A model generated the notes under the pieces. It had not been told where the DNA came from and ran no database searches. It was given only the letters and a program-made list of their open reading frames with translations. Position numbers and translations under genes: made by a program. Shown in pieces: positions 1 through 63,361 of a stretch of DNA of 63,361 nt (positions are counted from its first letter, which is position 1; the number at the start of each line of letters is the position of its first letter). Source of the DNA: an uncultured Acidobacteriia bacterium. GTDB taxonomy: Bacteria > Acidobacteriota > Terriglobia > Bryobacterales > Bryobacteraceae. The stretch spans positions 1 through 63,361 of the forward strand of contig CAIYDY010000309.1 in assembly GCA_903925015.1 (NCBI GenBank), given 5' to 3'.

Positions 1-50
1 ACGGCGGCCAGCTTGAACTCTTTCGTAAACAGCCTTCGAGACGCTCCCAT
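1..50 (-). CDS. IS3-family transposase OrfA, N-terminal fragment at the window edge
   Basis: Only the first 16 complete codons are in the window. They read MGASRRLFTKEFKLAA, which matches the classic beginning of IS3/IS911 OrfA proteins (basic residues, then F-T-x-E-F-K-x-x-A). This leads into the helix-turn-helix that binds the element's ends. The ATG at 50-48 is preceded by an in-frame stop at 56-54 and by a GGAG ribosome-binding site about 9 bases upstream, so the start is well supported. In known IS3 elements OrfA is fused to the DDE-containing OrfB by a programmed -1 frameshift; that part lies outside this window. Confidence 0.7.
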   Translation of the reverse strand, partial: MGASRRLFTKEFKLAA

Positions 51-116
51 AACTCAATTCTCCATTCTCTGAAAAATGAGCCTTAACCGGTTGTCTCAGT
101 TTTGGGGACCACTCCA
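1..116 (-). mobile_element. Left end of an IS3-family insertion sequence (runs off the window)
   Basis: Read on the minus strand, a sequence starting 5'-TGGAGTGGTCCCC at 116 and continuing through an ACTGAGACA/GGTTAAGG block looks like an IS3-type terminal inverted repeat, with the characteristic 5'-TG tip. It lies 66 bp upstream of a transposase OrfA start codon, a normal spacing for this family. The element continues past position 1, so its length, second open reading frame and right end cannot be seen. The terminus was placed by pattern recognition, not by comparison with the other end, so it may be off by several bases. Confidence 0.6.
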
Positions 117-477
117 GTTTGCCTTCGGTATTCCGAATGCGGTAGAGACGTTCGACTGCATCCGGGCCGACCTGCACCGATTTCAGGGAGTCCAGTCGTG
201 CGGCGACAAACTCGATACCATTGACCAACTCGCCATACGCCGCGTGCGGCTGGCCGGCCAAATACTCGTGGACTGCATTCCTAATCCATTCGGATAGATG
301 CAGGATGTCTTGGTACGCATGCTTGATGCGAGAACTCAGACCGCAATTATTATCGAGACGGCAAATCTCTGCAAGGTAAGCCTCAAAAAGATTCTTGAGG
401 TAGCGTTCAAAATCGTCGTCGTCCCGATCACGCGGCAGCTTCATGGCCGGGCTTTCGAAGAGCTCTCGGATCGTCAT
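117..477 (-). pseudogene. RES-domain-like protein, truncated by the IS3 insertion
   Basis: An open frame on the minus strand starts at the ATG at 477 (GGGA about 6 bases upstream; an in-frame ATG at 537 is an alternative) and is intact for about 120 codons until it reaches the insertion-sequence tip at 116. It has an acidic patch near residues 17-22, then helical segments ending in EYLAGQPHAAYGEL, then LYRIPNTEGK. A helical region with 'yl-G-p-x-x-A-y' followed by 'L-Y-R' is how many RES-domain proteins (NAD+-phosphorylase toxins) begin, so I suggest that family with limited confidence. The catalytic part would lie beyond the element. Reading continues through the insertion sequence without a stop to position 1, but that stretch is element sequence, not gene. 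Codon use looks less GC-rich than the housekeeping genes, consistent with accessory DNA. Confidence 0.45.
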
Positions 478-604
478 GCTTGTCCCAGTAGTATTGCAGA
501 CAAACGTCCCAAGATCAACCAATCCACGGTGCGGCATCGCCCTGCGAGGGCGAGGTCTTCAAACCGGGCACACTGGCCCAGCACGATCATCGTTGGGATC
601 GGGA

Positions 605-622
605 AGTGTTAAGCTAGACACT
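605..622. promoter_or_regulatory. Palindrome upstream of higB, probable HigA operator
   Basis: The 18 bases AGTGTTAAGCTAGACACT form an imperfect palindrome: outer arms AGTGT/ACACT, inner AGCT. It ends 11 bases before the GTG start of higB. HigA-type antitoxins, alone or with toxin, generally repress their own operon by binding such palindromes at the promoter. The binding role is inferred from position and symmetry only. Confidence 0.45.
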
Positions 623-633
623 ACAACGACAAA

Positions 634-924
634 GTGAACATTCGGACATTCCGGCACAAAGGACTGCGGCAGTTCTACGAGGATGGCGTCACGCGAGGCA
701 TTCCAGCCGCAAGCGTCGACAAGATTCGCAAGATGCTCGCTTGCCTGGATGGAATCGAGAGCCCGGACGAATTGAAATCCCTCTCGTCGTGGAAGGCACA
801 CACCCTTGCCGGCGACCGGCGGGGCTCTTGGAGTTTGAGTGTGACGGCCAACCAGCGCCTGACATTCCTCGTCAACACGGTTGAACGCGAAATACTGGAT
901 GTGAATTTAAAAGATTACCACTAG
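634..924 (+). CDS. higB: HigB-type toxin (RelE/ParE superfamily mRNA interferase)
   Basis: A 96-residue protein of the HigB/GraT family. It has the family opening (IRTFRHKGLRQFYEDG), the central 'S-W-K-A-H-T-L-A-G-D-R-R-G-S-W-S-L-S-V' strand block and the ending 'I-L-D-V-N-L-K-D-Y-H'; the basic and aromatic residues there shape the RelE-fold active site. Family members cleave ribosome-bound mRNA when not held by HigA. The start is GTG at 634. The gene precedes its antitoxin by 20 bp, the inverted toxin-first order typical of higBA. A palindrome just upstream is the likely autoregulatory site. Length is normal and the gene appears intact. Confidence 0.88.
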   Translation: MNIRTFRHKGLRQFYEDGVTRGIPAASVDKIRKMLACLDGIESPDELKSLSSWKAHTLAGDRRGSWSLSVTANQRLTFLVNTVEREILDVNLKDYH

Positions 925-944
925 CAGAGGAGGACCAATAGCTA

Positions 945-1241
945 ATGCCTATGAAAAATCCACCCCATCCCGGCGACTTCGTCAGGACGGAGATCATCGA
1001 GCCGACCGGCTTGTCCGTAACAAGGGCAGCCGTAGCGCTCAAAGTATCCAGAACCGCGCTCTCCACGGTTCTGAACGGACGGGCGGACCTTTCCGGCGAA
1101 ATGGCTTTGCGGATAGAGAAGGCATTCGGCGTCAAGATGGACACGCTCATGCGGATGCAGAGCGCGTACGATATAGCCCGCACCCGGTCGCGGGAACATG
1201 ATATCCAGATCGACAGGGTGCCGCTACCAACGAGCGCATAG
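945..1241 (+). CDS. higA: HigA-type antitoxin, XRE-family helix-turn-helix protein
   Basis: A 98-residue HigA-family antitoxin. It starts with the typical 'H-P-G-D-F-V-R-T-E-I-I-E-P' segment, followed by the XRE helix-turn-helix around residues 24-70 (SVTRAAVALKVSRTALSTVL, then 'N-G-R-A-D-L-S-G-E-M-A-L-R-I-E-K-A-F-G'). It should neutralise the adjacent HigB and repress the shared promoter. An AGGAGG ribosome-binding site around 928-933 supports the ATG at 945; the next ATG at 951 would also fit. It forms a two-gene operon with higB. The pair is complete, whereas the neighbouring RES-like gene is disrupted. Confidence 0.9.
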   Translation: MPMKNPPHPGDFVRTEIIEPTGLSVTRAAVALKVSRTALSTVLNGRADLSGEMALRIEKAFGVKMDTLMRMQSAYDIARTRSREHDIQIDRVPLPTSA

Positions 1242-1272
1242 CCGTTCCGAGCGAGTGCATCCCCAACGAAAA

Positions 1273-1302
1273 GTCGGGCCCTGCGAAACGCACGGGCCCG
1301 AC
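1273..1302 (-). terminator. Rho-independent terminator behind the STAS gene
   Basis: A perfect 9-bp stem, GTCGGGCCC (1273-1281) pairing with GGGCCCGAC (1294-1302), separated by a 12-base loop. On the minus strand it is followed by TTTTCGTT, so it suits termination of the anti-sigma/anti-anti-sigma operon ending at 1330. Confidence 0.7.
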
Positions 1303-1329
1303 AAGGCATTTCCGATAGGTAGTCCCGGA

Positions 1330-1671
1330 CTAGAAGCTCGCCAAGGCGTGCTTTTCTTCTTCGTGCACGTCGAACACCGTATACAGCTTGGTGATCTGCA
1401 GCAGATCCTTCACGCGCTTGGTAAGACCCAGCAGCTTCATCGCGCCACCGGCGTTTGCCACGTTCGTGAAACCCGAAACGAGTTCCCCGATACCGGAGCT
1501 GTCAATGTAGTTGACTTCGCTCAGATTGAGCAGAACCTTGATCTGACCCTTTGAAACCAGGTCCTTGATCAAGTCGCGCAGGGCGCTCGATCCCTCGCCG
1601 AGTGTGATCCGGCCCTCGACATCCACCACGGTAACGCCACCCACTTCGCGGGTGTTCAGTTTAACGCTCAA
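1330..1671 (-). CDS. Anti-sigma factor antagonist (STAS domain, SpoIIAA/RsbV type)
   Basis: A 113-residue single STAS-domain protein. The strand 'V-V-D-V-E-G-R-I-T-L-G-E-G' is followed by the phosphorylation loop NYIDSSGIGEL around residue 60, with the serine that the partner kinase phosphorylates. Unphosphorylated, such proteins bind the anti-sigma kinase and release its target. I chose the TTG start at 1671 because an AGGAGG sits 6 bases upstream; an in-frame start at 1734 would add an unconserved N-terminus. It lies 93 bp downstream of the kinase gene on the same strand and is followed by a terminator. No sigma factor is encoded beside it, so the regulated target is unknown. Confidence 0.88.
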   Translation of the reverse strand: MSVKLNTREVGGVTVVDVEGRITLGEGSSALRDLIKDLVSKGQIKVLLNLSEVNYIDSSGIGELVSGFTNVANAGGAMKLLGLTKRVKDLLQITKLYTVFDVHEEEKHALASF

Positions 1672-1764
1672 TTGTTGCCTCCTGATCAGAAATTTTTGAT
1701 TCAACCGTCGCGACAAAGCGGCGGGGTCCTGCACAAACAGATCCTACAAACGATAGCGACGCAA

Positions 1765-2196
1765 TCACTGCGGCGGCGCCAAAACTTTTACCAGGACGAC
1801 CTCGGTCCCCATCGGTTGGGCCTTCCGAACCTTGACTTCGTCCATGAACGCCCCCATAAGGAACAATCCGCGGCCCGAGTGGCGCAGAAGATTGCCCTCC
1901 TGCAGGGGATCTGGAACTTCCTGGACCTCGAATCCCTCACCCTGGTCCGTAATCCGAATTGTAAACCGGTCGTCCTGTTTGAAGACTCCAACGTGGACGA
2001 ACTTGTTCCGGTTGTACCGGTTGCCGTGCACCACGGCGTTCACCATGCACTCGCGGACCGCCATTCCGATTCGATGTTCATCGTCCTCGTCCAGTCCCGC
2101 CGACTGCGCCGCCTTCAAAATCTCGGCCTCGGCCGCATCCACGCTGTCCAGCGTCGACGGATAGTCGTGGTCGAGCAATATCTGTGCGTTGTCCAC
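1765..2196 (-). CDS. Anti-sigma regulatory serine kinase (RsbW/SpoIIAB type, HATPase_c_2)
   Basis: A 143-residue GHKL ATPase. The N box is 'R-E-C-M-V-N-A-V-V-H-G-N' near residues 48-59, the G1 box 'D-Q-G-E-G-F' near 84-89 and the G2 box 'S-G-R-G-L-F-L-M' near 106-113. Proteins of this family bind a sigma factor or other target and phosphorylate the STAS antagonist encoded just downstream. The start is GTG at 2196; the Shine-Dalgarno is weak. The pair forms a partner-switching module. A PP2C-type phosphatase that could act on it is encoded at the other end of the window (60366-61613), but no physical linkage is shown. Confidence 0.87.
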   Translation of the reverse strand: MDNAQILLDHDYPSTLDSVDAAEAEILKAAQSAGLDEDDEHRIGMAVRECMVNAVVHGNRYNRNKFVHVGVFKQDDRFTIRITDQGEGFEVQEVPDPLQEGNLLRHSGRGLFLMGAFMDEVKVRKAQPMGTEVVLVKVLAPPQ

Positions 2197-2337
2197 TTTT
2201 TTCTTTGTACCCTTCCCACGCAGGGGAACCCCGTCTCGGGGAAAGGCCTACCGCGATTTGACACGGGAGGCGAAGAGCCACCATAAACCGATAGCACCCC
2301 GAATGTCAAGCGCGAACACGCCGGGCAACACGGTACG

Positions 2338-2637
2338 ATGGAGTCGATGACCCCATCCCAGCCCCGAATCATCCTGCAGAACTCCGACGAGTACCGCGAA
2401 TCATACGCCAACAGCGTGCAGTTGCGTGCCAGTCTTTGGGACTTCTTCCTACTCTTCGGACGGGTAGACCCGTCTTCGGGCGAGAATGTAAATATCCGCA
2501 ATTTCCAGGGCATCTACCTGAGCCCGCAGCAGGCCAAGGCCCTGTTGGGCGTCCTCCAGCAACACGTGGGGCAATATGAGGCGTCGTTGGGCGAGATTCA
2601 CCTGGAGGCCCGCTCGGGCTCCGGCTTTATCCAGTAA
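2338..2637 (+). CDS. DUF3467 domain-containing protein
   Basis: A 99-residue protein with the DUF3467 pattern: an N-terminal 'Y-x-E-S-Y-A-N-S-V-Q-L-R-A-S-L-W-D-F-F-L-L-F-G' segment and the later 'Y-L-S-P-Q-Q-A-K-A-L-L-G-V-L-Q-Q-H-V'. The family is widespread in bacteria but has no established function. The ATG at 2338 is used here; a second ATG at 2347 is possible. It is transcribed divergently from the anti-sigma operon and ends 9 bp before the GT39-like gene, so the two are probably co-transcribed. Confidence 0.75.
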   Translation: MESMTPSQPRIILQNSDEYRESYANSVQLRASLWDFFLLFGRVDPSSGENVNIRNFQGIYLSPQQAKALLGVLQQHVGQYEASLGEIHLEARSGSGFIQ

Positions 2638-2646
2638 ATACGCCCT

Positions 2647-4296
2647 ATGCAACCGGCCCGGCTCCGTGTCCGCTACCAGTCCTATGTGGTCGCCTACCTG
2701 GCCATCCTCAGTTTTACCCTGCTTTCGCACGGGCCGCTTCTGCACATTCCATTCCATTGGGATGAGATGGGACAGTTCATCCCTGCCTCGCTCGATCTCT
2801 ACCGCGACGGCAGCTGGATTCCGCACTCCACGCTGCCGAACGTCCATCCGCCAGGCGTGATGGCCTATTTGGACGTAGTCTGGAAGTTGGTGGGCTTTTC
2901 GGTGACGGCCACCCGGATTGCCATGCTGCTGGTAGGCACTTTCGGAATTTTGGTCACGTTCCTGCTGGCCATCGAGCTTTCACGCGGTTGCCCCGGCACA
3001 CCGGCATTCGCAGCCGCTGCATTCACGCTGCTATCCCCCTTGTTCTTCGCCCAGTCGATGCTCGCCCAGCTCGACATGCCCGCGATGTGCCTCTCCACGT
3101 TGGCATTGCTCCTATTCCTCCAGAACAGGCTGCGGGATTCCGCCTTGGTTTGCGTCGGACTGGTGCTGGTCAAGGAGACCGGAATCATCGTGCCTGGAGT
3201 TTTTGGAATCTGGCTCGTGGCCGAACGCCGCTACCGCGCGGCCGCATGGTTTCTGTTACCCTTGGTGCCGTTGGCCGGCTGGTTGTCGATTCTTCGGGCA
3301 TCAACCGGCCACTGGCTTGGCAACCAAGCCTTCGCAGACTACAATGCCGTTTATCTTCTCCATCCGGTGCGGCTGTTCGTAGCCCTCTTCCGTCGCCTCT
3401 ACTACGTCCTTGTCTCCGACGGACATTTTGTCGGATGGATCGCGGTCGGCTGGGCTTCCCGCCGCATGCCCCAACTGAGGCACCGGGCTTGGAGGGTCTC
3501 AGGCGCGTTCGCCGCGGCGCACGTGGTCGCATTCAGTTTCATCGGCGGAGCGATCCTCGAGCGGTACCTTCTCCCCGTGCTGCCGGTGCTGTACTCTTTG
3601 TTCGCGGTCGCACTGACCGCAGTACCGGTCCAGTGGAGGCGACGCGCCACGGCCCTGCTGCTATTCGGCCTCGTGGGGTCTAACTGGATCAACCCGCCGT
3701 ATCCGTTTCCATTCGAAAACAACCTGCTGTTTGCCACGTTTGCCGAGCTGGGGGCCAAAACTGCGGGTTCCATCGAGTTGCGCCAAGGCTCCATAGCCAC
3801 AACATTCCCCATGTCCGCAGCCTTGAGGCACCCTGAATACGGCTATGTATCTCGGGAGCGGGAAGTGGTGGAGCTCGCCGGTTTCCGCGAAAAGGATATA
3901 GCCGGGCTCCAGGCAGACCGGCCCGATATGGTCGTTGTCTACGACACAACCTGGGATCCGCTCGGCATCCTCGATTCCGGTCCCGCCCGCTGGCTGCAGT
4001 CGACCTACTTCGGCTACGAGCCGCAACTGACTGACCGCGCCATTGCGGAAAGGCTATCCATGCGTGTGGTCCACCAATGGCGGCAACGGGGCCTCACCAT
4101 GTCCCTCCTCGCGCGCGGCCCATTCCCCAGCTTCCGACTGAAACCACTCCCTCCGCCGAAACCTCCTGCTGCATTACCGATACCCCGTGCCTATTTTTTC
4201 AGGAAAATGGATTTCGGAATCATGCCATGCACTCCCTTTTTCCCGTCCACCAATTGCGTGATGGCGAAATCGGCGGCAACGCTTGACAACATGTAG
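2647..4296 (+). CDS. GT39-family membrane glycosyltransferase (ArnT/PMT-like)
   Basis: A 549-residue polytopic inner-membrane protein of the GT-C fold. The N-terminal transmembrane helix is followed by an acidic loop with 'F-H-W-D-E-M-G-Q-F' (residues about 37-45), typical of the catalytic Asp/Glu loop in GT39 enzymes that use polyprenyl-phosphate sugars. About ten further hydrophobic segments run to residue 360, then a soluble C-terminal part. Donor and acceptor cannot be told from sequence. The last 35 codons are the complement of the 3' end of the convergent amidase gene (106-bp overlap), so the C-terminus may have been extended by loss of an earlier stop. Confident as a glycosyltransferase; family assignment good but not proven. 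Confidence 0.75.
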   Translation: MQPARLRVRYQSYVVAYLAILSFTLLSHGPLLHIPFHWDEMGQFIPASLDLYRDGSWIPHSTLPNVHPPGVMAYLDVVWKLVGFSVTATRIAMLLVGTFGILVTFLLAIELSRGCPGTPAFAAAAFTLLSPLFFAQSMLAQLDMPAMCLSTLALLLFLQNRLRDSALVCVGLVLVKETGIIVPGVFGIWLVAERRYRAAAWFLLPLVPLAGWLSILRASTGHWLGNQAFADYNAVYLLHPVRLFVALFRRLYYVLVSDGHFVGWIAVGWASRRMPQLRHRAWRVSGAFAAAHVVAFSFIGGAILERYLLPVLPVLYSLFAVALTAVPVQWRRRATALLLFGLVGSNWINPPYPFPFENNLLFATFAELGAKTAGSIELRQGSIATTFPMSAALRHPEYGYVSREREVVELAGFREKDIAGLQADRPDMVVVYDTTWDPLGILDSGPARWLQSTYFGYEPQLTDRAIAERLSMRVVHQWRQRGLTMSLLARGPFPSFRLKPLPPPKPPAALPIPRAYFFRKMDFGIMPCTPFFPSTNCVMAKSAATLDNM

Positions 4297-5219
4297 GCCT
4301 CGTCGCGGCTCAAGCCTTTTTCGGCCACAAGGAAATCGATCATCTCGCGGACGGCCTGCTTGGTCGCATCCACCAGCTCCTCGTTCATGCCCATCGAAAT
4401 GAAGTGGGTGGGAGTTTCCGCCCTCGGCCACTGGATGTGCAGGTCCTTGCGGACGACGAAGCGAAAAGTGCCGTTCAACGCAGTCTCCATGGCGGTGATA
4501 TCCACCTCGCCATCACCCTGCCCGGCATGGCCGTCGCCGACTTGGAACAAGGCGCCTTTGACGTGGACCGGGATGTAGAGGGTCGTACCCTCAACCAGTT
4601 GCCGGTTGTCCAGATTGCCCGCATGCATCCATGGCGGAGCGCTGTTGAAGCGGCCAGCCCAAGCGGGAGGCGCAATGCCCATACTGCCGAAGAATGGGTG
4701 CAGGGGGAGTTCGATGCCCGGGGCAAAGAGGCCGACCTTGCGTGCCAAATCCAACCGAATCAATTTGGAGGCGGAATTGGGGAAGTCTTCGGGCAGAAAT
4801 CCCGCCGTGGGACGGAAGCTGTTGTACGCCCACGGCACGGGAAGCTCGATCTTCTCGATGTGCACTTCCAGCGTGTCCCCAGGCTCGGCGCCGTCTATGA
4901 AGATCGGGCCGGTCAGGATATGGCCGCCGGGCCCGCGCTCACCGGGCTTGACACCAGCCTCGATCGCCATCAGAGCGGCAGGAATTTCGGAATCCTTCAG
5001 TCCCAGCTGACGGAGCTGATTGGAACTGCCTGACACGGTTTCGATGACGACCGTGTCGCCGGATTTTACACTCAGGACGGGCCGCGCATTGGCGCTGTAG
5101 TTCCCAATTACGACGGTTTCGGGTGTGGGACGCACGAACCAGCTGGCGGCGTGGACCGGCAAGGCGCAGCAGGCGAATCCAAGGAGGGAGAGGAACGCAG
5201 TTCCGGGAAACCTTTTCAT
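4191..5219 (-). CDS. Exported acetamidase/formamidase-family protein
   Basis: A 342-residue protein of the FmdA/AmdA family. A signal peptide (hydrophobic core 'F-L-S-L-L-G-F-A-C-C-A-L' and cleavage after VHA, about residue 24) is unusual beside the classic cytoplasmic enzymes and suggests a periplasmic or surface role. Family features include 'P-G-E-R-G-P-G-G-H-I-L-T-G-P-I-F-I', 'G-A-E-P-G-D-T-L-E-V-H-I' and the metal-site region 'V-G-D-G-H-A-G-Q-G-D-G-E' near residue 235. Substrate amide unknown. The 3' end overlaps the convergent GT39-like gene by 106 bp; upstream lies a divergent lipoprotein gene. Confidence 0.85.
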   Translation of the reverse strand: MKRFPGTAFLSLLGFACCALPVHAASWFVRPTPETVVIGNYSANARPVLSVKSGDTVVIETVSGSSNQLRQLGLKDSEIPAALMAIEAGVKPGERGPGGHILTGPIFIDGAEPGDTLEVHIEKIELPVPWAYNSFRPTAGFLPEDFPNSASKLIRLDLARKVGLFAPGIELPLHPFFGSMGIAPPAWAGRFNSAPPWMHAGNLDNRQLVEGTTLYIPVHVKGALFQVGDGHAGQGDGEVDITAMETALNGTFRFVVRKDLHIQWPRAETPTHFISMGMNEELVDATKQAVREMIDFLVAEKGLSRDEAYMLSSVAADFAITQLVDGKKGVHGMIPKSIFLKK

Positions 5220-5330
5220 TCAACAATTTTAGCCCTGGCCGGTGCCCATGACGAGGTGGCTTGGGTTGCAGCCTGCCGGAACAGTCGCAAGTCGGCTACT
5301 CTGGCTTATAGAACGCAATCAACGCAACCG

Positions 5331-6578
5331 ATGCTGAAAAGTCCGAAAATCCTCGCAGCAGCCCTGGTTCTCTGTGGGCTCGAAGCCTGCAACCGCGCGC
5401 CGGAGCGGGATCCGGTCATCGGCGAGGCTTATGCGGGACCAGCGATCCTCAACCTGCACAAGGACATAGACCCCAAGTCGCCGCCGGCCGCCATCGCGCA
5501 CCATGGTGACCGGCTCGAAATCCTGGCCCAGCGCAGAAGATGGTACCGCGTCAGAACGCCGTCCGGAGCCGAGGGATGGACCGACGACCGCGAATTGCTC
5601 GATTCAGCGCAGATGAAGCGACTGGTCGAATTGCGGCAACAGACCGGTGCGCTGCCGTCCCAAGGCGTGGCGACGACATTCGGCACGCTCAACGTGCATA
5701 CGGAGGCCAACCGCTCCGCACCCAGCTTCCTGCAGGTGCGAGAGGGCGAGAAGGTCGATGTGATCCTCCACCGTGTTACCGGACGGGCTCCATTGCCAAA
5801 ACGGCAGATTCTGGCCCCCAGACCCAAGCCCGCGCGGAAATCCAAGGGCAAGGAGAAGAAACCCAACAAACCCAGCCCGGTCGATTTGCCGCCACCACCT
5901 TCCCCGCCCTCGCCTCCCACGGACTGGGTGGCGCTTTCCAAGGAAAGAAGTTTCTCCGGAGATGAGCTGCCATCCACCGTGCCAGCCGCCGCACTCGACG
6001 ACTGGACCTTGATCCGCGCGGCATCCGGCCAAACCGGCTGGGTCCTGACCAGCCGGCTCTACATGGCCATCCCGGACGCGGTTGCCCAATACGCCGAGGG
6101 GCACCGGATTACATCCTATTTCGTGATCGGAAAAACCAGCGATCACGGCGAAAGCCATGAAATTTGGCTCTGGACAACTGCGGAAACACTTGGGGAGGAC
6201 CACGATTTCGACGGTTTCCGCGTCTTTACGTGGAGCACCCGCAGGCACCGCTACGAGACGGCTTTCATCCAGCGCAGGCAGCGGGGCTTTTTCCCCGTGA
6301 CGGCAACCGACAGCGAATTTTCCGTTTGCCTGGAAAAGTCGGACGGCCTGCGAATTCGAAAGCGTTTCACTTTGACTGGAAATTCCGTTCGCGCCTCCGG
6401 TGAAGCACGCTGCGAAGTCCAGCAACAGGACGACGACCAAATACCGGATCTGCCGCGAAACCTGGTGGTCGGAACCGGGCACCCTCCACCTTCGAAGGAT
6501 GGCTTCCTGGCTGGCGTTTGGAAGAGGTTGAAGTCCATGGTGGGATGGAAGGATTCCACCGGCACCCCTGCCCGCTAA
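5331..6578 (+). CDS. SH3-domain lipoprotein
   Basis: A 415-residue lipoprotein. Starting at the ATG at 5331, the N-terminus is a lipoprotein signal with 'V-L-C-G-L-E-A-C-N' (lipidated Cys about residue 20). Residues about 30-85 form a bacterial SH3-like domain ('G-D-R-L-E-I-L-A-Q-R-R-R-W-Y-R-V-R-T-P-S-G-A-E-G-W'). A second SH3-like segment (about 108-150) is split by a proline- and lysine-rich linker (residues about 155-200) before it resumes with 'D-W-T-L-I-R-A-A-S-G-Q-T-G-W-V'. The C-terminal 180 residues look like a globular beta-rich domain I do not recognise. SH3 repeats in exported proteins usually bind cell-wall peptides or proteins. An in-frame start at 5151 would overlap the divergent gene and lacks a lipobox position. 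Confidence 0.8.
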   Translation: MLKSPKILAAALVLCGLEACNRAPERDPVIGEAYAGPAILNLHKDIDPKSPPAAIAHHGDRLEILAQRRRWYRVRTPSGAEGWTDDRELLDSAQMKRLVELRQQTGALPSQGVATTFGTLNVHTEANRSAPSFLQVREGEKVDVILHRVTGRAPLPKRQILAPRPKPARKSKGKEKKPNKPSPVDLPPPPSPPSPPTDWVALSKERSFSGDELPSTVPAAALDDWTLIRAASGQTGWVLTSRLYMAIPDAVAQYAEGHRITSYFVIGKTSDHGESHEIWLWTTAETLGEDHDFDGFRVFTWSTRRHRYETAFIQRRQRGFFPVTATDSEFSVCLEKSDGLRIRKRFTLTGNSVRASGEARCEVQQQDDDQIPDLPRNLVVGTGHPPPSKDGFLAGVWKRLKSMVGWKDSTGTPAR

Positions 6579-6587
6579 ACTGGTAGT

Positions 6588-9500
6588 TTGAGCAATCCGG
6601 CCCCCGAATCGGGCTCCGTAGCCGTAGTAGCCGAAAAGCCCTCGGTAGCCCGCGATATCGCCAAAGTCCTCGGAGCCTCCACCAAGGGCGATGGCTATCT
6701 GCATGGCAATGGATACATCGTCACGTGGGCCATCGGTCACCTGGCTTCACTGGCCCAGCCGCACGAAATCCGCCCCGAGTGGAAGTATTGGCGGCGGGAA
6801 ACACTCCCGATGTTGCCCGGCGCATGGCCTCTGGTGGTCTACGACAAGACAAAGGACCAGTTCGAGACTGTTCGTCGCATCCTCCAATCGCCCAAAGTCG
6901 CGCGGGTGATTTGCGCGACTGACGCCGGTCGCGAGGGCGAACTGATTTTCCGATACATCTATGAGGCTGCCGGATGTTCGAAACCTTTCTCGCGCCTCTG
7001 GATCTCCTCCCTGACGCCGGAGGCAATCCGGAAAGGCTTCGACGCCATCAAGCCGGGCCGCGACTACGACCCCCTCGCGGACGCGGCCCGCGGTCGCAGC
7101 AGGGCCGACTGGCTGGTCGGCATGAATCTGTCCCGAGCCTATGCACTGGCCTACGGCGGCGAGCTGAGCGTGGGACGGGTCCAGACCCCGACCCTGGCAA
7201 TGCTGGTCGAACGCGAGTTAGCAATTCGCGCATTTGTACCCGAGGATTATCTCGAAGTCCAGGCAAAATTTCGTCCCACAGGCTTCCCAAAAGCGGAGGA
7301 ATATTGGGGAACATGGTTCGCGGACCTTCAGGATATCCAAAAATCCACGCGTCTGCCTCCCGACGGTGACGAAGCCAAGAAAATTGTCGCGCGGGTCAAG
7401 TCCGGCCAAGCAGTCATCGAGTCGCTCAAGGCCGAGCAACAGCGGATGCCGGCTCCCGCGCTTTACGACCTGACCGAACTCCAGCGCCATGGAAACCGGC
7501 TATTCGGTTTCAGCGCCCAGCGCACACTGGACATCGCCCAGGAGCTCTACGAGCGTTATAAGCTCATCAGCTACCCCAGGACCGATAGTCGTCATCTCTC
7601 GTCCGACGTTGCAGCGACATTGCCGCAGGTGGTGGCCGCCATTTCGCCCAACTACAAGGACTCGATCGCACCCGAAACGGGCCACCGTCCGCTAGGGAAA
7701 AGATTCGTGGACGATGCCAAGGTCTCCGACCACCACGCCATCATCCCGACCAATGTTTCCGCCTCGCGCGCCAATCTGCCGCAGGACGAAGCGCGCATCT
7801 ACGACCTGATTTGCCGTCGGCTCCTCGCGGCGTGGCACCCGGAGCACATTTGGTCCATCACCACGGTGATCACAGCCGTTGTCAGCGGGTCGGTCACGGA
7901 CCGGTTCCAATCGCAGGGAAAAACCATCCAGCAAGTCGGGTGGAAAATTCTCGACATCCAGACGTCGAAGCCACAGGCAGCAAAGGGGTCCAAGAAAGGC
8001 AAAAAAGCTGCTGAGGGCGATGCCGGGGACGGTTCCGGAGACGACCAGGCACTACCCGCCAACTTGGAAACCGGCCAGCCCCAGGATGTGCTCGAAGCGC
8101 AGTCGGTGCGCAAAAAGACGCGGGCGCCGAAGCGTTTCAACGAGGCGTCCCTGCTGACTGCAATGGAAACGGCGGGCAAGACCCTCGACGAAAAGGAATT
8201 GTCCGATGCCATGAAGGACAACGGGCTCGGCACCCCCGCCACGCGGGCGGCAATCATAGAAACGCTGCTGAAACGCGAGTACATCAGTCGCGACGGCAAG
8301 AACTTGCTGGCGACCGACAAGGGCGTCCATTTGATCGAGGTCGTCCATCCCGAGGTCAAGAGTCCGGCTATGACCGGACAATGGGAGGCCCGATTGAAGC
8401 GGATTGAGCGCGGACAAGCCGAACTGGGCCCGTTTATCGGCGGCATTGAGGACTACGTGCGGGACGTTGTTGGAAAAGTGGGGCAGCTTCCCCTTGCGCC
8501 CCGCACGGGTGCACCGGTTCGGTCGGCGGAGTTGGTTGGAGCACCGGTCGGGGCCAACAAATCTGTGCGTGGCTCCGTTCCAAAGGAGCCACCTGCGGCC
8601 TCCGGGACACCGCCGCACGTACCAGCCCCGCTGGGAGGCACTTCGATGCCACCCCAGATCGTAGCCGAGCCCGGCGAGCTCTTGGAGGGATTGCTGCACA
8701 GGGCGTTCGGGTTTCCCAATTTCCGGGCCAACCAAGAGGAGGTCTGCCGAACGCTGATCGAAGGCCGGGACGTGGTGCTGGTGATGCCGACCGGAGCCGG
8801 AAAATCACTTTGTTACCAGTTGCCTGGACTTGCCCGCGGCGGTACAACCCTGGTGATCAGTCCGTTGATCGCGCTTATGGAGGACCAGTCGACCAGGTTG
8901 CGGCAATTGGGGTTCGCTGTGGCCTGCATCCATTCGGGCCGGGACAGGGCAGCATCGCGACAAGTGTGCGTCGATTACCTGAACGGCAACCTCCAGTTCC
9001 TTTTCATCGCGCCGGAGCGGCTCAGGGTGCCGGGTTTCATCGAAATGCTGGCACGCCGGAAGCCTTCCCTCGTCGCCGTCGACGAGGCGCACTGCATCTC
9101 CCAATGGGGGCACGATTTCCGTCCGGACTACAGGCTCCTCGGCGCGTCGCTCGAACAACTCAGGCCTGCCCCATGCGCGGCGCTGACGGCCACAGCCACC
9201 ACAACGGTACAACGCGACATCGAAGTCCAGTTGGGCCTCGATACTCCCGCAAGCTTCATCCATGGATTCCGTCGCTCCAACATCGCTATCGAGGTGGTGG
9301 AAACCAGTCCGTCCATGCGGCCTGGATTGGCTCAGGAACTTCTTCGGGACCCCGAGCGTCGGCCGGCCATTATCTACACCCCGAGCCGCAAACAGGCCGA
9401 AAGCGTTGCCGCACTCTTGAAAAATGACTACCCCGTCGCCGCGTACCATGCCGGCTTGGACGCCGAGCGACGCCAACGGGTCCAGACCGGATTCCTGACT

Positions 9501-10715
9501 GGGAAAATCGAAGTAATCGTCGCGACCATTGCGTTTGGCATGGGAATCGACAAGGCCGACATCCGATCAGTCATGCACACGGCGCTTCCCGGAAGCATTG
9601 AGGCCTACTACCAGGAAATAGGGCGCGCCGGACGCGACGGTCTCCCCAGCCGGGCCATCCTGATGCACTCCTACGCCGACCGGCATACGCACGATTTCTT
9701 TTTTGAGCGCGACTATCCGGAACCAAAGGTTCTCGATCAGATCTTTGGACGCCTGACTACGGAGGCGCGCCCGAGGCAATTGGTCGAAGCGGAGACCAAG
9801 CTCGGAGCCGACCTTTTTGAAAAGGCACTGGAAAAGCTTTGGATGCACAGCGGTGCCGTGATCGACTCGGCGGACAACATTACGCGCGGGACAACCGATT
9901 GGCGCGAGTCCTATTCCGCCCAAGGGGACCACAAGCAGCAACAGATCGAGCAAACAATCCGCTTTGCCCAAAGCAGCCAGTGCCGCATGTCCAGCTTGAT
10001 CCAGCACTTCGGGGATACGGCGGACAGCAGGAAGCCCTGCGGGATCTGCGACTTCTGTGCTCCACAGGCCTGCGCGGCGCAGTTGTTCCGGGAGGCTTCG
10101 GTACCGGAGGAGATTATTGCGCGCAAGGTGATCGAAGCGCTGGAGGGGACCCCGCGTTCCATGGGGCGGCTCCACGCGGACTTATGCGGGGCCAACGGAC
10201 TCTCGCGCGACGAGTTTGAGGAAGTGGTGGGTGCTTTGGCCAGAGCAGGCCTCGTCAGACTGACTGATGCCGTGTTTGAGAAGGACGGTAAACAGATACC
10301 GTACCGGAAGGCCTCGCTCACGCGGGATGCGGAATACCTTGACGCCGAAGGTACCTTGGGCCTCACGATCCGTGAGGTCGCACCAGCGCCCAAAACAGGA
10401 CGGAAGAGCGCAAAGGCGGGTACCAAGCCCCATCGGAAGACCAAGCCGGCGGGGAAAATAGTCGAACTACCCGAAGCTGCGGTGGAAAGGGTATTGGGAC
10501 CGGTGGAATTGGCGCTGCGGGAGTGGCGTCGGTCCGTCGCCCAGAAGAAGGGGGTACCCGCTTTCCGGATCATGACAGACCGGGTGCTGACCGCGATCGC
10601 GGAGGAGCAGCCTCGAACTGCAGCGGACCTGCTTTCGATTCCCGGTATCGGGATCAAGGCAGTGGAGCAATTCGGCGCACAAATCTACAGGATCCTGAAC
10701 GAGACCCTGGAATAA
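6588..10715 (+). CDS. Natural fusion of DNA topoisomerase III and RecQ helicase
   Basis: A single 1375-residue frame with two complete enzymes. Residues about 10-632 are a type IA topoisomerase of the TopB class: TOPRIM with 'A-E-K-P-S-V-A-R' and 'T-D-A-G-R-E-G-E', and the catalytic tyrosine about 329 in SYPRTDSRHLSS. A Pro/Ala-rich linker (about 633-688) leads to RecQ: Walker A 'P-T-G-A-G-K-S' (Lys about 739), DEAH box about 832, 'T-A-T-A-T', the helicase motif VI 'Q-E-I-G-R-A-G-R-D-G', then the zinc site with Cys about 1132, 1151, 1154 and 1157. A basic linker and an HRDC domain (about 1306-1375) finish the protein. No stop or frameshift separates the modules. RecQ and Topo III are separate proteins that cooperate in decatenation and double-Holliday-junction dissolution in bacteria and eukaryotes; here they are covalently joined. 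The start is TTG at 6588, 9 bp after the preceding gene. Confidence 0.93.
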   Translation: MSNPAPESGSVAVVAEKPSVARDIAKVLGASTKGDGYLHGNGYIVTWAIGHLASLAQPHEIRPEWKYWRRETLPMLPGAWPLVVYDKTKDQFETVRRILQSPKVARVICATDAGREGELIFRYIYEAAGCSKPFSRLWISSLTPEAIRKGFDAIKPGRDYDPLADAARGRSRADWLVGMNLSRAYALAYGGELSVGRVQTPTLAMLVERELAIRAFVPEDYLEVQAKFRPTGFPKAEEYWGTWFADLQDIQKSTRLPPDGDEAKKIVARVKSGQAVIESLKAEQQRMPAPALYDLTELQRHGNRLFGFSAQRTLDIAQELYERYKLISYPRTDSRHLSSDVAATLPQVVAAISPNYKDSIAPETGHRPLGKRFVDDAKVSDHHAIIPTNVSASRANLPQDEARIYDLICRRLLAAWHPEHIWSITTVITAVVSGSVTDRFQSQGKTIQQVGWKILDIQTSKPQAAKGSKKGKKAAEGDAGDGSGDDQALPANLETGQPQDVLEAQSVRKKTRAPKRFNEASLLTAMETAGKTLDEKELSDAMKDNGLGTPATRAAIIETLLKREYISRDGKNLLATDKGVHLIEVVHPEVKSPAMTGQWEARLKRIERGQAELGPFIGGIEDYVRDVVGKVGQLPLAPRTGAPVRSAELVGAPVGANKSVRGSVPKEPPAASGTPPHVPAPLGGTSMPPQIVAEPGELLEGLLHRAFGFPNFRANQEEVCRTLIEGRDVVLVMPTGAGKSLCYQLPGLARGGTTLVISPLIALMEDQSTRLRQLGFAVACIHSGRDRAASRQVCVDYLNGNLQFLFIAPERLRVPGFIEMLARRKPSLVAVDEAHCISQWGHDFRPDYRLLGASLEQLRPAPCAALTATATTTVQRDIEVQLGLDTPASFIHGFRRSNIAIEVVETSPSMRPGLAQELLRDPERRPAIIYTPSRKQAESVAALLKNDYPVAAYHAGLDAERRQRVQTGFLTGKIEVIVATIAFGMGIDKADIRSVMHTALPGSIEAYYQEIGRAGRDGLPSRAILMHSYADRHTHDFFFERDYPEPKVLDQIFGRLTTEARPRQLVEAETKLGADLFEKALEKLWMHSGAVIDSADNITRGTTDWRESYSAQGDHKQQQIEQTIRFAQSSQCRMSSLIQHFGDTADSRKPCGICDFCAPQACAAQLFREASVPEEIIARKVIEALEGTPRSMGRLHADLCGANGLSRDEFEEVVGALARAGLVRLTDAVFEKDGKQIPYRKASLTRDAEYLDAEGTLGLTIREVAPAPKTGRKSAKAGTKPHRKTKPAGKIVELPEAAVERVLGPVELALREWRRSVAQKKGVPAFRIMTDRVLTAIAEEQPRTAADLLSIPGIGIKAVEQFGAQIYRILNETLE

Positions 10716-10740
10716 ACCGGGGTCCCGTTCGATCCGTTCT

Positions 10741-12954
10741 CTAGCTGCTGAGCGGCTTGTAGTAGCGGCTGTAGTACTTGCCGTAGTACCCGTAGTAGTA
10801 GTAGCGCTCGCTCATGTCGGCGCGGACTTCGTTCAGCGTCAAACCAATCACGTTCGCCCGCAGGCGCTTCAGATTGGAGATCACACTGGCTACCGCGGTC
10901 CTGTCGGTCTGGCCTGCCAGTGCCACCACAACTACCCCATCGACAAGAGCGGCGATCTGGAGGGATTCGGCAAAACCTAGCAAAGGCGGCGCATCGCAAA
11001 CCACCAAATCGTATTCCTGAATCGCCTCGGCGAGGATATGGCGAAGCGTGTCGCCGATACCGTCGGCAGCGCGCCGGGAAGGCGGACCAGCGGGCAATAC
11101 CTGCATGAATGGGAGATTGCTCGGGGTGATTAGCAAATCACGCCAATTTGCCCCGTCGTTGATGACATCCGAGAGGCCCTTGTCGTTGGAAACGCCCAAG
11201 TGGTGGTAGACGCCAGGACGGCGCAAGTCACAGTCGATAACCAGCGTCCGGCGTTTTTGCTGGCTGTGGACCACCGCCAAATGTACGGCGGTTGTGGTCT
11301 TTCCTTCGCGCGGCGTGGCCGACGTCAGCAGCAGGCTGCGGGGGCGTTTGTCAGCATTCGGGAGCAGGATGGAATCCCGAAGGGTGCGCACGGCCTCCTC
11401 GTACGTATTGGCGATGCCGGAGTGGCTGCCAAAGAATTCGCGTCTCTCGCCATCTTTCTTTCCTTGGTTCGGCAACTGCCCGCGCCAAGCTTTCACCACG
11501 GGAAGGGCTCCGAGTACCTCCGTTTGCAATTGGCGCTGGATCACATCGGGATCGCGCAGCGAGTGGTCGAGTCCTTCGGCGATGAAGACCACCGTTATTC
11601 CAAAAATCGTTGACACGAAGAACGCCAGAATCGCGATCATCCTGACATTCGGGTAGACCGGTGTCATGTTTGGGCGTGCCGGGTCTGCCATACGGATCGA
11701 GCTGCCTTGGAAACCGGCATTGATGCCGGCTTCCTTGACCTTTCGGGTCAATTCGTCGTACAGGGTCTTGTCCGCTGTCGCATCGCGCTGCAGAGCCTGG
11801 TACTCCAAGGATTTCGAATTGAGCTGGTCGAATTCCGCCTTGGTGGACGTGACGGCTTCCTGAAGGCTCTTCTCGCGGTCCACGGCTTCCCGGTACTCGG
11901 CATCAACCCGGCTGGCCACAGTGGATTTCATGGCCTCAAACTGCTCCAGAACCTGGGCCTGCCTAACCGCAGCCTTCTTGTATTCCGGGTGGTTGGAGCC
12001 GTACGTGGTCTTGATTGTGGCGAACTTTTCCGCTTCCTCGCTGACGCGGGCGGCTAGTTTTCGGATTTCCTCGCCCTGAAGGGAGGCTTCCAGTGCCTCA
12101 ACCGAGCCGCTATGGACAGACTTGGCGGCAGCTTCCTTGCGGAGGCGGTCCGACTGGGTGTTCGTCCATTCGGTGTTCAGCTGTAAAAGCCTTGCGGAAA
12201 GAATATTGGTTTTTTCGGTCGGGCTGATGATCTTGAGGTCCTTCTCAAATTGGAGAAGCTTCGCCGAAGACCCTTCCATCTTGGCCCTGAGACCCTCCAG
12301 CTGTGCCGCGATAAAGGTTGACTGCTTTTCGGAAGCCTGGAGACGGATTTCAAAGGTCCGATCAATATACGCACGAGCCACCGCGTTGGCCACGTCGGCA
12401 GCCAACACACGGTTCGGGGACCGGTAGCTGATGAGTATGAGAAATGTCTTGGGCGGGCGGGTTACGGTCAGGCCGCCAAGGGCAACAGGTGCCTCGTCAC
12501 GGGCCGCATCCTTGGCATTTTTGGCCGCAGGTTGCAGCTTCAGCTTTTGGACCACAGGGCGGAGAACCGAGTCGGACGTAACCAAGCGCATCTGGGTGGT
12601 CAGAAATGTGTCGGTATCCGCAGCACCCATGTTGCGGCTCGCAGCATTCGACTCCTGGCCCACCACGCCGCTCGGTGCCAAGCGATCCACGTCAATTGTC
12701 GCGGTTGCTTCATAGAGTGGGGTCAGGCGTGACGCGACTGCTATGGCTGAAGCAACCGAAATGCCAACAAACAGCAAAAGCCTCCACTTGTGGCGGCTCA
12801 ACATCCACAAGTAGTGGGAGAGCGGCAGGGCCGTGGATTCAGGCTCCTGCTCGGGACCGTGTGCCTGATAGAACGCAAAACGTTCCATCGGCGACAGGGC
12901 CTGCTGGCTGGATTCAGGCGATTGAACTGCTAGCGCTTGTTTTTCGTTGGACAT
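10741..12954 (-). CDS. Polysaccharide co-polymerase with C-terminal BY-kinase (Wzc-like)
   Basis: A 737-residue inner-membrane protein. It has an N-terminal Wzz domain with a first transmembrane helix around residues 57-80, a long periplasmic coiled-coil region (about 190-400), a second transmembrane helix near 440-465, then a cytoplasmic tyrosine kinase with Walker A 'T-P-R-E-G-K-T-T-T-A' (about 545), Walker A' 'V-I-D-C-D-L-R-R-P' and Walker B 'L-V-V-C-D-A-P-P-L-L'. It ends in a tyrosine-rich tail (nine Tyr between YYYYGYYGKYYSRYY), the autophosphorylation cluster of BY-kinases. Such proteins control chain length and export of capsule or exopolysaccharide. No Wza, Wzy or glycosyltransferase genes adjoin it. 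A TTG at 12957 directly precedes the ATG used here. Confidence 0.9.
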   Translation of the reverse strand: MSNEKQALAVQSPESSQQALSPMERFAFYQAHGPEQEPESTALPLSHYLWMLSRHKWRLLLFVGISVASAIAVASRLTPLYEATATIDVDRLAPSGVVGQESNAASRNMGAADTDTFLTTQMRLVTSDSVLRPVVQKLKLQPAAKNAKDAARDEAPVALGGLTVTRPPKTFLILISYRSPNRVLAADVANAVARAYIDRTFEIRLQASEKQSTFIAAQLEGLRAKMEGSSAKLLQFEKDLKIISPTEKTNILSARLLQLNTEWTNTQSDRLRKEAAAKSVHSGSVEALEASLQGEEIRKLAARVSEEAEKFATIKTTYGSNHPEYKKAAVRQAQVLEQFEAMKSTVASRVDAEYREAVDREKSLQEAVTSTKAEFDQLNSKSLEYQALQRDATADKTLYDELTRKVKEAGINAGFQGSSIRMADPARPNMTPVYPNVRMIAILAFFVSTIFGITVVFIAEGLDHSLRDPDVIQRQLQTEVLGALPVVKAWRGQLPNQGKKDGERREFFGSHSGIANTYEEAVRTLRDSILLPNADKRPRSLLLTSATPREGKTTTAVHLAVVHSQQKRRTLVIDCDLRRPGVYHHLGVSNDKGLSDVINDGANWRDLLITPSNLPFMQVLPAGPPSRRAADGIGDTLRHILAEAIQEYDLVVCDAPPLLGFAESLQIAALVDGVVVVALAGQTDRTAVASVISNLKRLRANVIGLTLNEVRADMSERYYYYGYYGKYYSRYYKPLSS

Positions 12955-13091
12955 CAATTTTTATTTCCGTCAGGCGCGGCTCTGCGGACTGTACAATTAG
13001 CTCCAGTCTATAATTTAGCAGATTCCTATGGAGGAAGTGTCCTGAAACCGGGGGATGTTGCATCGCGCCCCACCCCCGACGAAAATACCCG

Positions 13092-14396
13092 CTAGGCTTG
13101 GGAGACCGCTAGCGCCTGGTCGAAATCCGCGATGATATCCGCGATGTCCTCAATGCCGACCGATACCCGGATGTACTCCGGCTGCACGCCCGCGGAAACC
13201 TGTTCGGCAGCAGTCAGTTGCTGGTGTGTGGTGGAAGCAGGGTGGATCACCAACGTCTTGGCATCCCCGAGGTTCGCCAGGTGGCTCGCCAACTTCACAT
13301 TGTTTATGAATTTGACGCCTGCCGCCGCGCCACCCTTGACGCCGAACCCCACGATGGCACCGGGCCCGCCGGGCACATATTTCCTGGCGTTTTCGTAGTG
13401 CGGATGGCCGGGAAGGCCCGCGTAGTTCACCCACTCGACCGACGGATGTTTCGCCAGCCACTCGGCCAACGCCAAAGCGTTCGACGTGTGGCGCGGCATC
13501 CGCAAATGCAGGGTTTCGATCCCCATCAAGAAGAGGAAGGACGCGAACGGGCTCATGGCGGCACCGGTGTCGCGCAACCAGTGCGTACGCATGTAGATGA
13601 TGTAGGCGATGTTCCCAATCGGCTTCAACGCTTCGGTGAAAACGACACCGTGGTACGAGGGGTCGGGCTCCGTAAACTCCGGCCATTTGGCGGGGTTGTC
13701 CGCCCACTGAAAGTTGCCGCTGTCGACCACAAGACCGCCAACATGTACGCCGTGGCCACCCAGGAACTTGGTGGCCGAATAGATCGTCACGTCCACACCG
13801 TGCTCGAAAGGCTTGAACAACGCGGGGGTCAGCACCGTGTTGTCCATCAACACGGGCAGGCCGTGAGCATGGGCCGTGTCGGAAATAACCTGGAAATCCG
13901 GCACGTCGTTCTTCGGATTGCCGATGGACTCCAGGTACACCAATCGCGTCTTGTCGTCGACAAGGGCATTGATCTCCTCGGGATGGTCCGGATTGAAGAA
14001 ACGGACTTCAATCCCCAGCTGCCGCAACGTCTGGGTGAACAGCGTGTAAGTCCCACCGTACAGGCTGGTGGAGGAGATGATGTTCTGCCCGGAATGGGCG
14101 ATTGTCAAAATCGCGGCGGTCACTGCGGCCGACCCGCTCGCGAAAGCCAAGGCCGCAGCCCCACCCTCAAGCGCCGCGATGCGCTTTTCAAGCACATCGT
14201 TGGTCGGGTTCATGATTCGGGAATAAATAAACCCGAACTCCTTGAGAGCAAAGAGGTTGGCCGCGTGGTCCGTATCGTGGAACACGAAGCTGGTGGTGCT
14301 GTAGATGGGCACCGCGCGGGCACCCGTCGTGGGGTCCGGCTCCTGTCCGGCGTGCAGTGCGAGTGTGCCGAGTCGGCGTTGGGCGGAATCTGACAT
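13092..14396 (-). CDS. metY: O-acetylhomoserine sulfhydrylase (PLP-dependent)
   Basis: A 434-residue Cys/Met-metabolism PLP enzyme. Features in order: '[24 protein letters not shown]' opening, the phosphate-binding 'A-S-G-S-A-A', and the PLP lysine near residue 209 in [11 protein letters not shown]. Length and the insertion pattern fit O-acetylhomoserine sulfhydrylase, which makes homocysteine from O-acetylhomoserine and sulfide, rather than the shorter cystathionine gamma-synthase. The ATG at 14396 has AGGAA just upstream; a longer in-frame reading to 14636 would overlap the divergent DUF3108 gene and is rejected. I see no SAM riboswitch in the 67-bp gap to that gene. Confidence 0.9.
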
Positions 14397-14463
14397 TTCC
14401 TGCATCATACGACACGCGGCATACGTATGAGAAACTGACGGCTGAACTACTGACGGGTGAACT

Positions 14464-15240
14464 ATGGCGAAGGCATGCTTGTTACTGGCGATCTGTGCTG
14501 TCTCCGGACTCAACCTGCCTCCGCTGCTGGCGCAATTGCCCACGGTCCCCGAAACATTGAAGTATGCGGTGGAGTGGCGCATGGTCCCGGCCGGTACCGC
14601 GAAGTTGAGCTTCGCGCCCTTGGCACGGACGGGCAATTCCCCATCGCAGCCGGTCAGCGAGGTCCGATTGCATCTGGAATCTGTCGGCCTTGTCTCACGA
14701 CTGTTCCGCGTTGAGGACGACTACACGGCCATGCTGGGCCAGAATCTGTGTGCGCAAAGTGAGCTCGTCACGGCGCGCGAGGGCAACCGCAACAAAGAAA
14801 CCCGTGTCCTGTTCGACCCCCAAGCCCGGAAGGCTACCTGGACCGAGAGGGATCTGGCAAAAAACGCCACATCGATCAAGGACGTGGAAATCCCCGCCTG
14901 CGTGCACGACCTGATCGGGGGCCTGATGCTGCTCCGAACGCTGCGCCTGGAGCCCGGCAAGACCGCCCAGATTCCGCTCAGCGATGGCAAAAAGTTCGTC
15001 CAGGCGCGCGTGGAGGCACAGGAGCGCGAGGATCTGAAAACGGAACTCGGCGTCCTGAAGACCATCAAGTACGAGCTCTTCCTTTTCAACAACGTTCTCT
15101 ACAAGCGCCCCGGCCATTTGCACATCTGGCTGACCGACGACGAGAAGCGGACGCCGGTCCAGTTGCAAGCCCGGATGCAGTTCACCATCGGAACCATCAC
15201 GTTCCGGATTCAGAAACCAGCGGAAACACAACAACCATGA
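14464..15240 (+). CDS. Exported DUF3108 domain-containing protein
   Basis: A 258-residue protein with a signal peptide (hydrophobic core '[13 protein letters not shown]', cleavage probably after LLAQ, about residue 24). The rest matches the DUF3108 pattern: '[19 protein letters not shown]', a central 'V-E-D-D-Y-T-A' and, near the end, '[20 protein letters not shown]'. The family is periplasmic and of unknown function. Its stop overlaps the start of the esterase gene by 4 bp (ATGA), so the two are translationally coupled. Confidence 0.8.
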
Positions 15241-16331
15241 AGAGTCTAGCCGCCAGCTTCCTCGCCCTTGCCATGTTGGCAAGCGCCCAAACCGCCCCGA
15301 AGCCCGCCAACCCGTTGCTAAATGCCAAGGATGCCATCGACTTGGCAACCAAGCTCACGCAATTGATGGAATCGACAGCAACCGCCATCCCGGGTCTGCC
15401 GAGTGCGACGGAATCCCTGCGGCACAGCGCCGAGGAGACAGCAACGGCGATCAAGGTCAAGCCCGCCGATACCGTACTGACCTACCGGCTGCTGAGTCAG
15501 GTCCGAGCCTATGAAGCGCTGACCCGTGCACTTGCAACCCCGGCACCCCTGCCCGCCGTCGCCGCCGACCAATTTGCACAGTTCCGCGAAGGGAGTTTCA
15601 AGCTGCAGGCCCATTTCGACGCATTGCTGGAATCCTCGGTCCGGACCCAGGCAACACGTGACGCCGACCCCAACACCCTCAAGCGATACTCACCGGCCAA
15701 CGCGACCGTTACCCCCAATCCCAGGCTGCCGCGCGTCGTTTTTTACGGCGATTCCATCACGGACGGCTGGCGCTTGAACGAGTACTTTACGGGCCGTGAC
15801 TTCGTCAACCGGGGCATCAGCGGCCAGACCACCACCCAACTGCTTGGCCGGTTCCAGCAGGATGTTGTGGCGCTGCATCCGCGTGTGGTCATTATCCTAA
15901 TTGGAATAAACGACATCGCGAGGGGAATGGTGGCCGGGGCCATCACCGACAACCTCGCCAGCATGGGCGATCTGGCCAAGGCCCATGGAATCACGCCGAT
16001 ATTTTGCACGATTCTTCCGGTAAGCGATTACCACAAAGATGTGGACCCGCGCTACGAGGTAGCAAAATTCCGCCCGCCATCAGTGGTCCTACAGGTAAAC
16101 GCGTGGCTCAAAGAGTACACCAAACGGGAGGGATTCACGTTGGTGGACTACTACGCGGCAGTCGCCGACGCCTCAGGCCAACTACCGGCGGACATGGGCG
16201 ACGACGGCCTACATCCGAATGCGAAGGGCTACAGGGTCATGGCCCCGTTGGCCTTGGGCGCGATCGACAAAGTGCTTGCGGGCGCTCCCGCAGTTGTTCC
16301 GGCGGAGCAGAGGCGCAAGTCGGGGAAGTAG
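15237..16331 (+). CDS. Exported SGNH/GDSL-family hydrolase
   Basis: A 364-residue protein with a signal peptide (ends ASA, about residue 18). An alpha-helical spacer covers residues 25-155, then an SGNH esterase domain (about 165-350). Block I is 'F-Y-G-D-S-I-T-D-G-W' with nucleophile Ser173, block II 'N-R-G-I-S-G-Q', block III 'L-I-G-I-N-D-I', and block V 'D-D-G-L-H-P-N' supplies the Asp and His. These enzymes deacylate carbohydrate or lipid esters; the substrate is not evident. ATGA overlap with the DUF3108 gene implies co-expression. It converges with the kdp operon, leaving only 6 bp between stops. Confidence 0.88.
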   Translation: MKSLAASFLALAMLASAQTAPKPANPLLNAKDAIDLATKLTQLMESTATAIPGLPSATESLRHSAEETATAIKVKPADTVLTYRLLSQVRAYEALTRALATPAPLPAVAADQFAQFREGSFKLQAHFDALLESSVRTQATRDADPNTLKRYSPANATVTPNPRLPRVVFYGDSITDGWRLNEYFTGRDFVNRGISGQTTTQLLGRFQQDVVALHPRVVIILIGINDIARGMVAGAITDNLASMGDLAKAHGITPIFCTILPVSDYHKDVDPRYEVAKFRPPSVVLQVNAWLKEYTKREGFTLVDYYAAVADASGQLPADMGDDGLHPNAKGYRVMAPLALGAIDKVLAGAPAVVPAEQRRKSGK

Positions 16332-16337
16332 TTCAGC

Positions 16338-17372
16338 TCAAGGCGTTCGGACTCGCTCCGACACGATTGTGACCTGCAAATCGCGGATTTGGTTCACCAG
16401 TGGGATCAGCTTCGGGGTGAAGCGGGTCACTAGGATCTGAGTCACACCCCGTGCCCGGGCATAGGCGGCCAAGGCGCCTTGAGGGTCCACGCCGGGAAGT
16501 GCCCGGGTCTCGATTCTCAGGTTCGCGCAGAAAGCAAGATGTTGGCACACAGCGTCGGCATCAGACTCGTTGTAGGCCGCAATGCAGGGACAGCCCAGAT
16601 AATTCGCCACCCTGCGACCACGCCGGATTAGCATTGCCGTGGCAGGGTGCGGGGTGAGCCAAAGAAGGATGCATTCCGTGCCGGTGGAAACCGCTGCAGA
16701 GTCGCCCTCGAAGATCGGTGCCTCTGCCCGCTGCTCCTCCACTTGGTGCGCGGTCTGCCGCAGCGCCAACTCCCGCAAGGCTGACAGATTGCCCTCGTTG
16801 AAGAAGTTTTCCATCGCTTGGCGGGCCTTCTCGGGCGAATAGACGACGCCACGTTCCATCCGATGCAGCAGTGCTCGCGGGGTGACATCCACCATCACGA
16901 CTTCGGCGGCCTCGTCCAGAAGCCAATCGGGAATTGTTTCGCGGACCCGGATCCCCGTTACATGCCAGACCTGGTCATTCAAGCTCTCGATGTGTTGGAC
17001 ATTCAGACTGGTGAGGACGTCGATGCCGGATTCCAGAATCTGAACAACGTCCTCCCAACGCTTTGCCCGCCGCGAACCCGGAATATTGGTGTGGGCAAAC
17101 TCATCGACGACGGCAACCTGCGGGCGACGTGCGATTACGGCGTCGGTGTCCATGTCTTCGAGCGTGGTCCCCCGGTATTCCAGACGAAGACGGGGTACAA
17201 ACTCCAAGCTGTACGTCTTCGCAATGGTTTCGACCCGGGCGTGGGGCTCGAAATAGCCCACCACGACATCAATTCCGCGTGCCTTGAGTTCCTGTGCCTC
17301 AGTGAGCATCTGATAGGTCTTGCCCGTCCCGGCCGCGTAGCCAAGGAAAATTTTCAGTTTGCCCTTGGTCAT
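16338..17372 (-). CDS. KdpD-like sensor protein 2: KdpD N-terminal domain plus USP domain, no kinase
   Basis: A 344-residue protein equal to the cytoplasmic N-terminal half of KdpD. It has Walker A 'G-Y-A-A-G-T-G-K-T-Y' near residues 12-21, Walker B 'V-A-V-V-D-E-F-A-H-T-N' near 95-105, the conserved 'S-R-R-A-K-R-W-E-D-V' and 'N-V-Q-H-I-E-S-L-N-D', and a UspA-like domain from about 230. The four transmembrane helices and the histidine kinase of full KdpD are absent. Truncated KdpD proteins occur in kdp operons of Anabaena and Deinococcus, so lack of a kinase need not mean loss of function. It is the last gene of the operon; its ATG overlaps the stop of the sister gene (ATGA). Confidence 0.85.
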   Translation of the reverse strand: MTKGKLKIFLGYAAGTGKTYQMLTEAQELKARGIDVVVGYFEPHARVETIAKTYSLEFVPRLRLEYRGTTLEDMDTDAVIARRPQVAVVDEFAHTNIPGSRRAKRWEDVVQILESGIDVLTSLNVQHIESLNDQVWHVTGIRVRETIPDWLLDEAAEVVMVDVTPRALLHRMERGVVYSPEKARQAMENFFNEGNLSALRELALRQTAHQVEEQRAEAPIFEGDSAAVSTGTECILLWLTPHPATAMLIRRGRRVANYLGCPCIAAYNESDADAVCQHLAFCANLRIETRALPGVDPQGALAAYARARGVTQILVTRFTPKLIPLVNQIRDLQVTIVSERVRTP

Positions 17373-18406
17373 GAGCGTTGGTGCGGGAAAAGGCGCACGT
17401 CCATTCCTTCGGATGCCTGTATGAGTCGGTCGATGTTGCTGGGAGCCCAGAAGCGCCACCGGGACTGGCGGGTGTGGCCGGCAAAAAGTTGGGTTGCGCG
17501 GTGCTCGCGGGCGAACTGGATGATGGCACCAATCGGGTCCCCCGCAGGCGGAAGCATATGCACTTCGGCGTCCAGGCGGCGTGCGTAGTCCAAGTAGCCT
17601 TGGAGCGTTTCTTCGGCAGCTCGGTTGAGGTCCGGCTGGAGCACGGTGACGGCAAGCAGATGGCCGTGGAAGCGCTTGGCGGACCGGGATGCGCTGTCCA
17701 ACATTGGCCGGGCATCACCGCCGGCAGTGATACAAACGAGAATCCGCTCCTGAATACCCCAACCCTGGTGGATGCCATGGTCATCCATATAGCTCTGGAG
17801 CTGGTGCTCTACAACATCGGCTGCGACCAGAAGGGCGAGTTCCCGGAGCTCCGATATTTGGCGCGGGGGAAGGGTTGAGCGGTCCGGCGGGATGTCAACG
17901 AGCACAATCTCGTCGGCAGCTTGGATAAAGGAAAGTGGAACCGAGTCTGCTGCCCGACGGCCGGTAATCTTTTCGACCGCGTCCTGGTATTCGGCAATGT
18001 GCTGGAGATTCAGCGCTCCAATTACCGTGATACCCAGTTCAGTCAGGGCAAGCGCGTCCTCCCAACGGTGGGCCTTGGATGCCTCTGGAGAGTTTCGATG
18101 TGCCATTTGGTCGAAAAGGCAGATTTCCGGCTTCCGGCTGGCGATTTGGTGGATTGGAAGATTCGGGAGAATCTGGCCGCGCCCCCGGTCCGGACCGTGA
18201 TGGGGCTTCGTGGCGTTTCCCCAATTGGCAACCACAACCTCCTGCCCCCGGCTTCTTCGGCGGTGGGCCTCGTCGAACATGCGGTCGGACTTTCCAGCAT
18301 TCGGGGCGTAGCCCAGGAATATCTTGAGCCGGCCACGCGCCGCAAGGCGCTCCCGCGACTCGATTTGCCGCAGGAGTTCGTCAGGATTGGGCCTGCCCTG
18401 GATCAT
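17369..18406 (-). CDS. KdpD-like sensor protein 1: diverged KdpD N-terminal domain plus USP domain
   Basis: A 345-residue paralogue of the next gene. Walker A is kept ('G-Y-A-P-N-A-G-K-S' near residues 32-40), but the Walker B/HTN region has become 'I-C-L-F-D-Q-M-A-H-R-N', with Glu replaced by Gln. The core 'H-R-W-E-D-A-L-A-L-T-E-L-G-I-T-V-I-G-A-L-N-L-Q-H-I' is recognisable. A UspA-like domain with 'R-I-L-V-C-I-T-A-G-G-D' starts near residue 215. Neither transmembrane segments nor kinase are present. It overlaps kdpC and the second KdpD-like gene by 4 bp each, so all are translationally coupled. The altered Walker B suggests a nucleotide-binding or scaffold role instead of ATP hydrolysis; that is inference. 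Confidence 0.82.
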   Translation of the reverse strand: MIQGRPNPDELLRQIESRERLAARGRLKIFLGYAPNAGKSDRMFDEAHRRRSRGQEVVVANWGNATKPHHGPDRGRGQILPNLPIHQIASRKPEICLFDQMAHRNSPEASKAHRWEDALALTELGITVIGALNLQHIAEYQDAVEKITGRRAADSVPLSFIQAADEIVLVDIPPDRSTLPPRQISELRELALLVAADVVEHQLQSYMDDHGIHQGWGIQERILVCITAGGDARPMLDSASRSAKRFHGHLLAVTVLQPDLNRAAEETLQGYLDYARRLDAEVHMLPPAGDPIGAIIQFAREHRATQLFAGHTRQSRWRFWAPSNIDRLIQASEGMDVRLFPHQRS

Positions 18407-18981
18407 TTTCCGTCCAGTGCTTTTCCGTCCAAAGCAAGATTGAGCTTCAGGACGTTGACCCGGGGTTCCCCCAGGAATCCCAAGTCCCGGCTTTCGATAT
18501 GGGCGGAAACGATGGCCCGGACCGCGTCGGGCGAAATCTTCCGCGCGGCGGCAACGCGGCCGACTTGGGCGTAGGCTGTCGCCGGGGAAACTTCAGGGTC
18601 CAAGCCGCTGGCCGAGGTGGTGATTGCATCGGCCGGGATCGCACCGCTGAAGGCGTTGTCGGCGCGGAACGCGACCGCGTCCTTCGTCAAGCGGTCCGCC
18701 AACGCGGAGTTCGTCGGTCCGAGGTTCGTGCCGCCCGAGTTCGCAGCGTCATAGCCGTTGCCCGCGGCGGAGGGTCGTGGGTGGAAGTACTCTGGCTTGG
18801 CAAAGTTCTGGCCAATCAGGGCGGAGCCTATGACCTTGCCGTTGCGTTCGATGAGGCTGCCGTTGGCCTTTGCGTGGAACAGCGCCTGGGCCGCTCCAGT
18901 GATGGCCAGGGGGTAGAGGATGCCGGTCAACAGGGTGAAGACGAATGTGATGAGAATAGCCGGTTTCAGTTCGGAGAGCAT
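18403..18981 (-). CDS. kdpC: Potassium-transporting ATPase subunit C
   Basis: A 192-residue KdpC: one N-terminal transmembrane helix ('I-L-I-T-F-V-F-T-L-L-T-G-I-L-Y-P-L'), then the periplasmic domain with 'G-S-A-L-I-G-Q-N-F-A-K-P-E-Y-F-H-P-R-P-S-A' and 'G-L-D-P-E-V-S-P-A-T-A-Y-A-Q'. KdpC binds near the KdpA pore and is needed for assembly and K+ affinity of KdpFABC. A 17-bp gap separates it from kdpB, and it overlaps the KdpD-like gene downstream by 4 bp. Confidence 0.96.
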   Translation of the reverse strand: MLSELKPAILITFVFTLLTGILYPLAITGAAQALFHAKANGSLIERNGKVIGSALIGQNFAKPEYFHPRPSAAGNGYDAANSGGTNLGPTNSALADRLTKDAVAFRADNAFSGAIPADAITTSASGLDPEVSPATAYAQVGRVAAARKISPDAVRAIVSAHIESRDLGFLGEPRVNVLKLNLALDGKALDGK

Positions 18982-18998
18982 GGTGTTTTCCTTTTTTC

Positions 18999-21071
18999 CT
19001 ATGCAAGGTGCAGGGCTGCCAGCAGTTGGTCGATGAGCCAGATTCCGGGGAACGGCACCAACACCCCGCCCAAGCCGTACACCAGCAGATTGCGCCGCAG
19101 CAATGTTCCGGCCGACAGTGCCCGGTACGCCACACCGCGCAGAGCGAGCGGGACCAGCGCGATGATGATGAGCGCGTTGAAGATGACGGCGGACAGGATG
19201 GCGCTTTCCGGCGTGTGCAGTCCCATGATATTCAGCTTGCCCAGTTGCGGGTACGTCACCGTGAACAGCGCCGGGATGATGGCGAAGTACTTGGCCACAT
19301 CGTTGGCGATGGAGAAGGTGGTCAAGGCACCGCGCGTGATCAGGAGCTGCTTGCCGATCGCCACAACCTCGATCAGCTTGGTCGGGTTGCTGTCCAGATC
19401 GACCATGTTTCCGGCTTCGCGGGCGGCCACGGTACCGGAGTTCATGGCAAGGCCGACGTCGGCCTGGGCAAGCGCGGGTGCATCGTTGGTGCCGTCGCCG
19501 GTCATGGCAACCAAGCGGCCGCCGGCCTGTTCCTTGCGGATCAGGTCGAGCTTGTCCTTGGGAGTCGCCTGGGCGAGGAAGTCGTCGACACCTGCCTCGG
19601 TGGCAATGGCGGCGGCGGTGAGCGGATTGTCTCCGGTGATCATGACGGTGCGGATTCCCATCTGGCGGAGTTGGGCAAACCGCTCCTTCATCCCGCCTTT
19701 GACAATGTCCTTCAGATGGATGACACCGAGCACCCGGGCATCCTCGGATACGACCAATGGGGTACCGCCGCTGCGGGAGATGCCGTCGGAGGCGCTGTCG
19801 ACCGTTGGAGGGAAGGTTCCACCAAGCGCCACAATGTGGTTGCGGATGGAGCCGGTGGCACCCTTGCGGATCGCGTGGCCTTCGAAATCGATGCCGCTCA
19901 TCCGGGTTTGGGCCGTGAATGGAATGAACTCGGCGGCGCTCAGGTCGTGGACCTGATCGGCGATGTCCCGCCCGCGCAGGCCATATCTATCCTTTGCCAG
20001 CACCACAATGCTGCGGCCTTCCGGGGTCTCGTCGGCAAGGCTGGAAAGCTGGGCTGCGGCTGCCATTTCGGCCTCCGACACGCCGGGTGCCGGAATGAAT
20101 TCGACTGCTTGCCGGTTTCCAAGGGTAATCGTGCCGGTTTTGTCGAGGAGCAATGTATTGACGTCGCCCGCCGCCTCAACCGCCTTGCCGCTCATGGCGA
20201 GCACGTTGTGCTGCATCACGCGGTCCATTCCGGCGATGCCGATGGCGGAAAGCAAGCCGCCGATAGTGGTTGGAATCAGGCACACCAGCAGCGAGACGAG
20301 CACGATGACGCTCGGTATGCTCCCCGACTTGGCCTGTACGGCGCTGAATTGGGCGAACGGTGCGAGTGTCATCACCGCGAACATGAAGATCAGCGTGAGA
20401 CCGGCGATCAGGATGTTCAGTGCAATCTCGTTCGGCGTTTTCTGGCGTTGGGCGCCTTCGACGAGGGCAATCATCCGGTCGAGGAACGTTTCGCCGGGGT
20501 TGGAAGTGATCCGGACCTTGATGTAGTCGGAGAGAACCTTGGTGCCGCCTGTGACGGCGCTCCGGTCTCCGCCGGATTCCCGAATGACCGGGGCACTTTC
20601 GCCGGTGATTACGGATTCATCCACGCTGGCGATGCCTTCGATGACTTCGCCGTCGCCGGGGATCACGTCATTGGGCTCGCAGAGGCAGATATCGTCCTTG
20701 CGCAGCGAGGAGGACGCAACAATCTGGACCGTGCCATCGGCGGTGAGCTTCTTGGCATCGGAGTCGGACTTGGTCTTCCGGAGGCTGTCGGCTTGCGCCT
20801 TTCCACGGCCTTCGGCCATTGCCTCGGCGAAATTGGCGAACAGAACGGTGAACCAGAGCCAAGCTGCGATCTGGGTTTCGAACATGGTGCCATGTGAACC
20901 CGTAAAGGCGGTTCGCAGGGCGAGCCCGGAAACAAGAATGGCACCGACTTCGACAACGAGCATGACCGGATTCTTGGCCAAGGTGCGGGGGTTGAGCTTG
21001 ACGAACGAGTCCAGGATGGCCCGTTTCGCGAGGGGTGGGTCGAACAAAGGTCTGGGTGTTTGTGTGGACAT
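18999..21071 (-). CDS. kdpB: Potassium-transporting P-type ATPase subunit B
   Basis: A 690-residue P-type ATPase, the energy-coupling subunit of KdpFABC. The actuator motif TGES is at about 156-159, the phosphorylated Asp310 in DKTGTIT, the nucleotide-binding domain at about 330-450, and the hinge motif is '[11 protein letters not shown]'. Three transmembrane helices before and three after the cytoplasmic core follow the usual plan. The Ser in the TGES neighbourhood ('[10 protein letters not shown]') that is inhibited by phosphorylation in E. coli KdpB has an equivalent here. 12 bp from kdpA. Confidence 0.97.
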
Positions 21072-21083
21072 TCTTAAGCTCCG

Positions 21084-22862
21084 TTACTGCATCAAGTGCT
21101 CGACGATTGGCCCGAGCGAGAGGGCCGGGAAGTAGGTGAGTGCTCCGACGATGATCACGACGCCCGCCAGGAGTCCGACAAACAGGGGTCCATGGGTGGG
21201 GAAGGTTCCCGCCGAGACCGGGATTTGTTTCTTCGCGGCCAGGGATCCGGCGATGGCCAGCAACGGGAGCAGCATGAGGAAGCGTCCAGCCAGCATGGCG
21301 ATTCCCAAGGTCATGTTGTACCAGGGCGTGTTCGCGTTCAGACCGGCGAAGGCGCTGCCGTTATTGCCGGTGGCGCTGGCATAGGCGTAGAGGATCTCGG
21401 AGAAACCGTGCGCGCCGGGATTGTTGATGTTGGCGGCTGCCGGACCGGGCGGATTCCAGTAACCGGCCTTGGCGAAATCGGCCACGGCGGAACCGGCGGC
21501 GAAGAAGAGAACGCTGGCTGCAAGCACCAGCATCGCCAGCATCGCCATCTTGACCTCTTTCTGCTCAATCTTCTTGCCGAGGTATTCAGGCGTTCGTCCC
21601 ACCATCAGCCCGGCGATGAAGACGGCGAGAATCGCGAACATCAACATGCCGTAGAGGCCGGACCCCACGCCACCGAAAACCACTTCGCCCAGTTCGATAT
21701 TGAAAAGCGGGACCAGACCGCCCAAAGGGGTATAGCTGTCGTGCCAGGAGTTGATCGCGCCGCAACTGGCATCGGTGGTGACCGTCGCGAAGAGGGCGGA
21801 ATCGGCGATGCCGAATCGGGTCTCCTTGCCCTCCATATTGCCTCCGGCCTGGGAACCGGCAGTTTCATTGAGTGTGGCCGATGTCTCGATGCCTGCTTTT
21901 GCCAGCATCGGGGTACCCTTCTGTTCAAAGTGGTATGCGGCCAGAACTCCGCCGAACCACAGGAGCGTCATCGTTGCGAACAGTGCCCAGCCCTGCCGGG
22001 TGTCGCGCACCATCTTCCCAAAGGTGTAGGTGAGAGCGCCGGGGATCAGGAAGATCAGGAATGTCTGGAACATGTTCGTGAGGGGCGTCGGGTTCTCGAA
22101 CGGGTGTGCGGAATTGGCGTTGAAGAAGCCTCCGCCATTGGTGCCGAGCATTTTGATGGCTTCCTGCGAGGCCACCGGCCCCTGCGCGATCAGTTGCGTT
22201 GTGCCTTCGAGGGTGTGGGCCGCCGTGTACTGGTTCAGGTTTTGGATCACACCCTGGGAGCACAGGAATAGCGCCGAGATGATCGAAAGAGGCATGAGGA
22301 TGTAGATCGTCGCCCGCGTGAGATCCGCCCAGAAGTTCCCGATGCCGGAGGCCGAGTGACGCGAGAAGCCCCGCACCATCGCTACGGCAACCCCGAGTCC
22401 AGCGGCAGCGGACAGGAAATTGTGTACGGTCAGTCCCGCCATCTGCACGAAGTAGCTGAGGGTGGTTTCGGGGACGTAACTCTGCCAGTTGGTGTTGCTG
22501 ACAAAGCTGACGGAGGTATTGAATGCGAGGTCCGGGCTGACGTTGTTTTGGCTGAAGGCCCGGGGATTGAATGGGAGCCAGATCTGGAGCCGCTGCATCG
22601 CATATAGGAGGAGGGCGCTGAAGCCGCTGAAGGCGAGGAGCGCGGCGGCGTAGCGAGTCCAGTTCTGGTCCTCGGGTTGCCCGGTTGCATCCAGTTTTAC
22701 GCCGCAAAGACGGTAAAGCAGACGTTCGAGCGGACCCAGAACGGGAGAGAGGAAGTTGCGCCGCCCCTCCATCACGATTGCCATGAAGGTGCCCAGAGGC
22801 TTGGCGCACAAGGCGACAAGCACGATGAAGAAAGTGATTTGGAGCCATCCATTGATGGTCAT
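21084..22862 (-). CDS. kdpA: Potassium-transporting ATPase subunit A (K+ channel-like)
   Basis: A 592-residue polytopic membrane protein of the superfamily of K+ transporters. Selectivity-filter segments are visible, for example 'T-N-G-G-G-F-F-N-A-N-S-A-H-P-F-E-N-P-T' near residues 230-250 and 'F-V-S-N-T-N-W-Q-S-Y' near 115-125. It supplies the K+ path of KdpFABC. The ATG at 22862 has GGAG about 12 bases upstream and starts 2 bp after the kdpF stop; the longer reading to 22910 would run into kdpF. Confidence 0.97.
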   Translation of the reverse strand: MTINGWLQITFFIVLVALCAKPLGTFMAIVMEGRRNFLSPVLGPLERLLYRLCGVKLDATGQPEDQNWTRYAAALLAFSGFSALLLYAMQRLQIWLPFNPRAFSQNNVSPDLAFNTSVSFVSNTNWQSYVPETTLSYFVQMAGLTVHNFLSAAAGLGVAVAMVRGFSRHSASGIGNFWADLTRATIYILMPLSIISALFLCSQGVIQNLNQYTAAHTLEGTTQLIAQGPVASQEAIKMLGTNGGGFFNANSAHPFENPTPLTNMFQTFLIFLIPGALTYTFGKMVRDTRQGWALFATMTLLWFGGVLAAYHFEQKGTPMLAKAGIETSATLNETAGSQAGGNMEGKETRFGIADSALFATVTTDASCGAINSWHDSYTPLGGLVPLFNIELGEVVFGGVGSGLYGMLMFAILAVFIAGLMVGRTPEYLGKKIEQKEVKMAMLAMLVLAASVLFFAAGSAVADFAKAGYWNPPGPAAANINNPGAHGFSEILYAYASATGNNGSAFAGLNANTPWYNMTLGIAMLAGRFLMLLPLLAIAGSLAAKKQIPVSAGTFPTHGPLFVGLLAGVVIIVGALTYFPALSLGPIVEHLMQ

Positions 22863-22864
22863 GA

Positions 22865-22948
22865 TTAGAATTTCTCCGGTTTCAGAAGTGCGTAGAGCAG
22901 ATAGCAGCACAGTGCGATGGCTGTGACTCCGGCGATGACGTAGTCCAT
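22865..22948 (-). CDS. kdpF: Potassium-transporting ATPase subunit F, small membrane peptide
   Basis: A 27-residue peptide that is almost all one transmembrane helix (MDYVIAGVTAIALCCYLL, then YALLKPEKF). The ending 'Y-A-L-L-K-P-E-K-F' is the hallmark of KdpF, which stabilises the KdpABC complex in the inner membrane. An AGGA ribosome-binding site lies 7 bases before its ATG. It sits between the unnamed small peptide and kdpA, with gaps of 10 and 2 bp, as expected for the first classical gene of a kdpFABC operon. Confidence 0.93.
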   Translation of the reverse strand: MDYVIAGVTAIALCCYLLYALLKPEKF

Positions 22949-22958
22949 TTTTTATCCT

Positions 22959-23042
22959 TTAGAGCTTGTCGCAGGCCTTGGTGAAAAGCCAAGCTGCGGC
23001 GAAGAAGCCGATGATGAGAAGGGCGTAGATGATATCGGGCAT
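22959..23042 (-). CDS. Unnamed 27-residue membrane peptide in the kdp operon
   Basis: A 27-codon frame, MPDIIYALLIIGFFAAAWLF then TKACDKL, predicted as one transmembrane helix with a short charged C-terminus (an x-x-C-D-K-L end). AAGGA about 9 bases before the ATG and its tight position (20 bp after the USP-like gene, 10 bp before kdpF) argue that it is translated. I believe similar short peptides with a '-C-D-R/K-L' ending occur before kdpF in other bacteria, but I know of no assigned function. It could be a second KdpF-like stabiliser. Confidence 0.75.
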   Translation of the reverse strand: MPDIIYALLIIGFFAAAWLFTKACDKL

Positions 23043-23062
23043 AGTGTTGTCCTTTTGGAAAT

Positions 23063-23509
23063 TCAACAGGGGATCAGGACGACCGAATAGCCTTCGGCCG
23101 TGAGAGTCCTGGCTAGGCGCTGCTCGCGGGTCCTCCAAAGTCTGCGGGCGCTTGCGATCACAACCAGTGAGCGTTTGGTGATGGCGTCGCGCAGACAGGC
23201 ATCGAAGTCGCGGGCATACCGGATCTCCCGGTGGACGGGGACGTCCAGGGTGTCGAGCTCCAGCAGTTGCTGTTCGAGGAAGCCGACCGCAATCGGGGAT
23301 TCGCCCATCTGCAGTGGAAACGGGACAAGCTGGATTTTCAGCAACCGGATGGTGGTGTCGAGACCGCTCCCGAGTCTGCCGGCGGCGGCGATCGCAGCCT
23401 TGGCGTTGGTGATGGAGGTGACGGGAACGACGATCTCCAACTTCCGCTGTCCGTCAAGCACCTCTGGAGTTGCCGTTCCGGAACCCGCTAATTGTGTCGC
23501 AGTCTTCAT
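23063..23509 (-). CDS. UspA-like protein heading the kdp operon
   Basis: A 148-residue protein. After a 24-residue N-terminal extension it has a Usp-type alternating fold: strand 'L-E-I-V-V-P-V-T', strand 'T-I-R-L-L-K-I-Q-L-V-P-F-P-L', 'I-R-Y-A-R-D-F-D-A-C-L-R-D-A-I' and 'S-L-V-V-I-A-S-A-R-R-L-W-R-T-R-E-Q-R-L-A-R-T-L'. The last segment resembles the C-terminal USP part of KdpD-like proteins. The ATP-binding G-x2-G-x9-G-S/T signature is not obvious. It is the first gene of the operon, 20 bp ahead of the small peptide, so it probably belongs to potassium or turgor control. Family call moderate. Confidence 0.6.
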   Translation of the reverse strand: MKTATQLAGSGTATPEVLDGQRKLEIVVPVTSITNAKAAIAAAGRLGSGLDTTIRLLKIQLVPFPLQMGESPIAVGFLEQQLLELDTLDVPVHREIRYARDFDACLRDAITKRSLVVIASARRLWRTREQRLARTLTAEGYSVVLIPC

Positions 23510-23590
23510 TTCATACCGCTCCGTTCAATTGAAGGGTAAGGTTGAAGGCGTAAGAAAGCCGTAAGAAGTTTGTTGGGAGTTTGTGGCGTC

Positions 23591-23690
23591 CGCGCCGCGC
23601 CTTGATGGCGCGTGGCCAGCTCGGCGAGCTGGCCGGAGGGTGCCACCCGGGTGCCACCCTGCCCCACATTGGAATTGCCAATGCAGGGTG
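23591..23690. repeat. Cluster of palindromes and an 11-bp tandem repeat, REP-like
   Basis: Within 100 bp are a 9-bp perfect stem with a 3-base loop (GGCCAGCTC 23614-23622 / GAGCTGGCC 23626-23634), two adjacent copies of GGGTGCCACCC (23638-23648 and 23649-23659) each near-palindromic, and a long hairpin in which CACCCTGC (23655-23662) pairs with GCAGGGTG (23683-23690) around an inner CATTGG/CCAATG stem. The cluster lies between the divergently oriented start of the kdp operon and the dead terminase-like gene. This architecture is typical of REP/BIME elements; whether it recurs elsewhere in the genome cannot be seen. Confidence 0.55.
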
Positions 23691-23706
23691 ATGAGTAGGT
23701 CCGGAA

Positions 23707-23964
23707 TCAGGAGTGGGTGTGTAGGTTTAGGGTTGCCTCTAGGGGTTTTATGGTTGGGTCGATGGCGGCCTTGATGAGGTCGCGGGCGAAGACCGAGGTG
23801 CCGTTGTCGACGAATTCGGCGAGGTATTCCTGCCGGAACCACATGGGGGCCATGTTTCGGCGTTCCCGTTCGAGAAATTTTGGCGCTATGCGGGGGTATT
23901 CGGTGGCGGGGGCGGAGATCCGCTCCCAGTCGTCGCCGCCCAGTTCCCACGCTTCTGGGGAACC
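23707..23964 (-). pseudogene. C-terminal remnant of a phage terminase-like protein
   Basis: The last 85 codons of a minus-strand frame read like the C-terminal part of the terminase-like ATPase/nuclease family found in acidobacterial genomes: 'E-A-W-E-L-G-G-D-D-W-E-R-I-S-A-P-A-T-E-Y-P-R-I-A-P-K-F-L-E-R-E-R-R' then 'W-F-R-Q-E-Y-L-A-E-F-V-D' and 'V-F-A-R-D-L-I-K-A-A-I'. The Walker-containing N-terminal half is missing; upstream of 23964 the frame carries no recognisable terminase sequence, and further upstream it is antisense to the U32 gene. No other phage genes are near, so this is a decayed fragment and not a prophage. Confidence 0.6.
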
Positions 23965-24336
23965 CGCGCGGATCACGCCGCCAGAAGCGTCTGAACGGGT
24001 GGCTCCTCTGCGCATTGCAACCGATAAAAAGGTCCCAACGTCGCTGGCGTTGATCCGGCAACCGGTAGGATTGTTCGCCTTTACCATCCGCGAACCGACC
24101 GATGGACGGACCACTTTCGATGGGAGGGAGCGCAGATTGGGCCCGCGAGTGAGATCGGGGCCGCGACAATCATCGCGTTGCGGATGAACGATCCCCAGTC
24201 GGTTTTGCTGCGGGAAGCCTTGGACCGGGAACGGACGGGTATTGGACCGGCGGAGATCAGCCACTCGTCTTAGGGAGCTCCGGCGCACCACCCAAGGCCC
24301 CTCGCGCCGGTTCGCTAGGCTGGACATAGGTCCCGA
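23965..24336 (-). other. Degenerate DNA upstream of the terminase remnant, no intact gene
   Basis: About 370 bp between the recognisable terminase fragment and the U32 gene. Different minus-strand frames show short pieces that could be shattered terminase sequence (for example 'S-R-S-K-T-D-W-G-S-F-I-R-N-A-M' around 24170-24215), separated by stops and shifts. I cannot align them convincingly. The promoter of the plus-strand U32 gene must lie in the right part, but no clear -35/-10 pair stands out. Confidence 0.4.
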
Positions 24337-26853
24337 TTGCAAAACAAACCCAAAAAACCCGAAGTGATGAGCCCGGCTGGCTACTGGCCGCAACTGCGCG
24401 CAGCTGTGGAGGCCGGGGCGGACGCGGTCTATTTCGGACTCAAGCACTTCACGGCCCGAGCCAAGGTCGGATTTTCGCTGGAGGAATTGCCGGATGTGAT
24501 GGCCGAGTTGCGGTCGCGCGGTGTCCGGGGCTACGTCACGTTCAACACGCTTGTGTTCCAGCATGAACTCGAGGCTGCGGCGCAGACGATCGCCAAAGCG
24601 GCGACGGCCGGTGTTGACGCACTGATCATCCAAGACCCCGGCGCCCTCCGGCTGGCTCGGAAAATCGCCCCGGAACTGGAACTGCACGCCAGCACGCAGA
24701 TGAGTATCACGGATTCGGCCGGGGTGCGGTTCGCGCTCGGGCTCGGGGTGCAACGCGTCACGCTGGCACGCGAACTTTCCTTGGAGGAGATCGGGAGAAT
24801 CCACCGGGAGACCGGCGCGGAACTGGAAATGTTCGTCCATGGGGCGTTGTGCGTGGCGTATTCCGGGCAGTGTTTCTCGTCGGAGGCTTGGGGCGGGCGC
24901 AGCGCCAACCGGGGACAGTGCGCGCAGGCTTGCCGGATGGAATACGAGGTGGTGGTGGACGGGGCATCCACAGATACCGGCAACGCCCGGTATCCCCTCT
25001 CGCCCGGCGACCTGCACACGTTGCACCACGTCCCGGCGATCATCGCGGCCGGTGTGGGCGCCCTCAAGATCGAAGGCAGGTACAAGGATTCCGACTACGT
25101 CGCGCTGGCCACCAATGCCTACCGGAAGGCTGTGGACGACTCGTGGGCAGGCCGGGTGCCGGTGATCGATCCCGCCGAGGAGCTGCGACTGGAACAGGTC
25201 TACTCGCGCGGCCTCGGAGCCCATTTCGTGCTAGGCACCGACCATCAGGCAGTCGTGCGCGGGCGCGGTCCCCGGCATCGCGGCATTCTGATGGGACGGG
25301 TTGTGGCTGTGGAGCCGGAATCGGTGGTGATCCGACCGTCCGATGCCCACTCAGCAGCTCCGCTCAAGGCCGGGGACGGGGTGGTGTTCGATGCGGCCGA
25401 CTGGCGCAGTCCGACAGAGCCGGAGGAAGGTGGGCGCGTTTACGGCGTGAGTGCGCAGCGGGGCGGGAATTTGGAGCTAGCTTTCGGGAACCGGGCGATC
25501 CGGTATACGCGGATCCGGCCAGGCGATCTGGTGTGGCGGAGCGACGATCCGTCGCTGGCGCAGGCGGTGCGGCCCTTCACGGAAGCGCCAGCACCGCTAC
25601 GCCGCCAGCCGATCTCGGTCCGGGTTGTTGCGAGGGCGGGCCAGCCGCTCGAATCGGAATGGTGGCTGGCGGCTCGGCCCGAGATTACGGTCGCAGTGAA
25701 AGGTTCTGCCGATTTGACACCCGCCCGGAATGCTGCGCCCGTCCAAGATGCCGTGCGCGAGCAGTTCGGGCGATTGGGAAATACGGCCTACGAATTGGCG
25801 TCACTTGAGTTGGACACGGACGGGCCTGTGCCGTTCCTGCCCGCGTCGGCATTGAACCAGATGCGGCGCGATGCGGTGGCGGGGCTCCGGGAATTGCAGG
25901 CGGCGCTTCCCGTGCGACGGGTCAACGCACCGGAACCTGTCGCTGCCGCCTTGGATCGTGCACCTCGAAGGCCAGCGACCAGCCCCGCGAAGATCCATCT
26001 GCTTGTCCGTACCGTGGAACAGCTGGAGGCTGCTCTGGACCTCCGGCCCGCCAGTATCACCCTGGACTATCTGGATTTGTATGGCCTCCGCCCGTCGGTC
26101 GAACGAGTCAAATCCACCCGAATCACGGTCCGGGTTGCAACACCGCGCGTACTGAAACCTGCGGAAGCGCGTATCGTCGATTTCCTCGTCAGCCTCGATT
26201 GCCAGATTCTGGTACGGGCCAGCGGCATCCTGCAGACGCTTGCAGCACGGCCCCACCCCGTTTTGATCGGCGATTTCAGCCTGAATACCGCAAATTCTGC
26301 GTCCGCCGACCTTTACCTCGCCATGGGTGTCTCCCGCCTGACACCCGGCCACGATCTGAATGCCGACCAAGTCTCAGCTCTCGCCCGCCGACTGCCAGCC
26401 GGAGCCATCGAGGCTGTGGCGTACCACCACCTTCCGGTATTCCACACCGAGCACTGCGTTTTCTGCCGATTCCTGTCCACGGGCACCAGCTACCGGGATT
26501 GCGGGCGCCCATGCGAAAAGCACCAATTGGAACTTCAGGACAAGAGTGGACGCCGCCATCCGGTGATGGCGGACGTGGGCTGCCGCAACACCGTGTTCGG
26601 TGCGGAAGCACAGGAGGCTTCAGCGCACATGGAGCACTGGATCGAAGCCGGCATCGGCGACTTCCGGCTGGAATTCGCGCATGAGACCGGCAAACAAGTA
26701 CGCCAGGTCACGGCGGCTTTGGACAAGGCGATCACGGGAAAGATGTCTTTCCCCGAACTGGGCCGGGAACTGAAGAGCATCGCGCCCGGCGGGACGACAC
26801 AAGGGAGCTTATTCGTGGCACCAAACTATTTGGAGTTGCCGATCCTTCAGTAA
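24337..26853 (+). CDS. U32-family peptidase-like protein with DUF3656
   Basis: An 838-residue U32-family protein. The N-terminal TIM-barrel domain begins 'K-P-E-V-M-S-P-A-G' and contains the U32 signature near residues 164-183 (MFVHGALCVAYSGQCFSS), with cysteines that in RlhA/TrhP proteins hold an iron-sulfur cluster. The middle part (about 380-480) fits DUF3656 and a second barrel-like half runs to the end, with further Cys residues near 715-735 ('C-V-F-C-R-F-L-S-T-G-T-S-Y-R-D-C-G-R-P-C'). Characterised relatives hydroxylate 23S rRNA or tRNA rather than act as proteases, so the peptidase label is historical. The start is TTG at 24337. Confidence 0.88.
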   Translation: MQNKPKKPEVMSPAGYWPQLRAAVEAGADAVYFGLKHFTARAKVGFSLEELPDVMAELRSRGVRGYVTFNTLVFQHELEAAAQTIAKAATAGVDALIIQDPGALRLARKIAPELELHASTQMSITDSAGVRFALGLGVQRVTLARELSLEEIGRIHRETGAELEMFVHGALCVAYSGQCFSSEAWGGRSANRGQCAQACRMEYEVVVDGASTDTGNARYPLSPGDLHTLHHVPAIIAAGVGALKIEGRYKDSDYVALATNAYRKAVDDSWAGRVPVIDPAEELRLEQVYSRGLGAHFVLGTDHQAVVRGRGPRHRGILMGRVVAVEPESVVIRPSDAHSAAPLKAGDGVVFDAADWRSPTEPEEGGRVYGVSAQRGGNLELAFGNRAIRYTRIRPGDLVWRSDDPSLAQAVRPFTEAPAPLRRQPISVRVVARAGQPLESEWWLAARPEITVAVKGSADLTPARNAAPVQDAVREQFGRLGNTAYELASLELDTDGPVPFLPASALNQMRRDAVAGLRELQAALPVRRVNAPEPVAAALDRAPRRPATSPAKIHLLVRTVEQLEAALDLRPASITLDYLDLYGLRPSVERVKSTRITVRVATPRVLKPAEARIVDFLVSLDCQILVRASGILQTLAARPHPVLIGDFSLNTANSASADLYLAMGVSRLTPGHDLNADQVSALARRLPAGAIEAVAYHHLPVFHTEHCVFCRFLSTGTSYRDCGRPCEKHQLELQDKSGRRHPVMADVGCRNTVFGAEAQEASAHMEHWIEAGIGDFRLEFAHETGKQVRQVTAALDKAITGKMSFPELGRELKSIAPGGTTQGSLFVAPNYLELPILQ

Positions 26854-26874
26854 ACACCGCAGTCGGAGTAGAAG

Positions 26875-26955
26875 ATGAAGGATTACGATTCCATTCTGAA
26901 ACTCCTCCTGACCGACCTCCGTGGTCGTGCGCCGAATACTGATGCGGTTGCGTAA
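26875..26955 (+). pseudogene. N-terminal stub of an Rpn/PDDEXK-type transposase-like gene
   Basis: A 26-codon frame beginning MKDYDSILKLLLTDLRG, preceded by GGAG 6 bases before the ATG. This opening is typical of Rpn/DUF4351-like PD-(D/E)XK proteins, which are normally 200-350 residues. The frame stops after 26 codons at 26953-26955 and I find no continuation in other frames, so it is a relic or a chance short frame. Confidence 0.35.
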
Positions 26956-27165
26956 CCAAAGGGGGGCGGTGCGAACGATCGAAGAGCGGATCGCGGATTC
27001 GGAATCCGGCAGAGTTGGTGGACCAGTCATTCCGATCCGAATCGTTGGAAGGTCTATTCCAACAATAGGCCGAAGCCCGGGATCTCCTGAAACTCGCGCC
27101 AGACAAACGGCGCACGTCCGGGCACACATGGCACCGCGATATCCTGTCCCCAGGACACCCTACAC
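26956..27165. other. Intergenic stretch without recognisable genes
   Basis: No frame on either strand shows a known motif, and there is no hairpin followed by a T-run. It separates the U32 gene plus the Rpn-like stub from the Gfo/Idh/MocA oxidoreductase and should hold the latter's promoter. Confidence 0.4.
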
Positions 27166-28203
27166 ATGCAACCCGTCAGAATCGCCATGCTCGGCTCGGG
27201 CTTCGTAGCCGACTTCTACATGCAAGGCCTCGCGAACGTCCGAGGGCATGAGGTCGTGATCAACTATTCCCGGTCCCTCGACCGTGCAAGGCTGTTCGCG
27301 GAACGCTGGGGGATCGGTGAATACACGAACCTCCAGGCGGTGGTTTCACGCGACGACATCGACCTGTTCATCATTGCCCTGCCGAACGAGGAACACCTGC
27401 CGGTTTCCCTGGCCCTTGCGGCGCTCAAGCGGAACCAGGTGTGCACGAAACCGCTGGGCCGTTCGCGGGAGGAAGCACGCCTCATGATGGAAGCTGCCCG
27501 TGGGTCGGGCGCGATCCACGGGTATGCCGAGACGGAGGTCTTCGCACCGGCGGTGGTGCGGGCCAAGGAGACGGTGGACAAGGGCGGTGTGGGTCGCGTC
27601 CTGTGGGTGCGTTCACGCGAATCGCACTCCGGCCCCCACAGTCCCCATTTCTGGGACGTCGACAACACCGGCGGCGGGGCGCTGAACGACCTGGGATGCC
27701 ACTGCATCGAGGCCGCCCGCTATTTCTTCGGAAAGGAGGACCGTGTCACCGAAGTAATGGCGTGGGGCGCGAATCTGGTCCACCGCGACAAGACCCGCGG
27801 CGAGGACAACGCCTTGCTGCTGCTGCAAATGGCGTCGGGCGGCGTGGCGCATTGCGAACTTTCGTGGACGACGAAGGGCGGCTTGGACCTGCGGAACGAA
27901 ATCCACGGCTCGGAGGGATCCATTTTCACCGATGTCACACGCCAGACGCCGGTGGCCGCGTTCACGGGGAAGTCGTCAGGATATGTCGTGGAAAAGGCGG
28001 ATTTGGATTTTGGTTGGATTCGGCCATTGCCCGAGGAGGCCTTCGCCTACGGATACCACGCCGAAATGCGGCACTTTGTGGAATGTGTGCGGGACGGGGT
28101 GCAACCACGGGAAACCTATGAGGATGGCTTCGTGGTGAACTGCATTCTGGAAGCGGGATACCAATCGATGAACGAACACCGCTGGGTACCGGTCAGCTAT
28201 TAA
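27166..28203 (+). CDS. Gfo/Idh/MocA-family oxidoreductase
   Basis: A 345-residue NAD(P)-dependent oxidoreductase. The Rossmann motif 'A-M-L-G-S-G-F-V-A-D' is at the N-terminus, the family sequence 'C-T-K-P-L-G-R-S-R-E-E-A' near residues 92-103 carries the conserved Lys-Pro, and the C-terminal domain has 'G-G-G-A-L-N-D-L-G-C-H-C-I-E-A-A-R-Y-F' with the substrate-site Asp/His. Such enzymes act on sugars, inositols or related compounds; the substrate is not indicated. It stands alone on the plus strand and converges on the FOXRED2-like gene. Confidence 0.9.
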   Translation: MQPVRIAMLGSGFVADFYMQGLANVRGHEVVINYSRSLDRARLFAERWGIGEYTNLQAVVSRDDIDLFIIALPNEEHLPVSLALAALKRNQVCTKPLGRSREEARLMMEAARGSGAIHGYAETEVFAPAVVRAKETVDKGGVGRVLWVRSRESHSGPHSPHFWDVDNTGGGALNDLGCHCIEAARYFFGKEDRVTEVMAWGANLVHRDKTRGEDNALLLLQMASGGVAHCELSWTTKGGLDLRNEIHGSEGSIFTDVTRQTPVAAFTGKSSGYVVEKADLDFGWIRPLPEEAFAYGYHAEMRHFVECVRDGVQPRETYEDGFVVNCILEAGYQSMNEHRWVPVSY

Positions 28204-28213
28204 GGCTGACCGG
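28189..28213. terminator. Hairpin spanning the stop codon of the Gfo/Idh/MocA gene
   Basis: CCGGTCAGC (28189-28197) pairs perfectly with GCTGACCGG (28205-28213); with one mismatch the stem extends to 13 bp. The loop contains the TAA stop codon. No T-run follows on either strand, so it may be a weak bidirectional terminator between convergent genes or an mRNA-stabilising end. Confidence 0.4.
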
Positions 28214-28229
28214 CACCCGGCAGGGCGTA

Positions 28230-30005
28230 CTACCTGTAGTCGGCCAAGCTGGGAACGTAGTTGCCGCCGTGGGTCACGTTGCACACCGGCAACGGGGGCC
28301 CATCGTAGGTCTTGCCTTCCGGCCACGGCTCGAAGATGCCGGACTCGCCCTCGGTCATGAACGTCTTGACGTCCCGGATTTCCGTGGTCACTCCGACAAT
28401 CGCGTTTACGAGGTTGAAGAAGACGTTGCGCGGCTTCTCCTTGTCGAACTCGGTGGAGAACTGGGCGTTGGGTTCGTCGTAACGGACAAAGACGCCCGAC
28501 TGGAGGTGAGTTTCACCGACCAGCTCACCCTTGGAGTAACGGCGGAACACCGGATGGATGAAGGCGGTGCAGCGGCCCCGTCCGGCCGGGTCGTTGGGGT
28601 GGATGAAGGACAACGAGTCGGTGTTCTTGGCGAACGAGTCGAACCCGAGTTCCAAGGTGACGGTCATCAGGTTTTCCGCACCCGCGAATTCCGGTTGGGC
28701 CAATGCGTACTTCATCGGGAGTTCCGGATACCACTTGACTTCGCCCTTGTCGAAAGCGAGAACCTCGCCCAGCACACCGAACATCTGGTAAAGCGCCGAC
28801 GTGGTGCTGACGCGGGTCAACATCGCCGTCACGAACTCCTCCAATTCCTGGGGGGTTGTTAGCGGCATGGTGCGGACGGGCAGGGGCACATTGTTGTAGC
28901 GCTGCTCGGCCAGGTGGAAAACGGTCCTGACGTTGTAGCGGAAGCCGTGGATGAAGCCCGGAGTCGTCTTGCGGTCGTTGTTCGCCATGGCGGCACCGAT
29001 GAAGAACATATCGGGCACGCTGCTTTCCCAGTTGGAGGCCATGACCGGGAACTTGCCCTTGGCGTCGGTTTCGGGCAGCACGCGGGGCGCGAAGATGGAC
29101 TTGTCGATGTACTTCCAGCCTGTGGCACGAATCACGGCGTCGTATGTCGCCACACCCTTCATGGTGCCGGGTACGGCCCAGTGCGGAACTTCCTCTTCGT
29201 AGTACACCTTGAACGTGCCGTCGGGATTCTTTTCGACCTTGCGGACGCTCGCGCCACTCACCAAGTGGGGCATCTTGAGCTGTGCCATGTCGAGAATGCC
29301 GTTGTTGATGGCGCGCAGGTCGCCGACGAAGTGGGTCTGCCAAGCATGCTTGATCTGACGTCCACCAGTGTAGATCTGCACGGTGGCAGCGTACTCTGCC
29401 AAGCAATCGGCGATTTCGAAGGCCGTGTTGCCAATGCCCATGATGAGCACGCGCTTGTTGGTGAAACGCTCGGGAGCGGGGTCGTGGACCTCGTAGCCTT
29501 CGATATTTTCGATCCCCTCGATACCCATGGGGATGTTGGGCTTGACGGCCCCGTTGGCCATAAACAGGCAGCGGGAGGTGTACTGCGCACCGTTCTGGTC
29601 GGTGAGCACGAAGTTGCGGTCGCCTTCCGCCTCGCGATCGATCCAGGTGACGGTGGTGTTGTACTGGATCCGGAGGGCAAACTTCTCGGCGAAGTCGTGC
29701 AGGTACTTCACCAGGATGTCGGCGTTGGGGAAGATCTTCTTCGAATAGTCCGTGAACAGCAGGGAACTGTCGTTGGTGATCAGCGAGTTCCAGTCGTACC
29801 GGAGATTGAAGTCCGGTTCGCTGAACCAGTTGTAGACCTTGTTGATGGAGATGAGGGTGCGGTGGCGGGGAAACTTCGCAAAGAAGTCTCCAGCAGCCTC
29901 GGCTTTTTCGAGGACGACGTAGCTACGGCCGGCTTGTTCGAGGAAGTAGGCCATCTGCAGGCCTGCCGGGCCTGCTCCAACGATGATGTATTCGTAGTGG
30001 TTCAT
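28230..30005 (-). CDS. FAD-dependent NAD(P)-binding oxidoreductase, FOXRED2/monooxygenase-like
   Basis: A 591-residue flavoprotein. The FAD Rossmann motif 'Y-I-I-V-G-A-G-P-A-G-L-Q-M-A-Y-F-L-E' starts at residue 5; a second nucleotide-binding motif 'V-L-I-M-G-I-G-N-T-A-F-E-I-A' lies near residue 178. 'F-F-A-K-F-P-R-H-R-T-L-I-S-I-N-K' and the aromatic 'N-W-F-S-E-P-D-F-N-L-R-Y-D-W' are shared, in my judgement, with FOXRED2-like and flavin-monooxygenase-like proteins. The C-terminal 200 residues are not recognised. I use the ATG at 30005; a TTG at 30038 would add 11 residues. It follows an NMT1-like binding-protein gene by 40 bp, probably one transcript. Confidence 0.78.
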   Translation of the reverse strand: MNHYEYIIVGAGPAGLQMAYFLEQAGRSYVVLEKAEAAGDFFAKFPRHRTLISINKVYNWFSEPDFNLRYDWNSLITNDSSLLFTDYSKKIFPNADILVKYLHDFAEKFALRIQYNTTVTWIDREAEGDRNFVLTDQNGAQYTSRCLFMANGAVKPNIPMGIEGIENIEGYEVHDPAPERFTNKRVLIMGIGNTAFEIADCLAEYAATVQIYTGGRQIKHAWQTHFVGDLRAINNGILDMAQLKMPHLVSGASVRKVEKNPDGTFKVYYEEEVPHWAVPGTMKGVATYDAVIRATGWKYIDKSIFAPRVLPETDAKGKFPVMASNWESSVPDMFFIGAAMANNDRKTTPGFIHGFRYNVRTVFHLAEQRYNNVPLPVRTMPLTTPQELEEFVTAMLTRVSTTSALYQMFGVLGEVLAFDKGEVKWYPELPMKYALAQPEFAGAENLMTVTLELGFDSFAKNTDSLSFIHPNDPAGRGRCTAFIHPVFRRYSKGELVGETHLQSGVFVRYDEPNAQFSTEFDKEKPRNVFFNLVNAIVGVTTEIRDVKTFMTEGESGIFEPWPEGKTYDGPPLPVCNVTHGGNYVPSLADYR

Positions 30006-30045
30006 GGTGGTGGTTTTCTCGGCTGTGATTTGTTCCAAGCGATGA

Positions 30046-31140
30046 CTATTGGGCTGACGCCGTGCCCGGCTCGTATCGCCAAGCGGTCTGGATGGCGGCG
30101 CGGTCGGAAAAGCGGCTGTCGGTATACTCTTCGAACTCGATCTTCCTGGTCAGGACACCGGTCTCGATCATGAGGTCGCGGACAAGATCGAAATCGGCCT
30201 TGCGCGGAGCAAGGTTGTTGTATTGGACGCGGGTCATGGGCTTGGTAAGCGCCCACTGCAACAGGGCAGGCTTCTGGTTGTAGTAGAAACGACCGACAAA
30301 ATCGGCTGCATTCTCGCGGTAGGGCTTTCCCTTTTCCAGCCAAAGGCCAGACCGGGCAACGCCATCCACTAGAATTTGAACTGCTTCCGGACGGCTGTTG
30401 ATGATGTCCTCGCGGACGACGAGGACGCACGACATGTAGTCCGGCCAATACTCCTGGGCATGGAAGAGCACCCGCCCGAAGCCGCCCATTTCAGCTTGGG
30501 ACGGGAAGGGCTCGCCCATGGAGAAACCATCAATCGCCTTTGCAGCCAAAGCACCCGCAACGTCCGGCGGAGCCATTTCGACGATCTTCACATCCTTCGG
30601 ATTGACGCCCCAGACCTTCATGGCCCGGAATACCATCAGACGCTCGTCTGAAAAACGGCTCGGAATGGCAATGGTCTTGCCCCGGACATCGGCGAAGGTC
30701 TTGATCGGTCCGTCCTTCCGGACCACGAAGGCGCTGCCGTAGCGATGGCCGAGGTACACAATTTTGATTGGAACTCCCTGGCTCTTCAAGGCAATGGCCA
30801 AGGGGGCAACAATGAACGCGGCCTGCATCTTGTTGGCGATCAAAGCTTCCTTGATCTCGGGGAAGCCTTGGAACATGCGCGGAAGGAATATCTCCCCGGC
30901 CTTGGAAAACTTGGAAATGTAGTCGGTGACCGGGCAGGCCAAGTGGCACGTCACCGGGATAAAGGCGACGTTCAGCTTCCGCTTTTCAGCAGGCGCATAG
31001 TCGTTCAGCACCGACGCCCACTCCACATTCAGGCAGGCATGTGCCGACGTAACCACGATCAGCCACGTCAGAGCACCTAGAAGAAAGCGGCTTTTCGTAT
31101 CTAAACCTGTCCCTGAGAACTTGAACTTCGACGTGGACAT
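30046..31140 (-). CDS. ABC-type substrate-binding protein, NMT1/NrtA-like
   Basis: A 364-residue exported protein. A signal-like hydrophobic stretch 'F-L-L-G-A-L-T-W-L-I-V-V-T-S-A-H-A' ends near residue 36, followed by Cys. The NMT1/NrtA fold is suggested by 'N-V-A-F-I-P-V-T-C-H-L-A-C-P', 'Y-L-G-H-R-Y-G-S-A-F-V-V-R', 'F-A-D-V-R-G-K-T-I-A-I-P-S' and 'F-S-M-G-E-P-F-P-S-Q-A-E'. Such proteins bind nitrate, bicarbonate, sulfonates or pyrimidines. No permease or ATPase gene adjoins it; instead it is paired with the flavoprotein gene downstream. An ATG 30 bp further upstream (31170) is also possible; neither has a strong ribosome-binding site. Confidence 0.72.
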   Translation of the reverse strand: MSTSKFKFSGTGLDTKSRFLLGALTWLIVVTSAHACLNVEWASVLNDYAPAEKRKLNVAFIPVTCHLACPVTDYISKFSKAGEIFLPRMFQGFPEIKEALIANKMQAAFIVAPLAIALKSQGVPIKIVYLGHRYGSAFVVRKDGPIKTFADVRGKTIAIPSRFSDERLMVFRAMKVWGVNPKDVKIVEMAPPDVAGALAAKAIDGFSMGEPFPSQAEMGGFGRVLFHAQEYWPDYMSCVLVVREDIINSRPEAVQILVDGVARSGLWLEKGKPYRENAADFVGRFYYNQKPALLQWALTKPMTRVQYNNLAPRKADFDLVRDLMIETGVLTRKIEFEEYTDSRFSDRAAIQTAWRYEPGTASAQ

Positions 31141-31260
31141 ACCCCTCGCATGCTTCGTGAGACCTGACATCTGGACCCAAAGAGCCCACTCACCAATCCA
31201 TAAATGTAGCGGACAGCCTCAGAGTGCCGCAATAGTAGTTAGCTACTAGGGTCGACCGGC

Positions 31261-32577
31261 CTACGCGCCTTCCGGGAAGACCCTCGCGAAGATCGCATCG
31301 ACGTGTTTGAGTTGGCGCTCCACGGAGAATGTATTTGCGAGGGTTTCCGGGCTGACGAGCGACGTAATTTCGGGCAGTGCTTCGATAGCCGCCCGGAAAT
31401 CGCCTTCCTCATCCCAGGCTTTCATCGCCTGCTGCTGCACAATGGCGTAGGCAGTTTCCCTCAACATGCCGGCACCGGCCAAATCCAACAACAGCTGACC
31501 CGAAAACACGAGGCCCCGGGTGGAATCCAAATTCCGTCGCATGCGGTCGGGATACACGAACATCGTGTCCACCAAGTTGGACGTCTTTTCCAGCAGGTAG
31601 TCGGCAAGGATGGTCGAATCCGGCAGGATAACCCGCTCCACCGACGAGTGGGAGATATCCCTCTCATGCCAGAGGGCGATATTCTCGAAAGCGGCCTGGG
31701 CGTTGGCCCGGACCACACGGGCCAAGCCGCAAATCTGCTCGCTCACTATTGGATTTTTCTTGTGCGGCATCGCCGACGAGCCCTTCTGGCCGCGCGCGAA
31801 GTACTCGCTCGCCTCGCGGACTTCGGTCCGCTGCAAATGCCGCACTTCGAGGGCGATCTTCTCGCACATCGCAGTCAGCGTGGCCAAGGTCGCGATGAAG
31901 TGGGCGTGGCGGTCGCGCTGAATCACTTGGGAAGCCACCGGAGCCGGGTATAAACCCAACTTGGCGCAAATACGCTCCTCGGCGGCCGGTCCGATGTGGG
32001 CGAATGTACCGACGGCACCGGAAATCTTGCCAACCCGCAAATCCTCGGCGGCGGCTTCCACACGCTTCAGGTCGCGCCCCGCCTCCTCGTACCAGATTGC
32101 AAGCTTCAGCCCGAAAGTGATGGGCTCGGCATGAACCCCGTGGGTACGGCCGATCTGCACCGCATCCTTGAACTCCCAAGCCCGGCGCTTCAAGACTTTG
32201 CGCAGCTTGGCGATGCCATCCACGATGATCCGGGCGGCTTGGACCAGCTGCAGTGCCTGCGCGGTGTCCACCACGTCGTTCGAGGTCATCCCGTAATGGA
32301 ACCAGCGGGACGAACTGCCGTGCCCGGCAGCCTGCATCGATTCAGCCACGGCCGTGGTGAAAGCGATCACGTCATGCCGGGTCGTCCGCTCGATCTCGAA
32401 AACGCGGTCCACGTCAAACGACGCATGCTGGCGCAGCAGGGCGGCATCCTCGGCGGGAACCACTCCCATCTCGGCCAAGGCTTCGGACGCGGCCAGTTCG
32501 ACCTCCAGCCACTGCTGGAATTTATTTTGGTCGGTCCAAACGGCGCCCATCTCGGGGCGTGTATAACGGGCGATCAA
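31261..32577 (-). CDS. purB: Adenylosuccinate lyase
   Basis: A 438-residue member of the fumarase/aspartase superfamily. It opens with 'R-Y-T-R-P-E-M-G-A-V-W', has the 'G-R-T-H-G-V-H-A-E-P-I-T-F-G' block near residues 142-155 with the catalytic His, and the flexible signature loop GSSAMPHKKNPI near 265-276 with the catalytic Ser. It acts twice in purine synthesis, releasing fumarate from SAICAR and adenylosuccinate. The TTG start at 32577 overlaps the stop of the upstream metallohydrolase gene by 4 bp, indicating coupling. Confidence 0.96.
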   Translation of the reverse strand: MIARYTRPEMGAVWTDQNKFQQWLEVELAASEALAEMGVVPAEDAALLRQHASFDVDRVFEIERTTRHDVIAFTTAVAESMQAAGHGSSSRWFHYGMTSNDVVDTAQALQLVQAARIIVDGIAKLRKVLKRRAWEFKDAVQIGRTHGVHAEPITFGLKLAIWYEEAGRDLKRVEAAAEDLRVGKISGAVGTFAHIGPAAEERICAKLGLYPAPVASQVIQRDRHAHFIATLATLTAMCEKIALEVRHLQRTEVREASEYFARGQKGSSAMPHKKNPIVSEQICGLARVVRANAQAAFENIALWHERDISHSSVERVILPDSTILADYLLEKTSNLVDTMFVYPDRMRRNLDSTRGLVFSGQLLLDLAGAGMLRETAYAIVQQQAMKAWDEEGDFRAAIEALPEITSLVSPETLANTFSVERQLKHVDAIFARVFPEGA

Positions 32578-33380
32578 TACGTAAATACCTCTGTCTGTGT
32601 TTTCTGTTCCGCAATCACCAGATTGGGGGAGATGCCCCGCCGCTCCAACGATTGTTCAGCTCCGATCCGGACGATCTCCGGATGGTTGTTGTGCTCGCTC
32701 AGGTGGCCCAAGATCAGGGTTTGGACCCCCGAATCCAGATCATTTTCCAAATAGTCGCAGGTCACCGCGTTCGAGAGGTGCCCGTTGCGGCCCATCACCC
32801 GCTGCTTGACACTCCACGGATATGGGCCAACCTTGAGCATGTCGAGATCATGGTTGGATTCGATCAGCAAGATCTGGGTCCGGCGCAAGTGGTGGCGGAC
32901 CGAATCCGGCATGTAGCCCAAATCGGTGGCAACTCCGATTTTCACGCCCTCCGCGATGAAGGTGAATCCCACCGGATCCTTGGCATCGTGGGGAATGGTA
33001 AAACTTTGCACCGCGATATTGCCCAGCATCCACCCGGAGCCGGCCTGGAAGCGCTCGATCACGGGAAGTTGTTCCGGTTGCTTGCCGTCGGCGGTGGACC
33101 AATCGATCAATGGGGCCGTCAGGCGCGACAAATAGACCGGAACCGGTTTCTTGCGCTTCTCCCGCCAGCGGACAAACCGCGCGAGGCCCGCCACATGGTC
33201 GGAATGTTCGTGGGTTATCAGAACCGCGTCGATCGAGTCGGGGTCTTCGCCGATCTCCGCCAAGCGCTTGTTCAAATCCTTGACGCTCAACCCCGCATCC
33301 ACCAGGACACGGGTCTTCGACGTTCCCACGAACGAGGTGTTGCCCGCGCTGCCACTGGCCAGCACGCAGAACTTGACCAA
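32574..33380 (-). CDS. MBL-fold metallohydrolase, WalJ/YycJ-like
   Basis: A 268-residue metallo-beta-lactamase-fold protein. 'F-C-V-L-A-S-G-S-A-G-N-T-S-F' at the N-terminus is typical of YycJ/WalJ proteins, followed by the zinc motif 'L-I-T-H-E-H-S-D-H' near residues 57-65, 'H-D-A-K-D-P-V-G-F' and a late 'L-G-H-L-S-E-H-N-N'. In Firmicutes WalJ is linked to cell-wall and DNA-repair phenotypes; the nuclease-like role is not settled. The TTG at 33380 with GGGAG about 7 bases upstream gives the normal family N-terminus; the longer frame to 33428 does not. Coupled to purB. Confidence 0.85.
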   Translation of the reverse strand: MVKFCVLASGSAGNTSFVGTSKTRVLVDAGLSVKDLNKRLAEIGEDPDSIDAVLITHEHSDHVAGLARFVRWREKRKKPVPVYLSRLTAPLIDWSTADGKQPEQLPVIERFQAGSGWMLGNIAVQSFTIPHDAKDPVGFTFIAEGVKIGVATDLGYMPDSVRHHLRRTQILLIESNHDLDMLKVGPYPWSVKQRVMGRNGHLSNAVTCDYLENDLDSGVQTLILGHLSEHNNHPEIVRIGAEQSLERRGISPNLVIAEQKTQTEVFTY

Positions 33381-33463
33381 AACAAATCTCCCTCGTCCTG
33401 TTTTAGCAGGTCGGGACGGAAGGTACAATGCTTCCGTCCCGAATCGGTACTATCCCTTGTGTT

Positions 33464-37943
<4,480 letters not shown>

Positions 37944-38006
37944 CGGGACACCCTGTTCTTGCCCCGATGATAGCACCTTTACGAAGGCTTGATACCCGCT
38001 TCCCGC

Positions 38007-38891
38007 CTAGGCGACGGCCGCAATGACCTGCCCGTCATGCTCATCAAGGGAAACGATGTCATACAGGGAGGGATCGGACATGATCCGGGCAACCAACGCG
38101 GCGTGCATCGCGTGGCCAGCCCTCTCGGCGATCACGTGGCCGATCAGCGGGCGCCCGATGAGTGCCAAGTCGCCGATCAGGTCAAGCGCCTTGTGGCGGC
38201 AGCATTCGTCCGGAAAACGCAGTCCCTCGGGATTGAGAACCCCGGCCGCAGTGAAACAGACCGCACTGGCAAGGGTCGCGCCCCGTATGAGGCCCATCTC
38301 ACGCAGTTGGTCCAGCTCGCGCTCGAAACCGAAGGTGCGGGCGGGCGAAAGCTCCTTGGCGTAGCCCTCAGGGGTAACGTCCATCTCGATGGATTGTTTG
38401 CCGATCGGATTCGGGAAATCGATGTCGCAGGTGAGCCGGAAGCAGTCGTGCGGAACGATGGAAATCTTCTTTCGGCCATCCTCGACTGAAACCGGACGCA
38501 GGATGCGGAGGAAGCGCCGCTTCCTCCTCAGTTGGCGGAGTCCGGCATCTCGGATGAGGTCGACAAATGGCTTGCCGCTGCCGTCGAGGATGGGGACCTC
38601 GAGGTTGTCCAGTTCGATGGTGACGTTGTCGACGCCGAAGCTGTAGAGGGTGCTGAGGAGGTGTTCAGTGGTGGAAATCAGAACACCTTGGCGCATAAGG
38701 CTGGTGGCGTAGCTGACGCGGGCGACATGCTTCCAACTGGCTTGGATGGGGAAATAGTCAAGGTCGGAGCGCCGGAAGAGGATACCGGAACCGGCCGCTG
38801 CGGGGGTCATCCTGAGTTTGACCGGAACGCCGCTATGGATGCCGACACCAGAGACTTCCACCGACCTTTGAAGTGTGGTTTCGAAGCGCAC
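38007..38891 (-). CDS. lpxC: UDP-3-O-acyl-N-acetylglucosamine deacetylase
   Basis: A 294-residue LpxC, slightly shorter than the 305 residues of E. coli. 'T-L-Q-R-S-V-E-V-S-G-V-G-I-H-S-G' opens the first domain; 'L-I-S-T-T-E-H-L-L-S' near residue 75 gives the first zinc His; 'C-C-R-H-K-A-L-D-L-I-G-D-L-A-L-I-G' near 230-245 gives the second His and the Asp. It commits to lipid A synthesis, so the host has an LPS-type outer membrane. It is transcribed divergently from the TMTC-like gene. Confidence 0.95.
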   Translation of the reverse strand: MRFETTLQRSVEVSGVGIHSGVPVKLRMTPAAAGSGILFRRSDLDYFPIQASWKHVARVSYATSLMRQGVLISTTEHLLSTLYSFGVDNVTIELDNLEVPILDGSGKPFVDLIRDAGLRQLRRKRRFLRILRPVSVEDGRKKISIVPHDCFRLTCDIDFPNPIGKQSIEMDVTPEGYAKELSPARTFGFERELDQLREMGLIRGATLASAVCFTAAGVLNPEGLRFPDECCRHKALDLIGDLALIGRPLIGHVIAERAGHAMHAALVARIMSDPSLYDIVSLDEHDGQVIAAVA

Positions 38892-39047
38892 TTCCTACAT
38901 GGTAAACGCAGGCACATTTCAAGGTGCCCGGCATTGGTTTGTAAAGCCCTGAAACAGCACGGTTAAGAGCACTCCAGGCGTGTCATTTGCGCGACACCAT
39001 GAAGCCCGGTTGCGACGGGGACCACAAACGACCTAGAATTGGAAGAC

Positions 39048-41219
39048 ATGGAGACAGCTCCTGCTGACGACAACAACCGACTCCGCCTGTGGATGAACTT
39101 GGCGCTCGCCGCCATTGTGCTGATCGTTTTCGGCCAGACAGCGACCTTCCAGTTCATCTTTTACGACGACAACCTGATGATATTCAGGAATGAGCACGTC
39201 ACCGGCGGGATCACGCTGGACAGCCTCAAATGGGCCTTCACCGGAGCGAGCGACTACTGGGACCCCATCACCCGGCTCAGCCACATCTTTCTCTACCAAC
39301 TGTTCGGGGACAAGGCCGGGTTCCACCACGCGGCAAACGTGCTCATCCATATGGGCGCCGTCGCGCTCCTGTTCGATTTCCTGTTTCTTGCCACCGGCAA
39401 GCTCTGGCGATCTTTCTTTGTGACACTGGTATTCGCTATCCACCCCCTGCAAGTGGAGGGCGTGGTGTGGGCCACCCAGCGCGGCGCTCTCCTCTGCACT
39501 CTGTTCTGGTTCCTGTCGCTCCGCGAGTGGGTCCGCTATACGAGAACCGAGCAGCAGGGCCATTACCGCCGCTCCATCGTTTATTTCGCCCTTGCTATGT
39601 GCTGTAAGCCCTTGGCGGTCACCATGCCGTTGGTGTTGCTGCTGCTGGACCACTGGCCCCTGCGGCGGGGATTCTCACGTCAGCGCTTTATCGAGAAGAT
39701 ACCGTTCGGGGTGATTTCGATTGCCGGAGCGATCGGGGCCATGATGACCCAGTCCGAGATGGACGCGGTTCGAACCTTGGCGGAATATCCGGTCCAAATG
39801 CGCGCAGGCAACATCCTGATGACGTATGCCACCTTCGTGCACCAACTCTTCTGGCCCAGTGGATTGTCTGTGATTTACCCCTACCCAACGTCGTTTACGA
39901 GATGGCCAGTGGTAGGTGCGGTGCTGACAGTCGGACTGATGAGCTACCTAGTCTACAAGTTTTTCAAGCCGTTCCGTTGGCTCACGGTGGGTTGGGCATG
40001 GTTCCTGATAGTCCTGCTGCCGATGGTGGGAATTCTCCAAGTGGGAATCAGGGCCCGGACCGACCACAGCATGTACGTTCCGATCATCGGCCTGGCGATC
40101 ATGCTGGCGTGGGCCGGACGTTACATGATTAGCAACCGCCCCTTGGCCGTCAGCCTGGCCTCCGTAGCAGCCGTGGCAATGGCCACAGCCTCCGTGACCC
40201 AGACACGGTACTGGAAGGATTCGGAAACGGTATTTCGACGGGCGGTAGCCGTCAACAACGCGAATTCAATAGCGTTGGAAAATTTGGGCTGGGTCCTTTT
40301 GACTACGCCGGACCATGTGAAGGAGGCCGAAGCGGTCTACCGCGAGGCATTGCGATTGGATCCGAAGTCCGTGGATGCATTGACGGGTCTCGGCAACACA
40401 TTGAGTGTTCAGAAGAGATTCGACGAAGCCGAGACTGAGTTCCAAAAAGCGCTCGCGATCAGGCAGAACTCGCCCGCCACCTTGGAAGGACTGGGGGCAC
40501 TGGTTGGCCAGATTCCGGGTAGGGAGCAGGAAGCGGTCGGGTATCTTACCGATGCGGTCGCCGGTAATCCCAACCTGAGACTCGCTCGCCGATTGCTGGG
40601 ACTGCTATTGGTCCGGCAGGGGCGTCCGGACGATGGCCTGTTTTTGTTGGAGCCCTTTGTCGAGGGGAGCAAGAACCAGTTCGAGGTCCAGTACGAGGCC
40701 GGCCGGGCGATGGCCCGGATCCCGGAAAAGTTGGAAGCCGGCATTCGCGCATTGGAACTCGCGGTGCAAATGCGGCCTAAGTCAGCCGACGCCCAAGGCG
40801 CGTTGGGAGCCGCACTGCTCCAAAACCCAAAACGGCAGGCCGAAGGGGTGGAGCATTTGGGAGAGGCTGTAAAGTTGGCTCCCGAAAATTTCCGCGCCCA
40901 CAACAACTGGGGCTCCGCACTGACCAAGGTCGGCAGATTCCCGCAGGCCATGGCCGAATTCACGGAAGCTTTGCGTCTGGAGCCCAGGTATATCCAAGCC
41001 CACATCGGCATTGGTGCCCTGTATGAAAAATGGCCGGGACACATGAGCCAAGCCTTGGGCGAATACCTGATTGCCTTCGAGGGTATGCCAATTCGCGGCT
41101 TGGCGCTGAAGATACGCTCTCTGGGCGGAAAGGCACCGCTGCCGGACGAGGATGAACCCTTGGCTGCCCCGGACGAGTTGCAGGATCTCCTCAACTCCAC
41201 CGGCGGGATCAAGCCGTGA
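39048..41219 (+). CDS. TMTC-like membrane protein with C-terminal TPR repeats
   Basis: A 723-residue protein. The first 380 residues are polytopic GT-C-like membrane sequence with 'F-I-F-Y-D-D-N-L-M-I' (acidic loop near residue 40), 'A-I-H-P-L-Q-V-E-G-V-V-W-A-T-Q-R-G-A-L-L' near 130-150, and 'C-K-P-L-A-V-T-M-P-L-V-L-L-L-L-D-H-W-P-L', the set shared with TMTC-type protein O-glycosyltransferases. From about 390 to the end are around eight TPR-like repeats. Eukaryotic TMTCs O-mannosylate proteins; bacterial homologues are uncharacterised. The ATG at 39048 is used (a TTG at 39039 is the alternative). The stop overlaps polA by 4 bp (GTGA). Confidence 0.8.
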   Translation: METAPADDNNRLRLWMNLALAAIVLIVFGQTATFQFIFYDDNLMIFRNEHVTGGITLDSLKWAFTGASDYWDPITRLSHIFLYQLFGDKAGFHHAANVLIHMGAVALLFDFLFLATGKLWRSFFVTLVFAIHPLQVEGVVWATQRGALLCTLFWFLSLREWVRYTRTEQQGHYRRSIVYFALAMCCKPLAVTMPLVLLLLDHWPLRRGFSRQRFIEKIPFGVISIAGAIGAMMTQSEMDAVRTLAEYPVQMRAGNILMTYATFVHQLFWPSGLSVIYPYPTSFTRWPVVGAVLTVGLMSYLVYKFFKPFRWLTVGWAWFLIVLLPMVGILQVGIRARTDHSMYVPIIGLAIMLAWAGRYMISNRPLAVSLASVAAVAMATASVTQTRYWKDSETVFRRAVAVNNANSIALENLGWVLLTTPDHVKEAEAVYREALRLDPKSVDALTGLGNTLSVQKRFDEAETEFQKALAIRQNSPATLEGLGALVGQIPGREQEAVGYLTDAVAGNPNLRLARRLLGLLLVRQGRPDDGLFLLEPFVEGSKNQFEVQYEAGRAMARIPEKLEAGIRALELAVQMRPKSADAQGALGAALLQNPKRQAEGVEHLGEAVKLAPENFRAHNNWGSALTKVGRFPQAMAEFTEALRLEPRYIQAHIGIGALYEKWPGHMSQALGEYLIAFEGMPIRGLALKIRSLGGKAPLPDEDEPLAAPDELQDLLNSTGGIKP

Positions 41220-43810
41220 CCACCGGGTTGACCACCGCCCCCAGAATTTTCCTCATCGACACTTTCGGATTTATCTTCCGGGCTTACCACGCCCGTGCCC
41301 GGATGTCGGCTCCACCCATGCGGACGGCTTCCGGCCTCTCCACAGAGGCGGTTTTCATCTTCAGCAACATGCTGCGGAAGCTAACCCGCGAGTTCCAGCC
41401 CGGGTACATGGCAGCTGTCTTCGAGGGCGAAGGGAAGACACTGCGCGAACTGGAGTTCGCCGAGTACAAGGCCAACCGGGCCGAGACGCCGCCAGAACTT
41501 CTGGTTCAAATACCGTATGTCGTCAAGCTGGTGGAGGCGCTCCGGATCCCCGCGATCCAGTCCCCCGGCTACGAGGCCGACGACGTCATCGGGACACTCT
41601 CCAAGCGCGCCACGGATGCCGGCTTCGAGGTCGTCATCGTTTCCAGTGACAAAGACATGCTTCAGCTGGTGAACGAGCATGTCTCCATGCTGAATCCAGC
41701 CAAGCCCGATGCGGGCAAAGACTGGACGTGGTACGACCCGGCAAGGGTCAAGGAGTTCATGGGCGTCGAGCCCGCACAGGTTGCCGACCTGCTGGCTCTC
41801 AAAGGCGACCCTGTCGATAACATTCCCGGTGCGCCGGGAATCGGCGAAAAAGGTGCGCAGGACCTGCTAAACCAATTCGGGTCCTTGGAAGCGCTGTTGG
41901 ATCGGGCAGCGGAAGTCCCCAAGCGCATGTACCGGGAGAGTCTGCAAAACAATCGCGAACGCATTCTGATGAGCCAGCGTCTGGCGACCATCGAATGCGC
42001 GGTGCCGCTGCCATTCGACATCGAAACCTTCCAGATGCGGGATCCGGATTTGGAACGACTGCGTCCCCTGCTCAAGGAACTGGAGTTCTTCAGCCAATTG
42101 AAGGATCTGGGACCCACGGTCGACGACCGGATCAAGGATTTGGCGCCTCTACCAGACGTGGCGGCCACTGTGGAGTGGCTGCGACGGGTCGATGGACCGC
42201 TGTCGGTGGTCTGCTCGCCGGAACTGGCCGAGTTTGGCCTCGCATGCAGGGAAGCCGAGGCCCGCAGCCTTCCTGCCAGCCGCGTGGCGGAACTCAAGGC
42301 GGTGCTTGAGAGTCCTGATGTTGCAAAAGTGGCCTGCGACTTGAAATCGCTGACCCTGATGTTGATGAAGGCCCGAATCCGCCCTGCCGGAGTTGGCCAG
42401 GACATCGCCCTGCAGGCATTCCTGCTGGATGCCGATCCAGGCGGCTGCACATTGGAAGCCATGGTGGAGCGCCGCCTCGACCTCAAACCGGGCCCAAGGC
42501 CGGACGAACGGGCGCTCTATGTCCACGACCTCGACGGTCGACTACGGCCGCAAGTCGAAAACATGGGCCAGGAAGTGGCTGAACTGTACGCCGAGGTGGA
42601 CCTTCCCCTGGCCGGAGTCCTCGCCCGCATGGAGTTCGAGGGTATCCGCGTGGACCCCGATGAGCTCGCAAGGCTTTCGGGAATACTGGAAACCGACATC
42701 GCGAGGTTGACGCGGGAAATCCACACCGCAGCCGGACGCGAATTCAATATCGCGTCGCCACAACAACTGGGCAAAGTGCTGTTCGAGGAGATCGGCCTGC
42801 CCGCGCCGCGCCCGGCAGCCAAGGGCAAGGCCGTTTCCACCGCCGCGGATATCCTGGACTTGCTGGCACCCGATTACCCCATCGTCCGCCAAGTCCTGGA
42901 ATTCCGGCAGCTTTCGAAGCTCAAGGGAACGTATGTCGATGCGCTACCGGCCTTGATCGACCCTGCCACCGGCCGCCTGCACACCAGTTTCAATCCGACC
43001 GGTGCCGCGACAGGACGCTTGTCGTCGTCAAATCCGAATCTGCAGAACATCCCGGTCCGAACCGAATTGGGGCGGCAGATCCGGGCGGCGTTTGTTCCCA
43101 AGCTCGGTGCTGAGGGCGATCCGTGGCGTCTGGTGGTGGCCGACTATTCCCAAATTGAGCTGCGGCTCCTCGCCCACATGTCGCAGGACCCGGTCCTGCT
43201 GGACGCGTTCCGCAGCGGCGAGGACATCCACACCCGCACCGCCGCCGAGGTGATGGGCGTCCCCCCGATGCTGGTCACGAAAGAGGCCCGCAACAGCGCG
43301 AAAGCAGTGAACTTTGGTATCGTGTACGGCATCAGCGGATTCGGCCTGGCCGCGAATCTCGGCATTCCGCGCAAGGAGGCAGAGGCGTACATCAAGGCCT
43401 ATTTCGAACGCTACGCCGGGGTCCGCCGCTACATCGACGCGACCATTGCAGCCACCCGGGAATCCGGCGTGGCAAAGACCCTATTCGGCAGGGTCCGGCC
43501 AATTCCGGACATGAACAGCCGCAACCCCAATGCGCGCGGGTTTGCGGAAAGGACAGCGGTCAATTCGCCGATCCAAGGCTCGGCTGCGGATTTGATCAAG
43601 ATCGCGATGGTCCGGATCGACAAGGCAATTGCGGGTTGGCGCTCCAAGCTGTTACTCCAGGTGCACGACGAACTTGTCTTCGACGCGCCCTTGGACGAGG
43701 TGGAACGCCTGCGCGCATTGGTGAAGGCCGAAATGGAATCGGCCTGCGAGCTGAGTGTGCCATTGGTCGTCGAGACCGGAGTGGGTTTGAATTGGCGGGA
43801 CGCCAAGTAG
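41216..43810 (+). CDS. polA: DNA polymerase I
   Basis: An 864-residue family A polymerase. The 5'-3' exonuclease/FEN domain covers residues about 10-295 ('Y-E-A-D-D-V-I-G-T-L', 'S-S-D-K-D-M-L-Q-L', 'D-N-I-P-G-A-P-G-I-G-E-K'). A 3'-5' exonuclease-like domain (about 315-445) lacks the Asp-x-Glu motif, so proofreading should be absent, as in Taq and Bacillus enzymes. The polymerase domain has motif A 'D-Y-S-Q-I-E-L-R' (about 642), the O-helix 'K-A-V-N-F-G-I-V-Y-G' (about 697) and motif C 'Q-V-H-D-E-L-V-F' (about 815). The GTG start overlaps the preceding stop. Confidence 0.96.
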   Translation: MTTGLTTAPRIFLIDTFGFIFRAYHARARMSAPPMRTASGLSTEAVFIFSNMLRKLTREFQPGYMAAVFEGEGKTLRELEFAEYKANRAETPPELLVQIPYVVKLVEALRIPAIQSPGYEADDVIGTLSKRATDAGFEVVIVSSDKDMLQLVNEHVSMLNPAKPDAGKDWTWYDPARVKEFMGVEPAQVADLLALKGDPVDNIPGAPGIGEKGAQDLLNQFGSLEALLDRAAEVPKRMYRESLQNNRERILMSQRLATIECAVPLPFDIETFQMRDPDLERLRPLLKELEFFSQLKDLGPTVDDRIKDLAPLPDVAATVEWLRRVDGPLSVVCSPELAEFGLACREAEARSLPASRVAELKAVLESPDVAKVACDLKSLTLMLMKARIRPAGVGQDIALQAFLLDADPGGCTLEAMVERRLDLKPGPRPDERALYVHDLDGRLRPQVENMGQEVAELYAEVDLPLAGVLARMEFEGIRVDPDELARLSGILETDIARLTREIHTAAGREFNIASPQQLGKVLFEEIGLPAPRPAAKGKAVSTAADILDLLAPDYPIVRQVLEFRQLSKLKGTYVDALPALIDPATGRLHTSFNPTGAATGRLSSSNPNLQNIPVRTELGRQIRAAFVPKLGAEGDPWRLVVADYSQIELRLLAHMSQDPVLLDAFRSGEDIHTRTAAEVMGVPPMLVTKEARNSAKAVNFGIVYGISGFGLAANLGIPRKEAEAYIKAYFERYAGVRRYIDATIAATRESGVAKTLFGRVRPIPDMNSRNPNARGFAERTAVNSPIQGSAADLIKIAMVRIDKAIAGWRSKLLLQVHDELVFDAPLDEVERLRALVKAEMESACELSVPLVVETGVGLNWRDAK

Positions 43811-43820
43811 CTGGGCCTAT

Positions 43821-44318
43821 CTAGACTGACATCGTAGTGGGCGGCACGGGCCATCCGACCTTCGAATGGGCCTCGATCATGTCTTCCATCAACGCGAAGG
43901 ATGCAACCGGCCACGGTGCCGTCTTGCGAAAGTTGAGATCCACGAAGGCATTGATGCATTCGAAGATCGATGACAGCCGGTTCTTCGATTCGTTCACCAC
44001 AAACATCAGGTAGTGCAGACGTTTGGCGTTCACCTCCAGCGCGCGGACGTAGACGGCAACCGACTCGCCGGGCATCACCTCGCTGACGAAATGCGTGTGG
44101 TGTTCCAGGTCCATCGTGCCGCTATTGCGCGCCCGGTGCAACTCCAAGGTGAGCCCGTGCATGTCATGGAGGACATCGCCCGCGTCGTCGTAGAGCACTG
44201 CGTACCAGCGGACATTCACATGCCCGTTGGTGTCAGCCCAGGAGGCCGGGATGGTGGTTCTGTAGATCGGTTCGCCGAGCTCGCGGATCTGTTCCGCCGA
44301 TAGTTTAGGTGGTTTCAC
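43821..44318 (-). CDS. Acyl-CoA thioesterase-like hotdog-fold protein
   Basis: A 165-residue single hotdog domain of the 4HBT/FadM type. The signature 'A-D-T-N-G-H-V-N-V-R-W-Y' near residues 27-38 holds the usual catalytic Asp and the 'G-H-V-N' turn on the long helix; 'L-E-H-H-T-H-F-V-S-E-V' and 'F-E-C-I-N-A-F-V-D-L' are later family strands. It would hydrolyse an acyl-CoA or acyl-carrier thioester, chain specificity unknown. It converges with polA (10-bp gap) and is not clearly in an operon with the upstream dehydrogenase, whose stop is 82 bp away from its start in the opposite order. Confidence 0.78.
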   Translation of the reverse strand: MKPPKLSAEQIRELGEPIYRTTIPASWADTNGHVNVRWYAVLYDDAGDVLHDMHGLTLELHRARNSGTMDLEHHTHFVSEVMPGESVAVYVRALEVNAKRLHYLMFVVNESKNRLSSIFECINAFVDLNFRKTAPWPVASFALMEDMIEAHSKVGWPVPPTTMSV

Positions 44319-44400
44319 GGGAGTTCCGGGGAAGGAAAATACGGTCCGCAGCGTTTCGCGTGGCGTCCACGTTCACCTTGGACGCACACAAATTCATACC

Positions 44401-45567
44401 TTACGGTAGCATTTCGTGATCCAGCTGACGCCTAGGTGCAGTAGAATGCTGCTGGTTGCTGCAACGGTCCGCCGGCATCCGTATCACAGGCTTGATCGCG
44501 GCACCGGAGTCCAAGTCATCCATAGCTTGGCTGATTTGCTCCAGCGGGTAGAACTTCAGCAGCCGTTCGAATGGGAACCGACCCTGCCTGTGCTGGTCAA
44601 TCATCCACGGAATGAAAGTCTGCGGGTCGCTGTCGCCTTCGACCACGCCCCGCACCTTCCGGCCCCCCGACAGCATGTGGTGGGCACGCAGAGTGATTTC
44701 GGTAGTTGGTCCGGCCGCGCCAAGGAGAACGCATTCGCCCCTCGGAGCGAGCGAATCGACAGCCTGCCGGATAACAGAAGGGACCCCGGTGGTGTCAATC
44801 GCGAAATGGACGCCAAGCGGTCGGATGAGCTTGATCTTATCCACAAGGTCCGGGCTGCCGACCAGTGCATGGGTCGCGCCCAAATCGATTGCCGCATCCA
44901 AGCGCGGCTGGTGGCGGTCAACCGCAATAATCGTAGCGGCCCCGACGGCCTTTGCCGCCATCACCGCAGCCAGCCCGACCGACCCAGTTCCGAAGACCGC
45001 AATCGATTTGCCCTGTCCGACTTTGAGTGCGTTCGCAACGGCTCCGGCACCGGTCTGCAAACCGCATCCAAGCGGCCCGAGCATCTCCAGCGGCAGATCA
45101 CGGGGGACCTTCACGGCGTTCCGGCCATGGCAGATCGCATGGGTTGCAAACGACGACTGGCCGAAGAAATTCCCGTGGATCAACCGGCCATCTTGGGAAA
45201 GCGCCGACGTGCCGTCCCCGCGGGCACCCATGAAATTTCGTCGTGAGAATTCATGACAGTAGGTGGCAGCGTTCTCGACGCACGATTCGCAAACGCCGCA
45301 CGAATTGTAGGTCATGACCACGTGGTCCCCTACCTCGAAAGCCGTAATCTCCGAGCCGACCTTCTCGATAACCCCCGCGCCTTCGTGCCCGAGGACCACC
45401 GGCTGAGGAACGGGGAAAAGCTGGTCCCGCATCGCGATATCGGTGTGGCAGATGCCCGTCGCAACCACGCGGACTAAGATCTCGTTCGAACGCGGCTCCC
45501 CGATTTCGATCTGCTCGATGGACTGCGGTGCCTGCGGGGCACGGGTAACGGCGGCGGTGATCAACAT
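44401..45567 (-). CDS. Zinc-dependent alcohol dehydrogenase (AdhC/aryl-alcohol type)
   Basis: A 388-residue MDR-family dehydrogenase. Catalytic zinc ligands lie in 'G-I-C-H-T-D' near residue 38 and 'G-H-E-G-A-G-V-I-E-K-V-G' near 60. The structural zinc cysteines are in CGVCESCVENAATYC (about 90-104), and the cofactor motif is 'F-G-T-G-S-V-G-L-A-A-V-M-A-A' near 193. The 'G-C-G-L-Q-T-G-A-G-A-V' stretch is typical of aryl-alcohol/class III-like enzymes. Substrate not certain. Starting from the ATG at 45567 it lies 14 bp after glnE on the same strand; a longer frame to 45684 would overlap glnE. Confidence 0.85.
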   Translation of the reverse strand: MLITAAVTRAPQAPQSIEQIEIGEPRSNEILVRVVATGICHTDIAMRDQLFPVPQPVVLGHEGAGVIEKVGSEITAFEVGDHVVMTYNSCGVCESCVENAATYCHEFSRRNFMGARGDGTSALSQDGRLIHGNFFGQSSFATHAICHGRNAVKVPRDLPLEMLGPLGCGLQTGAGAVANALKVGQGKSIAVFGTGSVGLAAVMAAKAVGAATIIAVDRHQPRLDAAIDLGATHALVGSPDLVDKIKLIRPLGVHFAIDTTGVPSVIRQAVDSLAPRGECVLLGAAGPTTEITLRAHHMLSGGRKVRGVVEGDSDPQTFIPWMIDQHRQGRFPFERLLKFYPLEQISQAMDDLDSGAAIKPVIRMPADRCSNQQHSTAPRRQLDHEMLP

Positions 45568-45581
45568 CGGAGCAATTCCGG

Positions 45582-48464
45582 TCAGGCCGGGGGGCCGAAA
45601 ATCCGCTGGAAAAGGGACCGCGTATCCCGCCGGATCCGGTTGCTGACAGCTTCCAATGTGCCATCCAAGCCGCCCGGCATCCAACGGTTCACCAGTTCCG
45701 TGAGGATTGCCATTTGTGCGGGATTGGTCGGCAACCGACCATCGGCATGGCCGCTCGAAACTCGGAGACCATGGTCCACGGCACGGTAGAACGTGGAGGC
45801 CATGGTCAGGAAATCGACATCGTCGCGGTCCAGATGGCCCATCTTCTCAATGACTTCAATCCGCGCAGGCGTGTTCAGCACCTTGTAAAACATCCCGGCG
45901 CCGCGAAGCCGCAGGTACATGAGGACGAAATCGATGTCGTAATAACCGCCCGGACCGGCCTTGAACGGATTCCGCCCGCCCTGTTCGCGCTCCAGCCGCG
46001 CCCGCATATGGGCGAGTTCGGTGCGGGACCTGCCGCTCTGTCCGTACCGGCGCCAGTCGATTTTCTGCAGATCGGTGAGGAAACGGGTTCCGGCCTCCAT
46101 GTCGCCCGCCACGGTGCGTGCCTTCATCCAGGAGATGCCCTCCCAAGCCTCGGCATCCTTGGCGAAATACTCCTGGTAGCAATTTTCGGACTGGACCAGC
46201 GCACCTTCCCGACCGTTGGGCCGCAGCCGCGTGTCGATGGTGAAAACCACGCCGTCGCCCGTATAGGCACCCACCACGTTGATGATACGCTCGGCAACTC
46301 CGGTCCAAAAGGGGATTTCCGAGGCCGCGTGATCCGGAATGACGAAGGTTAGGTCCGCGTCGGACGCAAGATCGAATTCCCGCATCCCCAACCGCCCCAG
46401 CGCCACAACCCACATCTGGTTGACGGGCCGGTACGAGGGATCGGATGGCGGTGCGGTTTCGACCGCATCCGCGACAGCGATATCGTAGGCGGCCGCAATC
46501 ACGGCTTCGGCCAGATCCGAGGTTCGCTTGAGCGTCTTGAACACTTCCGCACGGTGGTAGACGCTGTCACTCTGGATGCGCACCATTTGGGCGTGGAAGA
46601 ACCGGCGGAGTGCAAGCGGGTCGCGTGGAGCGGAAAATCCGGTGCGCCCCTGCCGCGTGCCGCAGGCCGCCTCCACTTCCCGCAGAAGTTCGGGGTGGCG
46701 CACCAATTGGTCGGCGAAATACTGGCTGTGCTCGAAAACGTCGATCGTGCAGCGCGTCAACTCCGCATTGTGCTCCATCAGATACAGAAGTTCCGGAATC
46801 TCCAGCAGCTTGTCGAGGAACGACTCCATGCTGTGCTGGCTCCGCAGGGTGCAGCCATTGGCGATCAGGCGGGAGAGCGATGGAGCCCGGAGTTCCAAGT
46901 AACGGCTCAGGTTGGCGGATGGAAAGTCGCCGCGCGCGGGCGCGTCTACGGGCGGCTCGGCGGGCTTTTCCGGGTACGAGGCGGGAGTTTCAGATTCCGC
47001 TGCGGGCTCGGGCGAGTAGAACATCGGCCGTTGCGAGTGGATCACGCGGTCGTACAAATCCTGAACACCCGAAAAGTGCCGGTCGAGTTCACGTTGGAGC
47101 GCCCCGGCACCAGGCAGTGCGGGCTGTCCCGGAGGCATCTTGCGCGCCAGCAGATCCAATTGCTCCTTCGTTCTGGGGAGGGAGTGCGTTTGGCGGTCCT
47201 CGTCGAACTGCAACCGGTGTTCCAGATGCCGTAGGAACTGGTAGGCATTCGCCAGACGGGAATACTCGAAACTGGAGAGCAGTTCCTTGTCGCGCAGCCT
47301 GGAAAGCGCCCGCAGGGTGCCGCCGTGCCGGACCCAAGGCTCGCGGCCGCCGTACAACCGCTGCAAGCACTGCACCAGAAATTCGATATCCCGAATCCCG
47401 CCACGTTCCAGCTTCACGTCGACGGTGCCGGGCTTGGCCTTCCGGGCCTGCTTTTCATGAATCCGGGCACGGGTTTCCGACACTCGTTCGACCGTTCCGA
47501 AATCGGTCGTGGTCCGGTAGATCATCGGCTCGACGAATGCCAGCAACTGCCGACCGGGCTCTGAATCCCCGGCGGCGATGCGGGCCTTGATGAGCATCTG
47601 CAGTTCCCAGTCCCGCCCACGGGCCGCGTAATACTGCCTGGTGGCTTCCAACGACTGGCATACCTCGCCGTAGCGCCCGTCGGGCCTCAGCCGCAAATCC
47701 ACCCGGTAACACATGCCTTCCGGAGTGTAGGTGGAGAGCAACTCCGTCAACCGGGTTGCGGCCACCTTGAAAAACTCCTTGGCTGAAGCACCGGCATCGC
47801 CCTCGGCATCGGAATACACGAACATCAGGTCGATGTCGGAACTGTAATTCAGTTCCCTGCCCCCGAGCTTCCCCAGTGCGATCACCGAGAAGTTGGCTAC
47901 CACATCCCCTGTTTCCGCCGCCAGCGTGGATCGCACCGACCGCCAAGCCACATTCAGAATGGCGTCGGCAAGATTGGATAGATCCTCCGCCGTCTCGGAA
48001 ACGTCGGCAAATCGAAGGATGTCCCGCAGCACGATCCGCAGGATCTGGCGGCGACGAAACAAAGCCAAATCCACCGGACGGAGCGCCGCACCCGGCAGAA
48101 TCGAGTTGGCAAGGGATTCCTCATACTCCTCCTGCAGGAAACCGCGGTGGAGATCTCCCCTCGATGCGATATCGAGGATCCAGCCGGGATACCGGATCAC
48201 CGCATCGGCGAGGAACTGGCTGTAGGAGAAAATGTGGAGCGCATAGCGGAGTGCTTGGGGATCGGCCGCAATATGTTGGGCGGCCTCCGGGGACTCCTGC
48301 AGCAGCCTCTTCATGAAGCGCAGGGCGGATTCCGGGTCCGGCAGGGATGGCAGCAGCGCCTGCACCATCCGCACGGCGGCGGGGGGCAGGTTGAGGATGG
48401 GGGCAATCCCGGGATGCGCTCCGAGCGAATCACGAAACTGGATCTCTTCCAGGAGACTCAGCAC
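45582..48464 (-). CDS. glnE: Bifunctional glutamine-synthetase adenylyltransferase/adenylyl-removing enzyme
   Basis: A 960-residue GlnE with duplicated nucleotidyltransferase domains. The N-terminal adenylyl-removing half has 'G-K-L-G-G-R-E-L-N-Y-S-S-D-I-D-L-M-F' near residues 193-212. The C-terminal adenylyltransferase half has 'G-R-L-G-M-R-E-F-D-L-A-S-D-A-D-L-T-F' near 690-708. Each is followed by a helical GlnD_UR_UTase-like domain. The enzyme adenylylates or de-adenylylates glutamine synthetase in response to PII and glutamine. Both active-site Asp-x-Asp pairs are intact. The start is GTG at 48464, divergent from the ankyrin gene with only 43 bp between starts. Confidence 0.95.
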   Translation of the reverse strand: MLSLLEEIQFRDSLGAHPGIAPILNLPPAAVRMVQALLPSLPDPESALRFMKRLLQESPEAAQHIAADPQALRYALHIFSYSQFLADAVIRYPGWILDIASRGDLHRGFLQEEYEESLANSILPGAALRPVDLALFRRRQILRIVLRDILRFADVSETAEDLSNLADAILNVAWRSVRSTLAAETGDVVANFSVIALGKLGGRELNYSSDIDLMFVYSDAEGDAGASAKEFFKVAATRLTELLSTYTPEGMCYRVDLRLRPDGRYGEVCQSLEATRQYYAARGRDWELQMLIKARIAAGDSEPGRQLLAFVEPMIYRTTTDFGTVERVSETRARIHEKQARKAKPGTVDVKLERGGIRDIEFLVQCLQRLYGGREPWVRHGGTLRALSRLRDKELLSSFEYSRLANAYQFLRHLEHRLQFDEDRQTHSLPRTKEQLDLLARKMPPGQPALPGAGALQRELDRHFSGVQDLYDRVIHSQRPMFYSPEPAAESETPASYPEKPAEPPVDAPARGDFPSANLSRYLELRAPSLSRLIANGCTLRSQHSMESFLDKLLEIPELLYLMEHNAELTRCTIDVFEHSQYFADQLVRHPELLREVEAACGTRQGRTGFSAPRDPLALRRFFHAQMVRIQSDSVYHRAEVFKTLKRTSDLAEAVIAAAYDIAVADAVETAPPSDPSYRPVNQMWVVALGRLGMREFDLASDADLTFVIPDHAASEIPFWTGVAERIINVVGAYTGDGVVFTIDTRLRPNGREGALVQSENCYQEYFAKDAEAWEGISWMKARTVAGDMEAGTRFLTDLQKIDWRRYGQSGRSRTELAHMRARLEREQGGRNPFKAGPGGYYDIDFVLMYLRLRGAGMFYKVLNTPARIEVIEKMGHLDRDDVDFLTMASTFYRAVDHGLRVSSGHADGRLPTNPAQMAILTELVNRWMPGGLDGTLEAVSNRIRRDTRSLFQRIFGPPA

Positions 48465-48507
48465 TTGCTTCCATTATAGGGTGAAATGGGATCCGGAGGC
48501 ACACGAA

Positions 48508-49800
48508 ATGACTGTCGCACGTCTGATTGAGGGGGTAGTACGGAATGATTTGGCGGCGGTAATGGAACTACTGCAGGTCAAGCCTGAGCTGGCCGGGCTG
48601 GATTCTTCCGCTGGTGACGAGCGCCGTGCGCTCCACTTCGCGGTGCTTGGACGCTCGGCGGAAATGGTGCGGGTGCTCATGGAGCACGGGGCTGATCCGA
48701 ATCAGGGCGTTTATCCCTACAGGCGGGTGACAACGCCGATGGCGATTGCGCTGGACCGGGGATACAACGAGCTTGTGGAAATCCTGCAAAGCACGGTGCC
48801 GCCGGTGGGAGCTGGTACTTCCGATCCCGAATTCAACGATGGTGAACTGTCGCACGCCGTCTCAACAGGCAACATCGACGAAATACGGTCGTTGTTGGAT
48901 GCCGGGCTGGACCCGGATGAACGGCGACGGGTTGGAGGCCTGGAGGACGACGTCTACTCGTGGGGTCGTCCATTGCAAATCGCGGCGGGAGCGGGCATGC
49001 ATGCGATTGCGGAACTGCTGCTGCAGCGCGGAGCGGACCCGAACGGCCATGTGTACGCCGCCGGAACGCCAGTGCACAAGGCAGTTGGACGCCGAGACCG
49101 GAGGATGGTGGAACTCCTGGTCCGCCACGGGGGTGTCGTGCTGGCGGAATCGACGGGGTATTTCCGTTCGCCGGGTTTGGCCAGGGAGTTGGTGGCGTTG
49201 GACGAAGCCGGACGGCTGCCGCGGCAGTCGTTGAGTCCGGGCTCAACGCTCGGCGCGGATTTTGTCGAGGGCGGGGCGAGCGGCGGATGTCCCGAGGTAT
49301 TGAGGATGGGCTTGGAGCGCGTGGACTGGCCTCATTGCGACCCCCGATGGCACAAGGCCCTCCACTCGTCGATGGCCTTCTGGAACCACATCCCGTGGCT
49401 GGAGGACGCACATCCGGAGTTCGCCCGCGACACGTACTTGGAGTGCTTCCAGATGATTCTGGCCAGATCCGGGGGACGTACTGTCGGCGGACTCGGGCGG
49501 ACCGTCCTGCACGACGTGGCTGCGATGCGGACCTGGGTGACGGACGCGGAAGTGGAGGCGTTCGCGGCGGCGGCGTTGTCCGCAGGGGCTAGTCTGGATG
49601 GACGTGACGAAATTCTGCGCAGTACCCCCTTGGCGTGGGCGTGCCAGTGGGGCCGGGCGGGCCTGGTGCGTTTGTTGTTGGAGCGCGGGGCGGACGGAAT
49701 CGACACCGCTGCGGACGAATGGGCCAAGCCGCTCGCCCGTGCACGCAAGTCGGGCAGTGCGGTACTGCTTGCGGCATTGCGGGAGCACGGTATATACTGA
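48508..49800 (+). CDS. Ankyrin-repeat protein
   Basis: A 430-residue soluble protein with ankyrin repeats at both ends: two near residues 8-75 ('R-R-A-L-H-F-A-V-L-G-R-S-A-E-M-V-R-V-L-M-E-H-G-A-D-P-N'), two to three near 110-225 ('G-R-P-L-Q-I-A-A-G-A-G-M-H-A-I-A-E-L-L-L-Q-R-G-A-D-P-N'), and one near 370-405. The stretch at about 230-350 is less repetitive. No signal or membrane segment. Ankyrin proteins bind partners; no function is indicated. The ATG at 48508 has GGAGG 8 bases upstream; in-frame GTG at 48481 is a less likely start. Its 3' end appears to contain the promoter of the tRNA gene. Confidence 0.85.
   Translation: MTVARLIEGVVRNDLAAVMELLQVKPELAGLDSSAGDERRALHFAVLGRSAEMVRVLMEHGADPNQGVYPYRRVTTPMAIALDRGYNELVEILQSTVPPVGAGTSDPEFNDGELSHAVSTGNIDEIRSLLDAGLDPDERRRVGGLEDDVYSWGRPLQIAAGAGMHAIAELLLQRGADPNGHVYAAGTPVHKAVGRRDRRMVELLVRHGGVVLAESTGYFRSPGLARELVALDEAGRLPRQSLSPGSTLGADFVEGGASGGCPEVLRMGLERVDWPHCDPRWHKALHSSMAFWNHIPWLEDAHPEFARDTYLECFQMILARSGGRTVGGLGRTVLHDVAAMRTWVTDAEVEAFAAAALSAGASLDGRDEILRSTPLAWACQWGRAGLVRLLLERGADGIDTAADEWAKPLARARKSGSAVLLAALREHGIY
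49769..49798 (+). promoter_or_regulatory. Probable sigma-70 promoter of the tRNA-Gly gene
   Basis: TTGCGG (49769-49774) and TATACT (49793-49798), spaced 18 bp, lie 14 bp before the mature tRNA 5' end. They are inside the last codons of the ankyrin gene. Judged by consensus match and position only. Confidence 0.45.
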
Positions 49801-49812
49801 AAGCGAACAAGG

Positions 49813-49887
49813 GCGGGAGTAATTCAGCGGTAGAATGTCAGCTTCCCAAGCTGAACGTCGCGAGTTCGATCCTCGTCTCCCGCTCCA
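49813..49887 (+). tRNA. tRNA-Gly (anticodon CCC)
   Basis: A full cloverleaf: acceptor arm GCGGGAG/CTCCCGC, a D-arm with AATTCAGCGGTAGAAT, anticodon stem TCAGC/GCTGA around the loop TTCCCAA (anticodon CCC), and a T-arm with TTCGATC. The CCA end is encoded (49885-49887). It reads GGG glycine codons. The gene lies 12 bp after the ankyrin stop. The neighbouring DNA downstream shows no integrase or att-like repeat, so there is no sign that it serves as an integration site. Confidence 0.95.
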
Positions 49888-49986
49888 ACGTTCACCCTCC
49901 CCGGGGCTTTCGTCCCAAACCCATCAAAACACATCTTCCCGAGCATGGCCATTTGCGTGCATGGTGTTGGCGAAGGTTCCAATACC

Positions 49987-50370
49987 ATGACAAACACTGA
50001 GTTCACAGGTTTCCAAAGATCACTTGAGTATCGTCGCGCCGAGCTGACGCACGGCACGCACAGCCGGGAAATTCTGGCCGTCGAGAGCAGTTCCGACGAC
50101 CTAGACCGCAGCCAGCAGGCCAGCGAAAGGGACTTCGCCGTAAGCGGAATCCAGCGCAATGAAAGCCAGCTGCGGCTGGTCTTGGACGCTCTGGGCCGGA
50201 CCAAGGATGGCACTTACGGGGTCTGCATCGCCTGCGACGGAGACATCCGCCTGAAGCGGCTGGCAGCTGTTCCGTGGGCCGCATTTTGCATCAACTGCCA
50301 GGAGGAGGCAGACCGGCTGGAACGCACCCCGGGCTCCGGACACGCGGCACATTTCGATATGGCTGCTTGA
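49987..50370 (+). CDS. TraR/DksA-family zinc-finger protein
   Basis: A 127-residue protein. A helical N-terminal half leads to a DksA-type C4 zinc finger: 'Y-G-V-C-I-A-C-D-G-D-I' near residues 76-86 and 'A-A-F-C-I-N-C-Q-E-E' near 99-108. DksA-like proteins enter the RNA polymerase secondary channel and tune transcription in the stringent response. The acidic coiled-coil tip of E. coli DksA is not obvious here, so it may be one of the shorter relatives without ppGpp synergy. The ATG at 49987 has AAGG about 11 bases upstream. It ends 5 bp before the transporter gene, probably one operon. Confidence 0.85.
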   Translation: MTNTEFTGFQRSLEYRRAELTHGTHSREILAVESSSDDLDRSQQASERDFAVSGIQRNESQLRLVLDALGRTKDGTYGVCIACDGDIRLKRLAAVPWAAFCINCQEEADRLERTPGSGHAAHFDMAA

Positions 50371-50375
50371 AGCCG

Positions 50376-51650
50376 ATGCGCAAACCCCGATTCCGACCGC
50401 CCCACGTCGGTCGGTTTTTCAGGCAGTTGGGGCCGGGGCTGATCACCGGTGCCGCGGACGACGATCCTTCCGGAATCTCAACCTATTCGGTCACCGGTGC
50501 CGCTTTCGGATACGCGCCACTGTGGACCGCGCTGTTCTCTTTCCCCCTGATGGCCGGCGTGCAAATGATGTGTGCCCGCCTCGGGATGGTGACGGGGGAG
50601 GGCTTGGCCGCAGTGATCCGCCGCCAGTATCCGCGCTGGGTGCTGTGGAGTTCCTGCAGCATCCTCGTGGTGGCGAATACCGTCAATATCGGGGCCGATC
50701 TGGGGGGCATGGCGAAGGTCACGGAAATGATGACCGGTGTGCCGGGTGTCTATTGGACGCCGGTTTACGCGGTGGCGATCGGCTCGCTCCTGATTTGGTC
50801 CTCCTATTTGGCCATCGTTCGTGTTTTCAAGTGGTTGACGCTGATTTTGCTGTCGTACGTACTGACGGCGTTCTTTGCCAAGCCCGACTGGACGGCGGTG
50901 CTGTACGCAACCTTCGTTCCGCATGTGGTGTGGACCGGTGCATACTGGGCCACCTTGGTCGGCATCCTTGGGACCACCATTTCCCCCTACTTGTTTTTCT
51001 GGCAGGCTTCGCAGGAAGTGGAGGAGGAGCGGAGGCACGGATCGCTCACGGTGGCATCGCGCAGGGGAGCCACCGACCGCGAACTGCGGAAGTCCCGGAC
51101 CGACGTCCTCACCGGGATGTTCTTCTCCAACCTGATCATGTACTTCATCATCCTGACGACAGCCGCGACATTGCACGCCCATGGCAAGACCACGATTGCG
51201 ACGGCGTCCGATGCCGCGGACGCGTTGCGCCCCTTGGCCGGCGATGGCGCGTACTGGTTGTTCAGTCTGGGGCTGATCGGATCGGGCATGCTGGGGGTCC
51301 CCGTGCTGGCTGGTTCCAGCGCCTATGCGATTGCCGAAGGTGCCGTTTGGCGCGGCTCGCTGTCGGACAAGGCCTCGTTGTCGAAAGAGTTCTACGGCGT
51401 GATCGCGGCGGGACTCGGCTTGGGGCTGGCTCTGGACTATGCGGGATTCAACGCGGTGTCGATGCTGTTCTGGTCGGCCGTATTGAACGGAGTGCTGGCA
51501 CCGCCGCTGGTGCTGATCGTGGTGTTACTGACCAGCAGTAAGAAAGTGATGGGCACCAGGGCGAATTCGTTTGCGCTCACCGCGATGGGTTGGATCACGG
51601 TTTTCGTAATGACCGCCGCCAGCATCGCGATGTTTGCGACCTGGAAATAG
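50376..51650 (+). CDS. Nramp-family divalent metal transporter, non-canonical motifs
   Basis: A 424-residue membrane protein with 10-11 helices and an Nramp/LeuT-like plan. Helix 1 carries 'L-I-T-G-A-A-D-D-D-P-S-G-I-S-T-Y' (about residues 22-37), where classic Nramps have D-P-G-N. Helix 6 carries 'G-T-T-I-S-P-Y-L-F-F-W-Q' (about 199-210) in place of the metal-binding M-P-H. Loss of the Met ligand is a feature of Nramp-related Mg2+ transporters, so substrate may be Mg2+ or another hard ion instead of Mn2+/Fe2+; this is inference. The ATG at 50376 is 5 bp after the DksA-like stop. Confidence 0.8.
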   Translation: MRKPRFRPPHVGRFFRQLGPGLITGAADDDPSGISTYSVTGAAFGYAPLWTALFSFPLMAGVQMMCARLGMVTGEGLAAVIRRQYPRWVLWSSCSILVVANTVNIGADLGGMAKVTEMMTGVPGVYWTPVYAVAIGSLLIWSSYLAIVRVFKWLTLILLSYVLTAFFAKPDWTAVLYATFVPHVVWTGAYWATLVGILGTTISPYLFFWQASQEVEEERRHGSLTVASRRGATDRELRKSRTDVLTGMFFSNLIMYFIILTTAATLHAHGKTTIATASDAADALRPLAGDGAYWLFSLGLIGSGMLGVPVLAGSSAYAIAEGAVWRGSLSDKASLSKEFYGVIAAGLGLGLALDYAGFNAVSMLFWSAVLNGVLAPPLVLIVVLLTSSKKVMGTRANSFALTAMGWITVFVMTAASIAMFATWK

Positions 51651-51654
51651 CAAA

Positions 51655-51683
51655 GGGCCCGGCAGCGCAATGCTGCCGGGCCC
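51655..51683. terminator. Bidirectional hairpin terminator between convergent genes
   Basis: A perfect 12-bp GC-rich stem (GGGCCCGGCAGC 51655-51666, GCTGCCGGGCCC 51672-51683) with a 5-base loop lies between the stop codons of the Nramp-like gene and the YflT-like gene. T-runs are weak: on the minus strand it is followed by TTTG. Confidence 0.65.
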
Positions 51684-51697
51684 GGTCCCCACAACGA

Positions 51698-52252
51698 CTA
51701 CGCAGCCTTGTTCGCGAACGCGGCGTCGAGCTCTTCCTGTTTGGCAAGGTGGGTGACAACGGCGCGCCCGTCGGCCCGGATGATGTCGCGTGCAGTCTCC
51801 ACTTCCTGCAGCGTCCCGTGGGCAACCACCACGAATTTGTCGGACTTGATGGCGGATTCGTATTCCACGATGCTGTCCTTCGGAATGCCGATACTATACA
51901 GTCCGGCCCCGATGGCGCTCACACCACCCAAGGCTACGGCACCTTCGAGCGCGCCGACAATCCAAGCAACCAAAGGCCCCGCGACCAACACCGGGCCCAC
52001 TCCGGGGATGGCGAAGAAGGCGCTGCCGAACAGCATCCCCCAAAGACCGCCCCAGAATGCACCGCTGCCACCCCAGCGCATCATCCGGTCGCCGGCGTTG
52101 TAGTAGCCAACCACGTTCTCCTCGGTGTGATAATCCTTGCCCACGATGGAGAGCTTCTTCATGTCAAACCCCGCGTGTTGGAGGTGCTTCAGCGCTTCCT
52201 CCGCCTGGGTGTGTGTTTCGTAGATCGCGATTGCCGTATTCTTGTCGGACAT
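51698..52252 (-). CDS. General-stress protein with YflT-like domain and Gly-rich membrane region
   Basis: A 184-residue protein. The N-terminal 50 residues ('T-A-I-A-I-Y-E-T-H-T-Q-A-E-E-A-L-K-H-L-Q-H-A-G-F-D') resemble the YflT heat/general-stress domain. A Gly/Ala-rich hydrophobic region with two helices covers about 65-125 ('F-W-G-G-L-W-G-M-L-F-G-S-A-F-F-A-I-P-G-V-G-P'). A second alpha/beta segment 'K-F-V-V-V-A-H-G-T-L-Q-E-V-E-T-A' ends the protein. A strong AAGGAG supports the ATG at 52252. It is the last gene of an apparent three-gene operon with the OmpA-like and SYLF genes. Confidence 0.78.
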   Translation of the reverse strand: MSDKNTAIAIYETHTQAEEALKHLQHAGFDMKKLSIVGKDYHTEENVVGYYNAGDRMMRWGGSGAFWGGLWGMLFGSAFFAIPGVGPVLVAGPLVAWIVGALEGAVALGGVSAIGAGLYSIGIPKDSIVEYESAIKSDKFVVVAHGTLQEVETARDIIRADGRAVVTHLAKQEELDAAFANKAA

Positions 52253-52280
52253 TGTGTTCTCCTTCTTGCTGCCGTTCGAA

Positions 52281-53876
52281 CTACTTGAGGGCTTGCGGCC
52301 CGCCAATTTCGTAACCAATCACGTCGCCCGAGATCACGAGTTCCACCCTGCGGTTTTGCTGGCGGCCCTCGGAATTTTCGTTGGACGCGACCGGCTGGGT
52401 CTTGCCGAAGCCTTTGGACGTGACTGCGTCCGCCGCCATGCCCTGTTGGATCAGGTACTGCCGGACGGTATCGCTGCGGTGTTCGGAAAGCTGTTGGTTG
52501 TATTCGTCCGCACCGACGCTATCGGTGTGGCCTTCCACAGCCAACCGCAATCCAGGATGCCCGGACACGATGCCGCCCACCCTTGCGAGCTTCTCGCGGG
52601 CTTCCGGACGCAGCGTGTACATGGCGGTGTCAAACAGCACATCGGACATGTTCACAATCAGGCCCCTGGCGGTATCGCGCGTTTGCAGGATGGCGCTGAA
52701 CTGGAGCAGCAACATGGCTCGAAGATCGGACTTCTCGCGGTTGGCCTGGTCGAGACCGCTTTGTATTGTTGCCAGGCGGGCGTCGGATTCGTCCTTGAGA
52801 CGGTTCGCGGCCAGTTTCAGGCGATCGGCTTCCGCGCTGGCGGCTGCGCGGTCGGCATCGTTTGCCGTTTTCAGATTGTTGGCAACCACCTGGGCGTTTT
52901 CCAGTTTGGTGTCGTTGGCCGTCTTCAGCCTTGCCGCCTCGGATTCGGCACGCTGCTTGGCAGCGGCAGCTTCCCTGGAAACCCGAGCAGTTTCCGTTTC
53001 GGCGGCATCGCGTCCGTTTTCAGCACGAGCCTGGCGGTCGGCGGCGGCGTGGCGGTCGGCCGAGGCGAGTTCCTCATCTTGGCGCTTTGCCGCAATGGCG
53101 CGGGCGTCCTCGGCGGTTTGCACCGCTTTCCGCGCAGTCATGGTCACAGGCTTGGTACCTGCCTTGCGCACCATGTAGTCCTCTGCCTGCTTCAACTCAA
53201 TCTCGGCCTTGATGAAAGTGTCGGCCGCGAAGTTGAACGCACCGCTGGCGCGAGCGATTGCCACTGCATTGCGTGCTTCGTAGAGTTCGAGGGGAGTCTT
53301 GCGGTCCACCTTCAGGTTGAGCACGTTGGTGAGGTGCTCGTACTGTCCGCGCTGGAGCAACTCGTACTTGGCATCCACCAATTCGATGCTTCCGACGGTG
53401 TCATTAAGAACAACGTTCTCCATAACAACCACATCGCTGGGCCGGGAGACTGCGAAGTAAGGTTCGGCTGTGACCACCAGCGCAAAGGCCTGGAGCTGGG
53501 TAGTAACGTCCAACTTGCCGCTATTGCCATTGCGGAGGATTTCGCCCAAGTTCGCGGTGCGTCCGTCCGGAGTAATGGCCCAGAGGACATACGTCAGATA
53601 TTCGGCACCGAACTTGGAAGCTTCGGGAAGCTCCCGGAATTGGGCTTCGATGGCGATGTAGCCCTTCTTGCCTTCCACCTTCGCGTTGCCATGGGATTCG
53701 GGCAGTAGCGGGGTGCCGCTGAAGCCAATCCGGGTGGATCCACTGCGGTTTTGGTAACTGATCGATTTCGCACTGCGGCCGGTAACCGAAACGCGGTACA
53801 CGGGCGGAGCCGCTGTCTGTGCCGACAGGGCTCCGCACACCGCCACGACGGCGGCAATCAACTGGAGCTGTTTCAT
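52281..53876 (-). CDS. OmpA-family protein with DUF4398-like helical domain
   Basis: A 531-residue exported protein. A signal peptide ends near residue 20 (ALSAQ). Residues about 25-170 are beta-rich. A DUF4398-like helical segment (about 185-270, 'A-R-N-A-V-A-I-A-R-A-S-G-A') leads into a long Ala/Glu/Lys-rich coiled coil (about 270-390), and a C-terminal OmpA/MotB peptidoglycan-binding domain carries 'L-A-V-E-G-H-T-D-S-V-G-A-D-E-Y-N-Q-Q-L-S' and 'R-Q-Q-N-R-R-V-E-L-V'. It probably tethers the outer envelope to peptidoglycan. Gaps of 27 and 28 bp link it to the SYLF and YflT-like genes. Confidence 0.9.
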   Translation of the reverse strand: MKQLQLIAAVVAVCGALSAQTAAPPVYRVSVTGRSAKSISYQNRSGSTRIGFSGTPLLPESHGNAKVEGKKGYIAIEAQFRELPEASKFGAEYLTYVLWAITPDGRTANLGEILRNGNSGKLDVTTQLQAFALVVTAEPYFAVSRPSDVVVMENVVLNDTVGSIELVDAKYELLQRGQYEHLTNVLNLKVDRKTPLELYEARNAVAIARASGAFNFAADTFIKAEIELKQAEDYMVRKAGTKPVTMTARKAVQTAEDARAIAAKRQDEELASADRHAAADRQARAENGRDAAETETARVSREAAAAKQRAESEAARLKTANDTKLENAQVVANNLKTANDADRAAASAEADRLKLAANRLKDESDARLATIQSGLDQANREKSDLRAMLLLQFSAILQTRDTARGLIVNMSDVLFDTAMYTLRPEAREKLARVGGIVSGHPGLRLAVEGHTDSVGADEYNQQLSEHRSDTVRQYLIQQGMAADAVTSKGFGKTQPVASNENSEGRQQNRRVELVISGDVIGYEIGGPQALK

Positions 53877-53903
53877 TCTGTTCTCGCGGGACTTGTTCGC
53901 GCG

Positions 53904-54578
53904 TTACCGTTGCTCGCGGAACGAATAGCGGTTCAGCATGCTGATGAGCTTGGTCGCCGTTGCCGGAACCTTGCGACCGCCGGTGAGGATGCTGCGGTTT
54001 GTCAGGCGCTTGCCGTAGATAGCGGTGTTGTCATCCAAGTCCTGCCGCAAAGTGGCACCCTGAACCGAAATTCCGGCAAAGAGGCCCTGTGTCCGGGACC
54101 AGGAAAGGATTTCCGCATGCATCTGGGCATCCGTCTGGGCAGTAGCCGTGCGACCGACCGGACCGGCTGCAACCGAGCCTTCGCCGCCAACCGTGAACTT
54201 GTCTTCCAGCAGTTTGTTGGCACCGCTGGCATTCATCACGAGCATGACGAGGTCCGTGGAGGAACCGCCGATTTGGAAGCCTACGCTGCCGCCTTCAATC
54301 CGGACCGTTCCGGGAGCCGACCAACCAGCGTTGCCCTTGTTGCGGCAGGAAATGATTCCCTTGCCGTACTTGCCTCCGACGATGAACGCCGCGCTCTTGA
54401 GGTCGGGGACGATGACGATGCAGTGGGCATGTTCGAGCAGGTCCTGCGGGATACCCTTGTCGTCGGCGGCCATGATCTCGGAGAAGACGACTGCGGAGTC
54501 GTCAATCCGCTTGGCCGCTTCGTTATCTTTCGCCAGCAGGGGGGCGATTGCTGCAACTGCGATTAGGAGGAGTTTCAT
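53904..54578 (-). CDS. Exported SYLF-domain lipid-binding protein (Ysc84-like)
   Basis: A 224-residue protein with a short signal peptide (cleavage after LLA, about residue 16) and one SYLF domain: 'A-H-C-I-V-I-V-P-D-L-K-S-A-A-F-I-V-G-G-K-Y-G-K-G', 'G-S-V-G-F-Q-I-G-G-S-S-T-D-L-V-M-L-V-M' and 'G-P-V-G-R-T-A-T-A-Q-T-D-A-Q-M'. Eukaryotic relatives bind phosphoinositides; bacterial ones are periplasmic and of unclear role. The ATG at 54578 has AGGAGG about 6-8 bases upstream. It is the first gene of the apparent SYLF -> OmpA-like -> YflT-like operon. Confidence 0.88.
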   Translation of the reverse strand: MKLLLIAVAAIAPLLAKDNEAAKRIDDSAVVFSEIMAADDKGIPQDLLEHAHCIVIVPDLKSAAFIVGGKYGKGIISCRNKGNAGWSAPGTVRIEGGSVGFQIGGSSTDLVMLVMNASGANKLLEDKFTVGGEGSVAAGPVGRTATAQTDAQMHAEILSWSRTQGLFAGISVQGATLRQDLDDNTAIYGKRLTNRSILTGGRKVPATATKLISMLNRYSFREQR

Positions 54579-54766
54579 TTGTGTTGACCTTTTTTCCGCC
54601 GCGCGGTTAGCGCTGCAATTCCTGTTAGTGCACGCTCCGGGCCCAATTGCGGAAGATGTTGAGTCTCTTGGGAGGAGCGCGATTGCGGCCAAGTTTGCAG
54701 GTCTGATTGCCCCCAGTCCACCCGACCCTCGGCAGTCAGGCGACCGCCGGCGGTTATTGACCCTTT

Positions 54767-55804
54767 TTAGACCGTGACAATTACCTTCAATGCCTTGGTA
54801 TCCGCCGCGTGCGCAAAGGTATCGTAGGCGGCCATCATGTCAGCCAGTTGGAAATGGTGGGTGATGAGCAGCGCCGGATTCAGCCTCCCGGACCGAACGG
54901 TTTTCAGCAGCATGGGAAGCGTGGAGGTATCCACCAGCCGCGTTGTGATCGTGATGTTGCGCGACCAGAGGCGCTCCAGATGGAGGTCCACCTTCACGCC
55001 GTGCACACCAATGTTGGCTATAGTCCCGCCCGCCGCCACCATCTCCTCGCAACTTAGAAAGGATGCGGGAACTCCTACGGCGTCCATCGCGGTGTCGGCC
55101 CCGCGGCCGCCGGTCAACTTCATCAGCGTTTCCACAGCATGGCCGTCGGTGCCGTTGATGGTCTGCGTGGCACCAAGACTCCGTGCGACGTCCAGACGGT
55201 TCTGATCCAAGTCGACAACGATGATCTCGGCTGGCGAGAAGAACCGGGCCGTCAACAATGCCGCAAGGCCCACCGGACCGGCTCCAACGATCACCACGGT
55301 GCTGCCGGGTGCTACTTTGCCGTTCAGGACACCGCACTCGAAGCCTGTGGGCAGAATGTCGCTGAGCATGACAAGCGCCTCCAAGTCCACCTTGGCTGGT
55401 GCGTTGTAAAGGCTCAGGTCGGCGTGGGGGATGCGGACGAATTCCGCCTGCGTTCCGTCGATTTCGTTGCCGAGGATCCAGCCGCCGGTTGTGCAGTGGG
55501 AATACATGGCGCGGCGGCAGTATTCGCACTTTCCGCAGGCGGTGATGCAGGAGATCAGGACGGTATCGCCAACCTTGAAGCCAGTTACGGCACCCCCGAT
55601 CTTCTCCACCACGCCGACCCCTTCATGGCCGAGGATCCGGCCGGGGATGCAGGACGGGACGTCACCTTTCAGAATGTGGAGATCGCTGCCGCAGATGGTG
55701 GTGTGCGTCATGCGGACGATGGCGTCGGTGGGAGCCTGGAGTGCTGGAACAGGGCGATCCTCAAGCGTTTTCTTGCCGGGGCCGTGGTAAACGAGAGCTT
55801 TCAT
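54767..55804 (-). CDS. Zinc-dependent alcohol dehydrogenase (threonine/formaldehyde-dehydrogenase-like MDR)
   Basis: A 345-residue MDR enzyme. Catalytic zinc residues lie in 'T-I-C-G-S-D-L-H-I-L-K-G' near residue 37 and 'G-H-E-G-V-G-V-V' near 60. Structural zinc cysteines are in 'C-G-K-C-E-Y-C-R-R-A-M-Y-S-H-C' (about 92-106). The cofactor motif is 'V-G-A-G-P-V-G-L-A-A' near 173, with a following Asp ('V-V-D-L-D-Q-N-R') that favours NAD(H). Substrate unknown. The ATG at 55804 has GGAG just upstream; the longer frame to 56161 runs through the opposite-strand gene and a terminator and is rejected. Confidence 0.85.
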   Translation of the reverse strand: MKALVYHGPGKKTLEDRPVPALQAPTDAIVRMTHTTICGSDLHILKGDVPSCIPGRILGHEGVGVVEKIGGAVTGFKVGDTVLISCITACGKCEYCRRAMYSHCTTGGWILGNEIDGTQAEFVRIPHADLSLYNAPAKVDLEALVMLSDILPTGFECGVLNGKVAPGSTVVIVGAGPVGLAALLTARFFSPAEIIVVDLDQNRLDVARSLGATQTINGTDGHAVETLMKLTGGRGADTAMDAVGVPASFLSCEEMVAAGGTIANIGVHGVKVDLHLERLWSRNITITTRLVDTSTLPMLLKTVRSGRLNPALLITHHFQLADMMAAYDTFAHAADTKALKVIVTV

Positions 55805-55906
55805 GCGCTCCGCCGAGCATTCAAGGGGCCGCAGGTTGGCCAGTAGCGTGCTGTAGGCCAGTAGCGACTGGTACGCCATTCGCGGAAAGTTGATCGAGAC
55901 CATACA

Positions 55907-56104
55907 ATGCCCACAGAAGCCCACAAAGCCGCCGCAACCCTCCATGAAAGCGCCGCTGCCCACCACCACAAGGCAGCAGACAACTGCGCAAAGGGCGACC
56001 ATTCGGCATGCAAGCACGATGCCGCCACCGCTCTCGACCACTCCACAAAGGCGCACGCAGCCTCCACCACAGCGCACCACAAGACCGCCGAACACACCAA
56101 ATAG
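55907..56104 (+). CDS. Small His/Ala-rich protein (65 residues)
   Basis: A 65-residue hydrophilic, helical protein with 13 His, about 20 Ala and two Cys, made of irregular repeats such as 'A-A-A-H-H-H-K-A-A-D-N-C' and 'S-T-T-A-H-H-K-T-A-E-H'. No signal or membrane segment. Similar small His/Ala/Lys-rich proteins occur in many bacteria without a known role; metal buffering or stress protection are possibilities only. It is divergent from the dehydrogenase gene and ends just before a very strong terminator, suggesting a separate, highly expressed transcript. Confidence 0.75.
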   Translation: MPTEAHKAAATLHESAAAHHHKAADNCAKGDHSACKHDAATALDHSTKAHAASTTAHHKTAEHTK

Positions 56105-56125
56105 TTGGGTCCGTCGTAAAAAACA

Positions 56126-56165
56126 GCCCGCCGCCGTCGGAACTTCGACGGCGGCGGGCACTGTT
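56126..56165. terminator. Strong rho-independent terminator
   Basis: A perfect 14-bp GC-rich stem (56126-56139 with 56146-56159, sequence GCCCGCCGCCGTCG and its complement) with a 6-base loop GAACTT. It is flanked by AAAAAACA on the left and TGTTTT on the right, so it can terminate in both directions; the plus-strand His-rich gene is the obvious user. Confidence 0.88.
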
Positions 56166-56218
56166 TTGGGGGACTGATAGGCGCTCGGCTTCGGCCCTTG
56201 CCTTGCAAGGGAGGTTGC

Positions 56219-56518
56219 ATGGCAAGAAACAACTACGGACTACAAACTTACTCGGACGATAGGCAAATCCTTGGTACAGGCAACCGCGCGGGCCTGGGAC
56301 CGGGTTCAGCCGGTCAATCGGGCGACACCCAGGGCCTTCCGAATGAAGCCTCCGCCGACTCCGAAAGTGTTGTGGAACTGGTCGAGTCGGGCCAATACAT
56401 GGAAGCCGAGCTCGTGGATGCAATCGAACAAGCCAGCGATCCCGATGTCCGTGAGGTCCATACCCGCCAAGTTCACGAGAATGATGTCCCGCAAGAGTAC
56501 CTCGACAGTTCCTCCTAG
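56219..56518 (+). CDS. Hypothetical protein (99 residues)
   Basis: A 99-residue hydrophilic protein I do not recognise. The first 45 residues are Gly/Asn/Ser-rich and look disordered. The remainder is acidic and helical ('V-V-E-L-V-E-S-G-Q-Y-M-E-A-E-L-V-D-A-I-E-Q-A'), ending 'E-N-D-V-P-Q-E-Y-L-D'. AAGGGAGG 5-12 bases before the ATG makes this start convincing. It stands after a strong terminator and 36 bp before the GT4 gene, so it may be the first gene of the glycan cassette transcript. Confidence 0.65.
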   Translation: MARNNYGLQTYSDDRQILGTGNRAGLGPGSAGQSGDTQGLPNEASADSESVVELVESGQYMEAELVDAIEQASDPDVREVHTRQVHENDVPQEYLDSSS

Positions 56519-56554
56519 CTCAAGACAACGCCCGTAATAGAAATTAAGGACCCC

Positions 56555-58843
56555 TTGACCCAAACAATCCCCATACGCAAGCTAGCTTTCCTGGGCAACC
56601 ATATGCCCCGCAAGTGCGGAATCGCAACATTCATGTCGGATATTCTGGCTGCCGTTGCAGACTCGCATCCGAAAACCCAATGCCTCGCGGTTTCGGTGAA
56701 TGACATACCAGGTGGTTACGACTACCCCGATGTGGTCCGGTGCGAGATCGAGGAACAGAATTTATCGTCATACCTCCAGGCTGCCGACTTCCTCAATAAC
56801 AACAACGTGGAAGTGGTTTGCCTGCAGCACGAGTTCGGCATTTTCGGCGGCGTGGCGGGCGGGCATGTGCTGGCATTGCTCCGCGAGTTGAAAATGCCGG
56901 TTGTGACAACGCTCCATACGGTCCTGCTGAACCCCTCCCCGGACCAGCGGCGCCTGATGGACGGTGTCGTAGGCCTCTCCAGCCGGGTGATCGTGATGGC
57001 GGCCCGCGGTCAAAGGATGCTGCAGGAGATTTACAACGTACCGGCGGAAAAAATCGACCTGATCCCGCACGGGATTCCCGACGGCGAGTTTGTCGATCCC
57101 GAGAGCTTGAAGGCGCAATTCGGCGTCGACGGCCGGACCGTTCTTCTTACCTTCGGACTGCTTTCCCCGAACAAGGGCATCGAATACGTCCTCAACGCCC
57201 TGCCGCGGATTGTGGCGGAGTTTCCAGACGTCGTGTACATCGTGCTCGGAGCCACGCATCCCAACGAATTGAGGGAACACGGCGAGGCCTACCGGCTAAG
57301 CCTGGAGATCCTGGCAAAGAAGAATGGTGTGGCCAGAAACGTCATCTTCCACAACCACTTTGTGGACTTGGAAACATTGACGGAGTTCATCGGCGCCGCA
57401 GACCTCTACATCACGCCCTATCTGAATGAGGCGCAAATCACGTCCGGGACGCTGGCATACGCCTTCGGATCCGGCAAAGTGGTTGTTTCGACTCCCTATT
57501 GGCACGCGGCTGAGTTGCTGCACGATGGGCTCGGCGTACTGGTGCCGTTCGCCGACGCTGGAGCCATGGCGCGCGAAGTGGTGGCATTGTTGGGCGACGA
57601 AACCCGTCGGCAGTCGATGCGGGAGACTGCATGGCGCGTCGGACGCCGGATGGTGTGGAGCAACGTCGCCCGGATGTACATGGATTCGTTCGAACGTTCG
57701 CGCGTGGACAAGCTGCCGCGGACTCCGCAGCGATCAATTGTTTCCAAGATGCTCGACCGCAAGCCGCGCGAACTTCCAGCCCTGAATCTGAGTCACTTGG
57801 GCGTGATGACCGATTCGACCGGAATGTTCCAGCATGCCAGCTACAGCGTTCCGAATTTCGCCGAGGGCTACTGCGTGGACGACAACGCAAGGGCATTCAT
57901 CCTTTCGGCCCTCCTGGGGGAACTGGGCGGGAAAACCGAGCGCGTCCGCACCCTGGCCAGCACCACCATGGCCTTCCTGCACCACTCGTGGAACCCGCCA
58001 CTGGGGAGATTCCGCAACTTCATGGGCTTCGACCGCTGCTGGCTGGACGACCATGGATCGGAAGACTCCCACGGACGCGCTTTGTGGGCTGCGGGAATGG
58101 CCGTCGGACGATCCCAATTCCCAGGTATCCAGATGGTGGGCGCCCAACTTTTCGCGGCGGGACTGCCGGCGCTCAGGACATTCACATCGCCCCGCGCGAT
58201 GGCCTTTGGGCTGCTCGGCATCCATGAATTCCTTCGGCGTCCCATCGGGGACGCAGCCGCCGTCCAGACCAGGGCCTCGCTGATGGATCGCCTGATGGAC
58301 CTTTTCGCAAGATCCGCCCAGCCCGATTGGGACTGGTTCGAGGACTCCCTCTCGTATGACAACGCCAAGCTGGCGCATGCCCTGATCCAATCCGGCCACG
58401 CTTCCGGCACCCCCGGTGTGGTCGGCTGCGGCCTGCAGGCGCTTCGTTGGCTGACTGACATCCAGACGTCGGAGCGCGGCCATTTCCGACCAATTGGAAG
58501 CAACGGCTTCCACGCACGCGGAGGAACGCGGGCACATTTCGACCAGCAGCCTGTGGAGGCGCACGCCACGGTTTCAGCCTGCTTGGAAGCTTGGCGCGTC
58601 ACAAAGGATGTCCGGTGGTACGAGAAGGCCCAAAGCGCGTTCGACTGGTTCCTCGGCTGGAATGACGTCGGACTCGAACTTTACTGCCCACAAACCGGTG
58701 GCTGCCGCGACGGACTCCATGCCGACCGCGTCAACGAGAACCAAGGTGCCGAATCCACCCTGGCCTTCCTGATGTCGCTGGCGGAAATGCGCCAATCCCA
58801 GAACGTGCTTACGAGTTTCAACGAACCGAACGCCGGAGACTAA
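56555..58843 (+). CDS. GT4-family glycosyltransferase with helical C-terminal domain
   Basis: A 762-residue two-domain protein. Residues about 8-390 are a GT-B glycosyltransferase: 'F-L-G-N-H-M-P-R-K-C-G-I-A-T-F' at the N-terminus, 'L-T-F-G-L-L-S-P-N-K-G-I-E-Y-V' near 198, and the E-x7-E region 'N-E-A-Q-I-T-S-G-T-L-A-Y-A-F-G' near 290. Residues about 420-750 form a separate mostly helical domain with 'E-G-Y-C-V-D-D-N-A-R-A' and 'W-N-D-V-G', reminiscent of (alpha/alpha)6 barrels. It is followed after 6 bp by a GH130-type gene, so the pair probably handles one mannose-like glycan. The start is TTG at 56555 with AAGGA 5 bases before. Confidence 0.85.
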   Translation: MTQTIPIRKLAFLGNHMPRKCGIATFMSDILAAVADSHPKTQCLAVSVNDIPGGYDYPDVVRCEIEEQNLSSYLQAADFLNNNNVEVVCLQHEFGIFGGVAGGHVLALLRELKMPVVTTLHTVLLNPSPDQRRLMDGVVGLSSRVIVMAARGQRMLQEIYNVPAEKIDLIPHGIPDGEFVDPESLKAQFGVDGRTVLLTFGLLSPNKGIEYVLNALPRIVAEFPDVVYIVLGATHPNELREHGEAYRLSLEILAKKNGVARNVIFHNHFVDLETLTEFIGAADLYITPYLNEAQITSGTLAYAFGSGKVVVSTPYWHAAELLHDGLGVLVPFADAGAMAREVVALLGDETRRQSMRETAWRVGRRMVWSNVARMYMDSFERSRVDKLPRTPQRSIVSKMLDRKPRELPALNLSHLGVMTDSTGMFQHASYSVPNFAEGYCVDDNARAFILSALLGELGGKTERVRTLASTTMAFLHHSWNPPLGRFRNFMGFDRCWLDDHGSEDSHGRALWAAGMAVGRSQFPGIQMVGAQLFAAGLPALRTFTSPRAMAFGLLGIHEFLRRPIGDAAAVQTRASLMDRLMDLFARSAQPDWDWFEDSLSYDNAKLAHALIQSGHASGTPGVVGCGLQALRWLTDIQTSERGHFRPIGSNGFHARGGTRAHFDQQPVEAHATVSACLEAWRVTKDVRWYEKAQSAFDWFLGWNDVGLELYCPQTGGCRDGLHADRVNENQGAESTLAFLMSLAEMRQSQNVLTSFNEPNAGD

Positions 58844-58849
58844 CCACCA

Positions 58850-60397
58850 ATGCCAATCAAAGTTACCCGCGCAGCCACCATCCTGCAGCCCGACCAAACG
58901 CGCGTGCTGCTGCGCCCCTTCATCCCTGGGGGGCCGCAGCGGTTCGCAGCGATCATCGCCAGGGTGATGGCGCTGCCCGAGGACCAGGTCGGGCCCTTGC
59001 TGGAAGGCGTTTCCGAGGAGTTCTCGCGCCGCCACGACAACATCCATGCTCTTTTCCTGGAGCGCTTTGAGGAGGTGCGCGGCCATATGTCCGGGGACGA
59101 AGAGCTTTCCGAGCAGCGCCGAATGCTGATCGGATCGTTCTTCCTCGCCGAATACTCGCTCGAGTCGGCCGCCCTGTTCAACCCGTCGATGGTGCCGCAC
59201 CCCGACCAGACCGGCTTGGCCGAAGGTGCGGTCCGCTTTGTCCTAAGCCTCCGGGCAACGGGCGAGGGACACATCTCCTCCATTACCTTCCGCACCGGGA
59301 TTGTGCACGGTGACAACTCGATCGAGATCCTGCCGCCCAAGGGCTTTCTCATCGAGCCGCGGCAAATCCCGAACCCAGTCTATAAAAAGGAGCTTTTCGA
59401 GCGCCGGCTGGGGGAGTTGGGGCTCGGGGGCGAACTCACGCTAAGGGTGATGAACCGGCTCCCGGAATCATTCACGCTTACCGAACTCCGTGTGGCCCTG
59501 AAAGCCGAACGCCTCAATTCACCCGAGGGGATGAAGCGCGACGACCAGGAGGCATCGCACCGGATCTGGGCCCTTGCGCGGTCAAACTACGAGGTCCAGT
59601 TCCAGCCGGACCAGGAATTGTCGCAGCGGATCCTTTTCCCCTCGACTCCCGCGCAGCGCAATGGCATCGAGGACGCACGGTTTTGCTATTTCCACGATGA
59701 CGACGGGACGTCGCTCTACTACGCCACATTCACGGCCTACGACGGTGCCCGCATTGTCCCCGAACTACTGGAGACTTCCGATTTCGTCCGTTTCCGATTC
59801 CGCACGTTGAATGGCCCGGCGTCTGAAAATAAGGGGATGGCAGTCTTTCCCAAGAAAATTGGAGGGCGATACGCCATGCTCTCCAGGCAGGACGACGAGA
59901 GCATCTACCTGATGTATTCCGAAAACATCCATTTCTGGAACGAACGGCAACTCCTGCTGAAGCCCGTTTTTCCCTGGGAGCTGATCAAAATCGGCAACTG
60001 CGGCTCGCCGATAGAGACTGATGCCGGATGGTTGGTGGTCAGCCATGGAGTTGGCCCGCTACGCAAGTACTGCATCGGAGCGTTCCTGCTGAACCGCGAC
60101 GATCCGTCGAAGGTCATTGGACGGTTGCGGCAGCCCCTGCTCAAGCCCAATCCTAGCGAGCGCGAAGGGTACGTCCCCAATGTTGTCTATAGCTGCGGCG
60201 CGATGCTGCACCAAGGCCAGCTGGTGATTCCGTATGGCTTGGCCGACCACGCCACCGGTTTTGCGACGGTCTCCCTGGCAGAGGTGCTGGCCGCGATGGA
60301 GCCGACAAAACCTTGCGGCACGCCCGGCGACGATTGTCCGCCGATTGTTTCCGGCGCTTGGGTTTCTAGCTCCGCCGCTCCACAATTACCAGCGTGA
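58850..60397 (+). CDS. GH130-family glycoside phosphorylase/hydrolase-like protein
   Basis: A 515-residue protein. The N-terminal 190 residues are a helical extension; a five-bladed propeller of the GH130 type follows, with 'G-I-E-D-A-R-F' near residue 272 (the Asp is the general acid in GH130), 'Y-Y-A-T-F-T-A-Y-D-G', 'K-G-M-A-V-F-P-K-K-I-G-G-R-Y-A-M-L-S-R', and 'E-G-Y-V-P-N-V-V-Y-S-C-G'. GH130 enzymes act by phosphorolysis or hydrolysis of beta-mannosides; subfamily not determined. It is only 6 bp after the GT4 gene. Its 3' end overlaps the convergent response-regulator gene by 32 bp. Confidence 0.86.
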   Translation: MPIKVTRAATILQPDQTRVLLRPFIPGGPQRFAAIIARVMALPEDQVGPLLEGVSEEFSRRHDNIHALFLERFEEVRGHMSGDEELSEQRRMLIGSFFLAEYSLESAALFNPSMVPHPDQTGLAEGAVRFVLSLRATGEGHISSITFRTGIVHGDNSIEILPPKGFLIEPRQIPNPVYKKELFERRLGELGLGGELTLRVMNRLPESFTLTELRVALKAERLNSPEGMKRDDQEASHRIWALARSNYEVQFQPDQELSQRILFPSTPAQRNGIEDARFCYFHDDDGTSLYYATFTAYDGARIVPELLETSDFVRFRFRTLNGPASENKGMAVFPKKIGGRYAMLSRQDDESIYLMYSENIHFWNERQLLLKPVFPWELIKIGNCGSPIETDAGWLVVSHGVGPLRKYCIGAFLLNRDDPSKVIGRLRQPLLKPNPSEREGYVPNVVYSCGAMLHQGQLVIPYGLADHATGFATVSLAEVLAAMEPTKPCGTPGDDCPPIVSGAWVSSSAAPQLPA

Positions 60398-61613
60398 TGT
60401 CGTCGGTCTGGGGCACACCGGCGGTGAAGGCCATGACCTCGTCCAAGAGACGAGTCTCCAAGGCCTTGCTGCCCGCCGGTGCCGCCTCGGCGATGATGTG
60501 GGTCAGCCGTTCCTCGCCGAACATGTCTTCATGGCCATTTTCGGCATCGGTCAAGCCATCCGAATAGATCACCAGAATGTCCCCCACGCCCATCTGCAAC
60601 GGTTTCGATTCATAGGTTGCGAAGTCGAAGACGCCGAGGAAGTAGTGGCCTGATACCAGAATGTCAATGGTTCCCGTATCGCGCCGGAACAAGTAGGCCG
60701 CGTTGTGCCCCGCGCTAACGAACTCCCCTTTGCCCTCGGCACCCATGAAGAATAGGAACAGGGTGACGAACTGGTAGGGGAGGGAGCGCTCGCAAAGCAG
60801 CTTGTTGATCCGGTTCAAAGCCTCGCCCGGTCGGGCCTCGGCGCGGAATTCCATGCTCAACGCACCTAGCACCATCGAGCTGAGCAGGGCGGCGGGGATA
60901 CCCTTTCCCGACACGTCCGCCAGGACGCCGATGCATTCCCCCGAGGTTGCCTCGGAAAAATCGTAAAAGTCGCCGCCGACATAGCGGGTGGGGCTGTTGA
61001 AGGCTTGGATGACCAAATTGTCGAACTGTGGCATGGAGCGGGGCAACAGGCTTTCCTGCGTCTCCCGGGCCAGAGCCAATTCCTCCTGCGACCTGCGCAG
61101 TTCCTCCAAGGTGCTGATGCGCAAGGCCTCGCGGCTCGCCTCCAATTCCCGGACCGTTGCCTCCAAGGCCTTGCTGTACTTGTTCGCGGCCAAATGCAGC
61201 AGGCGCACTTCGATCAAGTTCCTGACACGGGCCCGGAACTCCGAAATGTCGAACGGCTTGCTGACGAAATCGCGGGCACCTGCCGCCAGCGCATGCAGCT
61301 GGTGCGCTGGCTGGGCGGTGACCGCGAGGACCGGCAGGTAGCCATCGCCTTCAATGGCCTTCAGTTCCTCCATGACTTGGAATCCGTCCAAGCCCGGCAT
61401 CTGCAGGTCCAGCAGAATCAGCCCGTACCGGTTCTTCCGGTGCAGATCGCAAACATCGACCGAGTTCGTGGTCGATTCCACGGATGTGTACCCGGCGCCG
61501 CGCAGGATCGCCTCGATCAGCCGGACGTTGTCCAATTTGTCATCGACCACCAGGATGCGGGCGTTTTTGATATCCTCATCCCCCACCACCCCGGCGCTAA
61601 CAGCTTGGCTCAC
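60366..61613 (-). CDS. Response regulator with PP2C-type serine phosphatase output (RsbU-like)
   Basis: A 415-residue protein. The receiver domain (about 18-140) has the acidic pocket 'V-V-D-D-K' and phospho-acceptor Asp near 69 in 'L-L-D-L-Q-M-P-G', with 'S-K-P-F-D-I' later. A coiled-coil linker (about 145-190) leads to a SpoIIE/RsbU phosphatase domain (about 200-415) with 'G-G-D-F-Y-D-F' and 'A-D-V-S-G-K-G-I-P-A-A-L' and 'Y-S-D-G-L-T-D-A', the metal-binding aspartates. It should dephosphorylate a STAS-type antagonist. Its GTG start overlaps the stop of the hybrid kinase gene by 4 bp (GTGA). Confidence 0.92.
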   Translation of the reverse strand: MSQAVSAGVVGDEDIKNARILVVDDKLDNVRLIEAILRGAGYTSVESTTNSVDVCDLHRKNRYGLILLDLQMPGLDGFQVMEELKAIEGDGYLPVLAVTAQPAHQLHALAAGARDFVSKPFDISEFRARVRNLIEVRLLHLAANKYSKALEATVRELEASREALRISTLEELRRSQEELALARETQESLLPRSMPQFDNLVIQAFNSPTRYVGGDFYDFSEATSGECIGVLADVSGKGIPAALLSSMVLGALSMEFRAEARPGEALNRINKLLCERSLPYQFVTLFLFFMGAEGKGEFVSAGHNAAYLFRRDTGTIDILVSGHYFLGVFDFATYESKPLQMGVGDILVIYSDGLTDAENGHEDMFGEERLTHIIAEAAPAGSKALETRLLDEVMAFTAGVPQTDDITLVIVERRS

Positions 61614-63361
61614 AGCACTTGCTCCGAAACTTCGAGCGCCGTGTCGAGCGTGTTCATGAACTCAACAATGTTGATCGGCTTGGTCAAATACCGGTAAAAC
61701 CCCGCAGCCAAGCCCCGTTCCTTATCCCTCGGCATGGCATTGGCACTCAGTGCAATCACGGGAATGTGGCACGTGGCCGGATCCTCCCGAAGCAACTTCA
61801 ACGCCTCGAAGCCGCTGATGCCGGGCAGGTTGATGTCCATCAGAATTACGTCGGGCTGTCGGCTATGCGCAAGTTGTATCCCGGTATTGCCGTCGGACGC
61901 ACTCAGCAGCCGCAGGTCGGCGCGGCGCGTGATCAATTGCTCGATCAGGCTCAGGTTGGCCGGATTGTCCTCCACGCAGAGCACGGTCCGCATCGGCGTG
62001 CCGGGCTGGATGTGCGCGTGGACGATGGCTACCGATTCCATTGGCGACTCCACAAGACAGGGTGCCTCCACAGCGTTCAGGTCAAACCAAAAAACGCTGC
62101 CGCTGCCCACGACGCTATCCACTCCGATCGACCCGCCCATCAGTTCCACCAAACGCTTGCTCATCACCAAGCCGATGCCCGTGCCCTCCTCCGCCGTCGA
62201 ATTCCGACCCAACCGGTTGAAAGGCTGGAAAAGCTGCCGGAGCAGTTCCGGAATCAGTCCGGCCCCGCTATCGCGGACGTTGATGCGGACGCGCGGGGTG
62301 CCCTCAACCGTCTGCCATTCGCAATCAGTGGTGACGGTGCCGTTGGCCCGGTTGTACTTGATCGCGTTCGAAAGCAGATTGATCAGCACCTGTTTCAGGC
62401 GCGTACGGTCCGCCTCCACATAGCAGGGTGCATCGAAGTGGGGGAAAACCATCGTGATGCCGCGCTTTTGCCCCTGCGGCTCGATCATCGCCTGGCACTC
62501 CGCCATCACTTCCTGCAACGAGGTGGGCTCCAGAGACAAAGCCAATTTGCCCGACTCCACCTGCGCCAGATCCAGGATTTCATTGATCAGGTCGAGCAGG
62601 TACCACCCTGCACGCAGGATCGGGTCGATGCTGGCCATCTGCGAGCTGGTCGGCGCCGGCGTCTCGGAGCTCAGCAATTGGGCGAAACCGAGAATCGCGT
62701 TCAAAGGCGACCGCAGTTCGTGGCTCATGCTGGAAAGGAAGTCCGACTTGGCCAGATTGGCCTTCTCGGCGGCGGCCTTGGCGCGCTCCAGCTCGATATT
62801 GTTTTCCTGTTGGAGCCGTTCGAAACGTTTCCGTTCGGTGACGTCGCGGGCGGCGGCGAAAACGCCCTGCAGCTTCCGGTCCCGGTCGTGGAATGTGGTG
62901 GCATTGTAGGAAACCACGGTTTCCTTGCCGTCGCGTGTGCGCGCAGTCAGCTCGTAGTCGGTGACTTTCCCCGCTCCCAATACACTGCGGATGGCCTCCT
63001 CGGCGCGATCGGGGTCGGTGAAACAATCCTTGAACGGAGCGCCGATCAGTTCGTCGCGGGTGCAACCGGTGAGCGCCTCCATCTGCTTGTTGACGTCGGT
63101 GATGATGCCGGCCGAATTGGTGGCCATCAGGGCGTCGATGTTGGATTCGATCAGCGACCGGGTATAAAACTGCTGGTCGCGGAGCCGCTGGTCGAGTTGC
63201 TTCTGCTCCTCCTCGACCTGTTTGCGGGCCGTGTTGTCGGTGCCGATCAGCAGGTAGCCGATGATGACGCCGAAATCGTCGCGCAGGGCCGTGACCGAGA
63301 CCACGGCGGCAAAACGGCTGCCGTCCTTGCGGATGTAGGTCAGCTCGTAGATATCCTCGAT
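61610..63361 (-). CDS. Hybrid PAS sensor histidine kinase with C-terminal receiver (5' end outside window)
   Basis: At least 583 residues, still open at the right edge, so the true start is missing. In order: the end of a PAS domain ('Y-E-L-T-Y-I-R-K-D-G-S-R-F', then 'I-G-T-D-N-T'), a second PAS domain, HisKA with the phospho-acceptor His in 'M-S-H-E-L-R-S-P-L-N', HATPase with N box 'L-L-S-N-A-I-K-Y-N' and G boxes 'D-S-G-A-G-L' and 'G-T-G-I-G-L', and a receiver with the Asp in 'L-M-D-I-N-L-P-G'. No transmembrane segment is in the visible part. It most likely phosphorylates its own receiver and the RsbU-like regulator encoded directly downstream. Confidence 0.92.
   Translation of the reverse strand: MEDIYELTYIRKDGSRFAAVVSVTALRDDFGVIIGYLLIGTDNTARKQVEEEQKQLDQRLRDQQFYTRSLIESNIDALMATNSAGIITDVNKQMEALTGCTRDELIGAPFKDCFTDPDRAEEAIRSVLGAGKVTDYELTARTRDGKETVVSYNATTFHDRDRKLQGVFAAARDVTERKRFERLQQENNIELERAKAAAEKANLAKSDFLSSMSHELRSPLNAILGFAQLLSSETPAPTSSQMASIDPILRAGWYLLDLINEILDLAQVESGKLALSLEPTSLQEVMAECQAMIEPQGQKRGITMVFPHFDAPCYVEADRTRLKQVLINLLSNAIKYNRANGTVTTDCEWQTVEGTPRVRINVRDSGAGLIPELLRQLFQPFNRLGRNSTAEEGTGIGLVMSKRLVELMGGSIGVDSVVGSGSVFWFDLNAVEAPCLVESPMESVAIVHAHIQPGTPMRTVLCVEDNPANLSLIEQLITRRADLRLLSASDGNTGIQLAHSRQPDVILMDINLPGISGFEALKLLREDPATCHIPVIALSANAMPRDKERGLAAGFYRYLTKPINIVEFMNTLDTALEVSEQVL

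Follow-up and report, generated by a model that had tools for sequence, protein, structure and literature searches.

RecQ-family proteins are 3'-5' helicases. Artificial fusions of yeast Top3 and Sgs1 were reportedly made as laboratory constructs by Bennett and Wang in 2001, and Suski and Marians are said to have described, in 2008, the action of E. coli topoisomerase III (Topo III) with RecQ and SSB at converging forks. Our search of the open literature, with most subscription papers and bioRxiv outside its scope, returned no bacterial Topo III-RecQ fusion of natural origin. The N terminus of Sgs1 binds Top3 (PMC3905885). For E. coli, PMC8191776 speaks of a RecQ-Topo III complex, and PMC7614492 describes cooperation between Topo III, RecQ, and SSB at stalled converging forks. 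In contrast, PMC13244152 states that a RecQ-Topo III interaction has not been seen, though in vitro RecQ is able to modulate Topo III; that the earlier genetic evidence is unsubstantiated; and that RecG, not RecQ, was the partner of Topo III in that paper's assays. PMC13244152 and PMC8191776 disagree. The teamwork of the two enzymes in E. coli, from which the first-pass annotation of our sequence had started, is a weaker premise than was supposed there.

The window analyzed here is a 63,361-nucleotide stretch of DNA from an uncultured Acidobacteriia bacterium. On its + strand, which carries all features described below, a Topo III-RecQ fusion of 1375 amino acids is encoded at 6588..10715. The frame starts with TTG and runs for 1375 codons with no internal stop; it was recognized as an open reading frame and through Pfam and NCBIfam matches, and all the Pfam domain matches are over their cut-offs. 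The first-pass annotation had described one unbroken frame encoding a true fusion of the two enzymes in the order opposite to that of reverse gyrase, and our results agree on each point: both halves exceed family cut-offs and keep their catalytic residues, and in the Pfam matches Topo III comes first and RecQ second. The TTG start, together with an upstream -10-like hexamer (TANNNT), is shared by 12 of the 14 closest fused loci, a count that takes in the window; among the remaining fusion rows, 2 of 52 have a TTG start.

Conservation was assessed in 66 complete fusions. These are open reading frames picked for strong matches to both halves, and two decayed copies are absent from the set for this reason. 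The PDB entries used for alignment are E. coli TopB and E. coli RecQ; the E. coli residue numbering was verified against the K-12 genes.

The Toprim domain (Pfam; residues 12-141, 6621..7010) contains E16/K17 and the motif D112-x-G114-x-E116, and all five residues are invariant in the 66 fusions. In the fusions, Gly occupies the center of the DxDxE motif (DxGxE); the E. coli residue there is Asp. The type IA topoisomerase core follows (Topoisom_bac, PF01131, 363.7 bits; residues 160-613, 7065..8426). The codon at 7572..7574 encodes Tyr329, which aligns with the catalytic Tyr328 of E. coli Topo III and is invariant (66/66); a complete type IA topoisomerase with its catalytic tyrosine near residue 329 had been proposed from the sequence, and the Toprim and Topoisom_bac matches confirm it. 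This half passes the NCBIfam cut-offs for Topo III (PRK07726, 678 versus 597 bits; topB, 573 versus 515.75) and aligns with residues 14-617 of E. coli TopB. At the place of the decatenation loop in E. coli Topo III, a stretch of similar length aligns in the fusion.

The two halves are joined by the Pro/Ala-rich linker that had been noted before (residues ~634-699, 8487..8684), which has no Pfam domain match. Neither its length nor its sequence is conserved: across the 66 fusions it measures 21-151 residues, with a median of 57. This range of lengths suggests that the linker may serve as a flexible tether. Because the anatomy is that of one polypeptide, the two activities would be tethered and their stoichiometry fixed.

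The RecQ half begins with helicase lobe 1 (Pfam DEAD; residues 714-875, 8727..9212), which carries the Walker A motif GAGKS and the DEAH motif and matches solved RecQ chains. Its Walker A lysine, Lys739 (codon at 8802..8804), was placed by alignment and is invariant (66/66). Helicase lobe 2 (Pfam Helicase_C; residues 917-1018, 9336..9641) is followed by the zinc-binding domain (Pfam RecQ_Zn_bind; residues 1110-1157, 9915..10058), in which C1132, C1151, C1154, and C1157 are invariant in all 66. The fusion protein has no Pfam RQC match; a winged-helix, RQC-like region was assigned by profile-profile alignment only (residues ~1158-1245, approximate limits, 10059..10322). This alignment with canonical RecQs spans the zinc, winged-helix, and HRDC segments (E 1.3e-41) and leaves ~55 residues ahead of the zinc site unaligned. 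The HRDC domain (Pfam, 65.9 bits; residues 1309-1369, 10512..10694) is present in 64 of the 66 fusions, and the Walker A, DEAH, and QExGRAGRDG motifs are invariant or nearly so. With these matches, the earlier description of a complete RecQ with zinc-binding and HRDC domains stands. E. coli RecQ aligns with this half across the helicase core and zinc site. The fusion passes the NCBIfam recQ_fam cut-off (388 versus 219.8) and misses those of stricter equivalogs, among them the canonical TIGR01389 recQ (478.5 versus 640.2); in the tree the RecQ half is a subfamily separate from the canonical RecQs.

In the host genome, which is 97.35% complete, neither a second Topo III nor a second RecQ over the family cut-off was found. 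Its other type IA enzyme is TopA (840.9 versus 456.4 bits), and it also encodes RecG and RuvC. Six window neighbors were compared with the flanks of the fused loci (mostly 1.5 kb, ~6 kb for a few) and are mostly unconserved. The downstream GumC-like gene recurs at the nearest relative (L146), a Cys/Met-metabolism gene has a weak match (E 1.6e-11) adjoining locus L009, and the upstream SH3-domain gene lies beside no other fused locus within these flanks. Since only these two matches recur, a conserved operon around the fusion was rejected. In a Listeria record, recQ and topB are adjacent, 23 bases apart.

The fusion is a conserved architecture and not the oddity of a single genome. Among 200 genomes of the window's order at least 80 carry it, as do at least 79 of 195 genomes of the phylum of a Myxococcaceae genome; both numbers are lower bounds in which frames cut by contig ends were accepted if parts of both halves were visible, and the class, order, and phylum names of some genomes were taken from named relatives. 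At least 13 were fused in the best 80 of 592 confirmed stretches, and 10 of 396 among the matches listed, with two candidates scored per genome. The distribution is patchy even inside the window's genus (12 of 15 genomes, among the matches listed). Four seemingly split genes were inspected: two reach a contig end (G740, G515), one contains unknown bases and a low-complexity stretch where the halves meet (G607), and one changes frame within the linker region (G725). An assembly chimera or a missed stop as the source of the frame is given practically no credence here. The window's assembly is fragmented (459 contigs); however, the frame is found in at least 159 genomes across both groups searched, and it lies on single contigs of 9-13 Mb (L119, L121, L126, L127, L190), which rules out assembly error. 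A missed stop or frameshift between residues 632 and 690, named in the first-pass annotation as the point to check, is excluded for practical purposes because many independent assemblies show this frame uninterrupted. A mobile or phage origin was likewise ruled out, as no phage or plasmid record covered 80% of the fusion in one place (0 of 89 records with a match, and 0 in the best-scoring 5000 matches of a second search); 35 viral contigs match it only in the helicase part.

Distances between the Topo halves and between the RecQ halves of 65 fusions correlate at 0.87, compared with at most 0.18 in 2000 shuffles, and the two trees have 32 of 62 splits in common. Judged from these sequences, the halves have one joint history. 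In a quick tree with long outgroup branches, a branch with an SH-aLRT of 100 separates the Topo halves of 46 rows from 12 standalone TopBs. Several independent gains of the fusion are not favored, because these Topo halves group together and the histories of the halves agree. A tree in which the fused RecQs form a clade of their own, excluding all other rows, was rejected (p-AU 6e-31); the group labels follow the search that found each row, so that L191 is tagged fusAcid yet belongs to the window's family. The trees agree with a single fusion event after which the Topo III half was lost repeatedly, though in their deepest rows there is still room for a RecQ that was separate at first. In family f2, 12 of the 14 genomes searched have a RecQ of the fusion type without any Topo III, which implies that this RecQ has work independent of Topo III. 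In the other two (G233, G273), Topo III is attached to a helicase lobe that has decayed, and a separate RecQ is present; here the tethered motor could evidently be given up. Two more f2 genomes (G194, G241) carry a standalone fusion-type RecQ along with a separately encoded TopB that belongs to another lineage and is 43-45% identical.

The domains present and the conservation of the catalytic residues are directly visible, and from them we infer a coupling and a substrate: the protein is probably a bifunctional enzyme that couples unwinding with strand passage and acts on intermediates of recombination or late replication. The C-terminal RecQ motor would open the duplex or drive branch migration and so present single-stranded DNA. 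The N-terminal Topo III, kept near by the flexible Pro/Ala linker, would cut one strand with Tyr329, pass another strand or duplex, and reseal the cut. Together, the halves would be expected to dissolve double Holliday junctions as well as hemicatenanes and to unlink converging forks, and one protein would do the work of the BLM/Sgs1-Topo III complex. This reading draws on domains over their cut-offs, on catalytic and zinc residues invariant in 66/66, on the protein being the only Topo III and RecQ found in the host, where RecG and RuvC occur in addition, and on a widespread fusion whose halves have one joint history. The mostly unconserved neighbors and the adjacent recQ and topB of the Listeria record also count in its favor. 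Counted against it are the f2 genomes described above (12/14, G194/G241, and G233/G273), the patchiness, and the assignment of E. coli Topo III to RecG in the assays of PMC13244152. Most of these observations, together with the unconserved linker of 21-151 residues, also speak for covalent co-expression only, in which the linker gives equal amounts and joint recruitment while the enzymes act independently: 12 of 14 f2 genomes searched retain this RecQ although they lack Topo III, two further ones have it next to a TopB from another lineage, and the fusion is patchy within the genus (12 of 15 among the matches listed). We consider this unlikely, since adjacent genes, as in Listeria, would suffice for co-expression, and the fusion, with both sets of catalytic residues, is retained in more than one phylum.

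The coupled enzyme may have its chief role in replication termination or precatenane removal at converging forks instead of recombination, with the same biochemistry on another substrate. The cooperation at stalled converging forks that PMC7614492 describes for Topo III, RecQ, and SSB of E. coli fits this role; nothing in the sequence or neighborhood points to it specifically, and we find it rather improbable. A reverse-gyrase-like, ATP-driven supercoiling machine is more improbable by far: a type IA topoisomerase and an SF2 motor share one chain, and there is a weak rgy match, but the order is reversed, the motor is a RecQ with zinc site and HRDC, the topoisomerase half is a Topo III, and the linker is variable.

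We regard as possible, without leaning towards it, that the fusion is old, arose once, and forms an obligatory one-protein dissolvasome, the only or main Topo III of some Acidobacteriota and Myxococcota, whose repeated breakdown shows the steps of uncoupling. On that account, breakdown would proceed through loss of the topoisomerase or through a motor decaying into a pseudo-helicase lobe.

The occurrence of the joined gene in many acidobacteria and myxobacteria suggests that Topo III and RecQ do one shared job there. The bacterial RecQ-Topo III partnership is disputed, and recent E. coli genetics (PMC13244152) gives Topo III to RecG; the conservation of a natural fusion provides evolutionary evidence, independent in kind, that favors the partnership in at least two phyla. 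The fusion also offers a single protein for direct dissolution tests without complex assembly, and the variants with RecQ alone or with Topo III and a decayed lobe are built-in natural comparisons.

Compared with the separate TopB and RecQ of bacteria, each half passes the matching family cut-off; the fusion, however, is one polypeptide with Topo III first and a RecQ subfamily of its own. Reverse gyrase likewise combines a type IA topoisomerase and an SF2 motor in one chain, but in the opposite order, whereas the fusion has a RecQ with zinc site and HRDC and a Topo III half; it scores 105.5 bits against the rgy profile, far below the cut-off of 471.7. The constructs attributed to Bennett and Wang reportedly joined the same two kinds of enzyme, and the fusion described here is natural and widespread. 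The eukaryotic BLM/Sgs1-Topo III-RMI dissolvasome is a complex, in contrast to the covalent fusion with its predicted dissolution activity. Both pair a RecQ-family helicase with Topo III, and the N terminus of Sgs1, which binds Top3 (PMC3905885), corresponds to the end at which the fusion carries its Topo III.

The fusion is encoded by a stop-free frame of 1375 codons (window 6588-10715, forward strand; 1378 aa from stop to stop), as the first-pass annotation had read it. The annotation also placed a complete Topo III and a RecQ with zinc-binding and HRDC domains in this one chain, and profile searches bore this out. The Pfam domains Toprim, Topoisom_bac, DEAD, Helicase_C, RecQ_Zn_bind, and HRDC follow in this order, each above cut-off; in NCBIfam, the protein exceeded the cut-offs for the Topo III and RecQ families and did not reach that of the strict RecQ equivalog. 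In a structure-sequence comparison, residues 14-617 aligned with solved Topo III chains, and the catalytic Tyr329 corresponded by alignment to Tyr328 of E. coli Topo III (numbering checked on the K-12 gene). The RecQ half aligned best with solved bacterial RecQ chains and next with eukaryotic RecQ-family helicases, including BLM. The winged helix had no Pfam match; the subfamily profile aligned with canonical RecQs across the zinc site, winged helix, and HRDC (E-value 1.3e-41).

Conservation was assessed in 66 distinct complete fusions, selected for strong matches to both halves. The Toprim residues E16, K17, D112, and E116, Y329, the Walker A lysine K739, the DEAH motif, and the four zinc cysteines are unvarying in all 66. 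HRDC is present in 64 and was not found in the other two (L092 and L192). Linker length ranges from 21 to 151 residues (median 57), and 28-74% of the linker is made up of Pro, Ala, Ser, and Thr. At window 6576-6590, TAAACT precedes the TTG start with a 6-base gap. Of the 14 closest loci with the fusion, the window counted, 12 have TANNNT 6-7 bases upstream of a TTG start; among the remaining 52 fused rows there are two matches (L164 and L174), each ahead of an ATG. The layout looks as if a -10 box fed a leaderless mRNA beginning at the TTG.

The best 80 of 592 stretches from a scan of named genomes were examined for both halves in one frame. Thirteen of these 80 were fused, from Bryobacterales, other Acidobacteria, Myxococcales/Myxococcaceae, and one Bdellovibrionales genome. 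Both halves, or contig-end parts of both, share one frame in at least 80 of 200 genomes from the window's order and at least 79 of 195 from the phylum of a Myxococcaceae genome. Among the matches listed, 12 of 15 genomes of the window's genus are fused, a count that leaves out 17 genomes without a match; the best E-values of the other three were only 1e-76 to 1e-88. A sample across the window's phylum gave 10 of 396 fused among the matches listed. Given these counts by order, phylum, and genus, the fusion is frequent in certain groups and patchy in others.

The check for a separate topB or recQ that the annotation had proposed found no second one in the host assembly (6.33 Mb, 459 contigs), whose completeness of 97.35% means that gene absences are not absolute. 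The sole other type IA topoisomerase match is an 835 aa TopA (topA_bact 840.9 bits, cut-off 456.4; topB 211, below 515.75), and the sole RecQ above the family cut-off is the fusion. RecG and RuvC are present. Genes for a bacterial SH3-domain protein and an acetamidase/formamidase-family protein lie beside the fusion, and one for a GNVR and AAA domain protein of the exopolysaccharide-kinase kind lies downstream; this neighbourhood is mostly not conserved in the flanks of the other loci compared. Elsewhere in the window, ARAGORN reported a 94-base tRNA-Ala (CGC) at 58810-58903; it overlaps an open frame of 774 codons at that frame's end and is probably a false call.

Topo III was sought in 20 genomes carrying this RecQ as a standalone protein: 14 of family f2 (within the window's class), three of family f47, and three from the Myxococcaceae search. 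Twelve of the 14 f2 genomes showed a TopA-sized match alone and no Topo III; a TopA-sized match also stood alone in all three f47 genomes and in two from the Myxococcaceae search, the third (G605) having a second match of 621 aa. A tblastn search near 30 standalone RecQ loci found no Topo III remnant. In the other two f2 genomes, G233 and G273, a complete Topo III is fused to lobe 1 of RecQ alone (L201 2028-4721 and L202 1928-4552). The altered Walker A of this lobe reads DGxGKT, EEAE replaces DEAH, and both genomes encode a full separate RecQ elsewhere; by its sequence, the decayed lobe is a possible pseudo-helicase module. Beyond the 14 sampled, f2 genomes G194 and G241 have separate TopBs (43-45% identical), so Topo III is not absent from every f2 genome; these TopBs (L176 and L177) fall outside the fused clade in the Topo tree.

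Other arrangements were also encountered. In G725 (L200 2157-5998, reverse complement), the Topo III and RecQ parts occupy two overlapping frames that join within the linker region, through either a sequencing error or a real frame change. In a Myxococcaceae-search genome (L203 1857-4499, reverse complement), a long, repetitive Ser-rich sequence follows the Topo III half and extends to the contig end. A Listeria record (L195 3983-7932) has recQ and topB adjoining on the same strand, 23 bases apart, and in two Bacteroidales loci (L027 and L028) roughly 2.6-2.7 kb separates the topB and recQ frames, again on the same strand.

In the Topo tree, 46 fused, truncated, or contig-edge rows were split from 12 standalone TopBs by a branch with SH-aLRT 100. 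In the RecQ tree, 20 standalone RecQs were interspersed among the fused ones. A clade of fused RecQs alone was rejected (p-AU 6e-31; 27 fused, 15 standalone, and 5 outgroup rows). For 65 fusions, the trees of the two halves were in agreement, with a Mantel r of 0.87, compared with at most 0.18 in 2000 shuffles, and 32 of 62 splits shared. The simplest account suggested by these phylogenies is one fusion event with later loss of the Topo III half; perhaps the whole fused gene moved between phyla in some cases. Since the rows nearest the RecQ root are L186 and L185, both standalone, and L194, which is fused, this RecQ may have been separate at first and joined later. Several fusions, all from one TopB lineage, are a less favoured possibility.

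RecQ-family helicases unwind DNA in the 3'-5' direction, and Topo III cleavage requires single strands. A RecQ motor on a flexible tether would supply single strands to the joined topoisomerase; candidate tasks would be double Holliday junction dissolution and the unlinking of late replication intermediates. We infer that the fusion itself may carry out such unwinding-fed strand passage, and a coupled bifunctional enzyme is the reading to which we lean. That fusion secures co-expression of tethered halves acting independently appears rather unlikely; in G194 and G241 this RecQ occurs together with a TopB from a different lineage, which makes the coupled enzyme, and likewise the bolder possibility of a single-origin, obligatory one-protein dissolvasome, slightly weaker and this rival slightly stronger. 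Of the annotation's premise that RecQ and Topo III work together, the general scheme agrees with PMC8191776, which describes such a division of labour between RecQ-family helicases and Topo III; its E. coli example does not fit as well, since in the assays of PMC13244152 the partner of E. coli Topo III was RecG, not RecQ. The fusion suggests that bacteria other than E. coli differ in their Topo III partner.

The partner enzymes and the single domains are already known. No natural covalent Topo III-RecQ was found in the papers searched; public domain databases may list the architecture. Bennett and Wang (2001) reportedly made yeast Top3-Sgs1 fusions; those were engineered, whereas the bacterial Topo III-RecQ fusion is natural.
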